Of a DNA stretch of 49,434 bases, positions 1 to 49,434 are shown one piece after another. How positions within the stretch are numbered: the first letter of the stretch is position 1; each line of letters begins with the position of its first letter. Below the pieces are notes generated by a model. That model was not told where the DNA came from. It was given only the letters and a program-made list of their open reading frames with translations, and made no database searches. The stretch lies in the IMG/VR virus record IMGVR_UViG_3300031673_000083, positions 1 to 49,434 of that record; one strand, written 5' to 3'. The stretch is from a virus. Both the position numbers and the translations under genes were made by a program.

Positions 1-68
1 AAGTTTTTACGATAACCTTGAGTTTTAAATGTAATATTACTCCACAGATTCCAGTCCAGTCTCTTCAT
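1..68 (-). CDS. Partial CDS, N-terminus of unknown protein
   Basis: An open frame begins at the ATG whose complement lies at 66-68 and runs off the left edge of the window, giving 22 residues that start MKRLDWNLWS. It is supported by a host-type promoter just upstream (75-105) whose TAnnTTTG box ends only 6 nt from the ATG, so the message would be leaderless or nearly so. Too little is present to name a function. Confidence 0.5.
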   Translation of the reverse strand, partial: MKRLDWNLWSNITFKTQGYRKN

Positions 69-74
69 GTCGTT

Positions 75-105
75 CAAATATAGGTAAAAGTAAATAAATG
101 TGCAA
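75..105 (-). promoter_or_regulatory. Bacteroidota-type promoter (TTG-N20-TATATTTG)
   Basis: Read on the minus strand, TTG (105-103) is followed after 20 nt by TATATTTG (82-75), the -33/-7 arrangement known for Bacteroidota housekeeping sigma. It directs transcription into the partial gene starting at 68. Confidence 0.6.
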
Positions 106-108
106 GAA

Positions 109-543
109 TTATAGTAATTCGTGCGACTTACCCATCTTTGCGAGTAGGTCAGTAAAGTAATTTTTTATTTCGCCACGGTGTAGATATTCCTTGGGTTCAA
201 AGTTCTCGTCAATCCAAGATGTCCAGTAGAGTTGAACCCCAAATCTATTTATATCATTAATAAAATCTGAAATTGTTTCAGGTATTGACAACATATATTT
301 TATGCTGTCTGCTGGTTTATTTTTCTTCAAAGTGTAATAGGTGGGATAGAATTCCAAGGTATAGTTATCATTATTAAATCTATACCAGTTCATCATGTCT
401 TTGCCACGCCAGTCTTCAAAGAGGGTTTCTACGGACTTCTCACCGAACACAGGATATAACATATCAAATGTGAAAGGTTTGGCGAGAAACGTTTTGAATT
501 TCTCGCTCCCCTTCGTTTCACTGTATGGAACTACGTTAATCAT
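109..543 (-). CDS. Hypothetical protein, 144 aa
   Basis: Unrecognised soluble protein rich in aromatic residues, with no signal peptide or membrane segment. The start ATG (543) lies inside the last codons of the upstream gene (8-nt overlap), so it is translated as the second gene of the operon led by the secreted protein at 536-1087. A 40-nt gap and a host-type promoter follow it, so it appears to end this operon. Confidence 0.8.
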   Translation of the reverse strand: MINVVPYSETKGSEKFKTFLAKPFTFDMLYPVFGEKSVETLFEDWRGKDMMNWYRFNNDNYTLEFYPTYYTLKKNKPADSIKYMLSIPETISDFINDINRFGVQLYWTSWIDENFEPKEYLHRGEIKNYFTDLLAKMGKSHELL

Positions 544-1087
544 TATCTACGGTATAAAAATAATTACCAACTGGTTTGAATGTGAATGTTATTGGTGCTT
601 CATTAATACTAACCCTTCCGTTAGTCATCACATCATAACCAATTGTTAACTCAACACAATCATCTTTAACAACAACTTCCCCAACACTACTGTTGTGCTT
701 TTTCTCATTATATATAAAGAAATCGACCTCATCGTAAGTCTGAATGTTAATCCAGTTGCTTGTCATAACGATATCAGATGCTTTTTCCCAAGGACTGTTG
801 ATATCATTAATGTCTTTGCTGTAGAGATAGATGTCTCGATTAACACCAAACATACGCCTTTCATTGGGTTCATAAGACAATAAGTATAACCTGTCGTCCT
901 GAACGAAATGGACATAAGCCACCCAATCATAATCACCATCAGTGACATTCCATCTATGAATGGCATCCTCAATAGTGTTGTTTCCCGTAGGTGTGGATTC
1001 GATAAATGAATGACTTCGAATGAATTTCTGTCCAAAAACACCTGTGGTGATAAGCAAAACTGCGAATAATCCTATTAATTTTTTCAT
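536..1087 (-). CDS. Hypothetical secreted protein, 183 aa
   Basis: The N-terminus is a textbook Sec signal peptide: MKK, a hydrophobic core through about residue 17, then a likely cleavage after VFG before QKF. The mature part is Asp/Tyr-rich with no motif I recognise. A phage-type promoter (1111-1140) sits 23 nt before the ATG and makes this the first gene of a two-gene operon. An exported phage protein of this kind could act in the periplasm on the host envelope or in superinfection control, but that is inference. Confidence 0.85.
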   Translation of the reverse strand: MKKLIGLFAVLLITTGVFGQKFIRSHSFIESTPTGNNTIEDAIHRWNVTDGDYDWVAYVHFVQDDRLYLLSYEPNERRMFGVNRDIYLYSKDINDINSPWEKASDIVMTSNWINIQTYDEVDFFIYNEKKHNSSVGEVVVKDDCVELTIGYDVMTNGRVSINEAPITFTFKPVGNYFYTVDND

Positions 1088-1110
1088 CTCGTTATGTATT
1101 TGTTACAGTG

Positions 1111-1140
1111 ATTATACGAAAACCCGTCAAAAATGTTACA
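1111..1140 (-). promoter_or_regulatory. Phage-type promoter TGTAACA-N13-TTCGTATAAT
   Basis: On the minus strand TGTAACA (1140-1134), 13 nt, TTCGTATAAT (1120-1111): an exact match to both blocks of the repeated promoter of this genome. It drives the secreted-protein operon at 1087-109. Confidence 0.85.
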
Positions 1141-1196
1141 AAAATACACATTTTTTTACGTGCGGGTTTCTTAAACGGTTTCTAATTAAAAAACGA

Positions 1197-1412
1197 TTAT
1201 ACGAGTTGGAACTCCCCAACAACCAATATCATTAGATTGGCTGGCATCTTTTTATTTTTCCATTCGTTCTTCATGATGCTGTCAATAGCACCATCGGTTA
1301 GAATCTCACCAATATTCATCCATGTCCTATCCTTTACTTCGAAAAGAATGTCATTGGTGTCACTGTCAACAAATTTAACTGTTAGTCTGGGGGTTGCTTT
1401 AGTGTATCTCAT
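1197..1412 (-). CDS. Hypothetical protein, 71 aa
   Basis: Small soluble protein beginning MRYTKATPRL, with alternating beta-type segments. It lies 5 nt after the membrane protein at 1418-1702 and is the last gene of the run that descends from 5775 or from an internal start. No family recognised. The following 100 nt to 1111 hold the next promoter and no clear terminator hairpin. Confidence 0.75.
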   Translation of the reverse strand: MRYTKATPRLTVKFVDSDTNDILFEVKDRTWMNIGEILTDGAIDSIMKNEWKNKKMPANLMILVVGEFQLV

Positions 1413-1417
1413 TGATT

Positions 1418-1702
1418 TTATTCTTCAGATTCGTTATTTTCTTCCATTTCTTTCTCCATTTTACTTCCTAACGACTGGAAACCCGCTAATAACTTAAATA
1501 CGTCAAACAGTAACATTTTAACAATCCAGTAAATCGCAACTATTTGTAAATATCCCATCTCACCAAGATATTGACTCAGGAAGAGTTTCCATATAACCAT
1601 AATGAATATTCCAACGATTAGTGCTTCCAATGCATAATACAGCATTATTGGGAAGACAAACAATATGTCATTAAATATTTTATTCATATCAGTTGGTATC
1701 AA
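1418..1702 (-). CDS. Small membrane protein, 94 aa
   Basis: Two long hydrophobic segments (about residues 13-43 and 50-72) are separated by a short polar turn, and the protein ends in a highly acidic tail (KEMEENNESEE). The start overlaps the end of the exonuclease gene at 1689-2207 by 14 nt, so the two are co-translated. Two-TM phage proteins with charged tails include holin-like and exclusion proteins; nothing in the sequence decides which. Confidence 0.8.
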   Translation of the reverse strand: MIPTDMNKIFNDILFVFPIMLYYALEALIVGIFIMVIWKLFLSQYLGEMGYLQIVAIYWIVKMLLFDVFKLLAGFQSLGSKMEKEMEENNESEE

Positions 1703-2207
1703 TTTTTAAACCCATTTCTTTCATTTTAAGCAATGCTTCTGCATTACCCATTGCATCATCAACAGGATGATGAGTGTGTTTGGTGACACGGAGTTTCTTC
1801 CAACTTGCCCATGTGTCCATTTTCATACCACAATACAGGTCACCAATTCGTCTTGATGACCATCCAAAGGGGTTTTTACCATAATATAGAAGAAAGTAAT
1901 AATTAATCCAAGAAGCATCATAACCATTATTATCTGAAATCAGAATCGGTCTACCTTTGGAATGCTCGTTGAGCCACTCTGCAAATTCTTTCATAACATC
2001 TACAGGGTCATCGAATTTCAGATGTTCTTTTCTACTGAAACCACTTACTGCAAGTGCTTCTTCTATGTAATTATTAGATATTGGCTTGGTTTGTCCATAA
2101 AAGGTGGTGTCGAGTTCTGGTGTGAGTTTAACTACACCAAAACACACCATGCTGTGATATGAAATAATACCACCGTCTGATTCTACGTCTACAACAAATA
2201 AACTCAT
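1689..2207 (-). CDS. DEDDh-type 3'-5' exonuclease (DnaQ-like)
   Basis: Contains the ordered acidic motifs of the DnaQ/RNase T superfamily: Exo I with D7 and E9 (VVDVES), Exo II around D92/D97 (ISDNNGYDASW), and Exo III with H147 and D151 (THHPVDDAMGNA). The spacing fits a single-domain 172-residue enzyme. It should remove 3' nucleotides from DNA or RNA with two metal ions. It is the first of two DEDD proteins on this strand (other at 6255-6800); they are not close copies. Substrate cannot be told from sequence. Confidence 0.85.
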   Translation of the reverse strand: MSLFVVDVESDGGIISYHSMVCFGVVKLTPELDTTFYGQTKPISNNYIEEALAVSGFSRKEHLKFDDPVDVMKEFAEWLNEHSKGRPILISDNNGYDASWINYYFLLYYGKNPFGWSSRRIGDLYCGMKMDTWASWKKLRVTKHTHHPVDDAMGNAEALLKMKEMGLKIDTN

Positions 2208-2449
2208 ACTTTTAATGCTAATTTTTGTAAGTTAGCACGGAATGCCTTTCTGAAGAACACCCAGAGAAATAATTCAAAGAGGGTGTGCATTATCGCAAAA
2301 ACATAATGTGCAATTATTATTAGAGTGGCTACGATTATCCCGAAGGTTAATTTACTAACCCATCCATTGAATTTCTTGAACATCTGTCCAAGACGATTCC
2401 AATGAATTAACTCTTTTTTCCAGAGAATCTCTGCTAAGTTAGTTTTCAT
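2204..2449 (-). CDS. Membrane protein, 81 aa
   Basis: A polar N-terminal third is followed by one long or two short hydrophobic helices (about residues 35-67) and a basic C-terminus. The start codon lies close to the stop of the 2452-3042 gene, and its own stop overlaps the ATG of the exonuclease gene by 4 nt. Unknown function; part of a run of membrane proteins at 1.4-4.5 kb. Confidence 0.75.
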   Translation of the reverse strand: MKTNLAEILWKKELIHWNRLGQMFKKFNGWVSKLTFGIIVATLIIIAHYVFAIMHTLFELFLWVFFRKAFRANLQKLALKV

Positions 2450-2451
2450 AA

Positions 2452-3042
2452 TTAAAACGGTATTTCACGGATTAATGAATCTGGTATTGCAGAATACTCA
2501 GTTGGTGGTAAATAAAGACAATTAATGGTCTTGATATAGGGAAGACTGATATTGGCAATCCACTTACTTGACCTGTCGTTATAATACTGCCTTTCTTTTG
2601 CATAATATGCAAGGCTGTCTGAGGTACTTGGGGCGATATAAACATTAGTCCAAAGTTTACTCTTCAGGTCATCTTTTACTGCAAATCCAACACAGAGTTT
2701 ACCATCACTGTTATAATAAAATAGGTGACGAGAATAAGCACATGCTTTGGTACTGTCATCCTGATTCAGATGTTCCTTGAACCCTAACTCGTCATCACGA
2801 GTAAAATAGGTACTATCAATTAAAGAAGTATTTACTCCGAAAACTATAACAGATTTCTTTGAAATGGTTTCCACTTTCGTACCGAGTTTGTTACGAGTGG
2901 CATAGTTACTGGTGAGTGTGGCAACGAGTGCCACACCACCAATGAACAATAAGACTAAGTATCGGTTCTCCCAGAACTTCTTTTTGAAGAAGCACAGAGA
3001 TATGATAGAAACTACAAGTATTGCTAAAATAAATATTTTCAT
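2452..3042 (-). CDS. Membrane-anchored hypothetical protein, 196 aa
   Basis: Two N-terminal hydrophobic helices (about 1-18 and 27-45) with a basic loop FKKKFWENR between them anchor a soluble domain of about 150 residues containing three Cys and many Asp/Ser/Tyr. The topology suggests both ends share one side of the membrane. No family recognised. It sits between the large membrane protein (3075-4487) and the 81-residue membrane protein. Confidence 0.8.
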   Translation of the reverse strand: MKIFILAILVVSIISLCFFKKKFWENRYLVLLFIGGVALVATLTSNYATRNKLGTKVETISKKSVIVFGVNTSLIDSTYFTRDDELGFKEHLNQDDSTKACAYSRHLFYYNSDGKLCVGFAVKDDLKSKLWTNVYIAPSTSDSLAYYAKERQYYNDRSSKWIANISLPYIKTINCLYLPPTEYSAIPDSLIREIPF

Positions 3043-3074
3043 GACTTTTTGCTTTTTAGGTTAAACGTTATTAA

Positions 3075-4487
3075 TTAGTCTTCATCGAAATCAACCCATT
3101 CGAGACCCGGGCAGAAATCACTGTAACTCGCCCCGAAATACTCTCCGAATATACCTGTACTTCCAATAACTCCTTTGGCAAGAGTAACACATCCTCTACC
3201 GATGAAAAGACCAATAGGCTTTAAGAACCAATTGAATAGCAACGTGTAGAAAATGAATTTAATGATTGCCCAGATAATTTTGACCACAACAAATGCAATG
3301 GCGATAGCCAGATACTTCACGGGATACCATACAAGATATATAAGGGGTTCGATATACCAGACTTTTTTACCACGATTATACTTATTAACAACGGTTTGAC
3401 CCCAACTTGATATCAGGACATAAAGTAGATAAAGAACACCACAACCAATTCCAATAAGTGCCAGTACAACAAATACCAACCAATTAGCGATACACCAGTC
3501 AGCAGCAACCATGAGTGCCAGAGAAATGTAATTCACTGCGAAGAATGTTGCAGTAAGTACGACAAGCGTGACAACAGCACCAACAAATTGTTTGGTTCTC
3601 TTGACAATCATGTTTCTCCTACCCCTTTCTACGGTAAAGGTCTTCCTGAACCAAGCACCGATATTGGCAAAACCTTCCTCAATTGGCTGCATTCTCTTTT
3701 CCCATCTGGCTTCGGATTCTCTGCGTTTCTGGTCGTGAATTTCCTTTAACCTACGTCTTTCCTTTTCCTTTTCACTATTACGTGCCTCTTGTTCTTCACG
3801 TCTCTTATCGAGGTCTTCACGCCATACTTTCCACTTTCCTTCGATTTCTGCTCGTTTTTCAGCATATTTTGGGTCGCTTTTCTTAACCTTATATTTCTTT
3901 GACAAGAACAACTGGAAAAAATCATCATCAGTCTTATCAAAGAATATCTTGGCTGTTGTCGGCATTTTGGTCTTACCGTATCTGCCATTATATTCGAATT
4001 CGTATGCTGCTTCGTCATCGAGTCCAGCAAGCCAACTATTTACCATTTGTTCCAGCACCCAAAATAGTGCTTCGGGAATTAGGAAAATCACCCATTTAAC
4101 TGTCTTAAAAATCACAATGAATGGCACAACAAGCATTGAAAACAACACCAACCAAAAATATGGACAGCCGTTCTGCATGTCATGAGGGGTTGGAACATTG
4201 TCTTTGAGCACGTATTGTAGTAATCTGTAATGCCATGATTTCTTACTGATTCGCATCAGTTTGGGTTTGTCGGCAACAACAAGGAATTTTTCATCTCCGT
4301 CTTGGAGATAGATGATATCATTGAAGGCGACATCAGTACCAGTGATAATCTCAACCACTTTGAAGTAGTACCCACGATGATTTTTATAAAGGAACGCCTT
4401 AAAATTGTGTCCTCTACCACCATGCGCTTTTGGGTTGTTATATTCAACCACCTTGTTTAGCATTAATTTCAGTTTTTCGTCTTTCAT
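3075..4487 (-). CDS. Large multi-pass membrane protein with charged coiled-coil, 470 aa
   Basis: Order of parts: soluble N-terminal domain (about 1-105); a hydrophobic region with two helices (about 108-150); a soluble stretch; a strongly charged helix rich in Arg/Glu/Lys (about 205-270) predicted as coiled coil; then at least four hydrophobic helices (about 295-430) ending in an acidic tail. No enzyme motif seen. Its position among other membrane proteins and next to a secreted protein suggests envelope remodelling or exclusion, by inference only. Confidence 0.85.
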   Translation of the reverse strand: MKDEKLKLMLNKVVEYNNPKAHGGRGHNFKAFLYKNHRGYYFKVVEIITGTDVAFNDIIYLQDGDEKFLVVADKPKLMRISKKSWHYRLLQYVLKDNVPTPHDMQNGCPYFWLVLFSMLVVPFIVIFKTVKWVIFLIPEALFWVLEQMVNSWLAGLDDEAAYEFEYNGRYGKTKMPTTAKIFFDKTDDDFFQLFLSKKYKVKKSDPKYAEKRAEIEGKWKVWREDLDKRREEQEARNSEKEKERRRLKEIHDQKRRESEARWEKRMQPIEEGFANIGAWFRKTFTVERGRRNMIVKRTKQFVGAVVTLVVLTATFFAVNYISLALMVAADWCIANWLVFVVLALIGIGCGVLYLLYVLISSWGQTVVNKYNRGKKVWYIEPLIYLVWYPVKYLAIAIAFVVVKIIWAIIKFIFYTLLFNWFLKPIGLFIGRGCVTLAKGVIGSTGIFGEYFGASYSDFCPGLEWVDFDED

Positions 4488-4493
4488 TTTGAT

Positions 4494-4988
4494 TTAATTT
4501 AATAATATATTAAGAATTTTATTTTTTACACCACTTTGTTTAATTCCTTCATTTGCTCTTGGTGTGCAAACGAAATGATTTGCATCAATCCAAGGACTTA
4601 AATCAAGGTCATCAATCGCCAACCAGTTTTCAATCTGGTGTTCATGAACATACAATAGGATTTCATCTGCACGACAGTCTTGCAATTGAGCAACTGACTT
4701 AAACTTAACACCCCAAAGATTTGATGTAATATCAGTAACCACGGCATTCACGGCATTCCATTTGAAAATCTCATTCATGATTTCAATACTGTATTTCTCT
4801 TTCCAATCACTTGACAATATAATAACAGGGTCTATTTTACTGAGAATCTCATTGAAAACCTTTACACATTTCTCGTCAAAGCGGTAGCAATCATACATTT
4901 CATGCCATTTCTTTCGATTGGTATAATATTGATGCGAGGTGGCTAACACCCCGTCTATATCTAAGAAAATGTGGTACTTAGAGTTCAC
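4494..4988 (-). CDS. HAD-superfamily phosphatase-like protein, 164 aa
   Basis: Motif I is near the N-terminus (FLDIDGVLA, nucleophile Asp in DxDGV), motif II is the ILSSDWK segment, and the acidic motif IV is WLAIDDLD. This compact cap-less layout resembles the HAD domains attached to RNA-repair proteins and the phosphatase half of polynucleotide kinase. A related protein is at 9235-9840. The start overlaps the DUF262 gene by 11 nt. Likely a 3'-phosphatase or nucleotidase; RNA repair is inferred from the kinase and ligases elsewhere in the window. Confidence 0.8.
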   Translation of the reverse strand: MNSKYHIFLDIDGVLATSHQYYTNRKKWHEMYDCYRFDEKCVKVFNEILSKIDPVIILSSDWKEKYSIEIMNEIFKWNAVNAVVTDITSNLWGVKFKSVAQLQDCRADEILLYVHEHQIENWLAIDDLDLSPWIDANHFVCTPRANEGIKQSGVKNKILNILLN

Positions 4989-5775
4989 TCAATAATTTTT
5001 TAACATGATTAATATGCTTGTTTGCCATCGGCTTTCCACAAGTATTAAGTTTAATAAATGTTTCAAATATAGCACGCTTATCTGGATTTTCCAAATATCC
5101 GTATGCAATTCCGTGGTTTTCGAACTTATTTTTATCCAATCCAGATAACTCGGAGAAGTAAAATCCCTTGTATTTGAAACGGTCTTCATAGAATTCTGTA
5201 AGTGCCGTAAGTCTTTGTTTACCATCAAGAATTTCATAAAGTGCGCCTTCAGTACTGAAGTCACGTTGAACAAAAACAAATTTTCCGATATCGATGTTAT
5301 TGAAAATACTATCAATTAAATCAATTTTATCAGCTTTACTCCAAACATGTTCACGTTGATACTCGACTTCCATATCAACACCTGAGTGATATACCATTTG
5401 TAATATAGAAGCGATTCCAGAATTAAGCATTCTGATATAATATTTTTCTTCCTGACGAAAAGCAGTCCCTTTATCTATGAGTGGTAAAAGATTGTGCCAC
5501 TCCAATACATGTTGTTCATTTTGTGGTGGTTTATCCCTATCACGTTTAACACCAACGCTTTCAACACGATAATACATGCCGTCCCTAAATATTTCACGAA
5601 TGTAAGTCTCTTTATGAGCACCAAATCGCACACGCTCACCAATTTTGAATTTTCTATGTTTTGGTGGAATGGGAAGTGCACCACGTGCTATTAATTTTTC
5701 ACTATCACGTATTGCTGACTCCATTAAAGATTTCTGATGTTCTTCAGGACTAATTTTTGAAACACGTTTTGCCAT
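4978..5775 (-). CDS. DUF262-family protein, 265 aa
   Basis: The C-terminal two thirds carry the DUF262 signature: EYQREHVW (138-145), an Asp-rich helix leading to the PI-V-type strand, and DGKQRLTAL (184-192), a variant of the DGQQR motif. This ParB-related fold binds or hydrolyses nucleotides in GmrSD-type restriction. The N-terminal 100 residues contain a small beta-barrel-like segment (FKIGERVRFG) not typical of DUF262. There is no HNH partner domain, so this is not a full GmrSD. It leads an operon from the promoter at 5796-5825. Confidence 0.8.
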   Translation of the reverse strand: MAKRVSKISPEEHQKSLMESAIRDSEKLIARGALPIPPKHRKFKIGERVRFGAHKETYIREIFRDGMYYRVESVGVKRDRDKPPQNEQHVLEWHNLLPLIDKGTAFRQEEKYYIRMLNSGIASILQMVYHSGVDMEVEYQREHVWSKADKIDLIDSIFNNIDIGKFVFVQRDFSTEGALYEILDGKQRLTALTEFYEDRFKYKGFYFSELSGLDKNKFENHGIAYGYLENPDKRAIFETFIKLNTCGKPMANKHINHVKKLLSEL

Positions 5776-5795
5776 TTTATAATCTTTGTTTTGTA

Positions 5796-5825
5796 ATTAT
5801 ACGAAAAACAAATTAATATGTTACA
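5796..5825 (-). promoter_or_regulatory. Phage-type promoter TGTAACA-N13-TTCGTATAAT
   Basis: Minus-strand TGTAACA (5825-5819), 13 nt, TTCGTATAAT (5805-5796). It lies 20 nt before the DUF262 start and immediately after the terminator of the thioredoxin operon. Confidence 0.85.
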
Positions 5826-5856
5826 AAAAAGGGTAAGAAAATTAATTCCTACCCTT
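5825..5856 (-). terminator. Intrinsic terminator after thioredoxin gene
   Basis: On the minus strand AAGGGTA (856-850) pairs with TACCCTT (835-829), extended by a GAA/TTC step, and is followed by a run of T. It separates the thioredoxin operon from the DUF262 operon. Confidence 0.75.
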
Positions 5857-5876
5857 CAACACTTATAATTATCACC

Positions 5877-6251
5877 CTATTCTGGTGATTCTTCTTCTTT
5901 CTTTTCACCCAAAAGTACTTCAGCAATTCCCTGTTTGAAATTCTCTTTGGATTGACCACCCAATGCCATTTGAGGTTGACCCACTAATGGTATGAAAAGA
6001 ATTGCAGGAATGCTTTGAATTCTAAATGTCGCAGCCAATTCAATTTGTTCTTCGGTATTGACTTTATAGAAATCAACGTTTTCGTATTCAGTATCGAGTT
6101 CTTCGAGAATAGGTGCAATCATTTTGCATGGTGCACACCAATCAGCATAAAAATCAATTATTGCGGGTTTCTTGCCCTTAAACGACCATTCTTTGTTCAG
6201 TATATAGTCAAACACTTTTTCCTTAAAGGTTTCTGTTGTTAGGTTTTCCAT
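5877..6251 (-). CDS. trxA: Thioredoxin
   Basis: Single thioredoxin fold of normal length (124 aa). The active site is WCAPC (38-42) inside FYADWCAPCKMIAP, with the cis-Pro at residue 83 (SIPAI). The Gly of the usual CGPC is replaced by Ala, a substitution found in other bacterial and phage thioredoxins. Phage thioredoxins usually reduce ribonucleotide reductase or act as processivity partners; neither partner is in this window. The acidic C-terminal tail is KKEEESPE. It is co-transcribed with the exoribonuclease upstream and followed by a terminator. Confidence 0.95.
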   Translation of the reverse strand: MENLTTETFKEKVFDYILNKEWSFKGKKPAIIDFYADWCAPCKMIAPILEELDTEYENVDFYKVNTEEQIELAATFRIQSIPAILFIPLVGQPQMALGGQSKENFKQGIAEVLLGEKKEEESPE

Positions 6252-6254
6252 AAT

Positions 6255-6800
6255 TTATTTTGTATTTAATTTTTTCCAAGTGGCTGTGCAATAACTGATT
6301 TGATGTTTGCAGTCGTCAATCGGGTTATGTTCTATCCCTTCAAAGGGAAGGTTTGTTTTAATATTTGGTGCAAAACTAACCAATGTTCTCACATCTCTTT
6401 CAGACCTGAAGTACCAAGGATTTGGCATTTTACAGGCTCGGTATGCGTCTTCCATTAAACCAATATCGAAACGAGCACCATTCCCCCAGATGTTTACATG
6501 TTGGATGCAGTCTTCCATCCAAACACTGAACATATGAAGAACAGTTGGTAGCAGAGTTTTATTATCCTTACAGATAGCGTCTCGTGCAGCCTGACTTTGT
6601 TGTAGCCAGAAATAAATAGTGCTGGCTTCAACTTCTAATCCTACATCCAGACAGGATTGAAGGTCAATGACTTTATAAAATTCCCTACCAGTCTTACCAC
6701 CATCCATTAGATTGAATTCCACAGCACCTATAGAGACCAGTGCCGAATTACTTTTTTTGCCCATTGTTTCGAGGTCGAGCATTACGTCTGTGTAGTTCAT
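6255..6800 (-). CDS. DEDD-family 3'-5' exoribonuclease (RNase AS/Rv2179c-like)
   Basis: The N-terminus VMLDLETMG gives D9 and E11 of Exo I; the middle motif WGNGARFDIGLMEDAY and the C-terminal EHNPIDDCKHQISYC give the remaining acidic residues and the catalytic His. This arrangement matches the single-domain Rv2179c/phage exonuclease family, which trims RNA 3' ends. It begins 3 nt before the thioredoxin gene, so they form one operon. The leader contains an AT-rich palindrome (TATTTATAAATA) near 6815, but no phage-type promoter is seen. Confidence 0.85.
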   Translation of the reverse strand: MNYTDVMLDLETMGKKSNSALVSIGAVEFNLMDGGKTGREFYKVIDLQSCLDVGLEVEASTIYFWLQQSQAARDAICKDNKTLLPTVLHMFSVWMEDCIQHVNIWGNGARFDIGLMEDAYRACKMPNPWYFRSERDVRTLVSFAPNIKTNLPFEGIEHNPIDDCKHQISYCTATWKKLNTK

Positions 6801-6867
6801 ATGTTATCTATTATTTATAAATATTGGTGTAAATGTACAACATGTTAGCCTGAAAAGCAAGAAAGTA

Positions 6868-7125
6868 TTATTTTGTTTTTCTGAAATTACAAACATACAT
6901 TAATTTATCACCAATATACATACCATCCATTTGGATTTCCGCAACACCGCTTTTTGAAACATATATATTATTTAATAAATCAAATAATTTTGTTCCAATA
7001 TTTGTCCTTAATCGATGTTTTCTCTTTTCATTCTCTACGATATATGAGCAATAGGTTTCAGGAGTTCTCCCATATCCTTTTCTTCTGACTATTTTCCACG
7101 TCACCTTCAGAGTTTCTCTTGTCAT
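6868..7125 (-). CDS. Hypothetical protein, 85 aa
   Basis: Basic, strand-rich small protein starting MTRETLKVTWKIVRRKG, with a conserved-looking MDGMYIGDKLMYVC segment. No recognised family. It follows the HD-domain gene by 2 nt and ends the 8367-6868 operon; a gap of 67 nt separates it from the exoribonuclease gene. Confidence 0.7.
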   Translation of the reverse strand: MTRETLKVTWKIVRRKGYGRTPETYCSYIVENEKRKHRLRTNIGTKLFDLLNNIYVSKSGVAEIQMDGMYIGDKLMYVCNFRKTK

Positions 7126-7127
7126 TA

Positions 7128-7694
7128 TTACTCCTTATTAATCTTTTTGTAACCATGAATCTCGTCAAGTTCTATCCAAAACATTTCAAGAGTTTCGGCA
7201 TCAAGATGTCTCACGTACCAATTTAACGCCTTTATGAAAATAGGTCTGCGGTATAGATATTCTTCAACATAAACATCATACATGCGACCACCATGCTCTT
7301 TGCTGTAAAGACCATTTGCACGCATGTCAGCCATCTTTACAATGATTGCAATATAATCCTTCACTGTTTTACCCATAGTAAAAAGATGACGCAATAAGCG
7401 GTTTTCTTCATGAACATCAGTGACTGCCAATACAATTTGTGCAACACGTCTGTTTGAGGCTTCCTTAATATCATTGAAAGTCAATTGTGCGTCTTCGATA
7501 AGGTCATGACCACTACCACCAGCACGTGCTATACGATAATCTATATGTGATTTAAATACGGTTTCGTACTTATCAATACCGTCTTCAACCATTTTTACGT
7601 GCGTATAATAGTTTTTACCATCATATTTACAATTAGCAGCATCATGTGCTGCTCTTGCAAATTCGCTAAATGCTTTCAAGTTAAGTTCCATCAT
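7128..7694 (-). CDS. HD-domain phosphohydrolase, SpoT/Mesh1-like
   Basis: Key residues follow the RelA/SpoT and Mesh1 hydrolase order: YYTHVKMV (H32), GHDLIEDA (H63, D64, E67, D68), then the helix KMADMRANG that matches the KLADRLHN motif of alarmone hydrolases. Length (188 aa) fits Mesh1-type stand-alone enzymes. It could remove (p)ppGpp or a related alarmone and thereby lift stringent or abortive responses, or act on another 3'-phosphorylated nucleotide. Its start overlaps the stop of the small membrane protein upstream (ATGA). Confidence 0.8.
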   Translation of the reverse strand: MMELNLKAFSEFARAAHDAANCKYDGKNYYTHVKMVEDGIDKYETVFKSHIDYRIARAGGSGHDLIEDAQLTFNDIKEASNRRVAQIVLAVTDVHEENRLLRHLFTMGKTVKDYIAIIVKMADMRANGLYSKEHGGRMYDVYVEEYLYRRPIFIKALNWYVRHLDAETLEMFWIELDEIHGYKKINKE

Positions 7695-7807
7695 TTTTTC
7701 TTTTTTCTGAATTTATTAAAAATTCCGTTTACTTTTAAATAAACATAGATAAATCCAATAATAATAAAGGATGCCATTCCGATTAATGCCCAGCCTGAAT
7801 CACTCAT
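7691..7807 (-). CDS. Small single-pass membrane protein, 38 aa
   Basis: Short frame MSDSGWALIG... with one hydrophobic helix (residues 6-24) and a very basic C-terminus ending in four Lys, giving an inside-facing tail. It fills the gap between two genes and its TGA overlaps the ATG of the HD gene (ATGA), which argues that it is translated. Confidence 0.7.
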   Translation of the reverse strand: MSDSGWALIGMASFIIIGFIYVYLKVNGIFNKFRKKKK

Positions 7808-7818
7808 TTTATCAATAT

Positions 7819-8367
7819 TTAAGTTGTTGGATGTACTAAACCCAATCTTTCGGCATCATCGAGAGTATAAATTTGAATACTATCAAATCTACCACCCCAC
7901 ATTGGGTTATTATTATATAAATTACCATCACCTTTGGTTTGTAGAAAATCAATACTATTCCTATATCTTTTATTCTTGGTATCATGAACTATCCACCACC
8001 CATTAATTGTTTGGTATGGACTTGCTATCCAAATAGTATCACCATATTCAATTTTGCCTTTATATAAAACAGACGTGCTGTCATTCAATAATCTCATACG
8101 GTATTCACAATCCAGCATTTCCTGACTAATGGCAACCCATCTGTGCTCACTGGCTTTATATGGGTTAATTCTTGACCCGTCACCAGTAATAGTTGGTGTT
8201 GCATCACACTGCCTTGCCTCTGCGTGATAAATCGTACCCCATATATTGTCATATAATGGTCTGATTTTAGGTGCAGTAAGAATAAATTCGTTACGAGTAC
8301 CCATGCTTGTTAGAAACACGAATACCGTAACAAATATTGCGAATTTATATATAAAATTTCTTTTCAT
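7819..8367 (-). CDS. Secreted 3D-domain (double-psi barrel) protein
   Basis: A signal peptide or N-terminal anchor (residues 1-22) is followed by the pattern of the 3D/MltA-C domain: the WGTIYHAEARQC strand, RWVAISQEML, the YGDTIWI strand, and the Asp-containing VHDTKNKRYRNSIDFL end, which corresponds to the DxG...IDi signature. Such domains occur in lytic transglycosylases and cell-wall-binding proteins, so a role at peptidoglycan is likely. It is the first gene of the leftward operon from the promoter at 8387-8416. Confidence 0.75.
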   Translation of the reverse strand: MKRNFIYKFAIFVTVFVFLTSMGTRNEFILTAPKIRPLYDNIWGTIYHAEARQCDATPTITGDGSRINPYKASEHRWVAISQEMLDCEYRMRLLNDSTSVLYKGKIEYGDTIWIASPYQTINGWWIVHDTKNKRYRNSIDFLQTKGDGNLYNNNPMWGGRFDSIQIYTLDDAERLGLVHPTT

Positions 8368-8386
8368 TTCGTTTTTTTATTTTGCA

Positions 8387-8416
8387 ATTATACGAATAAT
8401 TTTCTGATTTGTTACA
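8387..8416 (-). promoter_or_regulatory. Phage-type promoter TGTAACA-N13-TTCGTATAAT
   Basis: Minus-strand TGTAACA (8416-8410), 13 nt, TTCGTATAAT (8396-8387), 19 nt before the 3D-domain gene. It forms the leftward half of the divergent control region at 8368-8480. Confidence 0.85.
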
Positions 8417-8446
8417 ATCCTGACCAAAAAAATAAATACTATTGTA

Positions 8447-8476
8447 TTGTAATATTGAAAATTTTAATTAAATTTG
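8447..8476 (+). promoter_or_regulatory. Bacteroidota-type promoter (TTG-N19-TAAATTTG)
   Basis: TTG (8447-8449), 19 nt, TAAATTTG (8469-8476), the host consensus. The expected start of transcription falls at the ATG of the next gene (8481), implying a leaderless message or use of the in-frame ATG at 8511. Confidence 0.6.
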
Positions 8477-8480
8477 CGTT

Positions 8481-9245
8481 ATGGAAAAAAATGTAATTGA
8501 CGGAGCAGCGATGCTTTATTATAAAGAAAATGTTGAAGGTGAACCACTTGACCAAGACACACCTTTTGAATGTTTTCGTGCTGGTGCACAATTTGTAATT
8601 AATGCACAAAAAAAGCGGAATAATTGTAACATTCCCAACGAAAGTTCGTATAATGATAAAAAAAGAACTATGAATATCTATAAAAAAATTACCGAGAACG
8701 TGGAAAAAATCAATAAAGTTACGGGATTCTACGTTACCGCCCCGGGTGACCCCAGCGTTGGTATCAACCCAGCTACATGGGAAATAAAAAATGACTTTTA
8801 TTTCGATACCCCTGAAGAACTTGAAGAATTTAAAAAGGAATTGAAAGGTACTTTCGAATGGTATTGTGGTGAAGTTGTTGGTGTTGTCACTTTCGAAGAA
8901 CACCAAGTACAACTTGATGCCGATGAAAAAATGTTTTATGAGGAATTTCCTGTAAGATATCTTATTAGGGATGACGAAGGAAGTGATATGTTTATGCGTC
9001 CCGCTCCTCTTACTGGAATGTATAGTAGTGATGTTGCAGAATGCATCCATTTCAAATTGGAAGATTGGATTAAAAACAGTCACAGAGAGGAACACATAAT
9101 TCCTTCAACAAGTGACGAATATTGGGAAATTATCAAGAAAGCACTGGCAGATAAACAACGCAGTGCTGATGTAAATGGTCAGCATTATCACAGTGCCAGA
9201 CACAGTATTAGGAATCTTCTCAGGGAATTAAATTATGGAAAATAA
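8481..9245 (+). CDS. Hypothetical protein, 254 aa
   Basis: First rightward gene after the divergent region. It is unrecognised. A short N-terminal part (MLYYKENVEGE...) is linked through a Lys/Asn-rich stretch (45-70) to an acidic region rich in Glu and Phe, ending in a basic His-containing helix. Residue 11 is an alternative Met if the host-type promoter just upstream is used. The end overlaps the HAD gene by 11 nt. A long open frame on the opposite strand here is a codon-bias shadow. Confidence 0.75.
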   Translation: MEKNVIDGAAMLYYKENVEGEPLDQDTPFECFRAGAQFVINAQKKRNNCNIPNESSYNDKKRTMNIYKKITENVEKINKVTGFYVTAPGDPSVGINPATWEIKNDFYFDTPEELEEFKKELKGTFEWYCGEVVGVVTFEEHQVQLDADEKMFYEEFPVRYLIRDDEGSDMFMRPAPLTGMYSSDVAECIHFKLEDWIKNSHREEHIIPSTSDEYWEIIKKALADKQRSADVNGQHYHSARHSIRNLLRELNYGK

Positions 9246-9840
9246 ATTCAATTTTCGAATATATAACCCACCACGGAATATCATTTTTCTTGACATTGAT
9301 GGTGTTCTCAACTGTCAAATTTTTTATGAAGAACATTTCAAGCATATCCAACGTTATGATAACATACCATTATATAAGGTAATAAAGAAACACCTGCGAA
9401 AAATCGTTAAGAAAAAAGAGATTAGTCGGCTTGATTACTATAAATCACAAATGGACGATAAACGAATAAATTGGTTGAATAGTTTGTGTGAGGAAACAAA
9501 TAGTGCTGTTGTACTTAGCGCAAGTATGCGTGGTGGTAAATCGGTACAAGACCTTCAGAAAATCTTCAACTATTGTGGTGCTACCTTTACAATTATCAGT
9601 AAAACTGGTCACAGTGAAGACCGTATCAGGGGTGTTGAAATACTTAATTGGCTTAAAGATAATTGCATGCAATGGTTTGGTATTAATTATTATGATTTTC
9701 ATCGCTACGCAATTATTGATGATGACAGCGACATGTTGCTCTGGCAACAACACAATTTTTTTCAAACCGATAATTACAGTGGGTTAACACCCAACACATG
9801 TTATAAAATAAAAAGATTTTTTACACACGAAACATTTTAG
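9235..9840 (+). CDS. HAD-superfamily phosphatase-like protein, 201 aa
   Basis: Shares the plan of the leftward HAD protein at 4494-4988: nucleophile motif FLDIDGVLN (17-25 or so), motif II LSASMRGGKSVQDL, and motif IV YAIIDDDSDM near the C-terminus. An inserted basic helix (KHLRKIVKKKEISR) after motif I could contact nucleic acid. Both proteins resemble HAD domains of RNA-repair assemblies. It may act as the 3'-phosphatase partner of the stand-alone kinase at 30084-30470; this pairing is inference. Confidence 0.8.
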   Translation: MENKFNFRIYNPPRNIIFLDIDGVLNCQIFYEEHFKHIQRYDNIPLYKVIKKHLRKIVKKKEISRLDYYKSQMDDKRINWLNSLCEETNSAVVLSASMRGGKSVQDLQKIFNYCGATFTIISKTGHSEDRIRGVEILNWLKDNCMQWFGINYYDFHRYAIIDDDSDMLLWQQHNFFQTDNYSGLTPNTCYKIKRFFTHETF

Positions 9841-9842
9841 AA

Positions 9843-10004
9843 ATGGCAGATAAATTACCAAAAGAAACTATCATCCTTTGTCCAAGTTGTGGGGAGTTGA
9901 GTTACTGGAATAGTTATTTTCAAAAATATATGTGTAGGAATGATGAATGTAAAGCATCAACCACACTTGAAGAATACGAACTTTGGTTAGAATATAACAA
10001 ATAA
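9843..10004 (+). CDS. Small zinc-ribbon protein, 53 aa
   Basis: Frame MADKLPKETI with two Cys pairs, CPSC and CRNDEC, spaced as a zinc ribbon. It begins 2 nt after the HAD gene and ends 6 nt before the J-domain gene, so it belongs to the same operon. Probably a nucleic-acid-binding or protein-docking ribbon; no more can be said. Confidence 0.75.
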   Translation: MADKLPKETIILCPSCGELSYWNSYFQKYMCRNDECKASTTLEEYELWLEYNK

Positions 10005-10010
10005 ACCGAT

Positions 10011-10895
10011 ATGACAGACATCGAAGTAATTGAGAAGGTACTTAAATCAAACAAACCACAAGACCTATTTAGTGGGGATTGGAAATCCACATATAAATCA
10101 TATAGTAGGCTTATTCATCCCGACATGTGTGGTCAACCCAATGCAAGCAATGCAATGGCGAAAATGAATTATTATAAAGACGTTTTGGAAAACGGTGTGC
10201 AATACCGAGACGAAACTGGTGACTTCAAAGTCTTCGAAAAGAAAATCGTGTATCAAATTACCAATGATAATCGCAAATTGATTCAGAAATCTGTCAAGAA
10301 CTACAAAATATTGAAGTCAAAGTCTGACAAAGCGTCAGTTGGTTTCCACAGGTATCTACCAGAGAGTATGATACTGGAAACCGACAGTCTTACCATTAAT
10401 TTAAAAGACCGTGGCATTCCACTTACTGGACAGAAATTACCCCAAATTCATGTTAACTGGCTCTTTAGTAGGATGTTCGAAATTATATTATGGTTTAGGA
10501 ACATTGGGTACTCTCACATGGGTATGAACCCCACAACGGTCTTCGTAGTGCCTGAAACTCACGGCATTATACTGACTTCGTTCTACCATATGAACCCTTT
10601 GGATAAGAAAGCTGAAACCATTAGTGCAAGGTATAAAATGTGGTATCCCACCACGTTATTTATGAAAAAGATTGCTACTCAGGATATTGATTTAGAACTC
10701 TGTAAGAAAATTGCACTATATTTGTTAGGAGATAAGAGTGCAGCAGGTACTAAACTCAAGCGAGATGCTGACGTGCATCAAGAGATATTGACATTCCTTC
10801 TGACCAAACACCAATGCGAGGTTGAAGATTATGCTCAATACAGAGAATTGCTTGCAAAAAACTTTGAAAAGAAATTTTATCCATTGGATTTGTAA
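10011..10895 (+). CDS. J-domain fused to a degenerate protein-kinase-like domain
   Basis: Residues 1-60 look like a J-domain, with the diagnostic HPD tripeptide at 36-38 (RLIHPDMCG) and the helix I-IV pattern. The remainder resembles a protein kinase fold: YSHMGMNPTTVFV (about 167-179) lines up with the catalytic-loop pattern HxDxxPxNxxV, and the following ILTSFYHM with the DFG region, but the catalytic Asp and DFG Asp are missing. It is therefore likely a pseudokinase linked to Hsp70/DnaK recruitment. The N-lobe is poorly conserved. The domain reading is by pattern, not by search. Confidence 0.6.
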   Translation: MTDIEVIEKVLKSNKPQDLFSGDWKSTYKSYSRLIHPDMCGQPNASNAMAKMNYYKDVLENGVQYRDETGDFKVFEKKIVYQITNDNRKLIQKSVKNYKILKSKSDKASVGFHRYLPESMILETDSLTINLKDRGIPLTGQKLPQIHVNWLFSRMFEIILWFRNIGYSHMGMNPTTVFVVPETHGIILTSFYHMNPLDKKAETISARYKMWYPTTLFMKKIATQDIDLELCKKIALYLLGDKSAAGTKLKRDADVHQEILTFLLTKHQCEVEDYAQYRELLAKNFEKKFYPLDL

Positions 10896-10906
10896 CATTT
10901 TAAATT

Positions 10907-11242
10907 ATGATAAAACCCGACAGAGTATTATGTAAACGTTCACTCATAATTGGTGAACCCTTTTATTGGGATGAAAGTTTGTTTCCACCAGTTAAGGTAG
11001 AACGTGATAATAGAATGTTGGTGGCTGGTGATTGGTATGATGTGGTTTATAATGAACACGACAACGAAGACACATTTACCATAATTGATAATCAAGGCAA
11101 CCCTCATTTGCATTACATGTATGGTGAAGAAAATGATAACAACTATAATTTACCAAGAACATATGCTAAATGGTTTTATACACCTAATGAATTGGAGAAG
11201 AGGAAATTAAGAAAAAAGAGTGAAATTATTGTAACATATTAA
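10907..11242 (+). CDS. Hypothetical protein, 111 aa
   Basis: Unrecognised small soluble protein with a beta-rich central part (GEPFYWDESLFPPV, GDWYDVVYNEHDN) and a basic tail. Its last codons overlap the next phage-type promoter (11230-11259). It closes the operon that starts at 8481. Confidence 0.75.
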   Translation: MIKPDRVLCKRSLIIGEPFYWDESLFPPVKVERDNRMLVAGDWYDVVYNEHDNEDTFTIIDNQGNPHLHYMYGEENDNNYNLPRTYAKWFYTPNELEKRKLRKKSEIIVTY

Positions 11243-11261
11243 AAAGTTTTTCGTATATTTG
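11230..11261 (+). promoter_or_regulatory. Phage-type promoter overlapping a host-type -7 box
   Basis: TGTAACA (11230-11236), 13 nt, TTCGTATATT (11250-11259). The second block also forms TATATTTG (11254-11261), a host -7 element with TTG at 11229-11231, 22 nt away. The site may serve two polymerase forms. It drives the acidic protein and the vWA gene. Confidence 0.7.
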
Positions 11262-11312
11262 TACTCTGAAACGTTTTATATAAATAATTATTAATAATTA
11301 AAATTTGAAATT

Positions 11313-11474
11313 ATGGGAATTAACAAAGAAAACCCCGCTTCTTTTGAAGAGATGGCAAAAGAGATGGATGCAGCACCAGAAACTGTTGCTGAAACCACCG
11401 AAGAAGTAACTGAGGAAGTAGCTGAAACTACTGAAGAAGTTACCGATAACACTGAAACCGAAACACCTGCTTAA
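11313..11474 (+). CDS. Small acidic Thr/Glu-repeat protein, 53 aa
   Basis: Starts MGINKENPAS. The second half is built of tandem (E)TTEEV/TEEVAE units, giving a very acidic, probably disordered chain. It is followed 2 nt later by the vWA gene and shares its promoter, so the pair may act together, for example as a charged partner of the vWA MIDAS protein. It has a 50-nt A/T-rich leader. Confidence 0.75.
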   Translation: MGINKENPASFEEMAKEMDAAPETVAETTEEVTEEVAETTEEVTDNTETETPA

Positions 11475-11476
11475 TC

Positions 11477-12397
11477 ATGGGATATAGCAATTGGTCAAGT
11501 GATGCATACACTAACCTTACTTCGAGTAAGGGTTATGCAAGTAAAAGTGCTGACGATATCTTCTCAAGAAGTATGAGCAGCGACATGACTCCCGTTAACC
11601 TTGGAATTAGAGAAGCACGTGACAGTGATGCTCACCCCACATCATTAGCTGTAATGGTATGGCTTGATGTTACAGGTAGTATGGGTAGAATTCCCCACGC
11701 AATTGCACAGGAGAAACTCGGTGCATTAATGAACACCATTATTGACAATGGTGTTGAACATCCTCAAATCCTTTTTGGTGCAATCGGTGACCATCACAGC
11801 GATAGGTCTCCACTTCAATTAGGTCAATTCGAAGCAGGTACAGAAGAACTCGACAAATGGCTTACCAGTGTCTTCATTGAAGGTAATGGTGGTGGTCAGA
11901 ACCGTGAGAGTTATTTACTTTCTTGGCTTGTTGCTGGTCGTCACACCAGTATTGATTGTTTTGAGAAACGTAATGAAAAAGGTTTCCTTTTCACAATCGG
12001 TGATGAAAAGAGTTGGGATAAACTCGATGTCGATGTTTTGAAAGAACTTCTTGGTTACACACAGGCAGAGGAACTCAACGACAAGCAACTTCTCGAAGAA
12101 GCGCAGAGACTGTATAACGTGTACCACATCCACATCAACGAAGCCAGTTACAGGGATGACCCAGATGTTTTGGGTTATTGGAGAGAGATGCTTGGTGAAA
12201 GACTCATTGTTCTCGATGACTACAATGCGGTTTGCGAAACAATTGCAACTCTGATTGCTGTTCAACACGGTGTCGATATCGCTGACGTTACCAGTAAATT
12301 CGATGCTAAGACTGCTGGACTCGTTACCACGGCTTTGGCAACAGTTGTTCAGGGTTCGATTGTATCGACAAGTGATGACGGTGTAATTAAATTATAA
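11477..12397 (+). CDS. von Willebrand factor A (vWA) domain protein, 306 aa
   Basis: The MIDAS motif is DVTGSMG (64-70) in VMVWLDVTGSMGR, followed by a Thr/Asp-containing strand and LFTIGDEKSWD, as expected of a metal-ion-dependent adhesion site that binds a partner. There is no signal peptide or TM segment, so it should be cytoplasmic. The C-terminal 50 residues form an Ala-rich helix. Similar solo vWA proteins occur in large phages with unknown partners. A strong terminator follows. Confidence 0.8.
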   Translation: MGYSNWSSDAYTNLTSSKGYASKSADDIFSRSMSSDMTPVNLGIREARDSDAHPTSLAVMVWLDVTGSMGRIPHAIAQEKLGALMNTIIDNGVEHPQILFGAIGDHHSDRSPLQLGQFEAGTEELDKWLTSVFIEGNGGGQNRESYLLSWLVAGRHTSIDCFEKRNEKGFLFTIGDEKSWDKLDVDVLKELLGYTQAEELNDKQLLEEAQRLYNVYHIHINEASYRDDPDVLGYWREMLGERLIVLDDYNAVCETIATLIAVQHGVDIADVTSKFDAKTAGLVTTALATVVQGSIVSTSDDGVIKL

Positions 12398-12415
12398 CAG
12401 GGACATAATTGAGAC

Positions 12416-12450
12416 AAAAGGGACATGTGTAAAAAATATGTCCCTTTTTT
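12416..12450 (+). terminator. Strong intrinsic terminator
   Basis: AAAAGGGACAT (12416-12426) pairs with ATGTCCCTTTT (12438-12448) around an 11-nt A-rich loop, followed by further T. A partial upstream copy of AGGGACAT is present near 12400. It ends the vWA operon directly before the next promoter and could work in both directions. Confidence 0.9.
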
Positions 12451-12451
12451 T

Positions 12452-12481
12452 TGTAACAAATCCAATTTCTTTTCGTATAAT
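12452..12481 (+). promoter_or_regulatory. Phage-type promoter TGTAACA-N13-TTCGTATAAT
   Basis: TGTAACA (12452-12458), 13 nt, TTCGTATAAT (12472-12481). The next ATG is only 5 nt downstream, so the transcript should be leaderless. Confidence 0.88.
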
Positions 12482-12486
12482 TGCGT

Positions 12487-12645
12487 ATGAGAAAAATCAA
12501 TAAAGCATACGTTTTCGCAATTCTGGTCATAATTGCAATTGTCTTGAACATGATTTTTAAACGTGAAGGTGATATACTTCTTATAATTGCAGGACTTGGG
12601 TTCTTCAATGTAATATATATTCTGGATAAAATTTATAGAAAATAA
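12487..12645 (+). CDS. Small membrane protein, 52 aa
   Basis: Frame MRKINKAYVF with two hydrophobic helices (about 8-22 and 30-46) joined by the polar turn FKREGD: a hairpin topology with basic ends. It lies between a phage-type promoter and the PurA-like gene, which starts 1 nt after its stop. The start codon lies 6 nt from the -10 block, implying leaderless translation. Confidence 0.75.
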   Translation: MRKINKAYVFAILVIIAIVLNMIFKREGDILLIIAGLGFFNVIYILDKIYRK

Positions 12646-12646
12646 T

Positions 12647-13777
12647 ATGAGGATATTAATTGTATTGGGTTTAGGTTTTGGTGACGAGGGTAAAGGTGCT
12701 TTCGTTAATTATCTGTGTTCACAAGAAAAAAATCCAATGGTAGTAAGATTTAACGGTGGTCACCAAGTCGGGCACACCGTTGTTATTGGTAATAAACGTC
12801 ACGTGTTTTCGAATTTCGGTTCAGGTACGCTTCGAGACGTACCGACATTCTGGTCTAAATTCTGCACAGTAAGTCCAACGGGTGTTCTGAAAGAAGGAAC
12901 TGTTTTGCGTGAAATGGGACTCAATCCCGTGGTGTATTATGATTCTAATTCAATGGTGACCACCCCTTTCGACATATTACAAAATCATAAAAACGAGAAT
13001 GAAAACAATCACGGCAGTGTTGGTGTGGGATTTGGTCAAACAATCCAAAGGAATGAAGACAAGTATCACCTGTACATGCGTGACTTACTGTATCCCGAAA
13101 TTCGTGACCAGAAACTCAAAAATATCATTGACAAGTATTACGGGTTGAATTTCGACCCAACCAAACCACATCAGAACACAACAACAAGAAAAATTTATAT
13201 AGATTTTCTTGTCGCTTGTGATGATTTAGTTACACGATATAGAATCCGTGATGGACTCAAGGGACTGCATGACCATAATTTTATTTTCGAAGGTGGTCAG
13301 GGAATCATGCTTGACATGGACTACGGTTTCTACCCCAATGTGACCAGAAGTAACTGTACGGCAAAGAATGCCTTGGAACTTATAAAAGAAATTGATTTCA
13401 GAGCCAATATCAGAACCTATTACGTGACCAGAGCATATCAATGTCGTCATGGAAATGGTCACATGACCAACACGGAACTCGATACCTCATATATTATTGA
13501 TAATCCCAATGAAACCAATATTCAGGGATTTCAAGGCGAATTCAGAAAATCTGTACTGGACTTGGATATGGTGAAATACGCTGTTGAATGTGACAGGTAT
13601 GAAAACCCTAATACAAGACGAGATATAGTAGTTACATGTCTTGACCAAGTTCCAGAAGATATTCCAGTCACGATTGGTGGAGATTCAGGAACAGTGAAAT
13701 TCAATGAAATCGGGACATATTGTGGAATCGATTCCAAACACGGTACTTGGTCAGATGAAGGATTTAAAGACGAATAA
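12647..13777 (+). CDS. PurA-like adenylosuccinate synthetase (phage variant), 376 aa
   Basis: The N-terminal GFGDEGKG keeps the catalytic Asp at residue 13, and FNGGHQVGHTV supplies the second active-site region. The IMP-site segment is FEGGQGIMLDMDYG...TRSNCTA. PurA joins Asp to IMP using GTP. It is about 50 residues shorter than bacterial PurA, and the Asp-binding loop TTGRxRR is replaced by QGEFRKS, so the substrate may differ. Phage PurZ enzymes, which make 2-aminoadenine nucleotides, usually lose Asp13; its retention favours PurA or the older PurZ0 type. It is coupled to an ATP-grasp gene. Confidence 0.85.
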   Translation: MRILIVLGLGFGDEGKGAFVNYLCSQEKNPMVVRFNGGHQVGHTVVIGNKRHVFSNFGSGTLRDVPTFWSKFCTVSPTGVLKEGTVLREMGLNPVVYYDSNSMVTTPFDILQNHKNENENNHGSVGVGFGQTIQRNEDKYHLYMRDLLYPEIRDQKLKNIIDKYYGLNFDPTKPHQNTTTRKIYIDFLVACDDLVTRYRIRDGLKGLHDHNFIFEGGQGIMLDMDYGFYPNVTRSNCTAKNALELIKEIDFRANIRTYYVTRAYQCRHGNGHMTNTELDTSYIIDNPNETNIQGFQGEFRKSVLDLDMVKYAVECDRYENPNTRRDIVVTCLDQVPEDIPVTIGGDSGTVKFNEIGTYCGIDSKHGTWSDEGFKDE

Positions 13778-13778
13778 A

Positions 13779-14507
13779 ATGAGATTCTTAATTCAAAAAA
13801 TTAACAGTGAAATCAGGCACGATTTCAGTTTTACATTACTGGAAAGTGCTCGATATCAAAATTGGTTACAGCAGGACAAGAATGCCGTAACAATAAAATA
13901 TGTCAATTGTCTTGCCAATGATAACGTTTGGTTTTTTAAACCATTTCACGAGCATTATGTACCCGTTGGAAGCGTGGAGTTCGTGTTGTCATGGATGAAA
14001 CGTTTCGGTGTAGCAATACCGAAACCTGTTAATGTTCCAGAGGAATTATTTGGTTTCGTTGACCGTGGAATTTTTAACGGTCCTCATTACGATATGGATG
14101 ATATATTGGATGAACGATTCGTTAAATCCAATGACAATATTAAAGGTTTTAAAATGGTTATTGATAATAAATATCCATTACCAGAAGGGAATTATCAGTT
14201 TTCAGAACTAATTGATATTGAAAGTGAATGGCGTTGTTTTGTTTATAAAGGAAAACTTGTTGGATTACAGAACTACAGTGGTGATTTTACCATGTTTCCG
14301 AACCTATCACATATCGAAATGATGATTAAAGATTATAAATTAGCACCAGTTGCATACACATTGGATGTTGGTGTTTTTAATTATTGTGATACTTTCGTTA
14401 TTGAATGTCATGATTTCTTTTCCTGCGGACTCTATGGGTTTGCAGACCACAAAATATATCCGTACATGTTGTACAGATGGTTTCACGAATACTTAAAAAA
14501 AGTGTAA
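13779..14507 (+). CDS. ATP-grasp-like ligase, 242 aa
   Basis: The ATG at 13779, 1 nt after the PurA-like stop, is preferred over an upstream in-frame start inside that gene. The C-terminal half carries ATP-grasp features: ELIDIESEWRCFVYKGKLVG (the conserved E-x-R strand) and VIECHDFFSCGLYGF, with acidic and Asn/His metal-ligand positions. Such enzymes ligate amino acids or amines to carboxylates through acyl-phosphates. Tight coupling to a PurA homologue suggests a shared nucleotide or amino-acid substrate, possibly base modification; this is inference. Confidence 0.65.
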   Translation: MRFLIQKINSEIRHDFSFTLLESARYQNWLQQDKNAVTIKYVNCLANDNVWFFKPFHEHYVPVGSVEFVLSWMKRFGVAIPKPVNVPEELFGFVDRGIFNGPHYDMDDILDERFVKSNDNIKGFKMVIDNKYPLPEGNYQFSELIDIESEWRCFVYKGKLVGLQNYSGDFTMFPNLSHIEMMIKDYKLAPVAYTLDVGVFNYCDTFVIECHDFFSCGLYGFADHKIYPYMLYRWFHEYLKKV

Positions 14508-14532
14508 CAATTAATAATAAAATTCGTATAAG
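14503..14532 (+). promoter_or_regulatory. Phage-type promoter TGTAACA-N13-TTCGTATAAG
   Basis: TGTAACA (14503-14509) overlaps the stop codon of the ATP-grasp gene; 13 nt; TTCGTATAAG (14523-14532). It drives the DNA ligase operon. Confidence 0.82.
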
Positions 14533-14556
14533 AAATTAGAAACAAAAAGAATAATT

Positions 14557-15720
14557 ATGGAAAATAATCACGAAAACCTTCCAAAACTCTATAAAAAAAC
14601 GAGTACTGGTAAGATTCAAGAATGGAAAGTATGGGTTTCAGTAACCCCCTTCTATCCCGAAGTAACGATTGTAAATGAGTATGGTCAGGTTGGTGGTAAG
14701 ATTCAAGAGAGTCGTGAAACAATAACTGAAGGTAAAAACGTTGGTAAAGCCAATGAAACCACCATTCTGGAACAAGCACAGGCACAAGCCAAAGCCAGAT
14801 GGGAGAAACAACTCAAAAAAGGTTATGCTCAAACCATTGAAGATGCAGAGGCTGGTGTAACCGATGATGTTATTGAAGGTGGTGTGTTCCCGATTCTTGC
14901 ACATAAGTTTGCGGAGCAGGGTCACAAAATCAAATACCCTGCACTCGCACAACCGAAGTTGGATGGTCACAGGTGTACAAGTCAATACGGTGATGGTGCA
15001 GTTACCATGTGGAGTAGGACTCGCAAGCCGATTCTAAGTATTCCACATATCGTGGAAGCACTGGAGAATTGTGGTCTTGCTGACCGTTTCGATGGTGAAC
15101 TCTACAACCATGACTACCGCAATAACTTCGAAGACCTAACGTCTTTTATTCGTCAAGAAGAACCTAAAGAGGGTTATGAAGCCGTGCAGTATCACGTATA
15201 TGATTTGGCGTTGCCGAACCTATCGAACTACGACAGATATTTAATTCTGAAAAACATGGCATCGGTGTTTGAGGGCACACCTGTTCATCTTGTAGAAACT
15301 GTTATTGTTAATGACGAAGACGAGTTATACGCATATCTCGATGATTGCCTTGCTCGTGGTTATGAAGGTTGTATGGTAAGGAACTTTGATAGTCCCTACG
15401 AATATAAGCGTTCCTATGGCTTACAAAAACTCAAAAAATTTGATGATGACGAATTCCGTATTGTCGATATTAAAGTTGGTACAAAAGGCAGTATGGCAGG
15501 TAAAGCCGTATTCATCTGTGAAAAATATAGAGACGAACAACCAATCCCTGAAGGCAAGACCTTCGATTGTAAACTCAAAGGTGATATGGGTAAACTTAAA
15601 GAATACGCTGATGAGCCATCACTGGTAATTGGGAAAATCCTCACGGTGAAGTTTCAGGGTTATACCAAGTATGGCATACCCAGATTTCCAGTGGGTGAAC
15701 GTTTCAGAGTTGAACTGTAA
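14557..15720 (+). CDS. ATP-dependent DNA ligase with extra N-terminal domain, 387 aa
   Basis: The nucleotidyltransferase motif I is QPKLDGHR with adenylated Lys134; motif III region FDGELY, motif IV EGCMVR and motif V YGLQKLKKF follow in order, then an OB-fold (DIKVGTKGSM... GERFRVEL). The first 100 residues form an extra domain (KKTSTGKIQEWKVWV... YGQVGGKIQ), a WGR-like pattern seen in some phage ligases that may bind nicked DNA. It seals nicks during replication or repair. It leads an operon from its own phage-type promoter. Confidence 0.92.
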   Translation: MENNHENLPKLYKKTSTGKIQEWKVWVSVTPFYPEVTIVNEYGQVGGKIQESRETITEGKNVGKANETTILEQAQAQAKARWEKQLKKGYAQTIEDAEAGVTDDVIEGGVFPILAHKFAEQGHKIKYPALAQPKLDGHRCTSQYGDGAVTMWSRTRKPILSIPHIVEALENCGLADRFDGELYNHDYRNNFEDLTSFIRQEEPKEGYEAVQYHVYDLALPNLSNYDRYLILKNMASVFEGTPVHLVETVIVNDEDELYAYLDDCLARGYEGCMVRNFDSPYEYKRSYGLQKLKKFDDDEFRIVDIKVGTKGSMAGKAVFICEKYRDEQPIPEGKTFDCKLKGDMGKLKEYADEPSLVIGKILTVKFQGYTKYGIPRFPVGERFRVEL

Positions 15721-15902
15721 TGTGTTATAGTGGTCAATGCATATGGGAGCAAAGTAGTGGGGATTGTGGTTTCCCCACTAACAAGGAAGTCAGGGAGAAA
15801 TACCCACATCCTGTTTGTAGTATTGGTGACGACAATAAAGAAGATTTGATGAAAACACAGGAAGCAATTGTTGATATTCAAAATATGTTAAAATGTATAT
15901 AA
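15720..15902 (+). CDS. Small Cys-containing protein, 60 aa
   Basis: The ATG overlaps the last base of the ligase stop (TAATG). It has four Cys in the first 33 residues and ends QEAIVDIQNMLKCI. A stretch of 26 nt coding EAIVDIQN recurs with one mismatch in the next gene, which suggests local duplication. No family recognised. Confidence 0.7.
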   Translation: MCYSGQCIWEQSSGDCGFPTNKEVREKYPHPVCSIGDDNKEDLMKTQEAIVDIQNMLKCI

Positions 15903-15904
15903 TT

Positions 15905-16114
15905 ATGAATAAAAAACGAAAAGAATACGAAGAAGACCTCAAACAAAGGCAAAAGAAACATTTGGAAGCAATTGCTGATATTCAAAATAATGATTGGCAA
16001 CCTTGTTTACATGATAATTGTCCCGAATGTTTAGGTACTGGTATTAAAAAAGATGGTTCGTCATGCATTCATTTTATTAGTTGTCCATGTCCCAAATGCA
16101 CTCCACGATATTAA
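15905..16114 (+). CDS. Small zinc-binding protein, 69 aa
   Basis: The ATG at 15905 is chosen over 15893, which lies inside the previous gene. A charged helix (KRKEYEEDLKQRQKKH) leads to LEAIADIQN and then a Cys-rich part with CPECLGTG and CPCPKC, a DnaJ-like CxxCxGxG half-motif. Probably a zinc-ribbon adaptor. Shares the 26-nt repeat with its upstream neighbour. Confidence 0.7.
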   Translation: MNKKRKEYEEDLKQRQKKHLEAIADIQNNDWQPCLHDNCPECLGTGIKKDGSSCIHFISCPCPKCTPRY

Positions 16115-16120
16115 ATAAAA

Positions 16121-16402
16121 TTGAAACTCAAGGGCACATATATTCAGAAATACACACTTGACAGGGAACAGAAAGAACTGGTTGTCGAGGTTGAGTTGAA
16201 ACAGATTGATGGTCTGGGAAAGGCAGGGCAGAACATCTGGTACGGTGTGGCAACAGCTAACGATAAAAACATTAATCATAAAGATTTACCCTACTGTGTT
16301 GATGCAGAACTTATGGCAGAACGCATTGGGTTAGAAATTATTGAGGCATGGAAAACCAGAGCCAAAAAAGAAGGAAAAAGTTTTAGACTAAAAAGAAAAT
16401 AA
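16121..16402 (+). CDS. Hypothetical protein, 93 aa, TTG start
   Basis: The frame is open from TTG at 16121 directly after an in-frame stop at 16112-16114, and no ATG occurs before residue about 65, so TTG is the only sensible start. The product is a basic alpha/beta protein with no recognised family. It follows the zinc protein by 6 nt and precedes the 16404 gene by 1 nt. Confidence 0.7.
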   Translation: MKLKGTYIQKYTLDREQKELVVEVELKQIDGLGKAGQNIWYGVATANDKNINHKDLPYCVDAELMAERIGLEIIEAWKTRAKKEGKSFRLKRK

Positions 16403-16403
16403 T

Positions 16404-16655
16404 ATGAAACCAGCAGAATTTAGTGAAATTATGATACGCTTTGTCGAAGAACAAAAGCGTTGGAAAGCACTCAAAATTGGTGACATCATTTATGATTCAC
16501 AACCCAGAGGCGGTGAAATGGATTATCATAAAATGGAAATCGATGCCATTAATGTTGATGAACGAGTTGTAATGGCACATGATGTCGAAGGTAGTCATCA
16601 TGATACTCTTAAGGGTTTCCTGACCGAAAAAGAATTTAATAATTTATACTCATGA
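16404..16655 (+). CDS. Hypothetical protein, 83 aa
   Basis: Small acidic protein beginning MKPAEFSEIM. The DIIYDSQPRGGEMDYHKM and DERVVMAHD segments look like a short beta-barrel. Its stop overlaps the ATG of the next gene. Unknown. Confidence 0.7.
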   Translation: MKPAEFSEIMIRFVEEQKRWKALKIGDIIYDSQPRGGEMDYHKMEIDAINVDERVVMAHDVEGSHHDTLKGFLTEKEFNNLYS

Positions 16656-17020
16656 TAAAAGACCTTGAGAAATTCGAAAAGAAACTATACGATGCCCTTA
16701 TCGTATGGAAAGCAACCAATGAATTCACTGATAATCTCAGTGATTTGTTCATGGAATTGATTGAACACGTATTCGTTAAAAGGATACCTGTTTTTCCCAG
16801 CAGTGAAATCAGAGAAGATTGTAACATGCAAGCGTATCTTGCATGTTATGAAGGGGCAAAGAAATTCGACCCAGATAAAATAATACCGAAAATTGGCAAG
16901 AAAACAAATCCGAGAATATATTTCACCATTATTATCAGGTGTTCACTGGCTGCTGGTTATGTTAAAGCAATGAAAAAACTAAAATTTGAAAACAATGAAA
17001 GTCAAAGCATTACGTTATAA
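16652..17020 (+). CDS. Hypothetical helical protein, 122 aa
   Basis: ATGA overlap with the preceding gene. Mostly helical by residue pattern, basic at the C-terminus (AMKKLKFENN). No known motif. The last 26 nt overlap the next gene in another frame. Confidence 0.7.
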   Translation: MIKDLEKFEKKLYDALIVWKATNEFTDNLSDLFMELIEHVFVKRIPVFPSSEIREDCNMQAYLACYEGAKKFDPDKIIPKIGKKTNPRIYFTIIIRCSLAAGYVKAMKKLKFENNESQSITL

Positions 17021-17414
17021 AGAAGAATTTAATAAGTTCAAAGAATTTGTTCATATTGAAGACATAGGTTCTGGTGTTGAAGTATTCACATCAGCGACAC
17101 CTAAGTTATATCCAGAGTCAGGTACTCTGGAAGGGTTGAAAGAATATATGGAAAATAATGACTACTTTGAAGGTCTTGAATTGGATTGGGAAACTGTTGA
17201 ACTCGTGGAGTTCGACTTGATTGAAGCAGGTGAAGTTGGTGCTGATATCCGCAATAAACTCACACCACCAAAGAATCTTGTGGCACTTCTTGAACTATTT
17301 TTTAAAGAGAAAGTTGCATATGCTGATGAAAAAAGAGTAGTATTATCTAAACTAATTCAAACTGAAATGGAAAAAAGTAAAGAAAATATTAAATATATTG
17401 CGAATTTGTTGTAA
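16995..17414 (+). CDS. Hypothetical acidic protein, 139 aa
   Basis: The ATG at 16995 is preferred to the TTG at 16986. Acidic protein with a Glu/Asp-rich centre and a helical C-terminus. The TAA stop lies inside the TGTAACA block of the next promoter, so it ends its operon. Unknown function. Confidence 0.7.
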   Translation: MKVKALRYKEEFNKFKEFVHIEDIGSGVEVFTSATPKLYPESGTLEGLKEYMENNDYFEGLELDWETVELVEFDLIEAGEVGADIRNKLTPPKNLVALLELFFKEKVAYADEKRVVLSKLIQTEMEKSKENIKYIANLL

Positions 17415-17439
17415 CATTTTACTATATTTGTCGTATAAT
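17410..17439 (+). promoter_or_regulatory. Phage-type promoter, variant GTCGTATAAT
   Basis: TGTAACA (17410-17416), 13 nt, GTCGTATAAT (17430-17439). The spacer also contains TATATTTG, a host -7 box, so both polymerase forms might use it. It drives lemA and probably the RNA downstream. Confidence 0.8.
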
Positions 17440-17469
17440 TGGAAGTAAACACAATATTAATTAAAAAAA

Positions 17470-18030
17470 ATGAAAATGGGTAAAATTATTGGTCTCGGAG
17501 TTGCAGGTATTATTATTGTATCAATAGTCATTTGGGCGATTGGTCTTAGCAACACCTATAACAAGAAATTTGTTAGTGGTAAAGCATTTCAACAGAACAG
17601 TGAAGTCGTATTCGATAACACATGGAAAACAATTCAGCAACAGGCTGGCGTTACCACAGAGTACAAAGAAGGTTTCAGGGAAATCTATGTTGAACTCATG
17701 GATGCCCGTTATAAAAACGATGCTGGTGCAGGTCAACAAACCCTTATGAAATGGGTGACGGAAGCAAACCCAGAATTCGATGCAAGTCTTTATAAGACAT
17801 TAATGAATACCATCGAAGGCAGTCGTAATGCGTTCACTATGGAACAAAAGAAACTTATCGACATCGATAGGGAACTTAAATCAATGAAAGTCACGTTCCC
17901 CAATAGTTTGGTTCTTAGTCGTAAAGCAGATTTGGAAATCAAACTGGTTACCAGTTCGAAAACCGAAGACGCATTCCGTACTGGTCAGGACAACGATGTT
18001 GAATTGTTTCCCAAGAAGACTCAAGAATAG
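17470..18030 (+). CDS. LemA family protein
   Basis: An N-terminal TM helix (about residues 5-25, VAGIIIVSIVIWAIGL) is followed by the LemA helical bundle: SNTYNKKFV, the conserved Asn/Thr-containing helices, and the Phe/Pro-containing FPNSLVLSRKADLE segment. Length 186 aa matches the family. Bacterial LemA is a membrane-anchored, coiled-coil protein of unclear role. In phages it is unusual; an SPFH protein is also present (35047-36216), so membrane microdomain activity is a fair guess. A structured RNA region follows. Confidence 0.85.
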   Translation: MKMGKIIGLGVAGIIIVSIVIWAIGLSNTYNKKFVSGKAFQQNSEVVFDNTWKTIQQQAGVTTEYKEGFREIYVELMDARYKNDAGAGQQTLMKWVTEANPEFDASLYKTLMNTIEGSRNAFTMEQKKLIDIDRELKSMKVTFPNSLVLSRKADLEIKLVTSSKTEDAFRTGQDNDVELFPKKTQE

Positions 18031-18041
18031 TTCTTTAGGTT

Positions 18042-18144
18042 GCGAGAATTCGCCATTGAAAGATGTTGGTAGATGTGATTAGACAAGCCTGACGTGCATG
18101 ACAGTCTATACTAATCATGGGAGTTCGAATCTCTCTTCTCGCTC
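18042..18144 (+). ncRNA. tRNA-like element with oversized anticodon loop
   Basis: GCGAGAA (18042-18048) pairs with TTCTCGC (18136-18142) as a 7-bp acceptor stem. GGGAG-TTCGAAT-CTCTC (18119-18135) is a perfect T-arm. A D-arm-like CATT/GATG with the TTGGTA loop motif lies at 18054-18075. GATTAG/CTAATC (18077-18082/18111-18116) occupies the anticodon-stem position but encloses about 28-30 nt rather than 7, so no anticodon can be assigned. It is either a decayed tRNA, a tRNA with an insertion, or a tRNA mimic. No CCA is encoded. Confidence 0.6.
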
Positions 18145-18262
18145 GAATCCTAACACGGTGGCTACGTGTTGAAATGTCGGATAACGTGCCTCTTAAACGA
18201 GGTCTGGATGCCAGATTAAAGAAGGAACGACAGGTAGGAAAAATTTCGTAAACCTAAGTTTG

Positions 18263-18292
18263 CTGGTTTGATGAAGACAAAACCAGTTTTTA
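18263..18292 (+). terminator. Intrinsic terminator
   Basis: CTGGTTT (18263-18269) pairs with AAACCAG (18280-18286), followed by TTTTT. It closes the lemA/ncRNA transcript 24 nt before the RNA ligase gene. Confidence 0.8.
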
Positions 18293-18315
18293 TTAACATA
18301 ATTAATTGAAATAGA

Positions 18316-19176
18316 ATGGGTTACCTGCATATAGACAACCTTTATAAAGACCAGACAATCCTTTTATTTAAGGAATGCTACGCTATGGAAAAAATTCATG
18401 GCACGTCTGCACATATTGGTTGGAAATTCGAAGAAGACAAAATCAATTACTTCACTGGTGAGAACCACAAGTTGTTTCTGTCGTTGTTTGATGAAAACCA
18501 TCTCAGAGCCTGTTTCGAAGCAATTTTCCCCGACCAAGACGCTGTTATTTTCGGTGAACACTATGCTGGTAAATGTCAGGGTATGTCACATACCTATGGT
18601 AAAGTGTCTAAGTTCATTGGGTTTGATGTTAAGGTTGGTCACGTGTGGCTTAATGTGCCAAATGCCGAAGATGTGTGTCAGCAATTCGGTATTGAGTTTG
18701 TGCATTACACCAAAATTCTTGTGGATTTAAAAAATCTTGAGATTGAAAGAGATGAACCAAGTGTTCAAGCAGTTCGTAACGGTATTACTGAACCTAAGAA
18801 ACGTGAAGGTATTGTGCTCAGACCACTTATTGAAATGCGCACCAATAATGGTGAGAGGGTCATCTGTAAGTATAAACCAGATGAAGAAATGGAAACCAAG
18901 ACTAAGCGTGAAGTAAATCCTGAACAACTCAAGGTTTTGAGTGATGCCAAGGAAATTGCTGAAGAATGGGTGACTAATCTCAGGCTTGAACACGTGCTTC
19001 AGAAATTCCCTGCTGATGTCAGCATGGAAGCAATGGGTGATATAATCAAAGCCATGATTGAAGACGTATATCGTGAAGGTAGGGATGAAATCGTGGAGTC
19101 AACTGCCGTTGGCAAAGCCATTGGTGGTGTAACGGTTAAACTTTTTAAACAAAAACTTCAAAGCAAATTGAAATGA
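18316..19176 (+). CDS. RNA ligase (Rnl2-like nucleotidyltransferase), 286 aa
   Basis: Motif I is EKIHGTSAHI with the adenylated Lys26 in the KxHG form typical of RNA ligases; motif III/IIIa is FIGFDV, motif IV REGIVLRP, motif V VICKYK. The helical C-terminal part resembles Rnl2-type ligases. It joins 3'-OH and 5'-phosphate RNA ends, as in repair of nicked tRNA or duplex RNA. It lies 24 nt after the terminator of the tRNA-like RNA. No promoter of the known types is seen immediately upstream, so read-through or an unrecognised start is needed. Confidence 0.88.
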   Translation: MGYLHIDNLYKDQTILLFKECYAMEKIHGTSAHIGWKFEEDKINYFTGENHKLFLSLFDENHLRACFEAIFPDQDAVIFGEHYAGKCQGMSHTYGKVSKFIGFDVKVGHVWLNVPNAEDVCQQFGIEFVHYTKILVDLKNLEIERDEPSVQAVRNGITEPKKREGIVLRPLIEMRTNNGERVICKYKPDEEMETKTKREVNPEQLKVLSDAKEIAEEWVTNLRLEHVLQKFPADVSMEAMGDIIKAMIEDVYREGRDEIVESTAVGKAIGGVTVKLFKQKLQSKLK

Positions 19177-19340
19177 CAGTAGAAGAAGCAAAGAATTCAA
19201 CAGTAGAAGAGATACAGTCAGCATTACTGCCGAAAATCAAAGAATTGAAAATGTTATTGGTTTATGGACAGGACTTTGAGAGTGCTGGCATGGTGAGAGA
19301 TATTGAAAAGAAATATTTAGATAAACTATCTGATGAATAA
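19173..19340 (+). CDS. Small UVR-motif-like protein, 55 aa
   Basis: ATGA overlap with the RNA ligase stop. The C-terminal part (GQDFESAGMVRDIEKKYLDKL) resembles the UVR motif of UvrB/UvrC and ClpC, in which a Phe-Glu-x-Ala-x-x-Arg-Asp helix pairs with a partner. It ends in TAATG shared with the next gene. Function unknown; protein docking is plausible. Confidence 0.65.
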   Translation: MTVEEAKNSTVEEIQSALLPKIKELKMLLVYGQDFESAGMVRDIEKKYLDKLSDE

Positions 19341-19534
19341 TGGGACGATACTCACGTAAAGACATGTTAGAGTTTGCGAAATTCGCAAAGTCTTATCAAT
19401 CTAATCGCAAAGTAGATGATGCATATAAAGCGTATCTGTCTGGAGATAGACAGATTACAACTACTATGAATAAAGAAGAAGTAAAACGAATAAAAACTAT
19501 AAGAAATGAAAGACGAATTAGGCGACAGAAGTAA
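19340..19534 (+). CDS. Small basic protein, 64 aa
   Basis: TAATG coupling to the previous gene. Very basic C-terminus (RIKTIRNERRIRRQK). Its 3' end overlaps, in another frame, the leftover thg1 start codon at 19506. Its present stop lies within the junction of the inserted endonuclease element, so its C-terminus may have been altered by the insertion. Confidence 0.65.
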   Translation: MGRYSRKDMLEFAKFAKSYQSNRKVDDAYKAYLSGDRQITTTMNKEEVKRIKTIRNERRIRRQK

Positions 19535-19574
19535 CTTTTTCATAATTTCTGTGTATTTATGGAAAAGAATCTAA
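19506..19574 (+). pseudogene. Vestigial 5' end of thg1, cut by the endonuclease insertion
   Basis: ATG at 19506 reads MKDELGDR, identical to the first eight residues of intact Thg1 at 20518, then diverges (SNFFIISV...) and stops at 19574. All six base differences from the intact copy over these 24 nt are synonymous. The simplest reading is that this is the original thg1 start and that the intact copy received a recoded start with the inserted element. Confidence 0.75.
19554..19560 (+). promoter_or_regulatory. TATTTAT motif before endonuclease gene
   Basis: TATTTAT preceded by GTG lies 15 nt before the ATG at 19576. The same motif sits 14 nt before two paralogous genes at 47185 and 49052, suggesting a third, perhaps late, promoter class. 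Confidence 0.4.
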
Positions 19575-19575
19575 T

Positions 19576-20511
19576 ATGAATGATTCCATAAATATACAGA
19601 AGGTTATTGAGGGGTGTTTGTTGGGTGATGGTCACATCGAATTACCCAAAAATGGCAAGAACGCTTCATTTTGTTATGGTTCATCATCATGCCAACACAC
19701 AAAATTTATCCATAGTTTTTTTATTGATTATTCTACTAATAATTATAAGGAAATTAAAAGAAGGGAAATTTTTGATAAAAGAACTGAAAAAACATATGTA
19801 AATTATTCTTTTAGAACCAAAGCATTACCGATGTTTACAGAACAACATACTCGCTTCTATAATGATGGTATTAAAATAATACCGCATGACTTAGAACTTG
19901 ATAATGTGTCGTTATTAATGTGGTATGTTGGTGATGGAGAATTGGAAAGAATTCATGGTTATATTAAATTACACACCAATTCATTCACGTTTAATGAAGT
20001 TGAATTTTTATGTGAAAAACTAAATAAATTTCAAGCAAAACCACTAAGAAAAACAGATGAACAATTTTTAGTTACTATTCCAAGAAAAAAAGTTAAATCA
20101 TTTTTAAATTATATTGGTGATTGTCCAATTAATGATTATCTTCAGAAATGGTTAGAAGTACCATATATTAATAAAAATATTGAATTAAATGGGATTAATT
20201 ATTATAAGGAGATTTATCCAGAAATAATAGATGATTATTTAAAAAATAATTTAAACCTATATGAATTATCGAAAAAATATAAAGTACCTATAAATGGAAT
20301 AAAAAATCATTTTAATCGTAATGGTGTTGAGTGGAAGCCGATTAATACTAAAAAGAAAATAATCCAATATGATTTAAATAATAAATTTGTACGTGAATGG
20401 GAGTCGGGACAACAAATAAAAACAACATTAAATTATAGTGCTTCTGCAATTTCTGAATGTTGTAGAGGAATAAGAAAACAACATAAAAATTATGTTTGGA
20501 AATTTAAATAA
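19576..20511 (+). CDS. LAGLIDADG homing endonuclease, 311 aa
   Basis: Two LAGLIDADG-type helices: IEGCLLGDGHIE (about 10-22) and LLMWYVGDGELE (about 112-124), each ending in the catalytic acidic residue. A C-terminal part (KKIIQYDLNNKFVREWE... CCRGIRKQHKNYVWKF) resembles NUMOD1-type DNA-binding repeats, preceded by a helix-turn-helix-like segment. It cuts a specific DNA site to spread its own gene. It is more AT-rich than its neighbours, has its own TATTTAT motif, and interrupts thg1 between codon 8 of a vestigial copy and an intact, recoded copy. Confidence 0.88.
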   Translation: MNDSINIQKVIEGCLLGDGHIELPKNGKNASFCYGSSSCQHTKFIHSFFIDYSTNNYKEIKRREIFDKRTEKTYVNYSFRTKALPMFTEQHTRFYNDGIKIIPHDLELDNVSLLMWYVGDGELERIHGYIKLHTNSFTFNEVEFLCEKLNKFQAKPLRKTDEQFLVTIPRKKVKSFLNYIGDCPINDYLQKWLEVPYINKNIELNGINYYKEIYPEIIDDYLKNNLNLYELSKKYKVPINGIKNHFNRNGVEWKPINTKKKIIQYDLNNKFVREWESGQQIKTTLNYSASAISECCRGIRKQHKNYVWKFK

Positions 20512-20517
20512 TATATT

Positions 20518-21339
20518 ATGAAAGATGAACTTGGGGACCGCATAAAACGGAACTATGAAAATCGAACCCGTATCTATTTACCCAGAAGAACTTACACCAT
20601 CATTCGTATTGATGGTCGCAGTTTTTCAACATACACTAAAAATTTAAAACGTCCATTCGATGCTGGTCTAATAGAAGATATGGATGCAACCGCATGTTAC
20701 CTCTGTAAGAATATTCAGGGTGCTAAGATTGGCTTTGTTCAGAGTGATGAAATCAGCATTCTTATGACGGACTTCGATGCTCTTGGTACTGATGCTTGGT
20801 TTGATGGCAACATTCAGAAAATCGTGAGCGTTGCTGCAAGCATGGCAACTGCTAAGTTTAATCAGTTGAGAATGCGAAGGGATATTGAAGATAAATATGC
20901 TAATGGATATTCGTTGAAGAAATTAATATCTACGAACGATGCGTCACCAATTAAACTTGCTGAGTTCGATGCCAGAACCTTTACAATCCCTGCAAAGACT
21001 GAGGTAATGAACTACTTCATCTGGAGACAACAGGATACCGTTCGTAACTCAATTTCAAGTGTTGCTCAGAGTCTTTACAGTAGCAAAGAACTCAATGGTA
21101 AGAACATGAGTGTGCAGCAAGACATGATTCACGAGAAAGGGTTGAACTGGAACGACTTCACACCACAGCAAAAACGTGGTAGATTTATTTTTAAACAAGA
21201 AGTTCTATTGGCAACACCGTTTATGAGTATAGATAAAGCACAAAGCAGCTATGTTAGAAACAATTGGGTTGCTGATGAATGCCCAACCTTTACAGCCAAC
21301 CCAGAATTTCTGGATGGTTTTATTCCAGAAATGGACTAA
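20518..21339 (+). CDS. thg1: tRNA-His guanylyltransferase (Thg1-like), 273 aa
   Basis: The Thg1 catalytic palm is clear: RIDGRSFSTYTK with metal ligand D32, and QSDEISI with D77 and E78. The family adds G to the 5' end of tRNA-His or, in Thg1-like proteins, rebuilds truncated tRNA 5' ends by 3'-5' polymerisation. Length is normal. It fits with the RNA ligases and the kinase as part of tRNA repair. Its first eight codons are duplicated 1 kb upstream with synonymous changes, flanking the homing endonuclease gene. A promoter begins right after its stop. Confidence 0.92.
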   Translation: MKDELGDRIKRNYENRTRIYLPRRTYTIIRIDGRSFSTYTKNLKRPFDAGLIEDMDATACYLCKNIQGAKIGFVQSDEISILMTDFDALGTDAWFDGNIQKIVSVAASMATAKFNQLRMRRDIEDKYANGYSLKKLISTNDASPIKLAEFDARTFTIPAKTEVMNYFIWRQQDTVRNSISSVAQSLYSSKELNGKNMSVQQDMIHEKGLNWNDFTPQQKRGRFIFKQEVLLATPFMSIDKAQSSYVRNNWVADECPTFTANPEFLDGFIPEMD

Positions 21340-21341
21340 AA

Positions 21342-21371
21342 TGTAACAAAATTTTATTATATTCGTATAAT
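21342..21371 (+). promoter_or_regulatory. Phage-type promoter TGTAACA-N13-TTCGTATAAT
   Basis: TGTAACA (21342-21348), 13 nt, TTCGTATAAT (21362-21371), 15 nt before the membrane protein at 21387. Confidence 0.85.
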
Positions 21372-21386
21372 CAATAAAAACGAATT

Positions 21387-22778
21387 ATGCCTACAGTTTA
21401 TTTAGCATTGTTAATTCCCATAATAGTAACGACTATTTTTTATTTATATAAGAAACACGAGTTTACTTGGTGGGAATTTTTTATTCCAATTGCAGTCGTA
21501 CTGGTTGCTACAGTAATTAGTAAGGTAATTATCGACCATACCAGTGTGATGTTTACCGAGTATTGGGGTTCGACAGTAACTGCCGTATATGAAGAAGAAC
21601 CATATAACTATTGGCATCATGAGACTTGTTCAAGAACATATGCTTGTGGAACAGATAGTGATGGAAATACTGAATACTGTACAGAATATTACGATTGTTC
21701 GCATCAGGATGATGTCGCACCGTCTTGGTGGGCAGTAACCAATCTCAATGAAAAATTTAATATTATTGAGAAACAACATGATGAACTTGTTCAGCAGTTC
21801 GGTACTAAAAAAACCATCACGGATTCACACGAAAATTATGCTCCGAAAGACAAATGTGTTGGGAGTAAAGGAACTAAATTCGAAGGGCAGCGTGTCGGTA
21901 AAATCTCTTATATTTATCAGACTCGTTGGGGTGGTCAGGATGAAACCCGAAAAGCATATACAAGTCAACATACTTATGAAAATCGTGTGAAAGCCAGTGA
22001 CCTGACGATTTTCAACATCGCACTGGTTAAAGAAGAACAGGTCGATAGTCTTGGTTTATTCAGATATCCCGAACATAAGAAAAGTAATTGGTTTGGTAAA
22101 ACTAATGGTCTGGAATACCCAACCATTTTGGGCGGTGATGTTAGTGAAACAACACAGGAAAATTTCAGGAAACTTAATGGTAAATATGGTAAGAGTAATC
22201 AGTTAAGACTCTGGATTCTGGTATTTGAGGATAAGCCGATGTCAATTGCTCAGTATCAGGAAAATTATTGGGTGAAGGGTAATAAGAATGAGTTGGTTGT
22301 TTGTATTGGTAAGAAGGGTAATGAAATACAGTGGTCACATGCATTCAGTTGGGCGCATAGTGACGTGCTTACGGTAGCAGTTAAGAATGAAGTGCTTAAC
22401 CTCTATTCATATAAGGACAGTGTTATACATAAAAAGAATGCAATTATTCCCGTCACCAAAGACATACAAGAAAAGGTGTTTGGAGAAACTGGTAAAGAAT
22501 TACCAGAAGTGCTACCGATAAAAAATCCCAATAATGCTGATACCATCATCAGAGTTAAATCAAAAACTCCTGTGTTGACAGAAGAGACTTGGAGATATTA
22601 TTACGATTATCTAAATGCTAATCTTAATCAATTTGAGAGGCGCAGTTTTAAAGAATTTAGTTACCTAACTGTAGAACCGTCAAGGGGTGCAGTGATATTC
22701 ATTTATATCCTTGCATTGGTGCTTTCAATTGGAATGGGCATCTGGGTGACAAACAATGAGATATATAATGATTTTTAA
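21387..22778 (+). CDS. Membrane protein with Cys-rich extracytoplasmic domain, 463 aa
   Basis: Two N-terminal TM helices (about 4-20 and 29-50), a Cys/Tyr/His-rich stretch (about 75-115, six Cys), a long soluble domain, and a C-terminal TM helix (about 435-455). The Cys-rich part and Trp content suggest an exported, metal- or disulfide-stabilised domain. No family named. It starts a long operon that continues to about 29.6 kb. Confidence 0.8.
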   Translation: MPTVYLALLIPIIVTTIFYLYKKHEFTWWEFFIPIAVVLVATVISKVIIDHTSVMFTEYWGSTVTAVYEEEPYNYWHHETCSRTYACGTDSDGNTEYCTEYYDCSHQDDVAPSWWAVTNLNEKFNIIEKQHDELVQQFGTKKTITDSHENYAPKDKCVGSKGTKFEGQRVGKISYIYQTRWGGQDETRKAYTSQHTYENRVKASDLTIFNIALVKEEQVDSLGLFRYPEHKKSNWFGKTNGLEYPTILGGDVSETTQENFRKLNGKYGKSNQLRLWILVFEDKPMSIAQYQENYWVKGNKNELVVCIGKKGNEIQWSHAFSWAHSDVLTVAVKNEVLNLYSYKDSVIHKKNAIIPVTKDIQEKVFGETGKELPEVLPIKNPNNADTIIRVKSKTPVLTEETWRYYYDYLNANLNQFERRSFKEFSYLTVEPSRGAVIFIYILALVLSIGMGIWVTNNEIYNDF

Positions 22779-22788
22779 AATAATTATT

Positions 22789-23049
22789 ATGAATTACACA
22801 TTAAAGAAAATTGTTAACATAGTATTCAAAAGCAAATTAGTGCGTGATTGGATGGTATGGGGAACATATGGGAAAACTGGAAAAGAACCACTGAAATGGG
22901 TATTGTTAAGAGACATGTCGGATGACCACATTCAGGCAATTCTTGATAGCCAGAAACACATTTCCAGATTTTATCGTAGAGAACTTAAACTCGAATTGAA
23001 GTTTAGAGAGAAAGTTCCGTCATGTTCAATAAAAGAAACAAAACAATAA
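22789..23049 (+). CDS. Hypothetical protein, 86 aa
   Basis: The ATG at 22789 is preferred over an upstream in-frame ATG within the previous gene. Basic protein with a KLVRDWMVWGTYG segment and a helical segment ending FRREL-like. Common-looking small phage protein; no function assigned. Confidence 0.7.
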   Translation: MNYTLKKIVNIVFKSKLVRDWMVWGTYGKTGKEPLKWVLLRDMSDDHIQAILDSQKHISRFYRRELKLELKFREKVPSCSIKETKQ

Positions 23050-23060
23050 AAATAATTAAT

Positions 23061-24005
23061 ATGAGACGAGCAACACAAGATTATTCGATAATCATAGATG
23101 AAAGCGGTGAACAACTGATTGGGATTGCCCTTGGGTACGATTACTGTGCCGAACACGAATGGGGAATTGATGACCTGAAACGCAGGTTCGGTATGCCCGA
23201 AGGCGGTAGGAAAAATATGGGTATTAAATCACGTAGCATCACAAAAAATATCCCCAATCTGATTTTCAAAAAAGAAATATATAAGAAACAGAAATTTGCG
23301 CTTCTCTATACTGGATATCAGTATTGGCGTGAAGGCGAAGAAATTCATATTCCACGTGACCTTGAAAACTATAAGAAAGATATTCAATGGCGTGCGGAAT
23401 ATTATACCAAGAATCCAAGTGAGCATCGCAGGGATAAAGACCCTATGGTAACTGCTTGGAGTGGTGGTGATTTTGGGGTTGGTGTGATGGGCGAAAAAGA
23501 AGTAGTGTGGCTTGAAGAACTATATGAGGCATTCAAAAATAAGAATGTCGTGATTGCAATACTTAATCACAGAGTGTATAATCCGTTTGCTGGCACATCG
23601 CTTTCACTCATGATTAAAGACAGGCTTCCACAAGAAATCAGTGATAAAATGTATAGTGCCGATAAAGAATATTATGACAAGGAAGACTATGAGAAGAAAA
23701 TCGGCATGACCAAGATTAAGGAGAAAAATCGTGGTCAGAGTGACGGGAAATATGGTCACAATCACGGGTATTATATCGCTTGTAATGCGAAATGGATTGA
23801 TTATAATGACAAGGAAAAACGGGAAGCCAAGAAGAAAGAGTATCACACGAAATACGATATTTTTTATTGGGTGAATTACAGTGATGATGACGACACTCAT
23901 GGCTGGTTTAGTGTTGAAGAGATTAAAGCATGGCTTACTGGTAAGAAAAAGTTAAGTGAAATCCGAAAAGAAAATGAAGCCAGATATGAAAAAGCCGAAA
24001 AATAA
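23061..24005 (+). CDS. Hypothetical protein, 314 aa
   Basis: The ATG at 23061 is used; the frame is open upstream only within the neighbour. Charged protein with a central Gly-rich motif (SGGDFGVGVMGEKE), an NHRVYNPFAGTS segment, and a Lys/Glu-rich C-terminus. No family recognised. Coupled to the PTH2-like gene by TAATG. Confidence 0.75.
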   Translation: MRRATQDYSIIIDESGEQLIGIALGYDYCAEHEWGIDDLKRRFGMPEGGRKNMGIKSRSITKNIPNLIFKKEIYKKQKFALLYTGYQYWREGEEIHIPRDLENYKKDIQWRAEYYTKNPSEHRRDKDPMVTAWSGGDFGVGVMGEKEVVWLEELYEAFKNKNVVIAILNHRVYNPFAGTSLSLMIKDRLPQEISDKMYSADKEYYDKEDYEKKIGMTKIKEKNRGQSDGKYGHNHGYYIACNAKWIDYNDKEKREAKKKEYHTKYDIFYWVNYSDDDDTHGWFSVEEIKAWLTGKKKLSEIRKENEARYEKAEK

Positions 24006-24577
24006 TGGAAGAAGAAAAAATATTAGAGGTTAGGATGTACTTCTTTGTACCCTACAACATCAGTGAAATCCAAAAAGGAATTCAATGTGGACACGCAGCA
24101 CTACGTTATGCCAGACTGTTTTCAGCAGAACACCCAGAAGTGTGGGATTTCGTGGATAACCACGAGACTTGGATAATACTCAATGGCGGTACAACTAACG
24201 AGCAAAGAGGTTTCGATGGTCTGGTCGAAGGTACTCTAAATCAAATCGGTGATGACTTGCAGGAGAACGATATTCAGTTCTCATATTTCATTGAACCCGA
24301 CCTCAATCATGCCCTTACTGCACTCTGTTTTCTCTGTGATGAACGAGTATTTAATAGAAAGGATTTTCCTGATTTCGTTGATTATATTTTCGATATCAAG
24401 ATGTATCCAGAAGCCAAAGAAGCAACCCCCGCAGAAAACTATGTGATGTTGAAAACACAAAGCATGGAAACACTGGAAAAAATGTTTCCCGAATATTATA
24501 AGGAATGGGTGCGCTTTCTTGGTGGCGTGAAAAACATTTTTCTGCGTGAATTAACACGAGATAAAAAGAAGGCATAA
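24005..24577 (+). CDS. PTH2-like protein (possible peptidyl-tRNA hydrolase), 190 aa
   Basis: KGIQCGHAALRYARL matches the PTH2 signature (Lys, Gln-Cys-x-His-Ala helix). A later strand-helix pair (QFSYFIEPDLNHALTAL) fits the second half of the fold, though an insertion separates them. PTH2 frees tRNA from stalled peptidyl-tRNA. With Thg1, deformylase and RNA ligases it would belong to a translation-support set. The assignment rests on one motif and the overall order. Confidence 0.5.
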   Translation: MEEEKILEVRMYFFVPYNISEIQKGIQCGHAALRYARLFSAEHPEVWDFVDNHETWIILNGGTTNEQRGFDGLVEGTLNQIGDDLQENDIQFSYFIEPDLNHALTALCFLCDERVFNRKDFPDFVDYIFDIKMYPEAKEATPAENYVMLKTQSMETLEKMFPEYYKEWVRFLGGVKNIFLRELTRDKKKA

Positions 24578-25162
24578 ATGAATATACGTAAAATCCTATA
24601 TTTTCCAACGACTGAACAAAAGGCTGTTCTTGCTACTGATGTTGAATTGATTTCCAAAAGATGTGCAGAAGTCGGTAAGATAGAACGAAAAGAACAGACT
24701 GAAAATCAGAAGAGTCGTGATAATAGGTGTCCCAAGTGTAAGGCAATGTCAGATAAGATTGTAGATAAAATTGCGTTAGTTGAAGGTGTTAGTAATTTCA
24801 GAGGTAATATATTTAAATTTGTTGGTCGTCTGGCAATTGAAACCAAACCAGTTAATCACTGCACTACCTGTGACCACGAATGGGAGAAGTTCAAAACAAA
24901 AACCATTACAGACCTGAGTATAATAAAGGTTGTTTTAAATTATCTCAGTGAAGTTATAAGAGACCCTGAAGGTCAAAGCAGGTACTCGTGGAAACTCGAA
25001 GCCATTGAGATTTTTGAAGGTTGTCATGCAGAATCAATACTTATGATACAAGACAAATACAAACCTTCGATTCGACATCCTCTCACAATGAGACAATTGA
25101 GAAGCAAATATAAATCGGTTTTCGATGAAGAAAATGACGTTAATCATAATGGCAGCAGTTAG
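24578..25162 (+). CDS. Zinc-binding hypothetical protein, 194 aa
   Basis: Starts directly after the preceding stop. Two Cys pairs, CPKC and CTTC, about 45 residues apart, with conserved His nearby, form a likely split zinc ribbon. The C-terminal half is helical. Function unknown. The 3' end overlaps the start of the DHFR gene. Confidence 0.7.
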   Translation: MNIRKILYFPTTEQKAVLATDVELISKRCAEVGKIERKEQTENQKSRDNRCPKCKAMSDKIVDKIALVEGVSNFRGNIFKFVGRLAIETKPVNHCTTCDHEWEKFKTKTITDLSIIKVVLNYLSEVIRDPEGQSRYSWKLEAIEIFEGCHAESILMIQDKYKPSIRHPLTMRQLRSKYKSVFDEENDVNHNGSS

Positions 25163-25661
25163 TGTCGATGGAATCATCGGCATTGATAACGACATACCTT
25201 GGCACATTCCCGAAGACTTCCAACACTTCAGGAATACTACGATGGGAAACATGCTGCTTGTTGGTGCTACGACTTTTCTAATTCTTCCTCTTAAAGTACA
25301 TGAAGAGAGAGAATTTATTATATTGAATAGTGGCGAATATCTTCCATTAAACGGAGCACAGTATTACCAATTCAAAAAACTGGATGTTGTTTTGGATTTA
25401 CTTGGGAACGGTAAAAACGATTTCGATAAAATCTACATCATCGGGGGAGCGAGTGTTTACGAGGCATTAATTCTATATTGTGATGAGGCTATTATAACTT
25501 GGGTAAATAAAACTTACCCAAATGGTAATAAAAAGTTTCCAATTGACAAATTAATTACTAACTTTACTGCTGCTGATGATGATACCAGTTGGCTGAAAAG
25601 CAAAACGGGATATCAATACAAAATCAGGAAATATGTAAGAAATGGCAGTCAAAGGAAGTAG
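25134..25661 (+). CDS. folA: Dihydrofolate reductase
   Basis: DHFR order is clear: MTLIIMAAVSVDGIIG, the active-site IPWHIPEDFQHF, and the NADPH-binding IIGGASVYEAL. The usual GRKTW segment reads GATTF. The start at 25134 gives the standard N-terminus; 25125 is possible. It reduces dihydrofolate for thymidylate synthesis; no thymidylate synthase lies in the window. It overlaps both neighbours, inside a nucleotide/DNA metabolism run. Confidence 0.92.
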   Translation: MTLIIMAAVSVDGIIGIDNDIPWHIPEDFQHFRNTTMGNMLLVGATTFLILPLKVHEEREFIILNSGEYLPLNGAQYYQFKKLDVVLDLLGNGKNDFDKIYIIGGASVYEALILYCDEAIITWVNKTYPNGNKKFPIDKLITNFTAADDDTSWLKSKTGYQYKIRKYVRNGSQRK

Positions 25662-26163
25662 AGCAAAATCTAAACCAAAACCAGTTACCACAGCAGAAAT
25701 GGAAGTTGCCATTGCAAAATATTTTGGCATTAGAAAACACATTATCGTCCCAAATCTGTCGTGGGGTTTTTTTAGACACGAATGTGATTTGTTTTTAATT
25801 AGAACATCTGGATTCGGGTTTGAAGTCGAGATAAAAAGGAGCAGGTCAGATATGATTGCTGATTTTAAAAAGAAACGAAATCATATCGACAAAAGAAATC
25901 GCATAGTTCAATTATATTATGCATTTCCGAAGGAATTGTTACCAAAGGTAGAAGAACTTGTTCCCGAAGACTGTGGAATAATTACGGTAGAAAAATATAA
26001 TGACAGAGGATATGCAAGAATGCATCGAGAAGCAAAACGAAGAACAGGTGCGAAACGATTAACCGAAAAAGAAAAGTTACAAGTAGCAAGACTTGGAACA
26101 CTGAGAATCTGGACACTGAAAGAAAAATTGAATCTATTATTAAGAAAAAATGACAAAACCTAA
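25642..26163 (+). CDS. PD-(D/E)XK nuclease-like protein (MmcB type), 173 aa
   Basis: The core RHECDLFLIRTSGFGFEVEIKRSRSDMIADFKK shows an Asp followed by E-x-K after a strand, as in PD-(D/E)XK nucleases and the MmcB repair family. The C-terminus is very basic, suitable for DNA binding. It may be a repair or degradation nuclease. It overlaps DHFR at its start and the Nudix gene at its end. Confidence 0.7.
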   Translation: MAVKGSRAKSKPKPVTTAEMEVAIAKYFGIRKHIIVPNLSWGFFRHECDLFLIRTSGFGFEVEIKRSRSDMIADFKKKRNHIDKRNRIVQLYYAFPKELLPKVEELVPEDCGIITVEKYNDRGYARMHREAKRRTGAKRLTEKEKLQVARLGTLRIWTLKEKLNLLLRKNDKT

Positions 26164-26764
26164 GTTTAACAACAAACCCAATCCACATCTTGTTCATCAT
26201 TATGATAGCGGAACTGGAATAAAAGTACATCAGGACTTCTGGGTAAGCCGAGCACCTGCTGTTGTGGGAATTATCTTTGCCTTCGGTGTTGATAACGGTA
26301 CTCGTGTGTTGGTTATTAAACGTTCTACTAAAATGCGAGATGAACCCAATAAGTACGGTGCGCCAAGTGGTTATCTGGATTGGGATGAAAGCGGTTTTGA
26401 TGGAATGATGAGAGAAGTGTATGAGGAAACCAGTATGTATCTTCCTGATTATGAACCCTTTCTAATATTTAACAACAATAAACAACCGTTTTTCGTACAG
26501 GATGACCCGAAAAAAGATAAGAATCAGAATGTTTCTTTGACCTACTTAGTGGTATATGATTTTGCATCAGACCCAGAAAGTTTTCCAATTGAAATTGAGA
26601 AATACAGTGACAGTGAAACGGCAAAGGTGGAATGGTTGAAATTGACTGATTTCTATAATGTTTTTCCATATCTTGAAAATGAAAAAAGAGAATGGGCATT
26701 TAATCACGATGAAAGAATAATAATGGGACACGAATTCTTTAACAAAAATTTTAAAAGAAAATGA
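26150..26764 (+). CDS. Nudix hydrolase, 204 aa
   Basis: The Nudix box is nearly perfect: GYLDWDE-x7-REVYEETSM (G-x5-E-x7-REUxEE), with Ser replacing the usual Gly near the end. It hydrolyses a nucleoside diphosphate linked to another moiety. Candidate substrates include ADP-ribose, NADH, capped RNA or oxidised dNTPs. With NADAR nearby (28955), an ADP-ribose or NAD role is attractive but unproven. Confidence 0.88.
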   Translation: MTKPKFNNKPNPHLVHHYDSGTGIKVHQDFWVSRAPAVVGIIFAFGVDNGTRVLVIKRSTKMRDEPNKYGAPSGYLDWDESGFDGMMREVYEETSMYLPDYEPFLIFNNNKQPFFVQDDPKKDKNQNVSLTYLVVYDFASDPESFPIEIEKYSDSETAKVEWLKLTDFYNVFPYLENEKREWAFNHDERIIMGHEFFNKNFKRK

Positions 26765-27033
26765 AAAAGATAACAGCAGCAGACCTTTTGCGTCTGGGAT
26801 TTAAACGAGTTGATGTTCCAGCAGAAGAATCTGGAGATAAGGACTATTTTTATTTTGTGTTTGATATCAAAAGCAATCGTCCGTATTCAATATTAATCAC
26901 GGGAGATGAAGATAATAAAGATGATTCATATTCAGTAGAAATTAATGAATTAGAGGATGCTATTATAATTAAGGACTTGGATGACCTTGAGTCATTGGTC
27001 GATATAATAAAAAGGAATATAAATAATGAATGA
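26761..27033 (+). CDS. Hypothetical acidic protein, 90 aa
   Basis: ATGA overlap with the Nudix gene and 8-nt overlap with the helicase gene. Small acidic protein with a YSILITGDEDNKDDSY segment. No family recognised. Confidence 0.7.
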   Translation: MKKITAADLLRLGFKRVDVPAEESGDKDYFYFVFDIKSNRPYSILITGDEDNKDDSYSVEINELEDAIIIKDLDDLESLVDIIKRNINNE

Positions 27034-28441
27034 CAACCAGTTACGATTACCGACAGGTAAAATAATAACATTCAATGCCGAGCAATTTGACGGTTTGAAG
27101 AAAATCAATCATTGGTTGAAAAACGGTGAGACTTTCTTCACGTTAGCAGGTTATGCTGGCACGGGGAAGTCGACTATCATTAAAAAAGTTCTTGATAACT
27201 ATCGTTTTGGTGTTGTGGTAAGTGCACCAACACATAAAGCAAAGAAGGTTGTAATGAATACCACTGGTGAAGATGGTCAAACACTCCATGCCTTACTTGG
27301 ACTCCGACCAGATGTTGATTTGGATAATTTTAACCCAAACAACCCGAAGTTCAATCCAATTGCTATTCCAAAAATCACCGATTATAATTTCGTTGTCATT
27401 GACGAAGCATCTATGATAAATCAGGAACTCTATGACCTGATTATCGATAAGACCATGAAAAGTCGAACCAAAGTGTTGTTCATGGGTGACCCTGCACAGA
27501 TTCCACCAGTTGGTGAGAAAGCCAGTGTGGTATTTCAACAAGACCAAACTAAAGAATTTCATCAACTCATTAAGATTGAGAGACAAAACGACACCAATCC
27601 CCTTGCATATATCTATGATGCCCTACGGAATAACCTCAATAGACTTGATGGTGGTTTCCAACGCAGGACAGTAATGAACGAATTCGGTGAAGGTGTTAGG
27701 TTTACCGTTGATAAACGAGAGTTCAGAGAAAGGGTTTTGGAGATGTTCAAGTCAGAAGAATTTCAGAAAGACACGGATTTCGCCAAGGTAATTGCATGGA
27801 AAAATGATACTGTTATGATGAGTAATGCCGTTATTAGGGAGCAACTTCTGGGTAAAAATACCGACATCGTGGAAATCGGTGACCTGCTCATGGGATATCG
27901 TAGTGTGAGTGAGGAAAAGCAGAGATTCAATATTATCGAGAATAGTGCCGATTACCGTGTGGTAAGAAAAGCGGGTCTTGAGGAAAACTCTTATGGTATC
28001 ATGGGTTACAGGGTGCAGTTAAGAGAAGACCTTGCGAAAGGCAGGTTCAAGCACCAAGATGTTTTCATCATCAATACCGAAGACCATGATAATCTGCATC
28101 TCTATGCCGAAATGCATGATTTCTTCCGTGATATGGGTAAGTCAAATAAAAAGAATTGGAAAAAATACTACGAGTTCAGACGCAGTAATATTCTCACCAA
28201 AACCGTTGAGAAGTACAGAAATGGTTTGCTTCGAGGTAGTATGGATGTGATTGTCAAAGACTTAGATTATGGATATGCAATCACTGGTCACAAATCGCAG
28301 GGGTCGACATACTCTCACGTCTTCGTAATGGAGAACGATATGAATGATAATTGGGTATTGAAGGAACGCAATCAAATCAAGTACGTTGCCCTCACCAGAC
28401 CCAGCATGACAGCAACAGTATTAACAACAAAATTAGATTAA
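27026..28441 (+). CDS. dda: Dda-like SF1 DNA helicase, 471 aa
   Basis: SF1B motifs in order: Walker A AGYAGTGKST (41-50), motif Ia SAPTHKAK, Walker B VVIDEASM, motif III GDPAQIPPVGE, motif V ITGHKSQGSTYSHV, and motif VI YVALTRPS. Length and motif spacing match T4 Dda/RecD-type 5'-3' helicases, which act in origin opening and fork passage. It sits in the middle of the 21.4-29.6 kb operon. Confidence 0.93.
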   Translation: MNDNQLRLPTGKIITFNAEQFDGLKKINHWLKNGETFFTLAGYAGTGKSTIIKKVLDNYRFGVVVSAPTHKAKKVVMNTTGEDGQTLHALLGLRPDVDLDNFNPNNPKFNPIAIPKITDYNFVVIDEASMINQELYDLIIDKTMKSRTKVLFMGDPAQIPPVGEKASVVFQQDQTKEFHQLIKIERQNDTNPLAYIYDALRNNLNRLDGGFQRRTVMNEFGEGVRFTVDKREFRERVLEMFKSEEFQKDTDFAKVIAWKNDTVMMSNAVIREQLLGKNTDIVEIGDLLMGYRSVSEEKQRFNIIENSADYRVVRKAGLEENSYGIMGYRVQLREDLAKGRFKHQDVFIINTEDHDNLHLYAEMHDFFRDMGKSNKKNWKKYYEFRRSNILTKTVEKYRNGLLRGSMDVIVKDLDYGYAITGHKSQGSTYSHVFVMENDMNDNWVLKERNQIKYVALTRPSMTATVLTTKLD

Positions 28442-28442
28442 A

Positions 28443-28955
28443 ATGAGTTATAATGATATCATTTATTTAGCACGAGCAAAACAATTATTTTTATTTAATG
28501 AAATGGAAAGAAGATGGGGATTATCTCAAACGGATGTTGATGGTCTTTTAATTGGTAAAATTCGTGGAATGCAATCATATCGAGGTAAGGTTTTTATTTA
28601 CTTTGAGGCAAAAGTTGAAGGTAAATCATTACCTCAAGGTCAAAAATATTGTTTTGAAGAAATTTGTGAATCATATTTTGAAGATATTGAAGAAAAATGG
28701 TTGGCAAAAAATTTTGCTTGGACGTTGATTTGTGAACATAAAGTACCTGTTGAAAAAGATATTATCGCCCATAAACAATATGTGAGCGATATAATGAGTA
28801 GTGTTACACTTGCTTGGCATAGTCCCGATTCTCCAGATGTTGTTCCTAAATTTGAACTTGAAAATGGAAAATTAACTGTTTTAAGTGCAATTATTCAAAT
28901 TGAAAATTGGTGTCATGAACATAATATTTTAATAGGTAAAGAAAGGGAAGACTAA
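28443..28955 (+). CDS. Hypothetical protein, 170 aa, AT-rich codons
   Basis: Unrecognised. It begins MSYNDIIYLARAKQLF and includes a Trp/Cys-containing middle. Its third codon positions are visibly richer in A/T than the flanking helicase and NADAR genes, hinting at recent arrival. It shares a stop/start overlap (TAATG) with NADAR. Confidence 0.7.
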   Translation: MSYNDIIYLARAKQLFLFNEMERRWGLSQTDVDGLLIGKIRGMQSYRGKVFIYFEAKVEGKSLPQGQKYCFEEICESYFEDIEEKWLAKNFAWTLICEHKVPVEKDIIAHKQYVSDIMSSVTLAWHSPDSPDVVPKFELENGKLTVLSAIIQIENWCHEHNILIGKERED

Positions 28956-29455
28956 TGGAAAGAATAACAGACACACAAGTATTTTTTTGGGGTTCAGTAT
29001 TGTCGAACTGGCATGGGTGTGAGTTCACGTACATGGGAAAACAATTCAAAAACACTGAACAGGCGTTCATGTGGGAGAAAGCCAGATATTTTGAAGATTA
29101 CGAAACGGCTAACCTCATATTGAAAACACCTAATCCCAGCGATAATAAAAAATTGGGTCGCAAGGTCAAGGGTTTCAAACCCGAAACTTGGATGATTTAT
29201 TCGTATATCTTTATGGTTGCCGTGAACTACTGTAAGTACAGTCAGAACGAAGACCTCAAGAAAGTCCTGTTATCCACTGGTGACAAGGTTATTGTAGAAG
29301 CCAGTCCTTATGATAAAATCTGGGGAATTGGGATGCATTGGGAGGACGATGATTGTCTTGATGAAACCAAATGGAAGGGTATGAACCTTTTGGGTAAAGC
29401 ATTAATGCACCTGAGAAAAGAATTTAAACTCGAAGAAAATGAAAAAGATAATTAA
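28955..29455 (+). CDS. NADAR-family protein (YbiA-like), 166 aa
   Basis: Family features: an early FWGSVLSNWHGCEF strand, KNTEQAFMWEKARYF (the conserved E-x-x-F/Y-M-x-x-K-A), and the C-terminal GIGMHWEDDD... KWKGMNLLGKALM. NADAR proteins act on NAD or ADP-ribose derivatives and can reverse guanine ADP-ribosylation of nucleic acids. In a phage it may oppose an ADP-ribosyltransferase or NAD-depleting defence. The flanking genes do not add proof. Confidence 0.88.
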   Translation: MERITDTQVFFWGSVLSNWHGCEFTYMGKQFKNTEQAFMWEKARYFEDYETANLILKTPNPSDNKKLGRKVKGFKPETWMIYSYIFMVAVNYCKYSQNEDLKKVLLSTGDKVIVEASPYDKIWGIGMHWEDDDCLDETKWKGMNLLGKALMHLRKEFKLEENEKDN

Positions 29456-29654
29456 ATTTATTATTGACCAAAAACATGAAACGATTGACGAATACCCAAC
29501 ACTGGTATTACCAATCGCAGAAAAATTCGGAATTGAAGTCAGTTGCGCCCAATCAATCATTGATACCGTAATGGAATGGGAAACCGATGCCAACACAATT
29601 GACAGTCTCGAAGAACTCCTGAAAAAAAGATTTCCAGATATTGTAACAAAATAG
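29439..29654 (+). CDS. Hypothetical protein, 71 aa
   Basis: Small helical protein starting MKKIIKFIID; a likely four-helix or helical-hairpin fold by pattern. Overlaps the NADAR 3' end by 17 nt. Its TAG stop lies inside the next promoter. Unknown. Confidence 0.7.
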   Translation: MKKIIKFIIDQKHETIDEYPTLVLPIAEKFGIEVSCAQSIIDTVMEWETDANTIDSLEELLKKRFPDIVTK

Positions 29655-29671
29655 ATTTCTTTTCGTATAAC
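29642..29671 (+). promoter_or_regulatory. Phage-type promoter TGTAACA-N13-TTCGTATAAC
   Basis: TGTAACA (29642-29648), 13 nt, TTCGTATAAC (29662-29671). Drives the gene at 29689. Confidence 0.82.
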
Positions 29672-29688
29672 AAAGGATATGTTAAATT

Positions 29689-30060
29689 ATGATAATGGAA
29701 ATTTTAAGATTTTATAAAGAAAAGTCGAAGTACTGGTATGCCGATGTTCCACAGTGGACAGGTAGAAAGTCTGCACTGCAAATGGTTGCAGGTGCTGATA
29801 AATTGTTGGATTGTGTTGCGAAGGGAAGAGATGAAATATTTATTCACTTTTCTGAAGATGAAATCCTGAATGCCGATAAACTGGTTTTAATTAAAAAGTG
29901 TTGGTTTAACGGTGCTGACTACAGAGTTCAAAAATGTGGTGAAAGAAATCTGAATCGAAAGGTCTGGCTTTGTGATGTAACGAAATTCGTTATTGGTTAC
30001 TTTCCTGAACAAATTTATTTCAAAGAAGTGGATTATAGTGAGGAAATTGTAACAAATTAA
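29689..30060 (+). CDS. Hypothetical protein, 123 aa
   Basis: Starts MIMEILRFYKEKS (the Met at 29695 is also possible). The WYADVPQW and MVAGADKLLD segments look like a small conserved phage/bacterial family of unknown function. It is a single-gene unit between two phage-type promoters. Confidence 0.75.
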   Translation: MIMEILRFYKEKSKYWYADVPQWTGRKSALQMVAGADKLLDCVAKGRDEIFIHFSEDEILNADKLVLIKKCWFNGADYRVQKCGERNLNRKVWLCDVTKFVIGYFPEQIYFKEVDYSEEIVTN

Positions 30061-30077
30061 AATTAAATTCGTATAAT
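30048..30077 (+). promoter_or_regulatory. Phage-type promoter TGTAACA-N13-TTCGTATAAT
   Basis: TGTAACA (30048-30054), 13 nt, TTCGTATAAT (30068-30077). The kinase ATG lies 6 nt further on, so the transcript should be leaderless. Confidence 0.87.
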
Positions 30078-30083
30078 TGTGTT

Positions 30084-30470
30084 ATGGAAAAAGATTTAAT
30101 CATAGTACGTGGAATACCCGGTTCTGGAAAGACAACCGTTGCAGGAATGTTTGGCAAAGCAATTTGTTGTGCTGACGACTTTTTCATGCGTGACGGTAAG
30201 TATGTCTGGAAGGCTGAAAAGATTGGTACTGCTCACGAATGGTGTCAGCGTAAGTGCAGACGTTTCATGAAGGCACAGGTGGGACGTATTATAATTGCCA
30301 ACACCAGCACAACTGAAAGAGAAATGCACCCATATATGGACTTAGCAAGGCAATTTGGCTACAAGGTGTTCTCTGTGATTGTCGAGACACGTCACGACAA
30401 TAAAAGCATTCATAGCGTTCCAGAGGTTACTCTTGACAAAATGAGGGAGCGTTTTAATGTAAAATTATGA
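30084..30470 (+). CDS. P-loop kinase (polynucleotide-kinase-like), 128 aa
   Basis: Walker A is GIPGSGKTT (about 9-17). The CCADDFFMRDGKYVW segment matches the catalytic Asp region of the AAA_33/Pnk-type 5' kinases, and a later Arg-rich helix fits the lid. It lacks the HAD phosphatase domain of T4 Pnkp, and two HAD proteins are encoded elsewhere (4494, 9235), so Pnkp functions may be split. It is coupled to an HD protein by ATGA overlap. Confidence 0.8.
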   Translation: MEKDLIIVRGIPGSGKTTVAGMFGKAICCADDFFMRDGKYVWKAEKIGTAHEWCQRKCRRFMKAQVGRIIIANTSTTEREMHPYMDLARQFGYKVFSVIVETRHDNKSIHSVPEVTLDKMRERFNVKL

Positions 30471-31015
30471 AAAAAATAATTAAACAAATAGTAAAACCTG
30501 AAAACGGCATCGAGACAGCAATTGTCTCTGATGCTGATTTCATTGCTGGTGCATCGTATGGGAAACCCCGTAGTGGTCACCCAGAAGGTAAGGTAATTTA
30601 CCACGTCAAAGAAGTTCTGGAGAACATCAATAAGTTTTATTGTGATGATGATGACCGTACCGACCTGAGATTCATCGCCTTAGTGCATGACACCTTCAAA
30701 CATAAAGTAGACCAGACCAAGCCGAAGTCTGGTGCTAATCATCACGGCACGATTGCCAGACTATTTGCACAGAAATTCAGAACCGACCACGCATTACTGA
30801 GAATCATTGAACTCCATGACGAAGCATATAATTCTTGGTCTGTTGGTGGTAGACGTGGGGAATGGTTTAAAGCCGAAAGACGTGCCAATCAATTAATTGG
30901 TGAACTAATGCTTTTAGGATGTCTGGACTTATATCTGAAATTTTACCATTGTGACAACGCAACTGGTAACAAAGAACAAGAAAACTACGACTGGTTTGTT
31001 AAATTAATAAAATAG
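30467..31015 (+). CDS. HD-domain phosphohydrolase, 182 aa
   Basis: HD order: YHVKEVLENI (His), LVHDTFKHK (His-Asp), then HHGTIARLFAQKF and IELHDEAYN (two more His-Asp sites). The extra His-Asp pairs suggest a two-metal enzyme. It is located directly after the kinase gene, so it may act on the same nucleotide or nucleic acid end. It is not a close relative of the SpoT-like HD protein at 7128-7694. Confidence 0.8.
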   Translation: MKKIIKQIVKPENGIETAIVSDADFIAGASYGKPRSGHPEGKVIYHVKEVLENINKFYCDDDDRTDLRFIALVHDTFKHKVDQTKPKSGANHHGTIARLFAQKFRTDHALLRIIELHDEAYNSWSVGGRRGEWFKAERRANQLIGELMLLGCLDLYLKFYHCDNATGNKEQENYDWFVKLIK

Positions 31016-31017
31016 TC

Positions 31018-31509
31018 ATGCTTAAATTGACATCAAAATTTCCGTTTTTTAAGATTGAGAAGTTTGGTTACGAAAGAATCGTTATGAATGACCACGAAAA
31101 TACTGAAAAACAAAAGGAGATGATTAAATTTGTCACAGGCATACTGAGTGTGAATCAGATTCCTATAAATAAAATCAGATTCGTTTTCACACCATCATTT
31201 CTATATGATATTAATAATGATAAAATAAACCCTGTGTATCAAATAATGATACCTAATAAATTGGGTGGTAGAACAAAAAAACCTATCGTTGAAATCGGTA
31301 AACCTGAGAACAGCATAACTATTAAATTTTGTGAATATGTGGATATTGATGATTATGAGACAATTAAACCTGTTGTTAAAGCAAGTAAGAAAGGCGTGGT
31401 CATGTATATTGATGAAATCAATTTTCAGGGTATTGTTGGTGCATGCAACCTTGATACCAGTATCGCTTTTCACTATCAGTTATTAGAAAATTTCGAATAT
31501 AATTCATAA
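31018..31509 (+). CDS. Hypothetical protein, 163 aa
   Basis: Basic N-terminus then alternating strands. No family recognised. It follows the HD gene by 2 nt and ends just before a promoter. Confidence 0.7.
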   Translation: MLKLTSKFPFFKIEKFGYERIVMNDHENTEKQKEMIKFVTGILSVNQIPINKIRFVFTPSFLYDINNDKINPVYQIMIPNKLGGRTKKPIVEIGKPENSITIKFCEYVDIDDYETIKPVVKASKKGVVMYIDEINFQGIVGACNLDTSIAFHYQLLENFEYNS

Positions 31510-31513
31510 ATTT

Positions 31514-31543
31514 TGTAACAAATTTGAATAGTTTTCGTATAAT
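31514..31543 (+). promoter_or_regulatory. Phage-type promoter TGTAACA-N13-TTCGTATAAT
   Basis: TGTAACA (31514-31520), 13 nt, TTCGTATAAT (31534-31543); drives the operon from 31559. Confidence 0.88.
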
Positions 31544-31558
31544 TAGAAAAACAACGAC

Positions 31559-32062
31559 ATGAATAAGCAAAAACTCATAAACATTTTCGATAAGCATAAT
31601 CCAAATACACCAATGTCAGAGGATGAAACGAAGGCTATGCTTAAAATCATGATGTCAAAAGACCCGAATCTTTCTTGTGACATTGAAGAAATTGATATGG
31701 AGACTGATGTGTATAAACACATGAAACCACTTATCGAAGCATTCCAAGCACAGGTATTTTTAAAGAGACTTGAAATTCTCACCAGTTTGAGAATGACACT
31801 TGGTGCGTTGATTATACTAATGCACCACATGGAATCAGCAGGTTCTGCCGTGATGTATACATTCTATCTCAGCACCAAACTTCCTAAAAACACTTTGGTT
31901 ACCGTTGACAAGTTTGCCGAAGTATTTCCTTGGGGATTCTTTTCAGAGAAACAACTTCATGAAATTTGGGGTGCACAGAAAGTCGGTCCAGATGACCGTG
32001 AAGGTTTCACGTGTATTGGTGCACAAGACAACATGATTGATTACCTTGAAACTTGGAAATAA
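31559..32062 (+). CDS. Hypothetical protein, 167 aa
   Basis: Met-rich protein with an acidic N-terminal half and a C-terminal segment FPWGFFSEKQLHEIW. A hydrophobic stretch around residues 78-100 is too broken to call a TM helix. Head of an operon of small unknowns running to 34.8 kb. Confidence 0.75.
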   Translation: MNKQKLINIFDKHNPNTPMSEDETKAMLKIMMSKDPNLSCDIEEIDMETDVYKHMKPLIEAFQAQVFLKRLEILTSLRMTLGALIILMHHMESAGSAVMYTFYLSTKLPKNTLVTVDKFAEVFPWGFFSEKQLHEIWGAQKVGPDDREGFTCIGAQDNMIDYLETWK

Positions 32063-32331
32063 TGAAACAACACCTATTACTTACACCCGAAATAAAGTCA
32101 GCAATGCCTGACACAATTACTGAACTTCATAACTTTGGAAGAATTGATGTAATATTCCCCGCAATTGATGAGAAGGAAAAAAGCATGATTCTCAGTGGAG
32201 ACAACGCTATTGTTGAGGGTGAGCAAGAGGAAATTGTTAAATGGTTGAAACATTTTGATGGTGTGCCTGTTGGGGATGGTTTTCCTCAAGGAGAACATTT
32301 TACAATGATGCATATTAAAGACGAAGTATAA
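32062..32331 (+). CDS. Hypothetical protein, 89 aa
   Basis: The ATG at 32062 uses TAATG coupling, preferred over an upstream TTG. Small acidic protein with a FDGVPVGDGFPQGEHF turn. Unknown. Confidence 0.7.
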   Translation: MKQHLLLTPEIKSAMPDTITELHNFGRIDVIFPAIDEKEKSMILSGDNAIVEGEQEEIVKWLKHFDGVPVGDGFPQGEHFTMMHIKDEV

Positions 32332-32687
32332 TGGCATTTATTGATATAAGATATGATGATGGGAATGCTTCAGACTATGAAGCAGTTGAAATTCATTATG
32401 GCAATTCTGATAAAAAAGTATTTGCCTCTGGAAATTTTGTGAAAGACTGGTGGAATATGCGAAAGTTCATGATTCAGAACTTACTTGATAGTGAAATACA
32501 TTTCAGTCATTCCAGCAGTGTTGACCATTTCATTATGGATGGTGCTAAATTTGATAGTGCGTATCTGAAAACCGATGACGATGGAAAACCGTACTTCACA
32601 TACGTATATGATGATGAAGGGATTGAGTTTTTTGTTGCTGAAGGTACACAACCAAATTTTGAGGAACTTAAAGAAATATGCGAATGA
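32331..32687 (+). CDS. Hypothetical protein, 118 aa
   Basis: TAATG coupling to the previous gene. Asp/Tyr-rich acidic protein. Long frames on the other strand here are shadows. No family recognised. Confidence 0.7.
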   Translation: MAFIDIRYDDGNASDYEAVEIHYGNSDKKVFASGNFVKDWWNMRKFMIQNLLDSEIHFSHSSSVDHFIMDGAKFDSAYLKTDDDGKPYFTYVYDDEGIEFFVAEGTQPNFEELKEICE

Positions 32688-32688
32688 T

Positions 32689-32883
32689 ATGTGTGAAAAA
32701 GTTGAATACGGTTCGTTCCGAGAAGCACAGGCAATAGTCAATGCAGCACGAAAGCATAGATATGTTAATGGTCAAAGGATGAATCGGTTGATGGGAAGAA
32801 AAGATAAACAGTTACAGCGAAGTTATAGATGTGAAGAATGTGGATATTGGCATATAACAAGTCAACCAGAAAACAGTAGATAA
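32689..32883 (+). CDS. Small zinc-finger protein, 64 aa
   Basis: The ATG at 32689 is chosen because the upstream part of the frame lies in the neighbouring gene. Basic helices, then RCEECGYWHIT, a CxxC with a following His, typical of a half zinc finger or ribbon. Likely nucleic-acid binding. Confidence 0.65.
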   Translation: MCEKVEYGSFREAQAIVNAARKHRYVNGQRMNRLMGRKDKQLQRSYRCEECGYWHITSQPENSR

Positions 32884-32884
32884 A

Positions 32885-33046
32885 ATGACAAAAAAAATAG
32901 AATGGACTGTTACATACATGACCGATTATCCGTATTCGGATACGATGACTGTTGAAGGTGATACTGAGGATGAAGCATGGAAAGACTTTGAAACAAAACA
33001 CGGATATCCGAGAAACAAATATTGTAGTATAAAAAAACGAAACTAA
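32885..33046 (+). CDS. Hypothetical protein, 53 aa
   Basis: Frame MTKKIEWTVTYMTDYP, basic at the ends with an acidic centre. It starts 1 nt after the previous stop and ends in TAATG with the next gene, so both junctions support it. Unknown. Confidence 0.7.
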   Translation: MTKKIEWTVTYMTDYPYSDTMTVEGDTEDEAWKDFETKHGYPRNKYCSIKKRN

Positions 33047-33420
33047 TGGCTACAAATACCAATCAATATTTCATGTATGGCACGTTAGTCCCGTACAGTT
33101 GGCACAGAGAATGGGAAGCCAAGACTGGAAAGGATTTCTATACTACTTTCGAAAAGTATATGGAAGACAAGTCATATGATAAACTCACCCGACACAAGGA
33201 CGGCATCTTCTGTCTATTCGATGGTAGAGACGGCAAGTTCATAATTATTGGTAGGGTGCTGAAAAAGAGTAGTGCTGATAACCCGTTTCTTGGTAATGAC
33301 ATTCCGTTTAAAGTTCCGATGTTGGAAGAACATGAGAAAGTCATAATCGAAGACAGCGTTTACAGACATTTCGATATTGATGGCGAATTCAATTATTATT
33401 TCGTAACACGATGCAGGTAA
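33046..33420 (+). CDS. Hypothetical protein, 124 aa
   Basis: TAATG start. Aromatic-rich globular protein with a FCLFDGRDGKFIIIGRVL core. No family recognised. The stop overlaps the next start. Confidence 0.7.
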   Translation: MATNTNQYFMYGTLVPYSWHREWEAKTGKDFYTTFEKYMEDKSYDKLTRHKDGIFCLFDGRDGKFIIIGRVLKKSSADNPFLGNDIPFKVPMLEEHEKVIIEDSVYRHFDIDGEFNYYFVTRCR

Positions 33421-34238
33421 TGGAAAAATTAGGACATCAAGCACCACGAGGTTATGTGACGAATCGGTTTAATTATATCTACATTAAAGGCGATTTGCAC
33501 TACTGTCAGTCACACGACTTCGTATTTGATAATGTTGAGGAAGAACGTAAACTCTACAACGCAGAACCCTGTTATTATACTGATGGTAGGTATGTTAGTT
33601 CCAGACACAATTATTACAAGGACTGTTATCTGTATTGGACTCGTCATTTCTGGAATGCTGAAATAAGTTTGAAGTCTTGCATTCGCAGAACCCTGCAATG
33701 TAAAAACATTCCAATAGGCACTGTGGTAGAATTCAAGAAGGATTGGTATTTCACCTCAAAGAAAAATAATAAGTATATTGACCTCAGTTATTATTTTAAG
33801 GTCAGGAAAGAAAACATCTTTGACCCACAATATGAAATCAACATGGCGAGATATAGTAGGAACTTCGATAACGATAAATGGGCGCAAGAACTCACCGATG
33901 TCCTCAGAGCCAACGGATTTATTGTTGGTGTAAGTAAAGGTAATCCAGATTTCATAATGGGAATGATAGCAACAGCACAAGAATATACTTCAGGTGTACG
34001 TGGAGAAGATAAAGAAGATGGTGGTCAAATTGCTACAGCCTATGGACACGGGAGAATGATTGGATTTAGTACTGGTGAGAACAATTACCGTGGATATGGT
34101 TGTGGTTGTGAAAACATACTCTACGATTTTTTCGGAGAATTTAATAAATGGAGTCAGTGTATTGAAATACACAAGTCTACTCCAATTGATAAAGTAATTA
34201 AAGAATTAACTGATGACACACCAAGAGACAATGACTGA
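33420..34238 (+). CDS. Hypothetical Tyr/Asn-rich protein, 272 aa
   Basis: The ATG at 33420 (TAATG) is preferred over 33411. N-terminal part rich in Tyr, Arg and Cys; the C-terminal part has a GYGCGCENILYDFFGEF motif with two close Cys. Possibly two domains. Not recognised. Confidence 0.7.
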   Translation: MEKLGHQAPRGYVTNRFNYIYIKGDLHYCQSHDFVFDNVEEERKLYNAEPCYYTDGRYVSSRHNYYKDCYLYWTRHFWNAEISLKSCIRRTLQCKNIPIGTVVEFKKDWYFTSKKNNKYIDLSYYFKVRKENIFDPQYEINMARYSRNFDNDKWAQELTDVLRANGFIVGVSKGNPDFIMGMIATAQEYTSGVRGEDKEDGGQIATAYGHGRMIGFSTGENNYRGYGCGCENILYDFFGEFNKWSQCIEIHKSTPIDKVIKELTDDTPRDND

Positions 34239-34239
34239 C

Positions 34240-34584
34240 ATGAAATTCTATCGATACGAAGCGGTTGTGTATGCGGATATTGACCATGACGGTGAGTTTG
34301 TATCACCAAGAATCAGAATTCCGAAAATAGAACTTCGCACATATAACCTTCATAAAGAAACACCAAAAGGTTATTGGATTGGATATGGGTATTATGCACC
34401 AAATATGCTTCGTGGAAACTCAACATGGGTTTCGAAAACCGCAAAGAAACGATATGCGTATCCAACCAAACAAGAGGCACTGACTAATTACATTAAACGA
34501 ACTGAAAAAAGAATTGGAATATTGAAAAGCCAGTTAAGTGAATGTGAATACGGTTTAATAAACGCTAAAAAAATCAAATTATGA
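34240..34584 (+). CDS. Hypothetical protein, 114 aa
   Basis: The ATG at 34240, 1 nt after the previous stop, is preferred over 34213/34231. A strand-rich half (YRYEAVVYADIDHDGEF) is followed by a basic helix KRTEKRIGILKSQL. Unknown. Confidence 0.7.
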   Translation: MKFYRYEAVVYADIDHDGEFVSPRIRIPKIELRTYNLHKETPKGYWIGYGYYAPNMLRGNSTWVSKTAKKRYAYPTKQEALTNYIKRTEKRIGILKSQLSECEYGLINAKKIKL

Positions 34585-34766
34585 ACAACCAGAAATTCAA
34601 AGTAGGTGATAGGGTGAAATTACCTCTCGATGAAACAGGAACGCTTGTCAGATTCATGGACGTGCCGTGGGCAAGTCGATGGTTTGTGAGAATTAGGAAA
34701 TCAAATGGCTTCAATAAAACTAACCAAGTTGTTGATTTTTTTGAACGAGATTTGGAATTAGAATAA
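34581..34766 (+). CDS. Small beta-barrel-like protein, 61 aa
   Basis: ATGA overlap. The FKVGDRVKLPLDETGTLVRF pattern resembles KOW/SH3-like small barrels. It ends the operon from 31543. Its last codons are followed by a host-type promoter. Confidence 0.65.
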   Translation: MNNQKFKVGDRVKLPLDETGTLVRFMDVPWASRWFVRIRKSNGFNKTNQVVDFFERDLELE

Positions 34767-34781
34767 ATTTAACTATATTTG
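34751..34781 (+). promoter_or_regulatory. Bacteroidota-type promoter (TTTG-N19-TATATTTG)
   Basis: TTTG (34751-34754), 19 nt, TATATTTG (34774-34781): full host consensus. It drives the operon of the small membrane protein, SPFH protein and 59-aa protein. Confidence 0.75.
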
Positions 34782-34826
34782 CATTGAAAATTATTAAAAA
34801 CAATTATTAACTTAAAACAGAAAATT

Positions 34827-34991
34827 ATGATTCCATTTGTTATCACAATGATTCTTGCCCTTATGGGGTTTTATTACGTGACAGTGTTCCTACACCTCTT
34901 CGGAGTTCAGATATTCCATGTGAAGAAAATCAGTGTGGGTAAATCTCTTATCCCTTTTTACTATTGGTTTAAAAGGGATGTCGTTAAGTAA
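34827..34991 (+). CDS. Small membrane protein, 54 aa
   Basis: Frame MIPFVITMIL with an N-terminal hydrophobic helix (about 2-28) and a basic C-terminal part. It lies 45 nt after a host-type promoter and 55 nt before the SPFH gene. It may be a partner of the SPFH protein. Confidence 0.75.
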   Translation: MIPFVITMILALMGFYYVTVFLHLFGVQIFHVKKISVGKSLIPFYYWFKRDVVK

Positions 34992-35046
34992 ATTATTCAC
35001 TAATCAATTTTTATAAACAAACATTTATTAATTAAAATTCAGAAAA

Positions 35047-36216
35047 ATGAAAAACAAAAAAGTTTTCGCAATTGCATTTGCTATTCTTGCCATCCTATTT
35101 TTGGTGATGGCTCGTGGTCTCTTCCAGACGAATGATGCTGGATATTTTCAGGTCAAACAGGCTGCTATCACTGGTGATATGTCAGTAAGGTTTGACGCTG
35201 GTACTTACGGACAGTGGTTCGGTGACATCAGTGAGTATAAGAACGTTGCTACCGTGGGTATTGGTGCTCACCAAGGTGAAGGTAGTGCTGATATTGAAGC
35301 CGTTGATGTCATCTTCAATGATGGTTCGAAGGCACAGATTTCCGCTCTTATTAGGGTAAAACTACCTTCAACTGTTGAAGGTGCTATCGACCTCAAGCGT
35401 GAATACGCACAAGGTTATGAGCATTTCATTCGTTCAGGTATTGTCCCTATTGTTCAGAACGCCATTAAATTAGGTGCAAACCTTCGTAGTGCACAGGATG
35501 CATACACCACATTGGCTCTCTTTCAACAGGCTGTTGAAGACCAGTTGAGGAATGGTATTTATGTAACTAAGTCCGACAAAGTTGAAAATGTAACAGCTAC
35601 TGGTGACATCGAGGAACAACGTGTAACTGTACTGGTATATGATGATGATGGACAGCCACTTAGGACTCCAAACAGGTTGCAACAATTGGGTTGTGAAGTA
35701 CTGGAATGTGTTATTGACGTACCAGCATTTGACCCTAAAGTTAATGAAATGATTGCTGCCCGTAAAGACGAAGCCATGAAAACCGAACTTGCAAAGCAGT
35801 CCGCTATCCGTGCGAAGCAGGATGCCCTTACTGCTGAAGAACAAGGTAAGGCAAACGTTGCTACCGCTAAGTACAAGCAGGAGGTTGTTAAGGTTGAAGC
35901 CGTAACTGTTGCTCAGAAAGAGTATGAAGTTGCTGCACTTAATGCCAAGAAAGAAGATGAAAACCGTAAGGCAAAAATCTTTGAAGCACAGGGTATTTAT
36001 GAATTCAACCGTTTGAAGGTTCAGGCTGGTCTTACTCCACAGGAAAAGGTGGAATGGGATTATAAAACCAGAGTTGGTATTGCTGCTGAACTTGCCAAAG
36101 TTAATGTTCCTTCAGTTGTTGTCGGTGGTGGTGATGGTAAAGGTGGTGTGAGTCCAATGGATGCCATTGGAGTCAATATGCTCCTTGACATCATGAATAA
36201 AATGGATAAGAAGTAG
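35047..36216 (+). CDS. SPFH/band-7 (prohibitin-like) membrane protein, 389 aa
   Basis: An N-terminal TM helix (about 5-24) is followed by the SPFH core: YFQVKQAAITGDMSV, then AVDVIFNDGSKAQISALIRVKLP, and a long Ala/Glu/Lys-rich coiled-coil (about 225-330) that in this family drives ring assembly, then a Gly-rich tail. Acts at the inner membrane as an oligomeric scaffold. Unusual in phages, though also known in other large ones. It is expressed from a host-type promoter, with small membrane proteins on both sides. Confidence 0.88.
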   Translation: MKNKKVFAIAFAILAILFLVMARGLFQTNDAGYFQVKQAAITGDMSVRFDAGTYGQWFGDISEYKNVATVGIGAHQGEGSADIEAVDVIFNDGSKAQISALIRVKLPSTVEGAIDLKREYAQGYEHFIRSGIVPIVQNAIKLGANLRSAQDAYTTLALFQQAVEDQLRNGIYVTKSDKVENVTATGDIEEQRVTVLVYDDDGQPLRTPNRLQQLGCEVLECVIDVPAFDPKVNEMIAARKDEAMKTELAKQSAIRAKQDALTAEEQGKANVATAKYKQEVVKVEAVTVAQKEYEVAALNAKKEDENRKAKIFEAQGIYEFNRLKVQAGLTPQEKVEWDYKTRVGIAAELAKVNVPSVVVGGGDGKGGVSPMDAIGVNMLLDIMNKMDKK

Positions 36217-36218
36217 TC

Positions 36219-36398
36219 ATGAAGCAACTCTGGAGTATCCTGATGGAAAAACTAAAGCAGGTCGAACCCAACGCTGCTGCATTAGGAATAGGAATAACAG
36301 GTTTGTTTGCACTGGCGATGACGACAAGAATAGTTGTCGCACTCTTTAAGATGGTGGTTGAAATCGTCTTAGCACTGAGCGGACAACCAGTGGGTTAA
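36219..36398 (+). CDS. Small membrane protein, 59 aa
   Basis: Frame MKQLWSILME with a hydrophobic segment (about 20-50) interrupted by a few polar residues (TTR). It starts 2 nt after the SPFH stop. It may be a holin-like or SPFH-associated peptide; undetermined. Confidence 0.7.
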   Translation: MKQLWSILMEKLKQVEPNAAALGIGITGLFALAMTTRIVVALFKMVVEIVLALSGQPVG

Positions 36399-36401
36399 AA
36401 A

Positions 36402-36437
36402 GAAAAAGGGGAAAGAAATTTCCCCTTTTCTTTATTT
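36402..36437 (+). terminator. Strong intrinsic terminator
   Basis: AAAAGGGGAAA (36404-36414), GAAA loop, TTTCCCCTTTT (36419-36429), then T-rich sequence. It ends the SPFH operon. Confidence 0.9.
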
Positions 36438-36441
36438 TATA

Positions 36442-36472
36442 TTGCAAATCTGAATATTCTTCACTATATTTG
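36442..36472 (+). promoter_or_regulatory. Bacteroidota-type promoter (TTG-N20-TATATTTG)
   Basis: TTG (36442-36444), 20 nt, TATATTTG (36465-36472), 18 nt before the ATG at 36491. Confidence 0.7.
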
Positions 36473-36490
36473 TTTCAAATAAATTTAACT

Positions 36491-36694
36491 ATGGAAAACG
36501 TAAAAGTATATTCACCAGTAGAAGATAAGAAAATCAGAACCGAGTTCCAAAACTCACCAATCTGGAAAAAAGCCTACACCGAAGAAGAATACATGGAGAA
36601 CCCAAAGAGGTATCCATACTGGTTTGTATATGCGTTTAAGTTCGAGGGTCTGAAACCCAAGCAATTAACTGATGTGAAGAAACTCGCAAATTAA
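36491..36694 (+). CDS. Hypothetical protein, 67 aa
   Basis: The ATG at 36491 is the first after a host-type promoter. Lys/Glu/Tyr-rich small protein starting MENVKVYSPV. A single-gene unit between two host-type promoters. The next 125 nt hold only a short AT-rich spacer and a promoter. Confidence 0.75.
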   Translation: MENVKVYSPVEDKKIRTEFQNSPIWKKAYTEEEYMENPKRYPYWFVYAFKFEGLKPKQLTDVKKLAN

Positions 36695-36755
36695 TGTATC
36701 GAAATGATGGACATAAAACTTAATTATTTTGAATCGTTCTAAATTATAAAAACAC

Positions 36756-36786
36756 TTGCGTATTAAATATATTTAATATACTTTTG
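36756..36786 (+). promoter_or_regulatory. Bacteroidota-type promoter (TTG-N20-TACTTTTG)
   Basis: TTG (36756-36758), 20 nt, TACTTTTG (36779-36786), 33 nt before the ATG at 36820. The spacer is a near-perfect AT palindrome (ATTAAATATATTTAAT). Confidence 0.7.
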
Positions 36787-36819
36787 TAGTTCCAAATGTT
36801 TAACTAAAAACTTTTTGAT

Positions 36820-37758
36820 ATGAGAAAAAATTCTTTAACTCCGAATAAAGGTCTTAGCCTTTCACAAGCACAGAGTATTTCTAACCTCTGTAACCAGAGC
36901 GCAATTGAGATTGCTGCACAACTCATGGTGGTAAATAACCTCAATAAAACCGTAAAGGTTGATGGTGAGGATAAAACCACAGTAACTGGTAAGCCACTTC
37001 CTGAAAACGTGGTTGAGTTATTGAAGAAAAAGGCTGGTCTTCATGCTTGTCAGGCATTCCTGATGGAAAACATCAAGGCAAAAGATGCGATGCTGAAAAC
37101 AGCACGCACTGCAACTGCTGACTTATCAGATGTTACATATCCCGAAAAGCCAAAATTCGTTGACCCTTCTTTGGGTTCACTGGCACAGGTTGGTGAAGAA
37201 TTTGGTTGGGAACAACTCAATGCTGCCGAACTCAATGAGTATCTGGAAGCAGAAGCATTCGCTGCACACATCGGTCAGTTCATACATAAAGACAGCATTC
37301 TTGCTGGTCTGAGGAATGAACTTCCAAACATCCCTGCTATCGAGTGGATGGTTATTCAGGATGGTGTGAAGTCACCAGTAACAATTACCACTCACCACAC
37401 TGCCAAGCAACTGCTTGATATTCATAACGAACTTGCTACCGCTCACCGTGAGTATGAGCAACGTGTGAATTATTTCAAGGCAAAAGTGAAGAATCTTACA
37501 ACTACGGAGAATGCCAGTATCGCTAAACATAATGCGGATATTCAAAACGCTGCTGCAAAAACCAACAACGACTTGCAACTGACTTTCGAAACCGCTTCTA
37601 AGAAGGGTAATGAGCAAGCCAATGATATTCGTGTGGAGTTTGAAAAAACTCGTCAGGGTAAAATCTCAGAAATCGCAGCAATGCGTATCGAGGTTGCCCC
37701 ACGTTTTCAACCAATTGTGGATGAATTTCTAACGAAACTTCCTGATACTCAGGAATAA
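36820..37758 (+). CDS. Coiled-coil protein, 312 aa
   Basis: Ala/Lys/Glu/Gln-rich, with a helical N-terminal half (AIEIAAQLMV, LKKKAGLHACQAFLMENIKAKD) and a long C-terminal coiled coil (about 200-300). No membrane segment. It is expressed alone from a strong-looking host-type promoter, unlike most genes here, which suggests abundant early or constitutive synthesis. Possibly structural or scaffold; not recognised. Followed by a terminator and a structured RNA. Confidence 0.8.
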   Translation: MRKNSLTPNKGLSLSQAQSISNLCNQSAIEIAAQLMVVNNLNKTVKVDGEDKTTVTGKPLPENVVELLKKKAGLHACQAFLMENIKAKDAMLKTARTATADLSDVTYPEKPKFVDPSLGSLAQVGEEFGWEQLNAAELNEYLEAEAFAAHIGQFIHKDSILAGLRNELPNIPAIEWMVIQDGVKSPVTITTHHTAKQLLDIHNELATAHREYEQRVNYFKAKVKNLTTTENASIAKHNADIQNAAAKTNNDLQLTFETASKKGNEQANDIRVEFEKTRQGKISEIAAMRIEVAPRFQPIVDEFLTKLPDTQE

Positions 37759-37768
37759 AAACTAAGGT

Positions 37769-37807
37769 AAGGGATAGATAGAGCACAAGCCGAGTCTGTC
37801 CCTTTTT
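37769..37807 (+). terminator. Terminator-like hairpin upstream of the structured RNA
   Basis: AAGGGATAGA (37769-37778) pairs with TCTGTCCCTT (37795-37804), 10 bp with one G-U, followed by TTT. The 5' arm can pair instead with CTATCCCTT at 37869-37877, so the hairpin could be one state of a switch. Confidence 0.7.
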
Positions 37808-38108
37808 GCGCTTAGTGATGGGTTCTTTTACATATAGATAAAGTCTAATAAACTTAACAGACGTTGTTCTATCCCTTCGGGGGTATAACGACTCCTTGGT
37901 AAACCGCTTTCTCTACAAACCCAATAGTCTTTTTGGCTTCCTACAAAGAAGACCAAGACGTGGCACTAAGTTACACCTTCGGGTAGATAATTAGACCACA
38001 AAAATAAGACTTGGATTTTGCCTTTGACCTTGTAGTAGAGAAAGGTCTTTGACCTTGACGTTGGTTTTGACCGAGCCTATATAAATCTATCACTAAGCGA
38101 CTTTTTTT
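37808..38108 (+). ncRNA. Large structured non-coding RNA, about 300 nt
   Basis: No gene fits this stretch. CGCTTAGTGAT (37809-37819) pairs perfectly with ATCACTAAGCG (38089-38099), closing a domain of about 290 nt and followed by a T-run that would terminate it. Inside are a 10-bp long-range helix CTTTCTCTAC/GTAGAGAAAG (37907-37916/38035-38044), two C(UUCG)G-capped hairpins (37870-37885, 37975-37984), a GTCTTTTT/GAAGAC-type hairpin (37927-37953), and repeated TTTGACCTTG (38023, 38048). It does not show RNase P, tmRNA or 6S signatures. Confidence 0.75.
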
Positions 38109-38117
38109 CATCATTTC

Positions 38118-38147
38118 TGTAACATTTCCATTTTATTTTCGTATAAT
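38118..38147 (+). promoter_or_regulatory. Phage-type promoter TGTAACA-N13-TTCGTATAAT
   Basis: TGTAACA (38118-38124), 13 nt, TTCGTATAAT (38138-38147), right after the structured RNA and 16 nt before the ATG at 38164. Confidence 0.87.
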
Positions 38148-38163
38148 TGCATAAATAAGTGTT

Positions 38164-38556
38164 ATGGATAACGAGAAAAGACTTCAGGAACTTGAAATTG
38201 AAATTGAACTGGCACGTACAGCAATTTCTATGAAAGAACAGGATGACCCTTGCGATAGTTGGGAAGAATTTTGTGAATATATGAAACCCGAATGGGATGT
38301 CTTGGCTGAACTCGACAGAGAACTACGGATGCTAATGACTCCAGAATTCCGTGACCGTAAGATTGAAGCAGATGATGATGTAATGTCATTAAAGGATTTC
38401 ATTGGATGTGTTAAGTGTGGTGGTTTCATTGATTACGATGGGAGTGGTAATTATGTCCGAGATGGTAAGATATCAAACATCAGCATTTATCCAAGCGATG
38501 TGAAACACAAAGCCATTCGTAAAGATTTTGATACGATAATCTGGTTTAATAAGTAG
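38164..38556 (+). CDS. Hypothetical protein, 130 aa
   Basis: An acidic helical N-terminal half (a coiled coil, LQELEIEIELARTA) is followed by a CVKCGGFIDYDGSGNYV segment, a CxxC loop that may bind zinc. Unknown function. First gene of the operon that includes the HNH-RNA ligase fusion. Confidence 0.75.
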   Translation: MDNEKRLQELEIEIELARTAISMKEQDDPCDSWEEFCEYMKPEWDVLAELDRELRMLMTPEFRDRKIEADDDVMSLKDFIGCVKCGGFIDYDGSGNYVRDGKISNISIYPSDVKHKAIRKDFDTIIWFNK

Positions 38557-38561
38557 TAGTC

Positions 38562-39017
38562 ATGACAGAAGAACAATTCAAAGAATTTACTGAGGAAGTC
38601 ATTCCACAACAATTATTTCATATTGACCCCAAGGACATCGATGATGATAGTGGTGGTAAACTTGATGAAACAATATTGGTTGGTTTAATTGCCAAAGACC
38701 CAAGTTGTTTAAAACATAAACCATTACAATGGTTTATCGACATGTTTTTATATAAAGACGGTTTTTATGGACAAGACCTTCATGCCGAAATTGAACAACA
38801 ATTTTTGGAAAGTGAAATGTTTTCAGTAGACGACATATTTCCTTCCAGCGAAGAAGAATTATTTCGTCAGATTCAGGAAGACGAAAGGGAAGGAGAGGTC
38901 TGTCCTGATTGCTTGGGAGCGGGTGAAACCGTGTATGGTGGTTCATTTGGTGGTGCAACTATGCATCAACCATGTTTCGGTTGTAAAGGAACTGGAAGAG
39001 TAAAGAAAGATGAATGA
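38562..39017 (+). CDS. Protein with C-terminal DnaJ-like zinc motif, 151 aa
   Basis: The N-terminal two thirds are acidic and unrecognised. The C-terminus has CPDCLGAGETV... CFGCKGTGRV, two CxxCxGxG repeats as in the DnaJ zinc-finger domain, enough for one zinc site. It likely binds a partner protein or nucleic acid. It overlaps the ligase fusion gene by 8 nt. Confidence 0.75.
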   Translation: MTEEQFKEFTEEVIPQQLFHIDPKDIDDDSGGKLDETILVGLIAKDPSCLKHKPLQWFIDMFLYKDGFYGQDLHAEIEQQFLESEMFSVDDIFPSSEEELFRQIQEDEREGEVCPDCLGAGETVYGGSFGGATMHQPCFGCKGTGRVKKDE

Positions 39018-40053
39018 TATATTATTAGATAGAGACACCTTTCGTGAGTCCGTCTTCGAAAGAGACGGGCATTTGTGTGTTATATGCCAAGACCCTGCAA
39101 AGGATGCCCATCATATCATCGAAAGACGCTTGTTTTCGAACGGTGGGTATTTTCTGGACAACGGTGCAAGTCTCTGTGAGAAACACCATCTACAGGCAGA
39201 AATGACCGCTCTATCGTGCGATGACATACGTAGTGCAGCAGGAATTCAAGTTGTTATTATCCCTGACCATTTCTATAAGGACGTGGAGTATGACAAGTGG
39301 GGTAATGAAATACTTGCCAACGGCACGAGAATCAAGGGTGAATTGTTTGAAGACGAAAGCGTTCAAAAAATCCTGAAAGCGGGAAACGTCTTGAACCAGT
39401 TCGCTGACCGAGTTAAGTATCCAAGAACTTTTCATTTGCCTTGGTCACCGGGCATGAATCGTGATGACCGTATGATGTCCGATACTAATATTTTCAGGGG
39501 TCAACGTGTTATGATATGTGAGAAACTCGATGGAGAAAACACGACTTGGTACAGGGATTATATGCACGCACGTTCACTGGACAGCGACAGTCATCCTTCA
39601 AGAAATTGGGTGAAGAACCTCTGGGCACAACATGCTTACGAACTTCCCGAAGGCTGGAGATTATGTGGTGAGAACATGTTCGCCAAACACGCAATTCATT
39701 ACACCCGTGAACTTGGAAACGCATTACAGTCTTTCTTCTACGTGTTTAGCATCTGGGATGAAAAGAATATGTGCTTGTCTTGGGATGAAACAATAGAATG
39801 GACAACACTTCTGGGACTCACACCTATTCCTGTTATTTATGACGGTCTTTATAATATCGATATTATTGCTGACCTCAATAAGAAGATGGAAGCCAGTCCC
39901 AACACGATTGAAGGTTATGTGATTAGGCTTGCCAGAGGATATCATTACAGCGAGTTCCGAGACGTATGTGGAAAATATGTACGGAAGAATCACGTACAGA
40001 GCAACCACGGACACTGGAGTACACAGAAAATAATTAAGAACGAATTATTGTGA
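39010..40053 (+). CDS. HNH nuclease-RNA ligase fusion, 347 aa
   Basis: Residues about 20-65 form an HNH/zinc region: CVIC (23-26), AHHIIERR (33-40) with the HH pair, NGASLCEKHH near 60. Residues about 165-345 are a nucleotidyltransferase: motif I CEKLDGENT with Lys172, ENMFAKH for motif III, EGYVIRL for motif IV, and KYVRK for motif V. Combining a cutter and a joiner in one chain is unusual; it could process or repair a specific RNA or DNA. The HNH part may be structural rather than catalytic. Confidence 0.8.
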   Translation: MNDILLDRDTFRESVFERDGHLCVICQDPAKDAHHIIERRLFSNGGYFLDNGASLCEKHHLQAEMTALSCDDIRSAAGIQVVIIPDHFYKDVEYDKWGNEILANGTRIKGELFEDESVQKILKAGNVLNQFADRVKYPRTFHLPWSPGMNRDDRMMSDTNIFRGQRVMICEKLDGENTTWYRDYMHARSLDSDSHPSRNWVKNLWAQHAYELPEGWRLCGENMFAKHAIHYTRELGNALQSFFYVFSIWDEKNMCLSWDETIEWTTLLGLTPIPVIYDGLYNIDIIADLNKKMEASPNTIEGYVIRLARGYHYSEFRDVCGKYVRKNHVQSNHGHWSTQKIIKNELL

Positions 40054-40283
40054 TTAAAGTCGGTAACATATTAACTATTGACCATGAAATTTTCAGTATT
40101 AGTGGTCAAATCATTTTGGCTGAGAATGAGAAAGTTGAAGTTAGAGAATTATGGATTTCAAAAGGTTATTGGTCAAGATTATGTCCAGATATCTGGATTC
40201 CAGAGAAATTAAACGGGATAATGTTGGTAGGAAAATACGGTATATGGAAACCCGAAGTATTTAAGGAACTAAAAACAAATTAA
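40050..40283 (+). CDS. Hypothetical protein, 77 aa, GTG start
   Basis: GTG at 40050 overlaps the ligase stop (GTGA), and no useful ATG follows. Trp/Lys-rich small protein with a LVGKYGIWKPEVFKE end. Unknown. Confidence 0.65.
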   Translation: MIKVGNILTIDHEIFSISGQIILAENEKVEVRELWISKGYWSRLCPDIWIPEKLNGIMLVGKYGIWKPEVFKELKTN

Positions 40284-40284
40284 T

Positions 40285-40614
40285 ATGAAAAAATTAAGAA
40301 TATTATGGTTAGTATTAGCATTGATTGTCATATCTTGTGCTGAAGACAGTATTAGTAAACAAGAGAAACGTGCCGAAAAAGAAAAGAAAAATACTGAACT
40401 TGTTCAAGACAATGAACCAATATCTCTCAGTATTGATAGTAATTCATATTGGTTTGTTGTTGTCGAAAAAAAAGATGGTACACAAAAAATGAATACCTGT
40501 GTGAAACAAGAGCACAGATATTTTTCATCAAAGGAATTGAAAGCAACCTTTAAAGACGATGTTTTCATTCTGAATATCATACAGGTTAGCAAGGAAACCT
40601 ATGAAAACAATTAA
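40285..40614 (+). CDS. Putative lipoprotein, 109 aa
   Basis: A signal peptide with a lipobox-like end LIVISCAED places the modified Cys at residue 18. The mature part is charged with an exposed Lys/Glu linker, then a strand-rich domain. Probably an exported lipoprotein; host surface or periplasmic role. It is the last gene before a promoter. Confidence 0.8.
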   Translation: MKKLRILWLVLALIVISCAEDSISKQEKRAEKEKKNTELVQDNEPISLSIDSNSYWFVVVEKKDGTQKMNTCVKQEHRYFSSKELKATFKDDVFILNIIQVSKETYENN

Positions 40615-40619
40615 AATTT

Positions 40620-40649
40620 TGTAACATATTTAAATAGTTTTCGTATAAT
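40620..40649 (+). promoter_or_regulatory. Phage-type promoter TGTAACA-N13-TTCGTATAAT
   Basis: TGTAACA (40620-40626), 13 nt, TTCGTATAAT (40640-40649), 15 nt before the ATG at 40665. Confidence 0.9.
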
Positions 40650-40664
40650 CAATAAACAAAAAAA

Positions 40665-41075
40665 ATGAAAATTAATTTAACACTTAAAAAATATGAAGGT
40701 TACATCTTTAGAGATAGAGAACTTACTGTTCCTGATGAACCATTTGCATTTAGAAATAATAATTGGAAAGAAGTTTTTTTGGTAACGCCACATTATTTTG
40801 ATAATGGTGAACTTCATGAACTCAAAATTTTATATGTCACTCCTAATCAAAATAACTTCTCAAATGATGTAATAGCAGTTAAAGAATATTGTCTTTCGCT
40901 TCATACAGATGGTCTTATAGCTGAATATGTATATATGGGTGTTACCAAATCGCACACACCACCACAGATTGTTTTACAAAAATTATTGGATAATGATTTC
41001 CGAAAGGGGTGTATTTCAATTAAAACTTTTTGGAAATTATTTGATAGAACAATAATTTCAATGAAAAAATTTTAG
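40665..41075 (+). CDS. Hypothetical protein, 136 aa, AT-rich codons
   Basis: Strand-rich protein starting [15 protein letters not shown]. Codon usage is more AT-biased than the deformylase gene 1 nt downstream. No family recognised. Confidence 0.7.
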
Positions 41076-41076
41076 A

Positions 41077-41628
41077 ATGGAATTCCAAGTAATACCTGAC
41101 GAGCAAACACCAGCACTCGCATTGATTCAAGACGAGTTCATTGGCGAGTATATTAAAATGCATCGTGAGAAACTCGAAGCATTTCTGGAATACGCTCGTG
41201 AAAGAAACGATGCTGTGGGTCTTGCCTGTAATCAAGTTGCAATTGATGGCAACAGGTTTGTTATTCGTGCATTTGCTCTGGGAGGCAGGGAAAGGAATTG
41301 GAGACTAATTATCGACCCTACCGTTATTGGTCACGGAATCAAGGATTGGAAAGGCGAGGGTTGTTTGACTTGGAAAGGCAGAGTAATTGTCGCTGAACGC
41401 TATCGCATGGTTGAAGTCACTTATTATGATATTGATGGTAAACCTCATAACGAAGTCCATAAAGGTTTTGATGCCCAGATTTGGCAACACGAAGTCAATC
41501 ACCTCAATGGAGTTGAAGAAGACGTGCGGGATTTCTTTACCGAACCACCAATCAGTATTGGAAGAAATGAGCCATGTCCGTGTGGGAGTGGTCAGAAATA
41601 TAAAAAATGTTGTTTACTTTTAATTTAA
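41077..41628 (+). CDS. def: Peptide deformylase with C-terminal SEC-C motif, 183 aa
   Basis: All three deformylase motifs are present: AVGLACNQ (46-53), EGCLTW with metal Cys96 (Thr in place of Ser), and QHEVNH with H138, E139, H142. The enzyme removes the N-formyl group from new proteins. A SEC-C zinc motif ([14 protein letters not shown]) follows at about 166-179, an addition not usual in bacterial deformylases. It may bring the enzyme to a ribosome- or SecA-related site. The start follows the upstream stop by 1 nt. Confidence 0.93.
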
Positions 41629-41632
41629 AATC

Positions 41633-41890
41633 ATGAGAAAACAAGACGTAGCTAAGTTCGTATTGATTATTTTTGCTGTCTGTATGGTAATTTTCTTTGC
41701 CGTGGCATTTGACAGGTCAGACGAAAAAGAAGCAAAGATTGCAGAGAATCAAGCACTGGTTGGTGAGAGCATCGTGTTAAACGGTGATACTCTGGAAGTC
41801 TACAAATATCATATCTGGCATGACGAATTCATTCTGGAAGACGGCAGACGTGCAAGCCGAGAATTAGTAGTAACTTTAAAAGTAAGATAA
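41633..41890 (+). CDS. Small membrane-anchored protein, 85 aa
   Basis: An N-terminal hydrophobic helix (about 7-25) with a basic start (MRKQ) and an acidic soluble tail. Its stop overlaps the next ATG (TAATG). Unknown. Confidence 0.75.
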   Translation: MRKQDVAKFVLIIFAVCMVIFFAVAFDRSDEKEAKIAENQALVGESIVLNGDTLEVYKYHIWHDEFILEDGRRASRELVVTLKVR

Positions 41891-42198
41891 TGATTAAATG
41901 GAAAACATGGGACAACCGATTGATTGAATATGGTAGACTCACGTGGCAACACCTGAGTAACATCCATTACTACATGAATCTCGTGCACCCCGAATTTTAT
42001 TCGAAAATCGATAAGAATAGTGTGAAGCACACTTTATACACCAAATATGGTGGAATTCTTCCCTATCATCCCGACCACAGGTTCGATTACGAAAAAATTC
42101 GTCTCGTTGCGCTTGGATATCTCAAAAATAATGGCGATATTGTGGTCAATGAAAATAAAATAGGTTGGTACGAAGAACCACTTGTAAAACAGAATTAA
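41890..42198 (+). CDS. Hypothetical protein, 102 aa
   Basis: TAATG coupling. Aromatic- and His-rich globular protein with a PDHRFDYEKIRLVALGYLK helix. Unknown. Confidence 0.7.
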   Translation: MIKWKTWDNRLIEYGRLTWQHLSNIHYYMNLVHPEFYSKIDKNSVKHTLYTKYGGILPYHPDHRFDYEKIRLVALGYLKNNGDIVVNENKIGWYEEPLVKQN

Positions 42199-42200
42199 TT

Positions 42201-42428
42201 ATGGCACGATACGTAACAGAGAAAGAAGTTGAACAGTGTTTTCACTCATGTCAATTTTTTAACACGAGTGGACACATCATGGAATGCACCCATCCTGATT
42301 TTGGTGAAGTGGAATGGGAAAAGAAATTGATAATTACACAAGATAATAGTCGAGGGAGAGTACCTGATAAGTGTCCATTAAGAAATGGAGCAACGGAAAT
42401 CGTTTTAAGAATTAAACTAAAGAAATGA
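42201..42428 (+). CDS. Cys-rich small protein, 75 aa
   Basis: The ATG at 42201 is used. Cys and His at CFHSCQFF, MECTHPDF and PDKCPL could form a zinc site or a Fe-S-like site. Its TGA overlaps the ATG of a 16-codon frame. Confidence 0.7.
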   Translation: MARYVTEKEVEQCFHSCQFFNTSGHIMECTHPDFGEVEWEKKLIITQDNSRGRVPDKCPLRNGATEIVLRIKLKK

Positions 42429-42475
42429 GTTGGGATGAAGATATAAAGTTACTTGAAGAAAACAATATTGAATGA
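42425..42475 (+). CDS. Mini-protein, 16 aa
   Basis: MSWDEDIKLLEENNIE: the start overlaps the previous stop and the stop overlaps the next ATG, both as ATGA. Both junctions follow the operon's coupling rule, which supports translation, at least as a coupling frame. No function assigned. Confidence 0.5.
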   Translation: MSWDEDIKLLEENNIE

Positions 42476-42708
42476 CTATGATACGAGAAAGAAATGGGTT
42501 AAGTTATTTTCCCCAAGAAAAAGAGTTCGTGAAGTACTTCAACAGACTCAAAGACACTGGTAAGACTTTCGATGAAATCGAAGCCATCCTACCACAAATC
42601 GAAAACTATTATTACGAAATGGTTGTTGTACCAGAATATCGTGAACCAGAACCAACATTGGAAAATCTATTCTTGAAATGGAAGCAGTCGATAGAGCACC
42701 CGTTCTAA
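42472..42708 (+). CDS. Hypothetical protein, 78 aa
   Basis: ATGA start, with an alternative Met at 42478. Pro/Glu-rich helical protein. Overlaps the next frame by 31 nt. Unknown. Confidence 0.7.
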   Translation: MTMIRERNGLSYFPQEKEFVKYFNRLKDTGKTFDEIEAILPQIENYYYEMVVVPEYREPEPTLENLFLKWKQSIEHPF

Positions 42709-42860
42709 AAAAGAAATACTGGTATTTCACCGAAGTCTGGTGCTGTGTCCTATGTTGGAGAGAGAACCGATATAGGGAACGCAGGTACACACCAAAACCC
42801 ACAGACCCATCAAAACGAACAGTATGGCATGACGAGGCATGCCCTGAACACTTTATATAA
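42678..42860 (+). CDS. Small Cys/His protein, 60 aa
   Basis: Contains CCVLC near the middle and a final CPEHF, spaced as a possible zinc knuckle, with many Arg between. Overlap with the previous gene is long (31 nt), so the start may be later. It could be nucleic-acid binding. Confidence 0.6.
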   Translation: MEAVDRAPVLKKKYWYFTEVWCCVLCWRENRYRERRYTPKPTDPSKRTVWHDEACPEHFI

Positions 42861-42872
42861 ATCTTAATTAAA

Positions 42873-43244
42873 ATGAACTGCACTGAAATTCATCTGGGTT
42901 TACCCCAAAAAGAAATCAGGGACTTCCTATCCCAACAAATGGTATTGGCATTCGAAGCCGAGAATAAGAATAAGAAAGCAACTCAGAATTATAGAGATTT
43001 TGATAATACTTTCGAATGGGCGAAGCACGATGCCAGAGAACAAATTAAATATCTTAAACAGTATATCATTAACATCGAAAATAAACAAGCCATTCTTAAA
43101 TTAATTGAGAACAACGGTTGGAAAGAACACGATGTCAGTGATGACGTTCACAATGATACCGAGCATAGACTTGGCATGTGTTTCATTGGGACAGACGAAG
43201 AGTATAAAGTTTTAATTGAAAAAATATATGAAAATCATGAGTGA
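42873..43244 (+). CDS. Hypothetical helical protein, 123 aa
   Basis: Highly charged, predicted mostly helical, with a KQAILKLIENNGWKEHDVSD segment. Overlaps the deoxyribosyltransferase-like gene by 8 nt. Unknown. Confidence 0.7.
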   Translation: MNCTEIHLGLPQKEIRDFLSQQMVLAFEAENKNKKATQNYRDFDNTFEWAKHDAREQIKYLKQYIINIENKQAILKLIENNGWKEHDVSDDVHNDTEHRLGMCFIGTDEEYKVLIEKIYENHE

Positions 43245-43671
43245 AAAGAAACAAATTTATATTATTGGAAGTCTGAGAAATGAAAAGATTCCTCATATTG
43301 CAAAACAACTCAGGGAATTGGGTTTCGATGTGTTTGACGACTGGTTCAGTCCCGGTCCTGAAGCCGATGAATTTTGGCGCAAATATGAACAAGTAAGAGG
43401 AAGTACTTACAAACAAGCACTCAGCAATTGGGCGGGAAAGCATGTATTTGAATTCGATAAGTTTCATATCAACAGGTCACAAATCGGTGTACTTATAATG
43501 CCAGCAGGTAAATCAGGTCATTTGGAACTTGGTTACATGATTGGTCAGGGAAAACCCGGTTTTATATTCTTTGAAGAAGAGCCAGAAAGGTGGGATGTCA
43601 TGCACCAATTCGCAACAGAGATTTGTGTTACGATGGATGAATTAAAAAAAGAATTAAAAAAGTTGCTATAA
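43237..43671 (+). CDS. Nucleoside 2-deoxyribosyltransferase-like protein, 144 aa
   Basis: The fold markers are IYIIGSLRNEK (phosphate-binding strand-loop), the acidic FDDWFSPGPEADEFW, and MPAGKSGHLELGYMIGQGK with the catalytic Glu. The family cleaves or transfers the deoxyribose-base bond, and relatives cleave other N-glycosides such as NAD-type molecules. In phages it can serve nucleotide salvage or counter-defence. The start at 43237 is chosen over two in-frame upstream Met codons. Confidence 0.8.
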   Translation: MSEKKQIYIIGSLRNEKIPHIAKQLRELGFDVFDDWFSPGPEADEFWRKYEQVRGSTYKQALSNWAGKHVFEFDKFHINRSQIGVLIMPAGKSGHLELGYMIGQGKPGFIFFEEEPERWDVMHQFATEICVTMDELKKELKKLL

Positions 43672-43673
43672 TT

Positions 43674-43703
43674 TGTAACATATCTACTTAGTTTTCGTAT
43701 AAT
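43674..43703 (+). promoter_or_regulatory. Phage-type promoter TGTAACA-N13-TTCGTATAAT
   Basis: TGTAACA (43674-43680), 13 nt, TTCGTATAAT (43694-43703), 27 nt before the ATG at 43731. Confidence 0.9.
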
Positions 43704-43730
43704 CAGTATGTTTAACTAAAATTTTAAATT

Positions 43731-43964
43731 ATGAAAGCAATTATTAGATTCGCATTGACATTATTAATTGGAGCAATTCTGGGATATATTTTCCACACTC
43801 CAATCGACACTAAACTCAAAGCCAAATTTGGTTCTGAACGAGTTGAAAAAACCAGAGCGGTTGCCGAAGAAAAACTTGGTAACGTTGCTGAAAAGGGTGT
43901 TGAAGTTGGTAAAGCAGCCGTTAAAGCAGGTAAAGAAGCACTGGATTCTACAAAAACGGAGTAA
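43731..43964 (+). CDS. Small membrane protein with amphipathic tail, 77 aa
   Basis: An N-terminal TM helix (about 4-21) is followed by a Lys/Glu/Ala-rich amphipathic helix (about 35-72), as in small membrane-organising or apolipoprotein-like peptides. TAATG coupling to the next gene. Confidence 0.75.
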   Translation: MKAIIRFALTLLIGAILGYIFHTPIDTKLKAKFGSERVEKTRAVAEEKLGNVAEKGVEVGKAAVKAGKEALDSTKTE

Positions 43965-44311
43965 TGAACTACGAAGCAAACATCGGTAGGCGGGTTACCA
44001 AAGGCAGTATCTCTACAGGGGATGCGAATCGTAAGAAATTCAAATCTGGACTGTATATCAATACCGTGAAAGGTGTGATAAATCATCTCGTCCTTAACAT
44101 ACCCGCCTACACTTTTGATGAAGACGACAGTTATGTAGAGTGTAGAAGGTGCTTTATCATTGACACACATGAAGTTGTAGACCTTGTTTATCACGAAAAT
44201 GAAGACAATATTGCATTTCAAGGCACTCAGCAGGAATGTCATGATTGGGTTTCTGAACAAGGGGGTGCTACTTTCACGTATGAGGTCAAACCGATAATAA
44301 TGAAATCATGA
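43964..44311 (+). CDS. Hypothetical protein, 115 aa
   Basis: TAATG start. Strand-rich protein with a YVECRRCFIIDTHEVVDLVYHENE segment including CxxC. Unknown. Confidence 0.7.
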   Translation: MNYEANIGRRVTKGSISTGDANRKKFKSGLYINTVKGVINHLVLNIPAYTFDEDDSYVECRRCFIIDTHEVVDLVYHENEDNIAFQGTQQECHDWVSEQGGATFTYEVKPIIMKS

Positions 44312-44571
44312 CACATAAATTAAAAGGAATTGCAGAAACCAGAGAGGTTTGGCTTGATGGCATGCCACTCGACCCCGAACCAAGTCTGGTAATAAGAAAT
44401 CATAGTCCCGATGGATTCAATTGGGGGTATGGTGGGTCGGGTCCCGCTCAATTGGCACTTGCCGTTATTCTTGAACTTACTGGAAAACCAGAAGGTTATC
44501 AGGAATTTAAATGGAAAACCATTGCAGGATTACCGCAAGGACAGGATTTCGATGTTGAATTCACGTTATAA
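44308..44571 (+). CDS. DUF6166-like protein, 87 aa
   Basis: The motif NHSPDGFNWGYGGSGPAQL with following Leu-rich helix matches a small conserved family I recall as DUF6166, found in phages and bacteria, with no known function. ATGA overlap. The family name is from memory. Confidence 0.65.
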   Translation: MTHKLKGIAETREVWLDGMPLDPEPSLVIRNHSPDGFNWGYGGSGPAQLALAVILELTGKPEGYQEFKWKTIAGLPQGQDFDVEFTL

Positions 44572-44592
44572 TATGAGTATTAATTAAAAACA

Positions 44593-44742
44593 ATGGAAAG
44601 AGAACTCCGTCTCGATTTTTGCGAAGTATGTTTTCAAATGACAAATCACTTAGGTGATGAATGTCAAAAGTGCAAAGCCAAAGAAAATAAAACCAGTCGA
44701 TATGATGATGATGATATTGATGAATATAGAATAAAGAAATGA
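44593..44742 (+). CDS. Small zinc-ribbon protein, 49 aa
   Basis: MERELRLDFC... with CEVC and CQKC pairs forming a zinc ribbon, then an Asp-rich tail. Its stop overlaps the next ATG (ATGA). Two consecutive genes here encode ribbons, suggesting paired adaptors. Confidence 0.75.
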   Translation: MERELRLDFCEVCFQMTNHLGDECQKCKAKENKTSRYDDDDIDEYRIKK

Positions 44743-45062
44743 AAGAACGACAAGAACTCTGGTGTCACGAATGCCAAAAATATGTGCAATTCGATATTGA
44801 TGTTGAATTGGATGGAGACCATATTATTGTATGCCCCAATTGTAAGCACGAACACTGCCGAGTAGTAAAAGATGGCAAAGTAACTGAGGTACGTTGGGAT
44901 AGTAGAAATGGTGGTGGTTGGACTGGTAATGCCTACATGACAAGTGGTGCAACATCAACAAATGCCAGTACATATAATACTTATAGTGGCACAGTTATGG
45001 CGAGTGTCAGCACACAATTTACTTATGGTGCGTGGATGAATCTTAGTACAGGAACAGCATAA
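44739..45062 (+). CDS. Zinc-ribbon protein with Gly/Ser/Thr-rich tail, 107 aa
   Basis: WCHEC and CPNC form an N-terminal zinc ribbon (about 8-36). The C-terminal half is rich in Gly, Ser, Thr and Asn (TSGATSTNAS...), a low-complexity, repeat-like region typical of structural or secreted proteins. The joining of the two is odd. Unknown. Confidence 0.75.
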   Translation: MKERQELWCHECQKYVQFDIDVELDGDHIIVCPNCKHEHCRVVKDGKVTEVRWDSRNGGGWTGNAYMTSGATSTNASTYNTYSGTVMASVSTQFTYGAWMNLSTGTA

Positions 45063-45235
45063 TGGAATACGATAATAAAATAAGTTTCGAATCAGTCGTT
45101 CAGGCTGACCCTACCCTGAAATTCCTTATCAGGGATAGTCAGTTTGATTTCGACCTGCTTGAGCACCAAGTAAACATCAGGGGTGCAGCAGTTGTATTGG
45201 CTATTTCTAAATGGATTGATATAAATTACAGATAA
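45062..45235 (+). CDS. Hypothetical protein, 57 aa
   Basis: MEYDNKISFE..., TAATG at both junctions. Acidic start, hydrophobic helix at the end (AAVVLAISKWI). Unknown. Confidence 0.7.
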   Translation: MEYDNKISFESVVQADPTLKFLIRDSQFDFDLLEHQVNIRGAAVVLAISKWIDINYR

Positions 45236-45462
45236 TGACAAGAGACGAAGCATTACAGGCAATGATAGACGGTGAGAAAATAAGTCATAGATTCTTCACC
45301 AGTGACGAATACATCTATATGATTGCACAAAACATCTTTACCGAAGACGGAGTTAATTGTGGAACGTCTTATCAAGAATTTTGGGTGGAAAAGGGTGGAA
45401 GACTTGGTGGAGAACTTTGGCTTACTGATTGGGAGATATACAGGGAAAATAATGGAAACTAA
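45235..45462 (+). CDS. Hypothetical protein, 75 aa (DUF2829-like pattern)
   Basis: MTRDEALQAMIDGEKISHRFFTSDEYIYM resembles the start of small phage proteins in which an early helix is followed by GxxI-x-W/F and an aromatic strand. Family name uncertain. TAATG coupling; 11-nt overlap with the next gene. Confidence 0.65.
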   Translation: MTRDEALQAMIDGEKISHRFFTSDEYIYMIAQNIFTEDGVNCGTSYQEFWVEKGGRLGGELWLTDWEIYRENNGN

Positions 45463-45820
45463 ATTTGAAAAAACAGCAGTATTAAGTGGTGATGTTTACC
45501 GACACTTTGGTATTCATCCCAACACAGTATCAGTATATGGTGATAAGGTTGAGGATATTGTTGTGGTTGTAATGAAGATAAGTGAAGACCAGAGCATTCC
45601 CGAACCTAATAGTAAACCTGATAAGCCAGATTATTGGGTGTGGTATGACGAAGATACTATACTCACTAAACGTGGATTCAGTAACATGTTGTATGCACAG
45701 AGATTTTTACTTAATATGTGTTTCCCCGCAGGAATAAAAGGAAGTGAAGATGCTGGTCGAGGTAAAGCATATCGTGTTGAAATCGTTGAAGTAAAGGATT
45801 ATAAATTAGAAAATTTATGA
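45452..45820 (+). CDS. Hypothetical protein, 122 aa
   Basis: The ATG at 45452 is used instead of a far-upstream start inside the neighbour. Beta-rich, with a YWVWYDEDTILTKRGF segment. ATGA overlap with the next gene. Unknown. Confidence 0.7.
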   Translation: METKFEKTAVLSGDVYRHFGIHPNTVSVYGDKVEDIVVVVMKISEDQSIPEPNSKPDKPDYWVWYDEDTILTKRGFSNMLYAQRFLLNMCFPAGIKGSEDAGRGKAYRVEIVEVKDYKLENL

Positions 45821-46248
45821 AAATATATGAACTTAAGAAATACGGAAGACATGAAATAACTGGACGTGGAACTGTGTTTTCTGTTCATCGTGACGATAAT
45901 GATGTAGAAGGAATTGAAACTGGTTCTATTGTAACAACGACAGATGATAGAAAACTCTATAAGGTCACAACCATTGAAATGTTTCGTAATATGGTAGGTG
46001 TTGGAAAAAACATCGGGATACTGGTAAAAGAATATGAAATAAATGATGAAGATATGAAAGAATTAGCAGATGGTACTCAGGTTAGTTCAAGAAGTTATTA
46101 CTTCGTATTGGATTTCAATGACCGAAACAATAAGAAAATCATGTATGATTTGTATGGTGTAATGCGGTTACATGAACTCACTAAACACCAATACATTTAT
46201 TTATTTAAACATGCAATTGAAGCCGAACTTAAAAGTCTGGAATCATGA
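45817..46248 (+). CDS. Hypothetical protein, 143 aa
   Basis: ATGA start. Charged alpha/beta protein with no motif recognised. Coupled to the next gene. Confidence 0.7.
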   Translation: MKIYELKKYGRHEITGRGTVFSVHRDDNDVEGIETGSIVTTTDDRKLYKVTTIEMFRNMVGVGKNIGILVKEYEINDEDMKELADGTQVSSRSYYFVLDFNDRNNKKIMYDLYGVMRLHELTKHQYIYLFKHAIEAELKSLES

Positions 46249-46622
46249 AAGACACTAAGAGAAAATTCGCAATCATCACTGTTGATACCAATGACGGTGA
46301 CTACGAAAGTCACACCATTGAAATAACTGAAGAACAAGCATTGGTTCTCTCTCGTGTGGCAATTGCAATTAAAACGTTTAAACCATACACTGTTGATAGA
46401 CATGATTTGGTTTGGACGTTCAATCACAATTTCCCGACTGGTGACTGCTTACGTGCTGACTTAAGTGAATTATCACCAAAAGAATATTATGTAGAAACCA
46501 ATAAAATCACTGAAGAAGATTTTCAGGACTTCATGGGGTTAATGCCGTATTGTGAGTTTGGTTTTCATACCGTAATTGGAATCAGAATTCTTGCAGTTAT
46601 TGGTGATATTAGATTAATATGA
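46245..46622 (+). CDS. Hypothetical protein, 125 aa
   Basis: ATGA start. Strand-rich N-terminus (KFAIITVDTNDGDYESHTI) and acidic C-terminal half. Unknown; coupled to the next gene. Confidence 0.7.
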   Translation: MKDTKRKFAIITVDTNDGDYESHTIEITEEQALVLSRVAIAIKTFKPYTVDRHDLVWTFNHNFPTGDCLRADLSELSPKEYYVETNKITEEDFQDFMGLMPYCEFGFHTVIGIRILAVIGDIRLI

Positions 46623-47146
46623 TGACACAACAAGAAAAAGAACAACGGTTGCCTTATATAACCCATTCAACCAAATATTTGAATTTCATCATCACGAGGT
46701 TCAAACCTAAGACGATGGTAATTGCGGTTGTGAATAAGAAAAGTGGTGATGAATTAGGAAGAATTGAATGGTATGCTGCTTGGAGACAGTATTGTTTCAT
46801 ACCTCATGGTAATACAGTCTGGAATACCGATTGTCTACATGACATTCAAAACTTCATTAATACACTCATGTTGAAACACGTACCCCAACCACAAGTTGTT
46901 GGTGTTTTGTGTAAGAATCTTAAGGAATTCGTTGAGTGGTCAGAAGTCAAACATAAACGTTCTGCAAGAAAATACGATGGAAGTCGTAGAATTTACAGAC
47001 ATGGTAAAACAAAATATATTGGATTATCACAACCAAATCATTGTGTGGGATTGGTACTTAATAAAATCATTGAAACCGATATGGTGCAACAAAACAAAAA
47101 TTATCAGATGTTATTACGTAATGCCAGACTATGTTTGAATAGATAA
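46619..47146 (+). CDS. Hypothetical basic protein, 175 aa
   Basis: ATGA start; the second codon is also ATG. Basic, with an Arg/Lys-rich C-terminus (KHKRSARKYDGSRRIYRHGK) suggesting nucleic-acid contact. It ends the operon. The 38-nt gap after it contains the TATTTAT motif. Confidence 0.7.
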   Translation: MMTQQEKEQRLPYITHSTKYLNFIITRFKPKTMVIAVVNKKSGDELGRIEWYAAWRQYCFIPHGNTVWNTDCLHDIQNFINTLMLKHVPQPQVVGVLCKNLKEFVEWSEVKHKRSARKYDGSRRIYRHGKTKYIGLSQPNHCVGLVLNKIIETDMVQQNKNYQMLLRNARLCLNR

Positions 47147-47163
47147 TTATTGAATTTGCGAAG

Positions 47164-47170
47164 TATTTAT
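47164..47170 (+). promoter_or_regulatory. TATTTAT motif before paralogous gene
   Basis: AGTATTTAT lies 14 nt before the ATG at 47185, matching the site before 49052 in spacing. Confidence 0.4.
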
Positions 47171-47184
47171 CTAAAAACACATAG

Positions 47185-47715
47185 ATGCCGAGCATTAAAG
47201 ATATAATCAACGAAGAAATAATGACTACCGTTGCCAACTTTCCACAGTTTGGTAACAGGTTGAAATCAATAAGTGAGACTGGTGAAGGTAGCAGTACTCC
47301 TTATCCATTCAAATTCGATGATGTTAGTTACAACGAAGTTAATTACAATTTCGACACCGAAGAAGATGAATATGTTGTCATTATAAACAACATTGATATC
47401 TATGCTGGTGTCTGGGAAATGCAATTCGGAACAGTTGGTGGTACACCCCAAGACGTTACAAATAGAGGTAAAATATTTAATGTCATGGCAACCATTCTGC
47501 AAATCACCAATGACTTCATCACGAGATTCAAACCCAATACGCTGAGATTCAAGCCAGAGAAAGATGAAGAACGTGCAGACGATAAGCGAAGGTTCAATAT
47601 CTACATGCAATACATTAAGAAAAACATGATACCTGCATACATGGTTTTCGAATACGGTGATTATATTGTGATTGAAAGAAAAATAAAAATAAAATCAAAC
47701 ATCCCTAAAATATAA
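47185..47715 (+). CDS. Hypothetical protein, paralogue of the 49052 gene, 176 aa
   Basis: Starts MPSIKDIINEE, shares the order TPYPF, a DDxxYNFDTEEDEY strand, FGTVGG/FKVRGG, a helix ATILQITNDFI and the FKPNTLRFKP strand with the protein at 49052. It therefore belongs to a phage-specific duplicated family, probably virion or assembly related given its separate upstream motif. No known family recognised. Confidence 0.75.
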   Translation: MPSIKDIINEEIMTTVANFPQFGNRLKSISETGEGSSTPYPFKFDDVSYNEVNYNFDTEEDEYVVIINNIDIYAGVWEMQFGTVGGTPQDVTNRGKIFNVMATILQITNDFITRFKPNTLRFKPEKDEERADDKRRFNIYMQYIKKNMIPAYMVFEYGDYIVIERKIKIKSNIPKI

Positions 47716-47719
47716 GACT

Positions 47720-48109
47720 ATGCCACAATTTGATGACACCTATGTAATGGATTACACAGCAGAAGAACTTGAGTATTTTAAAAAAGAAATGCGTAAATAT
47801 AAACTACCTTGGATAACAAAAGCATGGAAGAAAGTCGGTGTACCCTTCATCAGATACAGTTTTCTTCCAGCATTAATTCTTATTACAATTTTTGGAATTA
47901 TTTATAATGGGAGTGCCTACGGTCAGAACGAATGGATGTGGACAGTTGATAAAGCAATTGGATTGTTTTATATTTTGGGTTTTGGTGGATTCACACTTAT
48001 CTCTCACGTGGCTGAACTCATTAAAACAAACAAATTAAGACGAAGATTAGGTCTAAGTCAAAGAGACTTTAAAATATTAGTGATTGTTAACCAGATAACT
48101 GGTATGTAA
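47720..48109 (+). CDS. Membrane protein, 129 aa
   Basis: A charged N-terminal helix, then two TM helices (about 47-65 and 78-97), and a basic C-terminal part with a GLSQRDFKIL helix. Unknown. Followed by a promoter. Confidence 0.75.
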   Translation: MPQFDDTYVMDYTAEELEYFKKEMRKYKLPWITKAWKKVGVPFIRYSFLPALILITIFGIIYNGSAYGQNEWMWTVDKAIGLFYILGFGGFTLISHVAELIKTNKLRRRLGLSQRDFKILVIVNQITGM

Positions 48110-48124
48110 TTATCTTCATTTTTT

Positions 48125-48154
48125 TGTAACATATTTAATTGACTTTCGTATAAG
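48125..48154 (+). promoter_or_regulatory. Phage-type promoter TGTAACA-N13-TTCGTATAAG
   Basis: TGTAACA (48125-48131), 13 nt, TTCGTATAAG (48145-48154). The ATG at 48160 follows after only 5 nt, so the message should be leaderless. Confidence 0.85.
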
Positions 48155-48159
48155 TTGGT

Positions 48160-48786
48160 ATGAGAATACCACGAAAATTCATTGGAGGTCAGAGAGAATT
48201 CTTACAGAGTCTCTACAAAATAAAATATATACACTACCGAGACCTTCACAAACAAATCGACAGTACTAACTTTCAAATATGTACGAAAGCAGATTTCAAG
48301 GCAATCGACCAAGATGCCGACCATGATAACGTACATGAAACTTGGGGTAGACTCAAACACAAAAACATTGTGACTTATGAACACACAAGTAGAAGTAACT
48401 CACAATACTTCATTGATGACAAAGAGAACGTTTATAGATTCAGTAACCATTGGGGTGCTGTGGCGAGTTGCGAGTGGACACGAGAAGGTCAGGGTCAATT
48501 AGCAATGAGTGTATTCGAAAGCGGTGATTGGGAAATCGGTGTTGTCAACCTCAAAGACTTCGAGGTATTTAGAAGAAGTATTGATAGGAAACAGGATAAA
48601 ATATTGAATCCAGTATGGATAGAACATATGAAGTCTCTGACACCAACAAGTGAGAAACTCCATGAGTTGAAATATCATCCAGATTTCAAAGATTTACCGA
48701 GTAAAGACAAACAATTTATTGGTCAGAACTTCGGTATATTTAGAAAAGAATTAAGTTATCTTGATAAAGTCGAAAATATTAATTAA
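48160..48786 (+). CDS. Hypothetical protein, 208 aa
   Basis: Asp/Lys/Tyr-rich, beginning MRIPRKFIGG. A possible winged-helix-like segment (LHKQIDSTNFQICTKADF... ETWGRLKHKNIVTYE) followed by a beta-wing could be DNA binding. Not a named family. Expressed from a leaderless phage-type promoter. Confidence 0.7.
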   Translation: MRIPRKFIGGQREFLQSLYKIKYIHYRDLHKQIDSTNFQICTKADFKAIDQDADHDNVHETWGRLKHKNIVTYEHTSRSNSQYFIDDKENVYRFSNHWGAVASCEWTREGQGQLAMSVFESGDWEIGVVNLKDFEVFRRSIDRKQDKILNPVWIEHMKSLTPTSEKLHELKYHPDFKDLPSKDKQFIGQNFGIFRKELSYLDKVENIN

Positions 48787-48796
48787 TTTTACAACT

Positions 48797-49006
48797 ATGA
48801 ATCCAGTACTTGGTGCATATATGATGATGGGAATGTCAATGATGGAAGACATGAAGACCCAATCGGAAGAAAGGAAAGAACTTATTCTTGCCGAATGGCG
48901 AAAATCAAAGGACTATCCCCGAAAGAAAAAGAAAAGAGTACGGAAAGAACTACAACTGGATTGGAGTATTGCTTGCTGGAATCCGTTTGAAGACCTGAAT
49001 TTTTAA
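48797..49006 (+). CDS. Small Met-rich protein, 69 aa
   Basis: The ATG at 48797 is preferred over an upstream one inside the neighbour. A Met-rich N-terminus (YMMMGMSMMEDM), then a very basic patch KKKKRVRKE. Function unknown. Confidence 0.7.
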   Translation: MNPVLGAYMMMGMSMMEDMKTQSEERKELILAEWRKSKDYPRKKKKRVRKELQLDWSIACWNPFEDLNF

Positions 49007-49030
49007 TTAAACCTTATATCTTCCTCGCAG

Positions 49031-49037
49031 TATTTAT
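49031..49037 (+). promoter_or_regulatory. TATTTAT motif before paralogous gene
   Basis: AGTATTTAT, 14 nt before the ATG at 49052, the same spacing as at 47164. Confidence 0.4.
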
Positions 49038-49051
49038 GATAAATCTTTATC

Positions 49052-49434
49052 ATGAATATCAAAGATATAGTAAACGAGGAAACCCAACATGTATTACGAG
49101 AAATCGTAACTGGTGCGGATTCTCGCATACCAACCTACCCATTTCACCAAGAATCAGAAGGCAGTTTTATAATTGATGTCGATGATGAACAAAAAAATGT
49201 TCACGTCAAATATCAAGTTACTTTTAGTCCAGAAGGAAACCGTGATGAAAAAGCATATAGTATAGCATTTAAAGTCAGGGGTGGAGACTATAACACAATA
49301 ACTGGTTTCGGAATTCAATTCAGAATTCTGGCAACAATCTCGAAACTCGTACAGGAACAAGTAGCAATACACCAGCCAAACATCTTGACCTTTCAACCCG
49401 TTAAAGCCAGTGGTGAGAAAGGTAATAGAAGATT
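49052..49434 (+). CDS. Partial CDS, paralogue of the 47185 protein
   Basis: MNIKDIVNEE... runs open to the right edge of the window (127 residues). It shares with the 47185 protein the N-terminal IKDI(I/V)NEE motif, TYPF, an acidic DVDDEQKNVHV strand, a FGIQFRILATISKL helix, and a PNILTFQP strand. The C-terminus is outside the window. Confidence 0.7.
   Translation, partial: MNIKDIVNEETQHVLREIVTGADSRIPTYPFHQESEGSFIIDVDDEQKNVHVKYQVTFSPEGNRDEKAYSIAFKVRGGDYNTITGFGIQFRILATISKLVQEQVAIHQPNILTFQPVKASGEKGNRR

Follow-up and report, generated by a model that had tools for sequence, protein, structure and literature searches.

The 49,434-nt stretch of giant-phage DNA analyzed here (the window) encodes a previously undescribed class of structured noncoding RNA, which is strictly and anciently linked to one protein family. 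The gene-RNA pair occurs in contigs of huge phages, in the records of two gut phages, and on chromosomes of Moraxellaceae. We suggest, with moderate confidence, that the RNA and the protein form an RNA-repair ribonucleoprotein, working like Ro60-Y RNA and belonging to neither family.

The RNA is about 345 nt long and spans approximately 37762-38108 on the + strand, within a 405-nt gap without genes (37759-38163). An earlier note on this DNA had described a gene-free stretch carrying an unnamed structured RNA of about 300 nt. The gap indeed holds no gene, and the RNA is real according to covariation, the missing Rfam match, and its noncoding nature, but it starts about 46 nt further 5' than was proposed. 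In nearly every locus the RNA begins 3-12 nt past a stop codon. The 5' to 3' order of elements is P0; a hairpin (P2) with the loop GCACAAGCCGA; P1; a variable region; the invariant CGC and the P3 5' strand; a hairpin; P4; a GACUUNG...UUG...UUG...UUG block; the P3 3' strand; GGUCUUUGA with further UUG at 6-nt steps; an invariant CUAU; the P1 3' strand; and a U-run (Table 1).

Table 1. Features of the RNA, the partner gene, and the following promoter-like motif (window coordinates).
Feature	Position	Strand	Basis or remark
Partner gene, 312-aa protein, no fold match	36820-37758	+	strict co-occurrence with the RNA
Structured noncoding RNA, whole	37762-38108	+	covariation over 64 homologues, folding z, no Rfam match
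P0 5' strand	37764-37768	+	pairs with 38100-38103, G37767 bulged; top covarying pair
P2, 5' hairpin	37769-37804	+	8/8 stem pairs with two-sided changes
P2 loop GCACAAGCCGA	37783-37793	+	near-invariant
P1 5' strand	37809-37819	+	pairs with 38089-38099; 9/9 counted pairs with two-sided changes
Lineage-variable region	37820-37904	+	length and sequence differ between lineages, not conserved
UUCG hairpin of the variable region	37863-37892, UUCG at 37876-37879	+	
Invariant CGC, then P3 5' strand (37907-37916)	37905-37916	+	pairs with 38035-38044; 99.7% of cells paired
P4 hairpin domain, second UUCG hairpin	37960-37999	+	5 covarying pairs
Conserved block, part one: GACUUNG...UUG, ~6-nt spacing	38009-38034	+	several invariant columns
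P3 3' strand	38035-38044	+	covariation with 37907-37916
Conserved block, part two: GGUCUUUGA, then UUG every 6 nt	38045-38076	+	noncoding
P1 3' strand	38089-38099	+	covariation
3' U-run, putative transcript end	38102-38108	+	sequence; relatives
Promoter-like motif TTTCGTATAAT of the next gene	38137-38147	+	13 near-exact copies in the window

The 6-nt periodicity of the conserved block is marginal in part one (lag 6, p = 0.09) and significant in part two (p = 0.0015). The GACCTTG repeats noticed earlier, at 38026 and 38051, are present and belong to this longer block with UUG about every 6 nt. Both UUCG hairpins of the earlier note were recovered as well, the first of them in a region varying between phages and outside the conserved core, together with its additional hairpin and the 3' T-run. 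The hairpin between the P3 5' strand and P4 is CUGAGAUAGAACUCA in many relatives and a different one in the window's group. The AUAGA loop of CUGAGAUAGAACUCA is complementary to UCUAU (the invariant CUAU/UCUAU near the 3' end) in most relatives, and a tertiary contact between them is possible; both are invariant and therefore not open to a covariation test.

The covariation set comprised 64 phage RNAs and 36 named pairs in seven helices, aligned by MAFFT (493 columns); this alignment is not structure-aware, so the covariation counts are conservative for P3. Two-sided changes were detected at 33 of the 36 pairs, and 94.9% of the cells were paired versus 36-51% in slid controls. The covariation score of 0.733 compares with 0.271 for shuffled and 0.12-0.19 for slid alignments, and none of 500 shuffles matched the real covariation. 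RNAalifold independently gave 34 pairs, 29 of them with compensatory changes; its local helix at alignment columns 399-417 was rejected, as it shows no two-sided changes and competes with the covarying P3. Under a tree-based null (our own R-scape-like script with 20 simulated alignments, giving coarse E-values), the 13 top pairs had standard pairs in nearly all cells and all lay in P0, P1, P2, P3 or P4, led by the P0 pair 37765-38102. Strand swapping between phages destroyed each of five helices (0/200). The P3 strands co-vary in length and sequence across relatives, and the G-U pairs agree with the + strand. The exact 11-bp (P1) and 10-bp (P3) pairings, which the earlier note had considered unlikely to arise by chance, are both present and show compensatory changes in most lineages; the homologues bear out that judgment, and the RNA passed the test of compensatory changes in homologues that the note had proposed.

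The folding energy of the + strand at 37805-38108 was below that of 100/100 dinucleotide shuffles (z = -4.53), and the - strand was less striking (z = -3.54). The Rfam scan (cmscan), likewise suggested earlier, returned no match for the RNA in the window, in 15 relatives, or in six bacterial and gut-phage loci. The RNase P, tmRNA, 6S, and group I intron models did not match the window RNA, and ARAGORN detected no tRNA, tmRNA or tmRNA tRNA-like domain in the window, in agreement with the first reading that such signatures are absent. No match to the RNA was given by the GOLLD, ROOL, and OLE covariance models. A search of Rfam 15 and the openly accessible literature found no description of the RNA. 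Queried with the window RNA or a relative, the named phages yielded no nucleotide homologue; the weak match in Flavobacterium phage immuto was rejected, since it is located downstream of the RNA, outside it and close to the start of a gene.

The partner protein is alpha-helical with a long coiled-coil helix (AlphaFold model, pLDDT 88) and mildly acidic (median pI about 6). It matched no Pfam, NCBIfam, PHROG or PADLOC family above the cut-off, and Pfam TROVE matched neither the phage nor the Moraxella protein; no known RNA-binding domain was found in it. The search of the window protein against named phages gave no match. Foldseek detected no relative of the model in the PDB, and its sole match among viral models was an uncharacterized member of the same protein family. 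An internal duplication, an idea from the order of secondary-structure elements, was rejected, having no hhalign support.

The search with the 312-aa protein detected 76 IMG/VR contigs, and a related RNA followed the gene on the same strand in every contig with enough sequence. Conversely, a DNA pattern built from the RNA alone detected 35 loci, all with the partner gene upstream unless the sequence ends there. Scans by protein profile, 5'-hairpin pattern, and a divergent protein seed gave the same linkage. The gene is present in 125 distinct IMG/VR contigs (15 of them above 200 kb, the longest 434 kb) and the RNA in 121, the remaining four ending inside or just after the gene. The RNA was never found away from the protein gene, which was single copy in 10/10 records tested. 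Either the RNA directly follows the gene, or nothing but inserted genes, reaching about 1.5 kb in some loci, stands between the two; at approximately 14 loci at least one gene intervenes, and the last one usually ends at the same spot ahead of the RNA. The neighboring genes of the pair otherwise vary. In three loci (L309, L312, and L061, the last with an internal stop) the partner gene is broken and the downstream RNA intact.

The partner gene's transcript probably carries the RNA as its 3' part, because the RNA starts just after a stop codon, is followed in many relatives by a terminator-like (intrinsic) hairpin just 3' of it, and precedes a gene with its own promoter-like motif. All 13 near-exact copies of this motif, TTTCGTATAAT, stand in gene direction, mostly just upstream of ORF starts, and it is probably a phage-specific promoter; copies occur at 1111(-), 5796(-), 12471, 31533, 38137, 40639, 43693, and other positions. 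The copy in front of the next gene would mark the end of the RNA's transcription unit. Bacteroidota-type promoters were rejected as evidence for the host, since they are not enriched in the window (7 versus 6 expected); the two that immediately precede the partner gene amount to a hint at most.

In bacteria, a whole-genome profile search detected a distant partner homologue in Moraxella macacae (E = 2.6e-14) with an RNA-pattern match directly after it, and the adjoining homologue shows that this match is real and no chance hit. We found the partner homologue in 8 of 299 Moraxellaceae genomes, followed in 8/8 by an RNA with the 5' hairpin, P1, CGC and P3, and the UUG block. The CGC and P3 5' strand have the same position as in the phage RNAs, and the 5' loop, UUGACCUAUAA, and the P1 and P3 sequences differ. 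RNAalifold predicted 61 pairs for the Moraxellaceae RNAs, 25 with two-sided changes. Partner homologues followed by RNAs were also detected in the named gut phages bajarodcaudo virus 1 (PQ006092; 18-bp P1 and 12-bp P3) and MT836666 (10-bp P3 and the UUG block), where the layout was assigned by inspection and helix search. The layout of stop codon, 5' hairpin, P1, CGC with P3, UUG block, and 3' U-run is shared by the 64 phage RNAs, the eight Moraxellaceae RNAs, PQ006092, and MT836666.

The partner is rare elsewhere: samples of Gammaproteobacteria and of the order gave 1/369 and 3/391, respectively, and these were without exception Moraxellaceae of the set above. The pair was not found in plasmids, and IMG/VR scans with Moraxella and bajarodcaudo seeds added nothing useful. 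One MAG contig carries a phage-type pair with 59% protein identity to the window; the MAG is placed among bacteria with genomes of about 1 Mb, and 3/380 in its phylum sample matched, two weakly. It is probably a phage contig in the bin.

The gene context in Moraxellaceae is related to RNA repair. In seven of the eight copies the pair is the 3' end of an array adjoining rtcR, in the order divergent rtcR, kinase-RNA ligase, metallophosphoesterase, protein, RNA. The kinase-ligase (504 aa) is a fusion of a P-loop kinase and an Rnl1-type RNA ligase (RNA_lig_T4_1), and RtcR scored 728 bits as the RtcR equivalog (cut-off 650). No strict sigma-54 promoter was found before these arrays, just TTGGCAC-N5-TTGG. 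The Moraxella macacae pair has neither repair genes nor the rtcR array; it is located (L122, 4996-6170) between genes for an ExoX-like exonuclease and a CmoB-like tRNA methyltransferase. RtcR operons answer to cut tRNAs and carry Rsr and Y RNAs in Salmonella (PMC7790460).

Among the phage loci, the fetched flanks of 30/68 contain at least one RNA-repair-type gene and those of 38/68 contain none. A homologue of the Moraxella phosphoesterase (33%, 1e-27) was detected in 21-22 loci, a PNK-like kinase in 17, and an RNA ligase in about 9-14; RtcR is absent from the phage flanks. In three related huge phages (L021, L065, and L068, approximately 5335-6920) a TROVE/Ro60 gene lies within about 30 nt of the RNA 3' end. 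RNA-repair sets against tRNA-cutting defense are known in jumbo phages, a few of which have TROVE proteins (PMC7824862). The pair is often beside tRNA genes, and several copies are inside tRNA arrays. HNH and GIY-YIG homing-type endonuclease genes are common near it (L020, 437-943, with equivalents in 31 loci; L058, 2085-2753).

The window has an RNA ligase gene 0.9 kb downstream of the RNA. Its two RNA ligase genes (18316-19176 and 39010-40053), one Rnl2-like and the other with an N-terminal part matching HNH nuclease families, are consistent with an RNA-repair set in the phage. Two genes upstream of the pair, 35047-36216 encodes an SPFH/Band_7 protein with relatives in crAss001 and some Vibrio phages. 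The gene at 12647-13777 is adenylosuccinate synthetase-like (PurA or PurZ), linked to PurZ by PHROG and weakly by NCBIfam; PurZ makes 2-aminoadenine (Z) DNA in some phages.

A protein-RNA machine for broken RNA is probable because the same pair is located in bacterial RNA-repair operons. Transcription of the protein gene would yield the RNA at the 3' end of the message, ending at the U-run or a terminator, and the RNA would be either released from the transcript by processing or left attached. The 312-aa protein would bind it, as their co-occurrence suggests, and the UUG repeats might be a repeated binding platform, which is our guess from their conservation and spacing. The ribonucleoprotein may have a role in RNA repair, where broken RNAs would be its substrates and the RNA ligase, the kinase, and the phosphoesterase its fellow actors; tRNAs cut by host anticodon nucleases would be the likeliest targets. 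The complex would be the RNA-plus-protein scaffold of the RNA-repair operon, as Ro60-Y RNA is, built from unrelated parts, and in phages it would potentially serve as a counter-defense keeping translation running. A wider proposal is tentative, with a probability that we place slightly below even: RNA repair would have a second type of ribonucleoprotein, unrelated to the first, in which the dedicated RNA and its protein serve bacterial RtcR-type repair operons as scaffold or sensor, and which huge phages acquired or invented as a counter-defense against tRNA-cutting immunity.

Several observations count against the repair reading: the partner protein is mildly acidic and lacks a known RNA-binding domain, the RtcR link is limited to Moraxellaceae, repair genes are missing beside the Moraxella macacae pair and from the flanks of 38/68 phage loci, the sigma-54 promoter that would be expected was not found in its strict form, and the RNA always stands in cis right after a stop codon, as a 3'-UTR element would too. 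The main rival, rather unlikely in our estimation, is a cis-acting 3'-UTR element that stays on the mRNA and either stabilizes the transcript or allows the protein, or ribosome release at the neighboring stop codon, to regulate the protein's expression. The start 3-12 nt after the stop codon leaves no room for the RNA's own promoter, the inserted ORFs mostly end at the same spot, and the RNA never appears apart from the gene, all of which suit such an element. However, the fold, 345 nt long, contains large unpaired blocks that are invariant, has been preserved in phages and Moraxellaceae alike, and far exceeds the needs of known autoregulatory elements, some loci tolerate insertions of up to about 1.5 kb between gene and RNA, and the RNA is kept despite a broken protein gene. 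This persistence in a few genomes would also suit a stand-alone RNA machine, working by itself or assembled from RNA only as in the GOLLD/ROOL cages, with the protein as a co-transcribed neighbor having a separate role in the same process. Ornate phage RNAs near tRNA clusters are known (PMC12286853), and the present RNA also occurs beside tRNA arrays. We consider the stand-alone machine improbable, since the RNA accompanies one protein family almost without exception even in very distant genomes, for which it is difficult to account unless the two are functionally coupled, and ROOL has no identified protein partner (PMC12286853). That there is no RNA at all, and the stretch is a short coding sequence or a structure arisen by chance, is hardly credible: 38009-38076 translates in one frame in some members to alternating small and large residues (DLVFVFAF...), but the UUG-block length modulo 3 is split 33/30/1 with stops in all frames, the same bases build the covarying helix P3, and chance structure is excluded by the covariation controls.

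Only rarely does a large structured RNA class have a protein dedicated to it, and this pair is strongly conserved, in at least 125 phage contigs, many of 200-434 kb. The bacterial version occurs in sequenced Moraxellaceae, which makes the proposal testable now in culturable bacteria. If the repair link is true, it would explain part of how huge phages shield translation from anticodon nucleases, and Ro60-Y RNA would not be the sole ribonucleoprotein of RNA-repair operons.

Among known systems, the bacterial Ro60 (Rsr)-Y RNA of the rsr-yrlBA-rtcBA operons likewise combines an RNA and a dedicated protein encoded together. The setting beside RtcR and RNA-repair enzymes is shared in the seven Moraxellaceae arrays but not in phages, and a further likeness is the TROVE gene adjoining the present RNA in three phage loci. 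However, the partner protein lacks a TROVE domain and is unrelated to Ro60 in both sequence and fold, the RNA exceeds Y RNAs in length and has no tRNA-like part and no Rfam match, and the Moraxellaceae arrays carry a kinase-ligase and a phosphoesterase, with no RtcB or RtcA identified. GOLLD and ROOL are likewise elaborate structured phage RNAs, often near tRNA genes (PMC12286853), but the present RNA is much shorter (about 345 versus about 600-800 nt or more), does not match their Rfam models, and differs by its strict protein partner and the RtcR arrays. OLE is also a large ornate bacterial RNA with dedicated proteins, whereas the present RNA, having no Rfam match, has another protein family and another gene context. 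The T4-type RNA repair (Pnkp, Rnl1) and jumbo-phage sets contain the ligase, kinase, and phosphoesterase that surround the present pair in many loci, and the pair differs from them in bringing a structured RNA and a protein that are not described in those sets.
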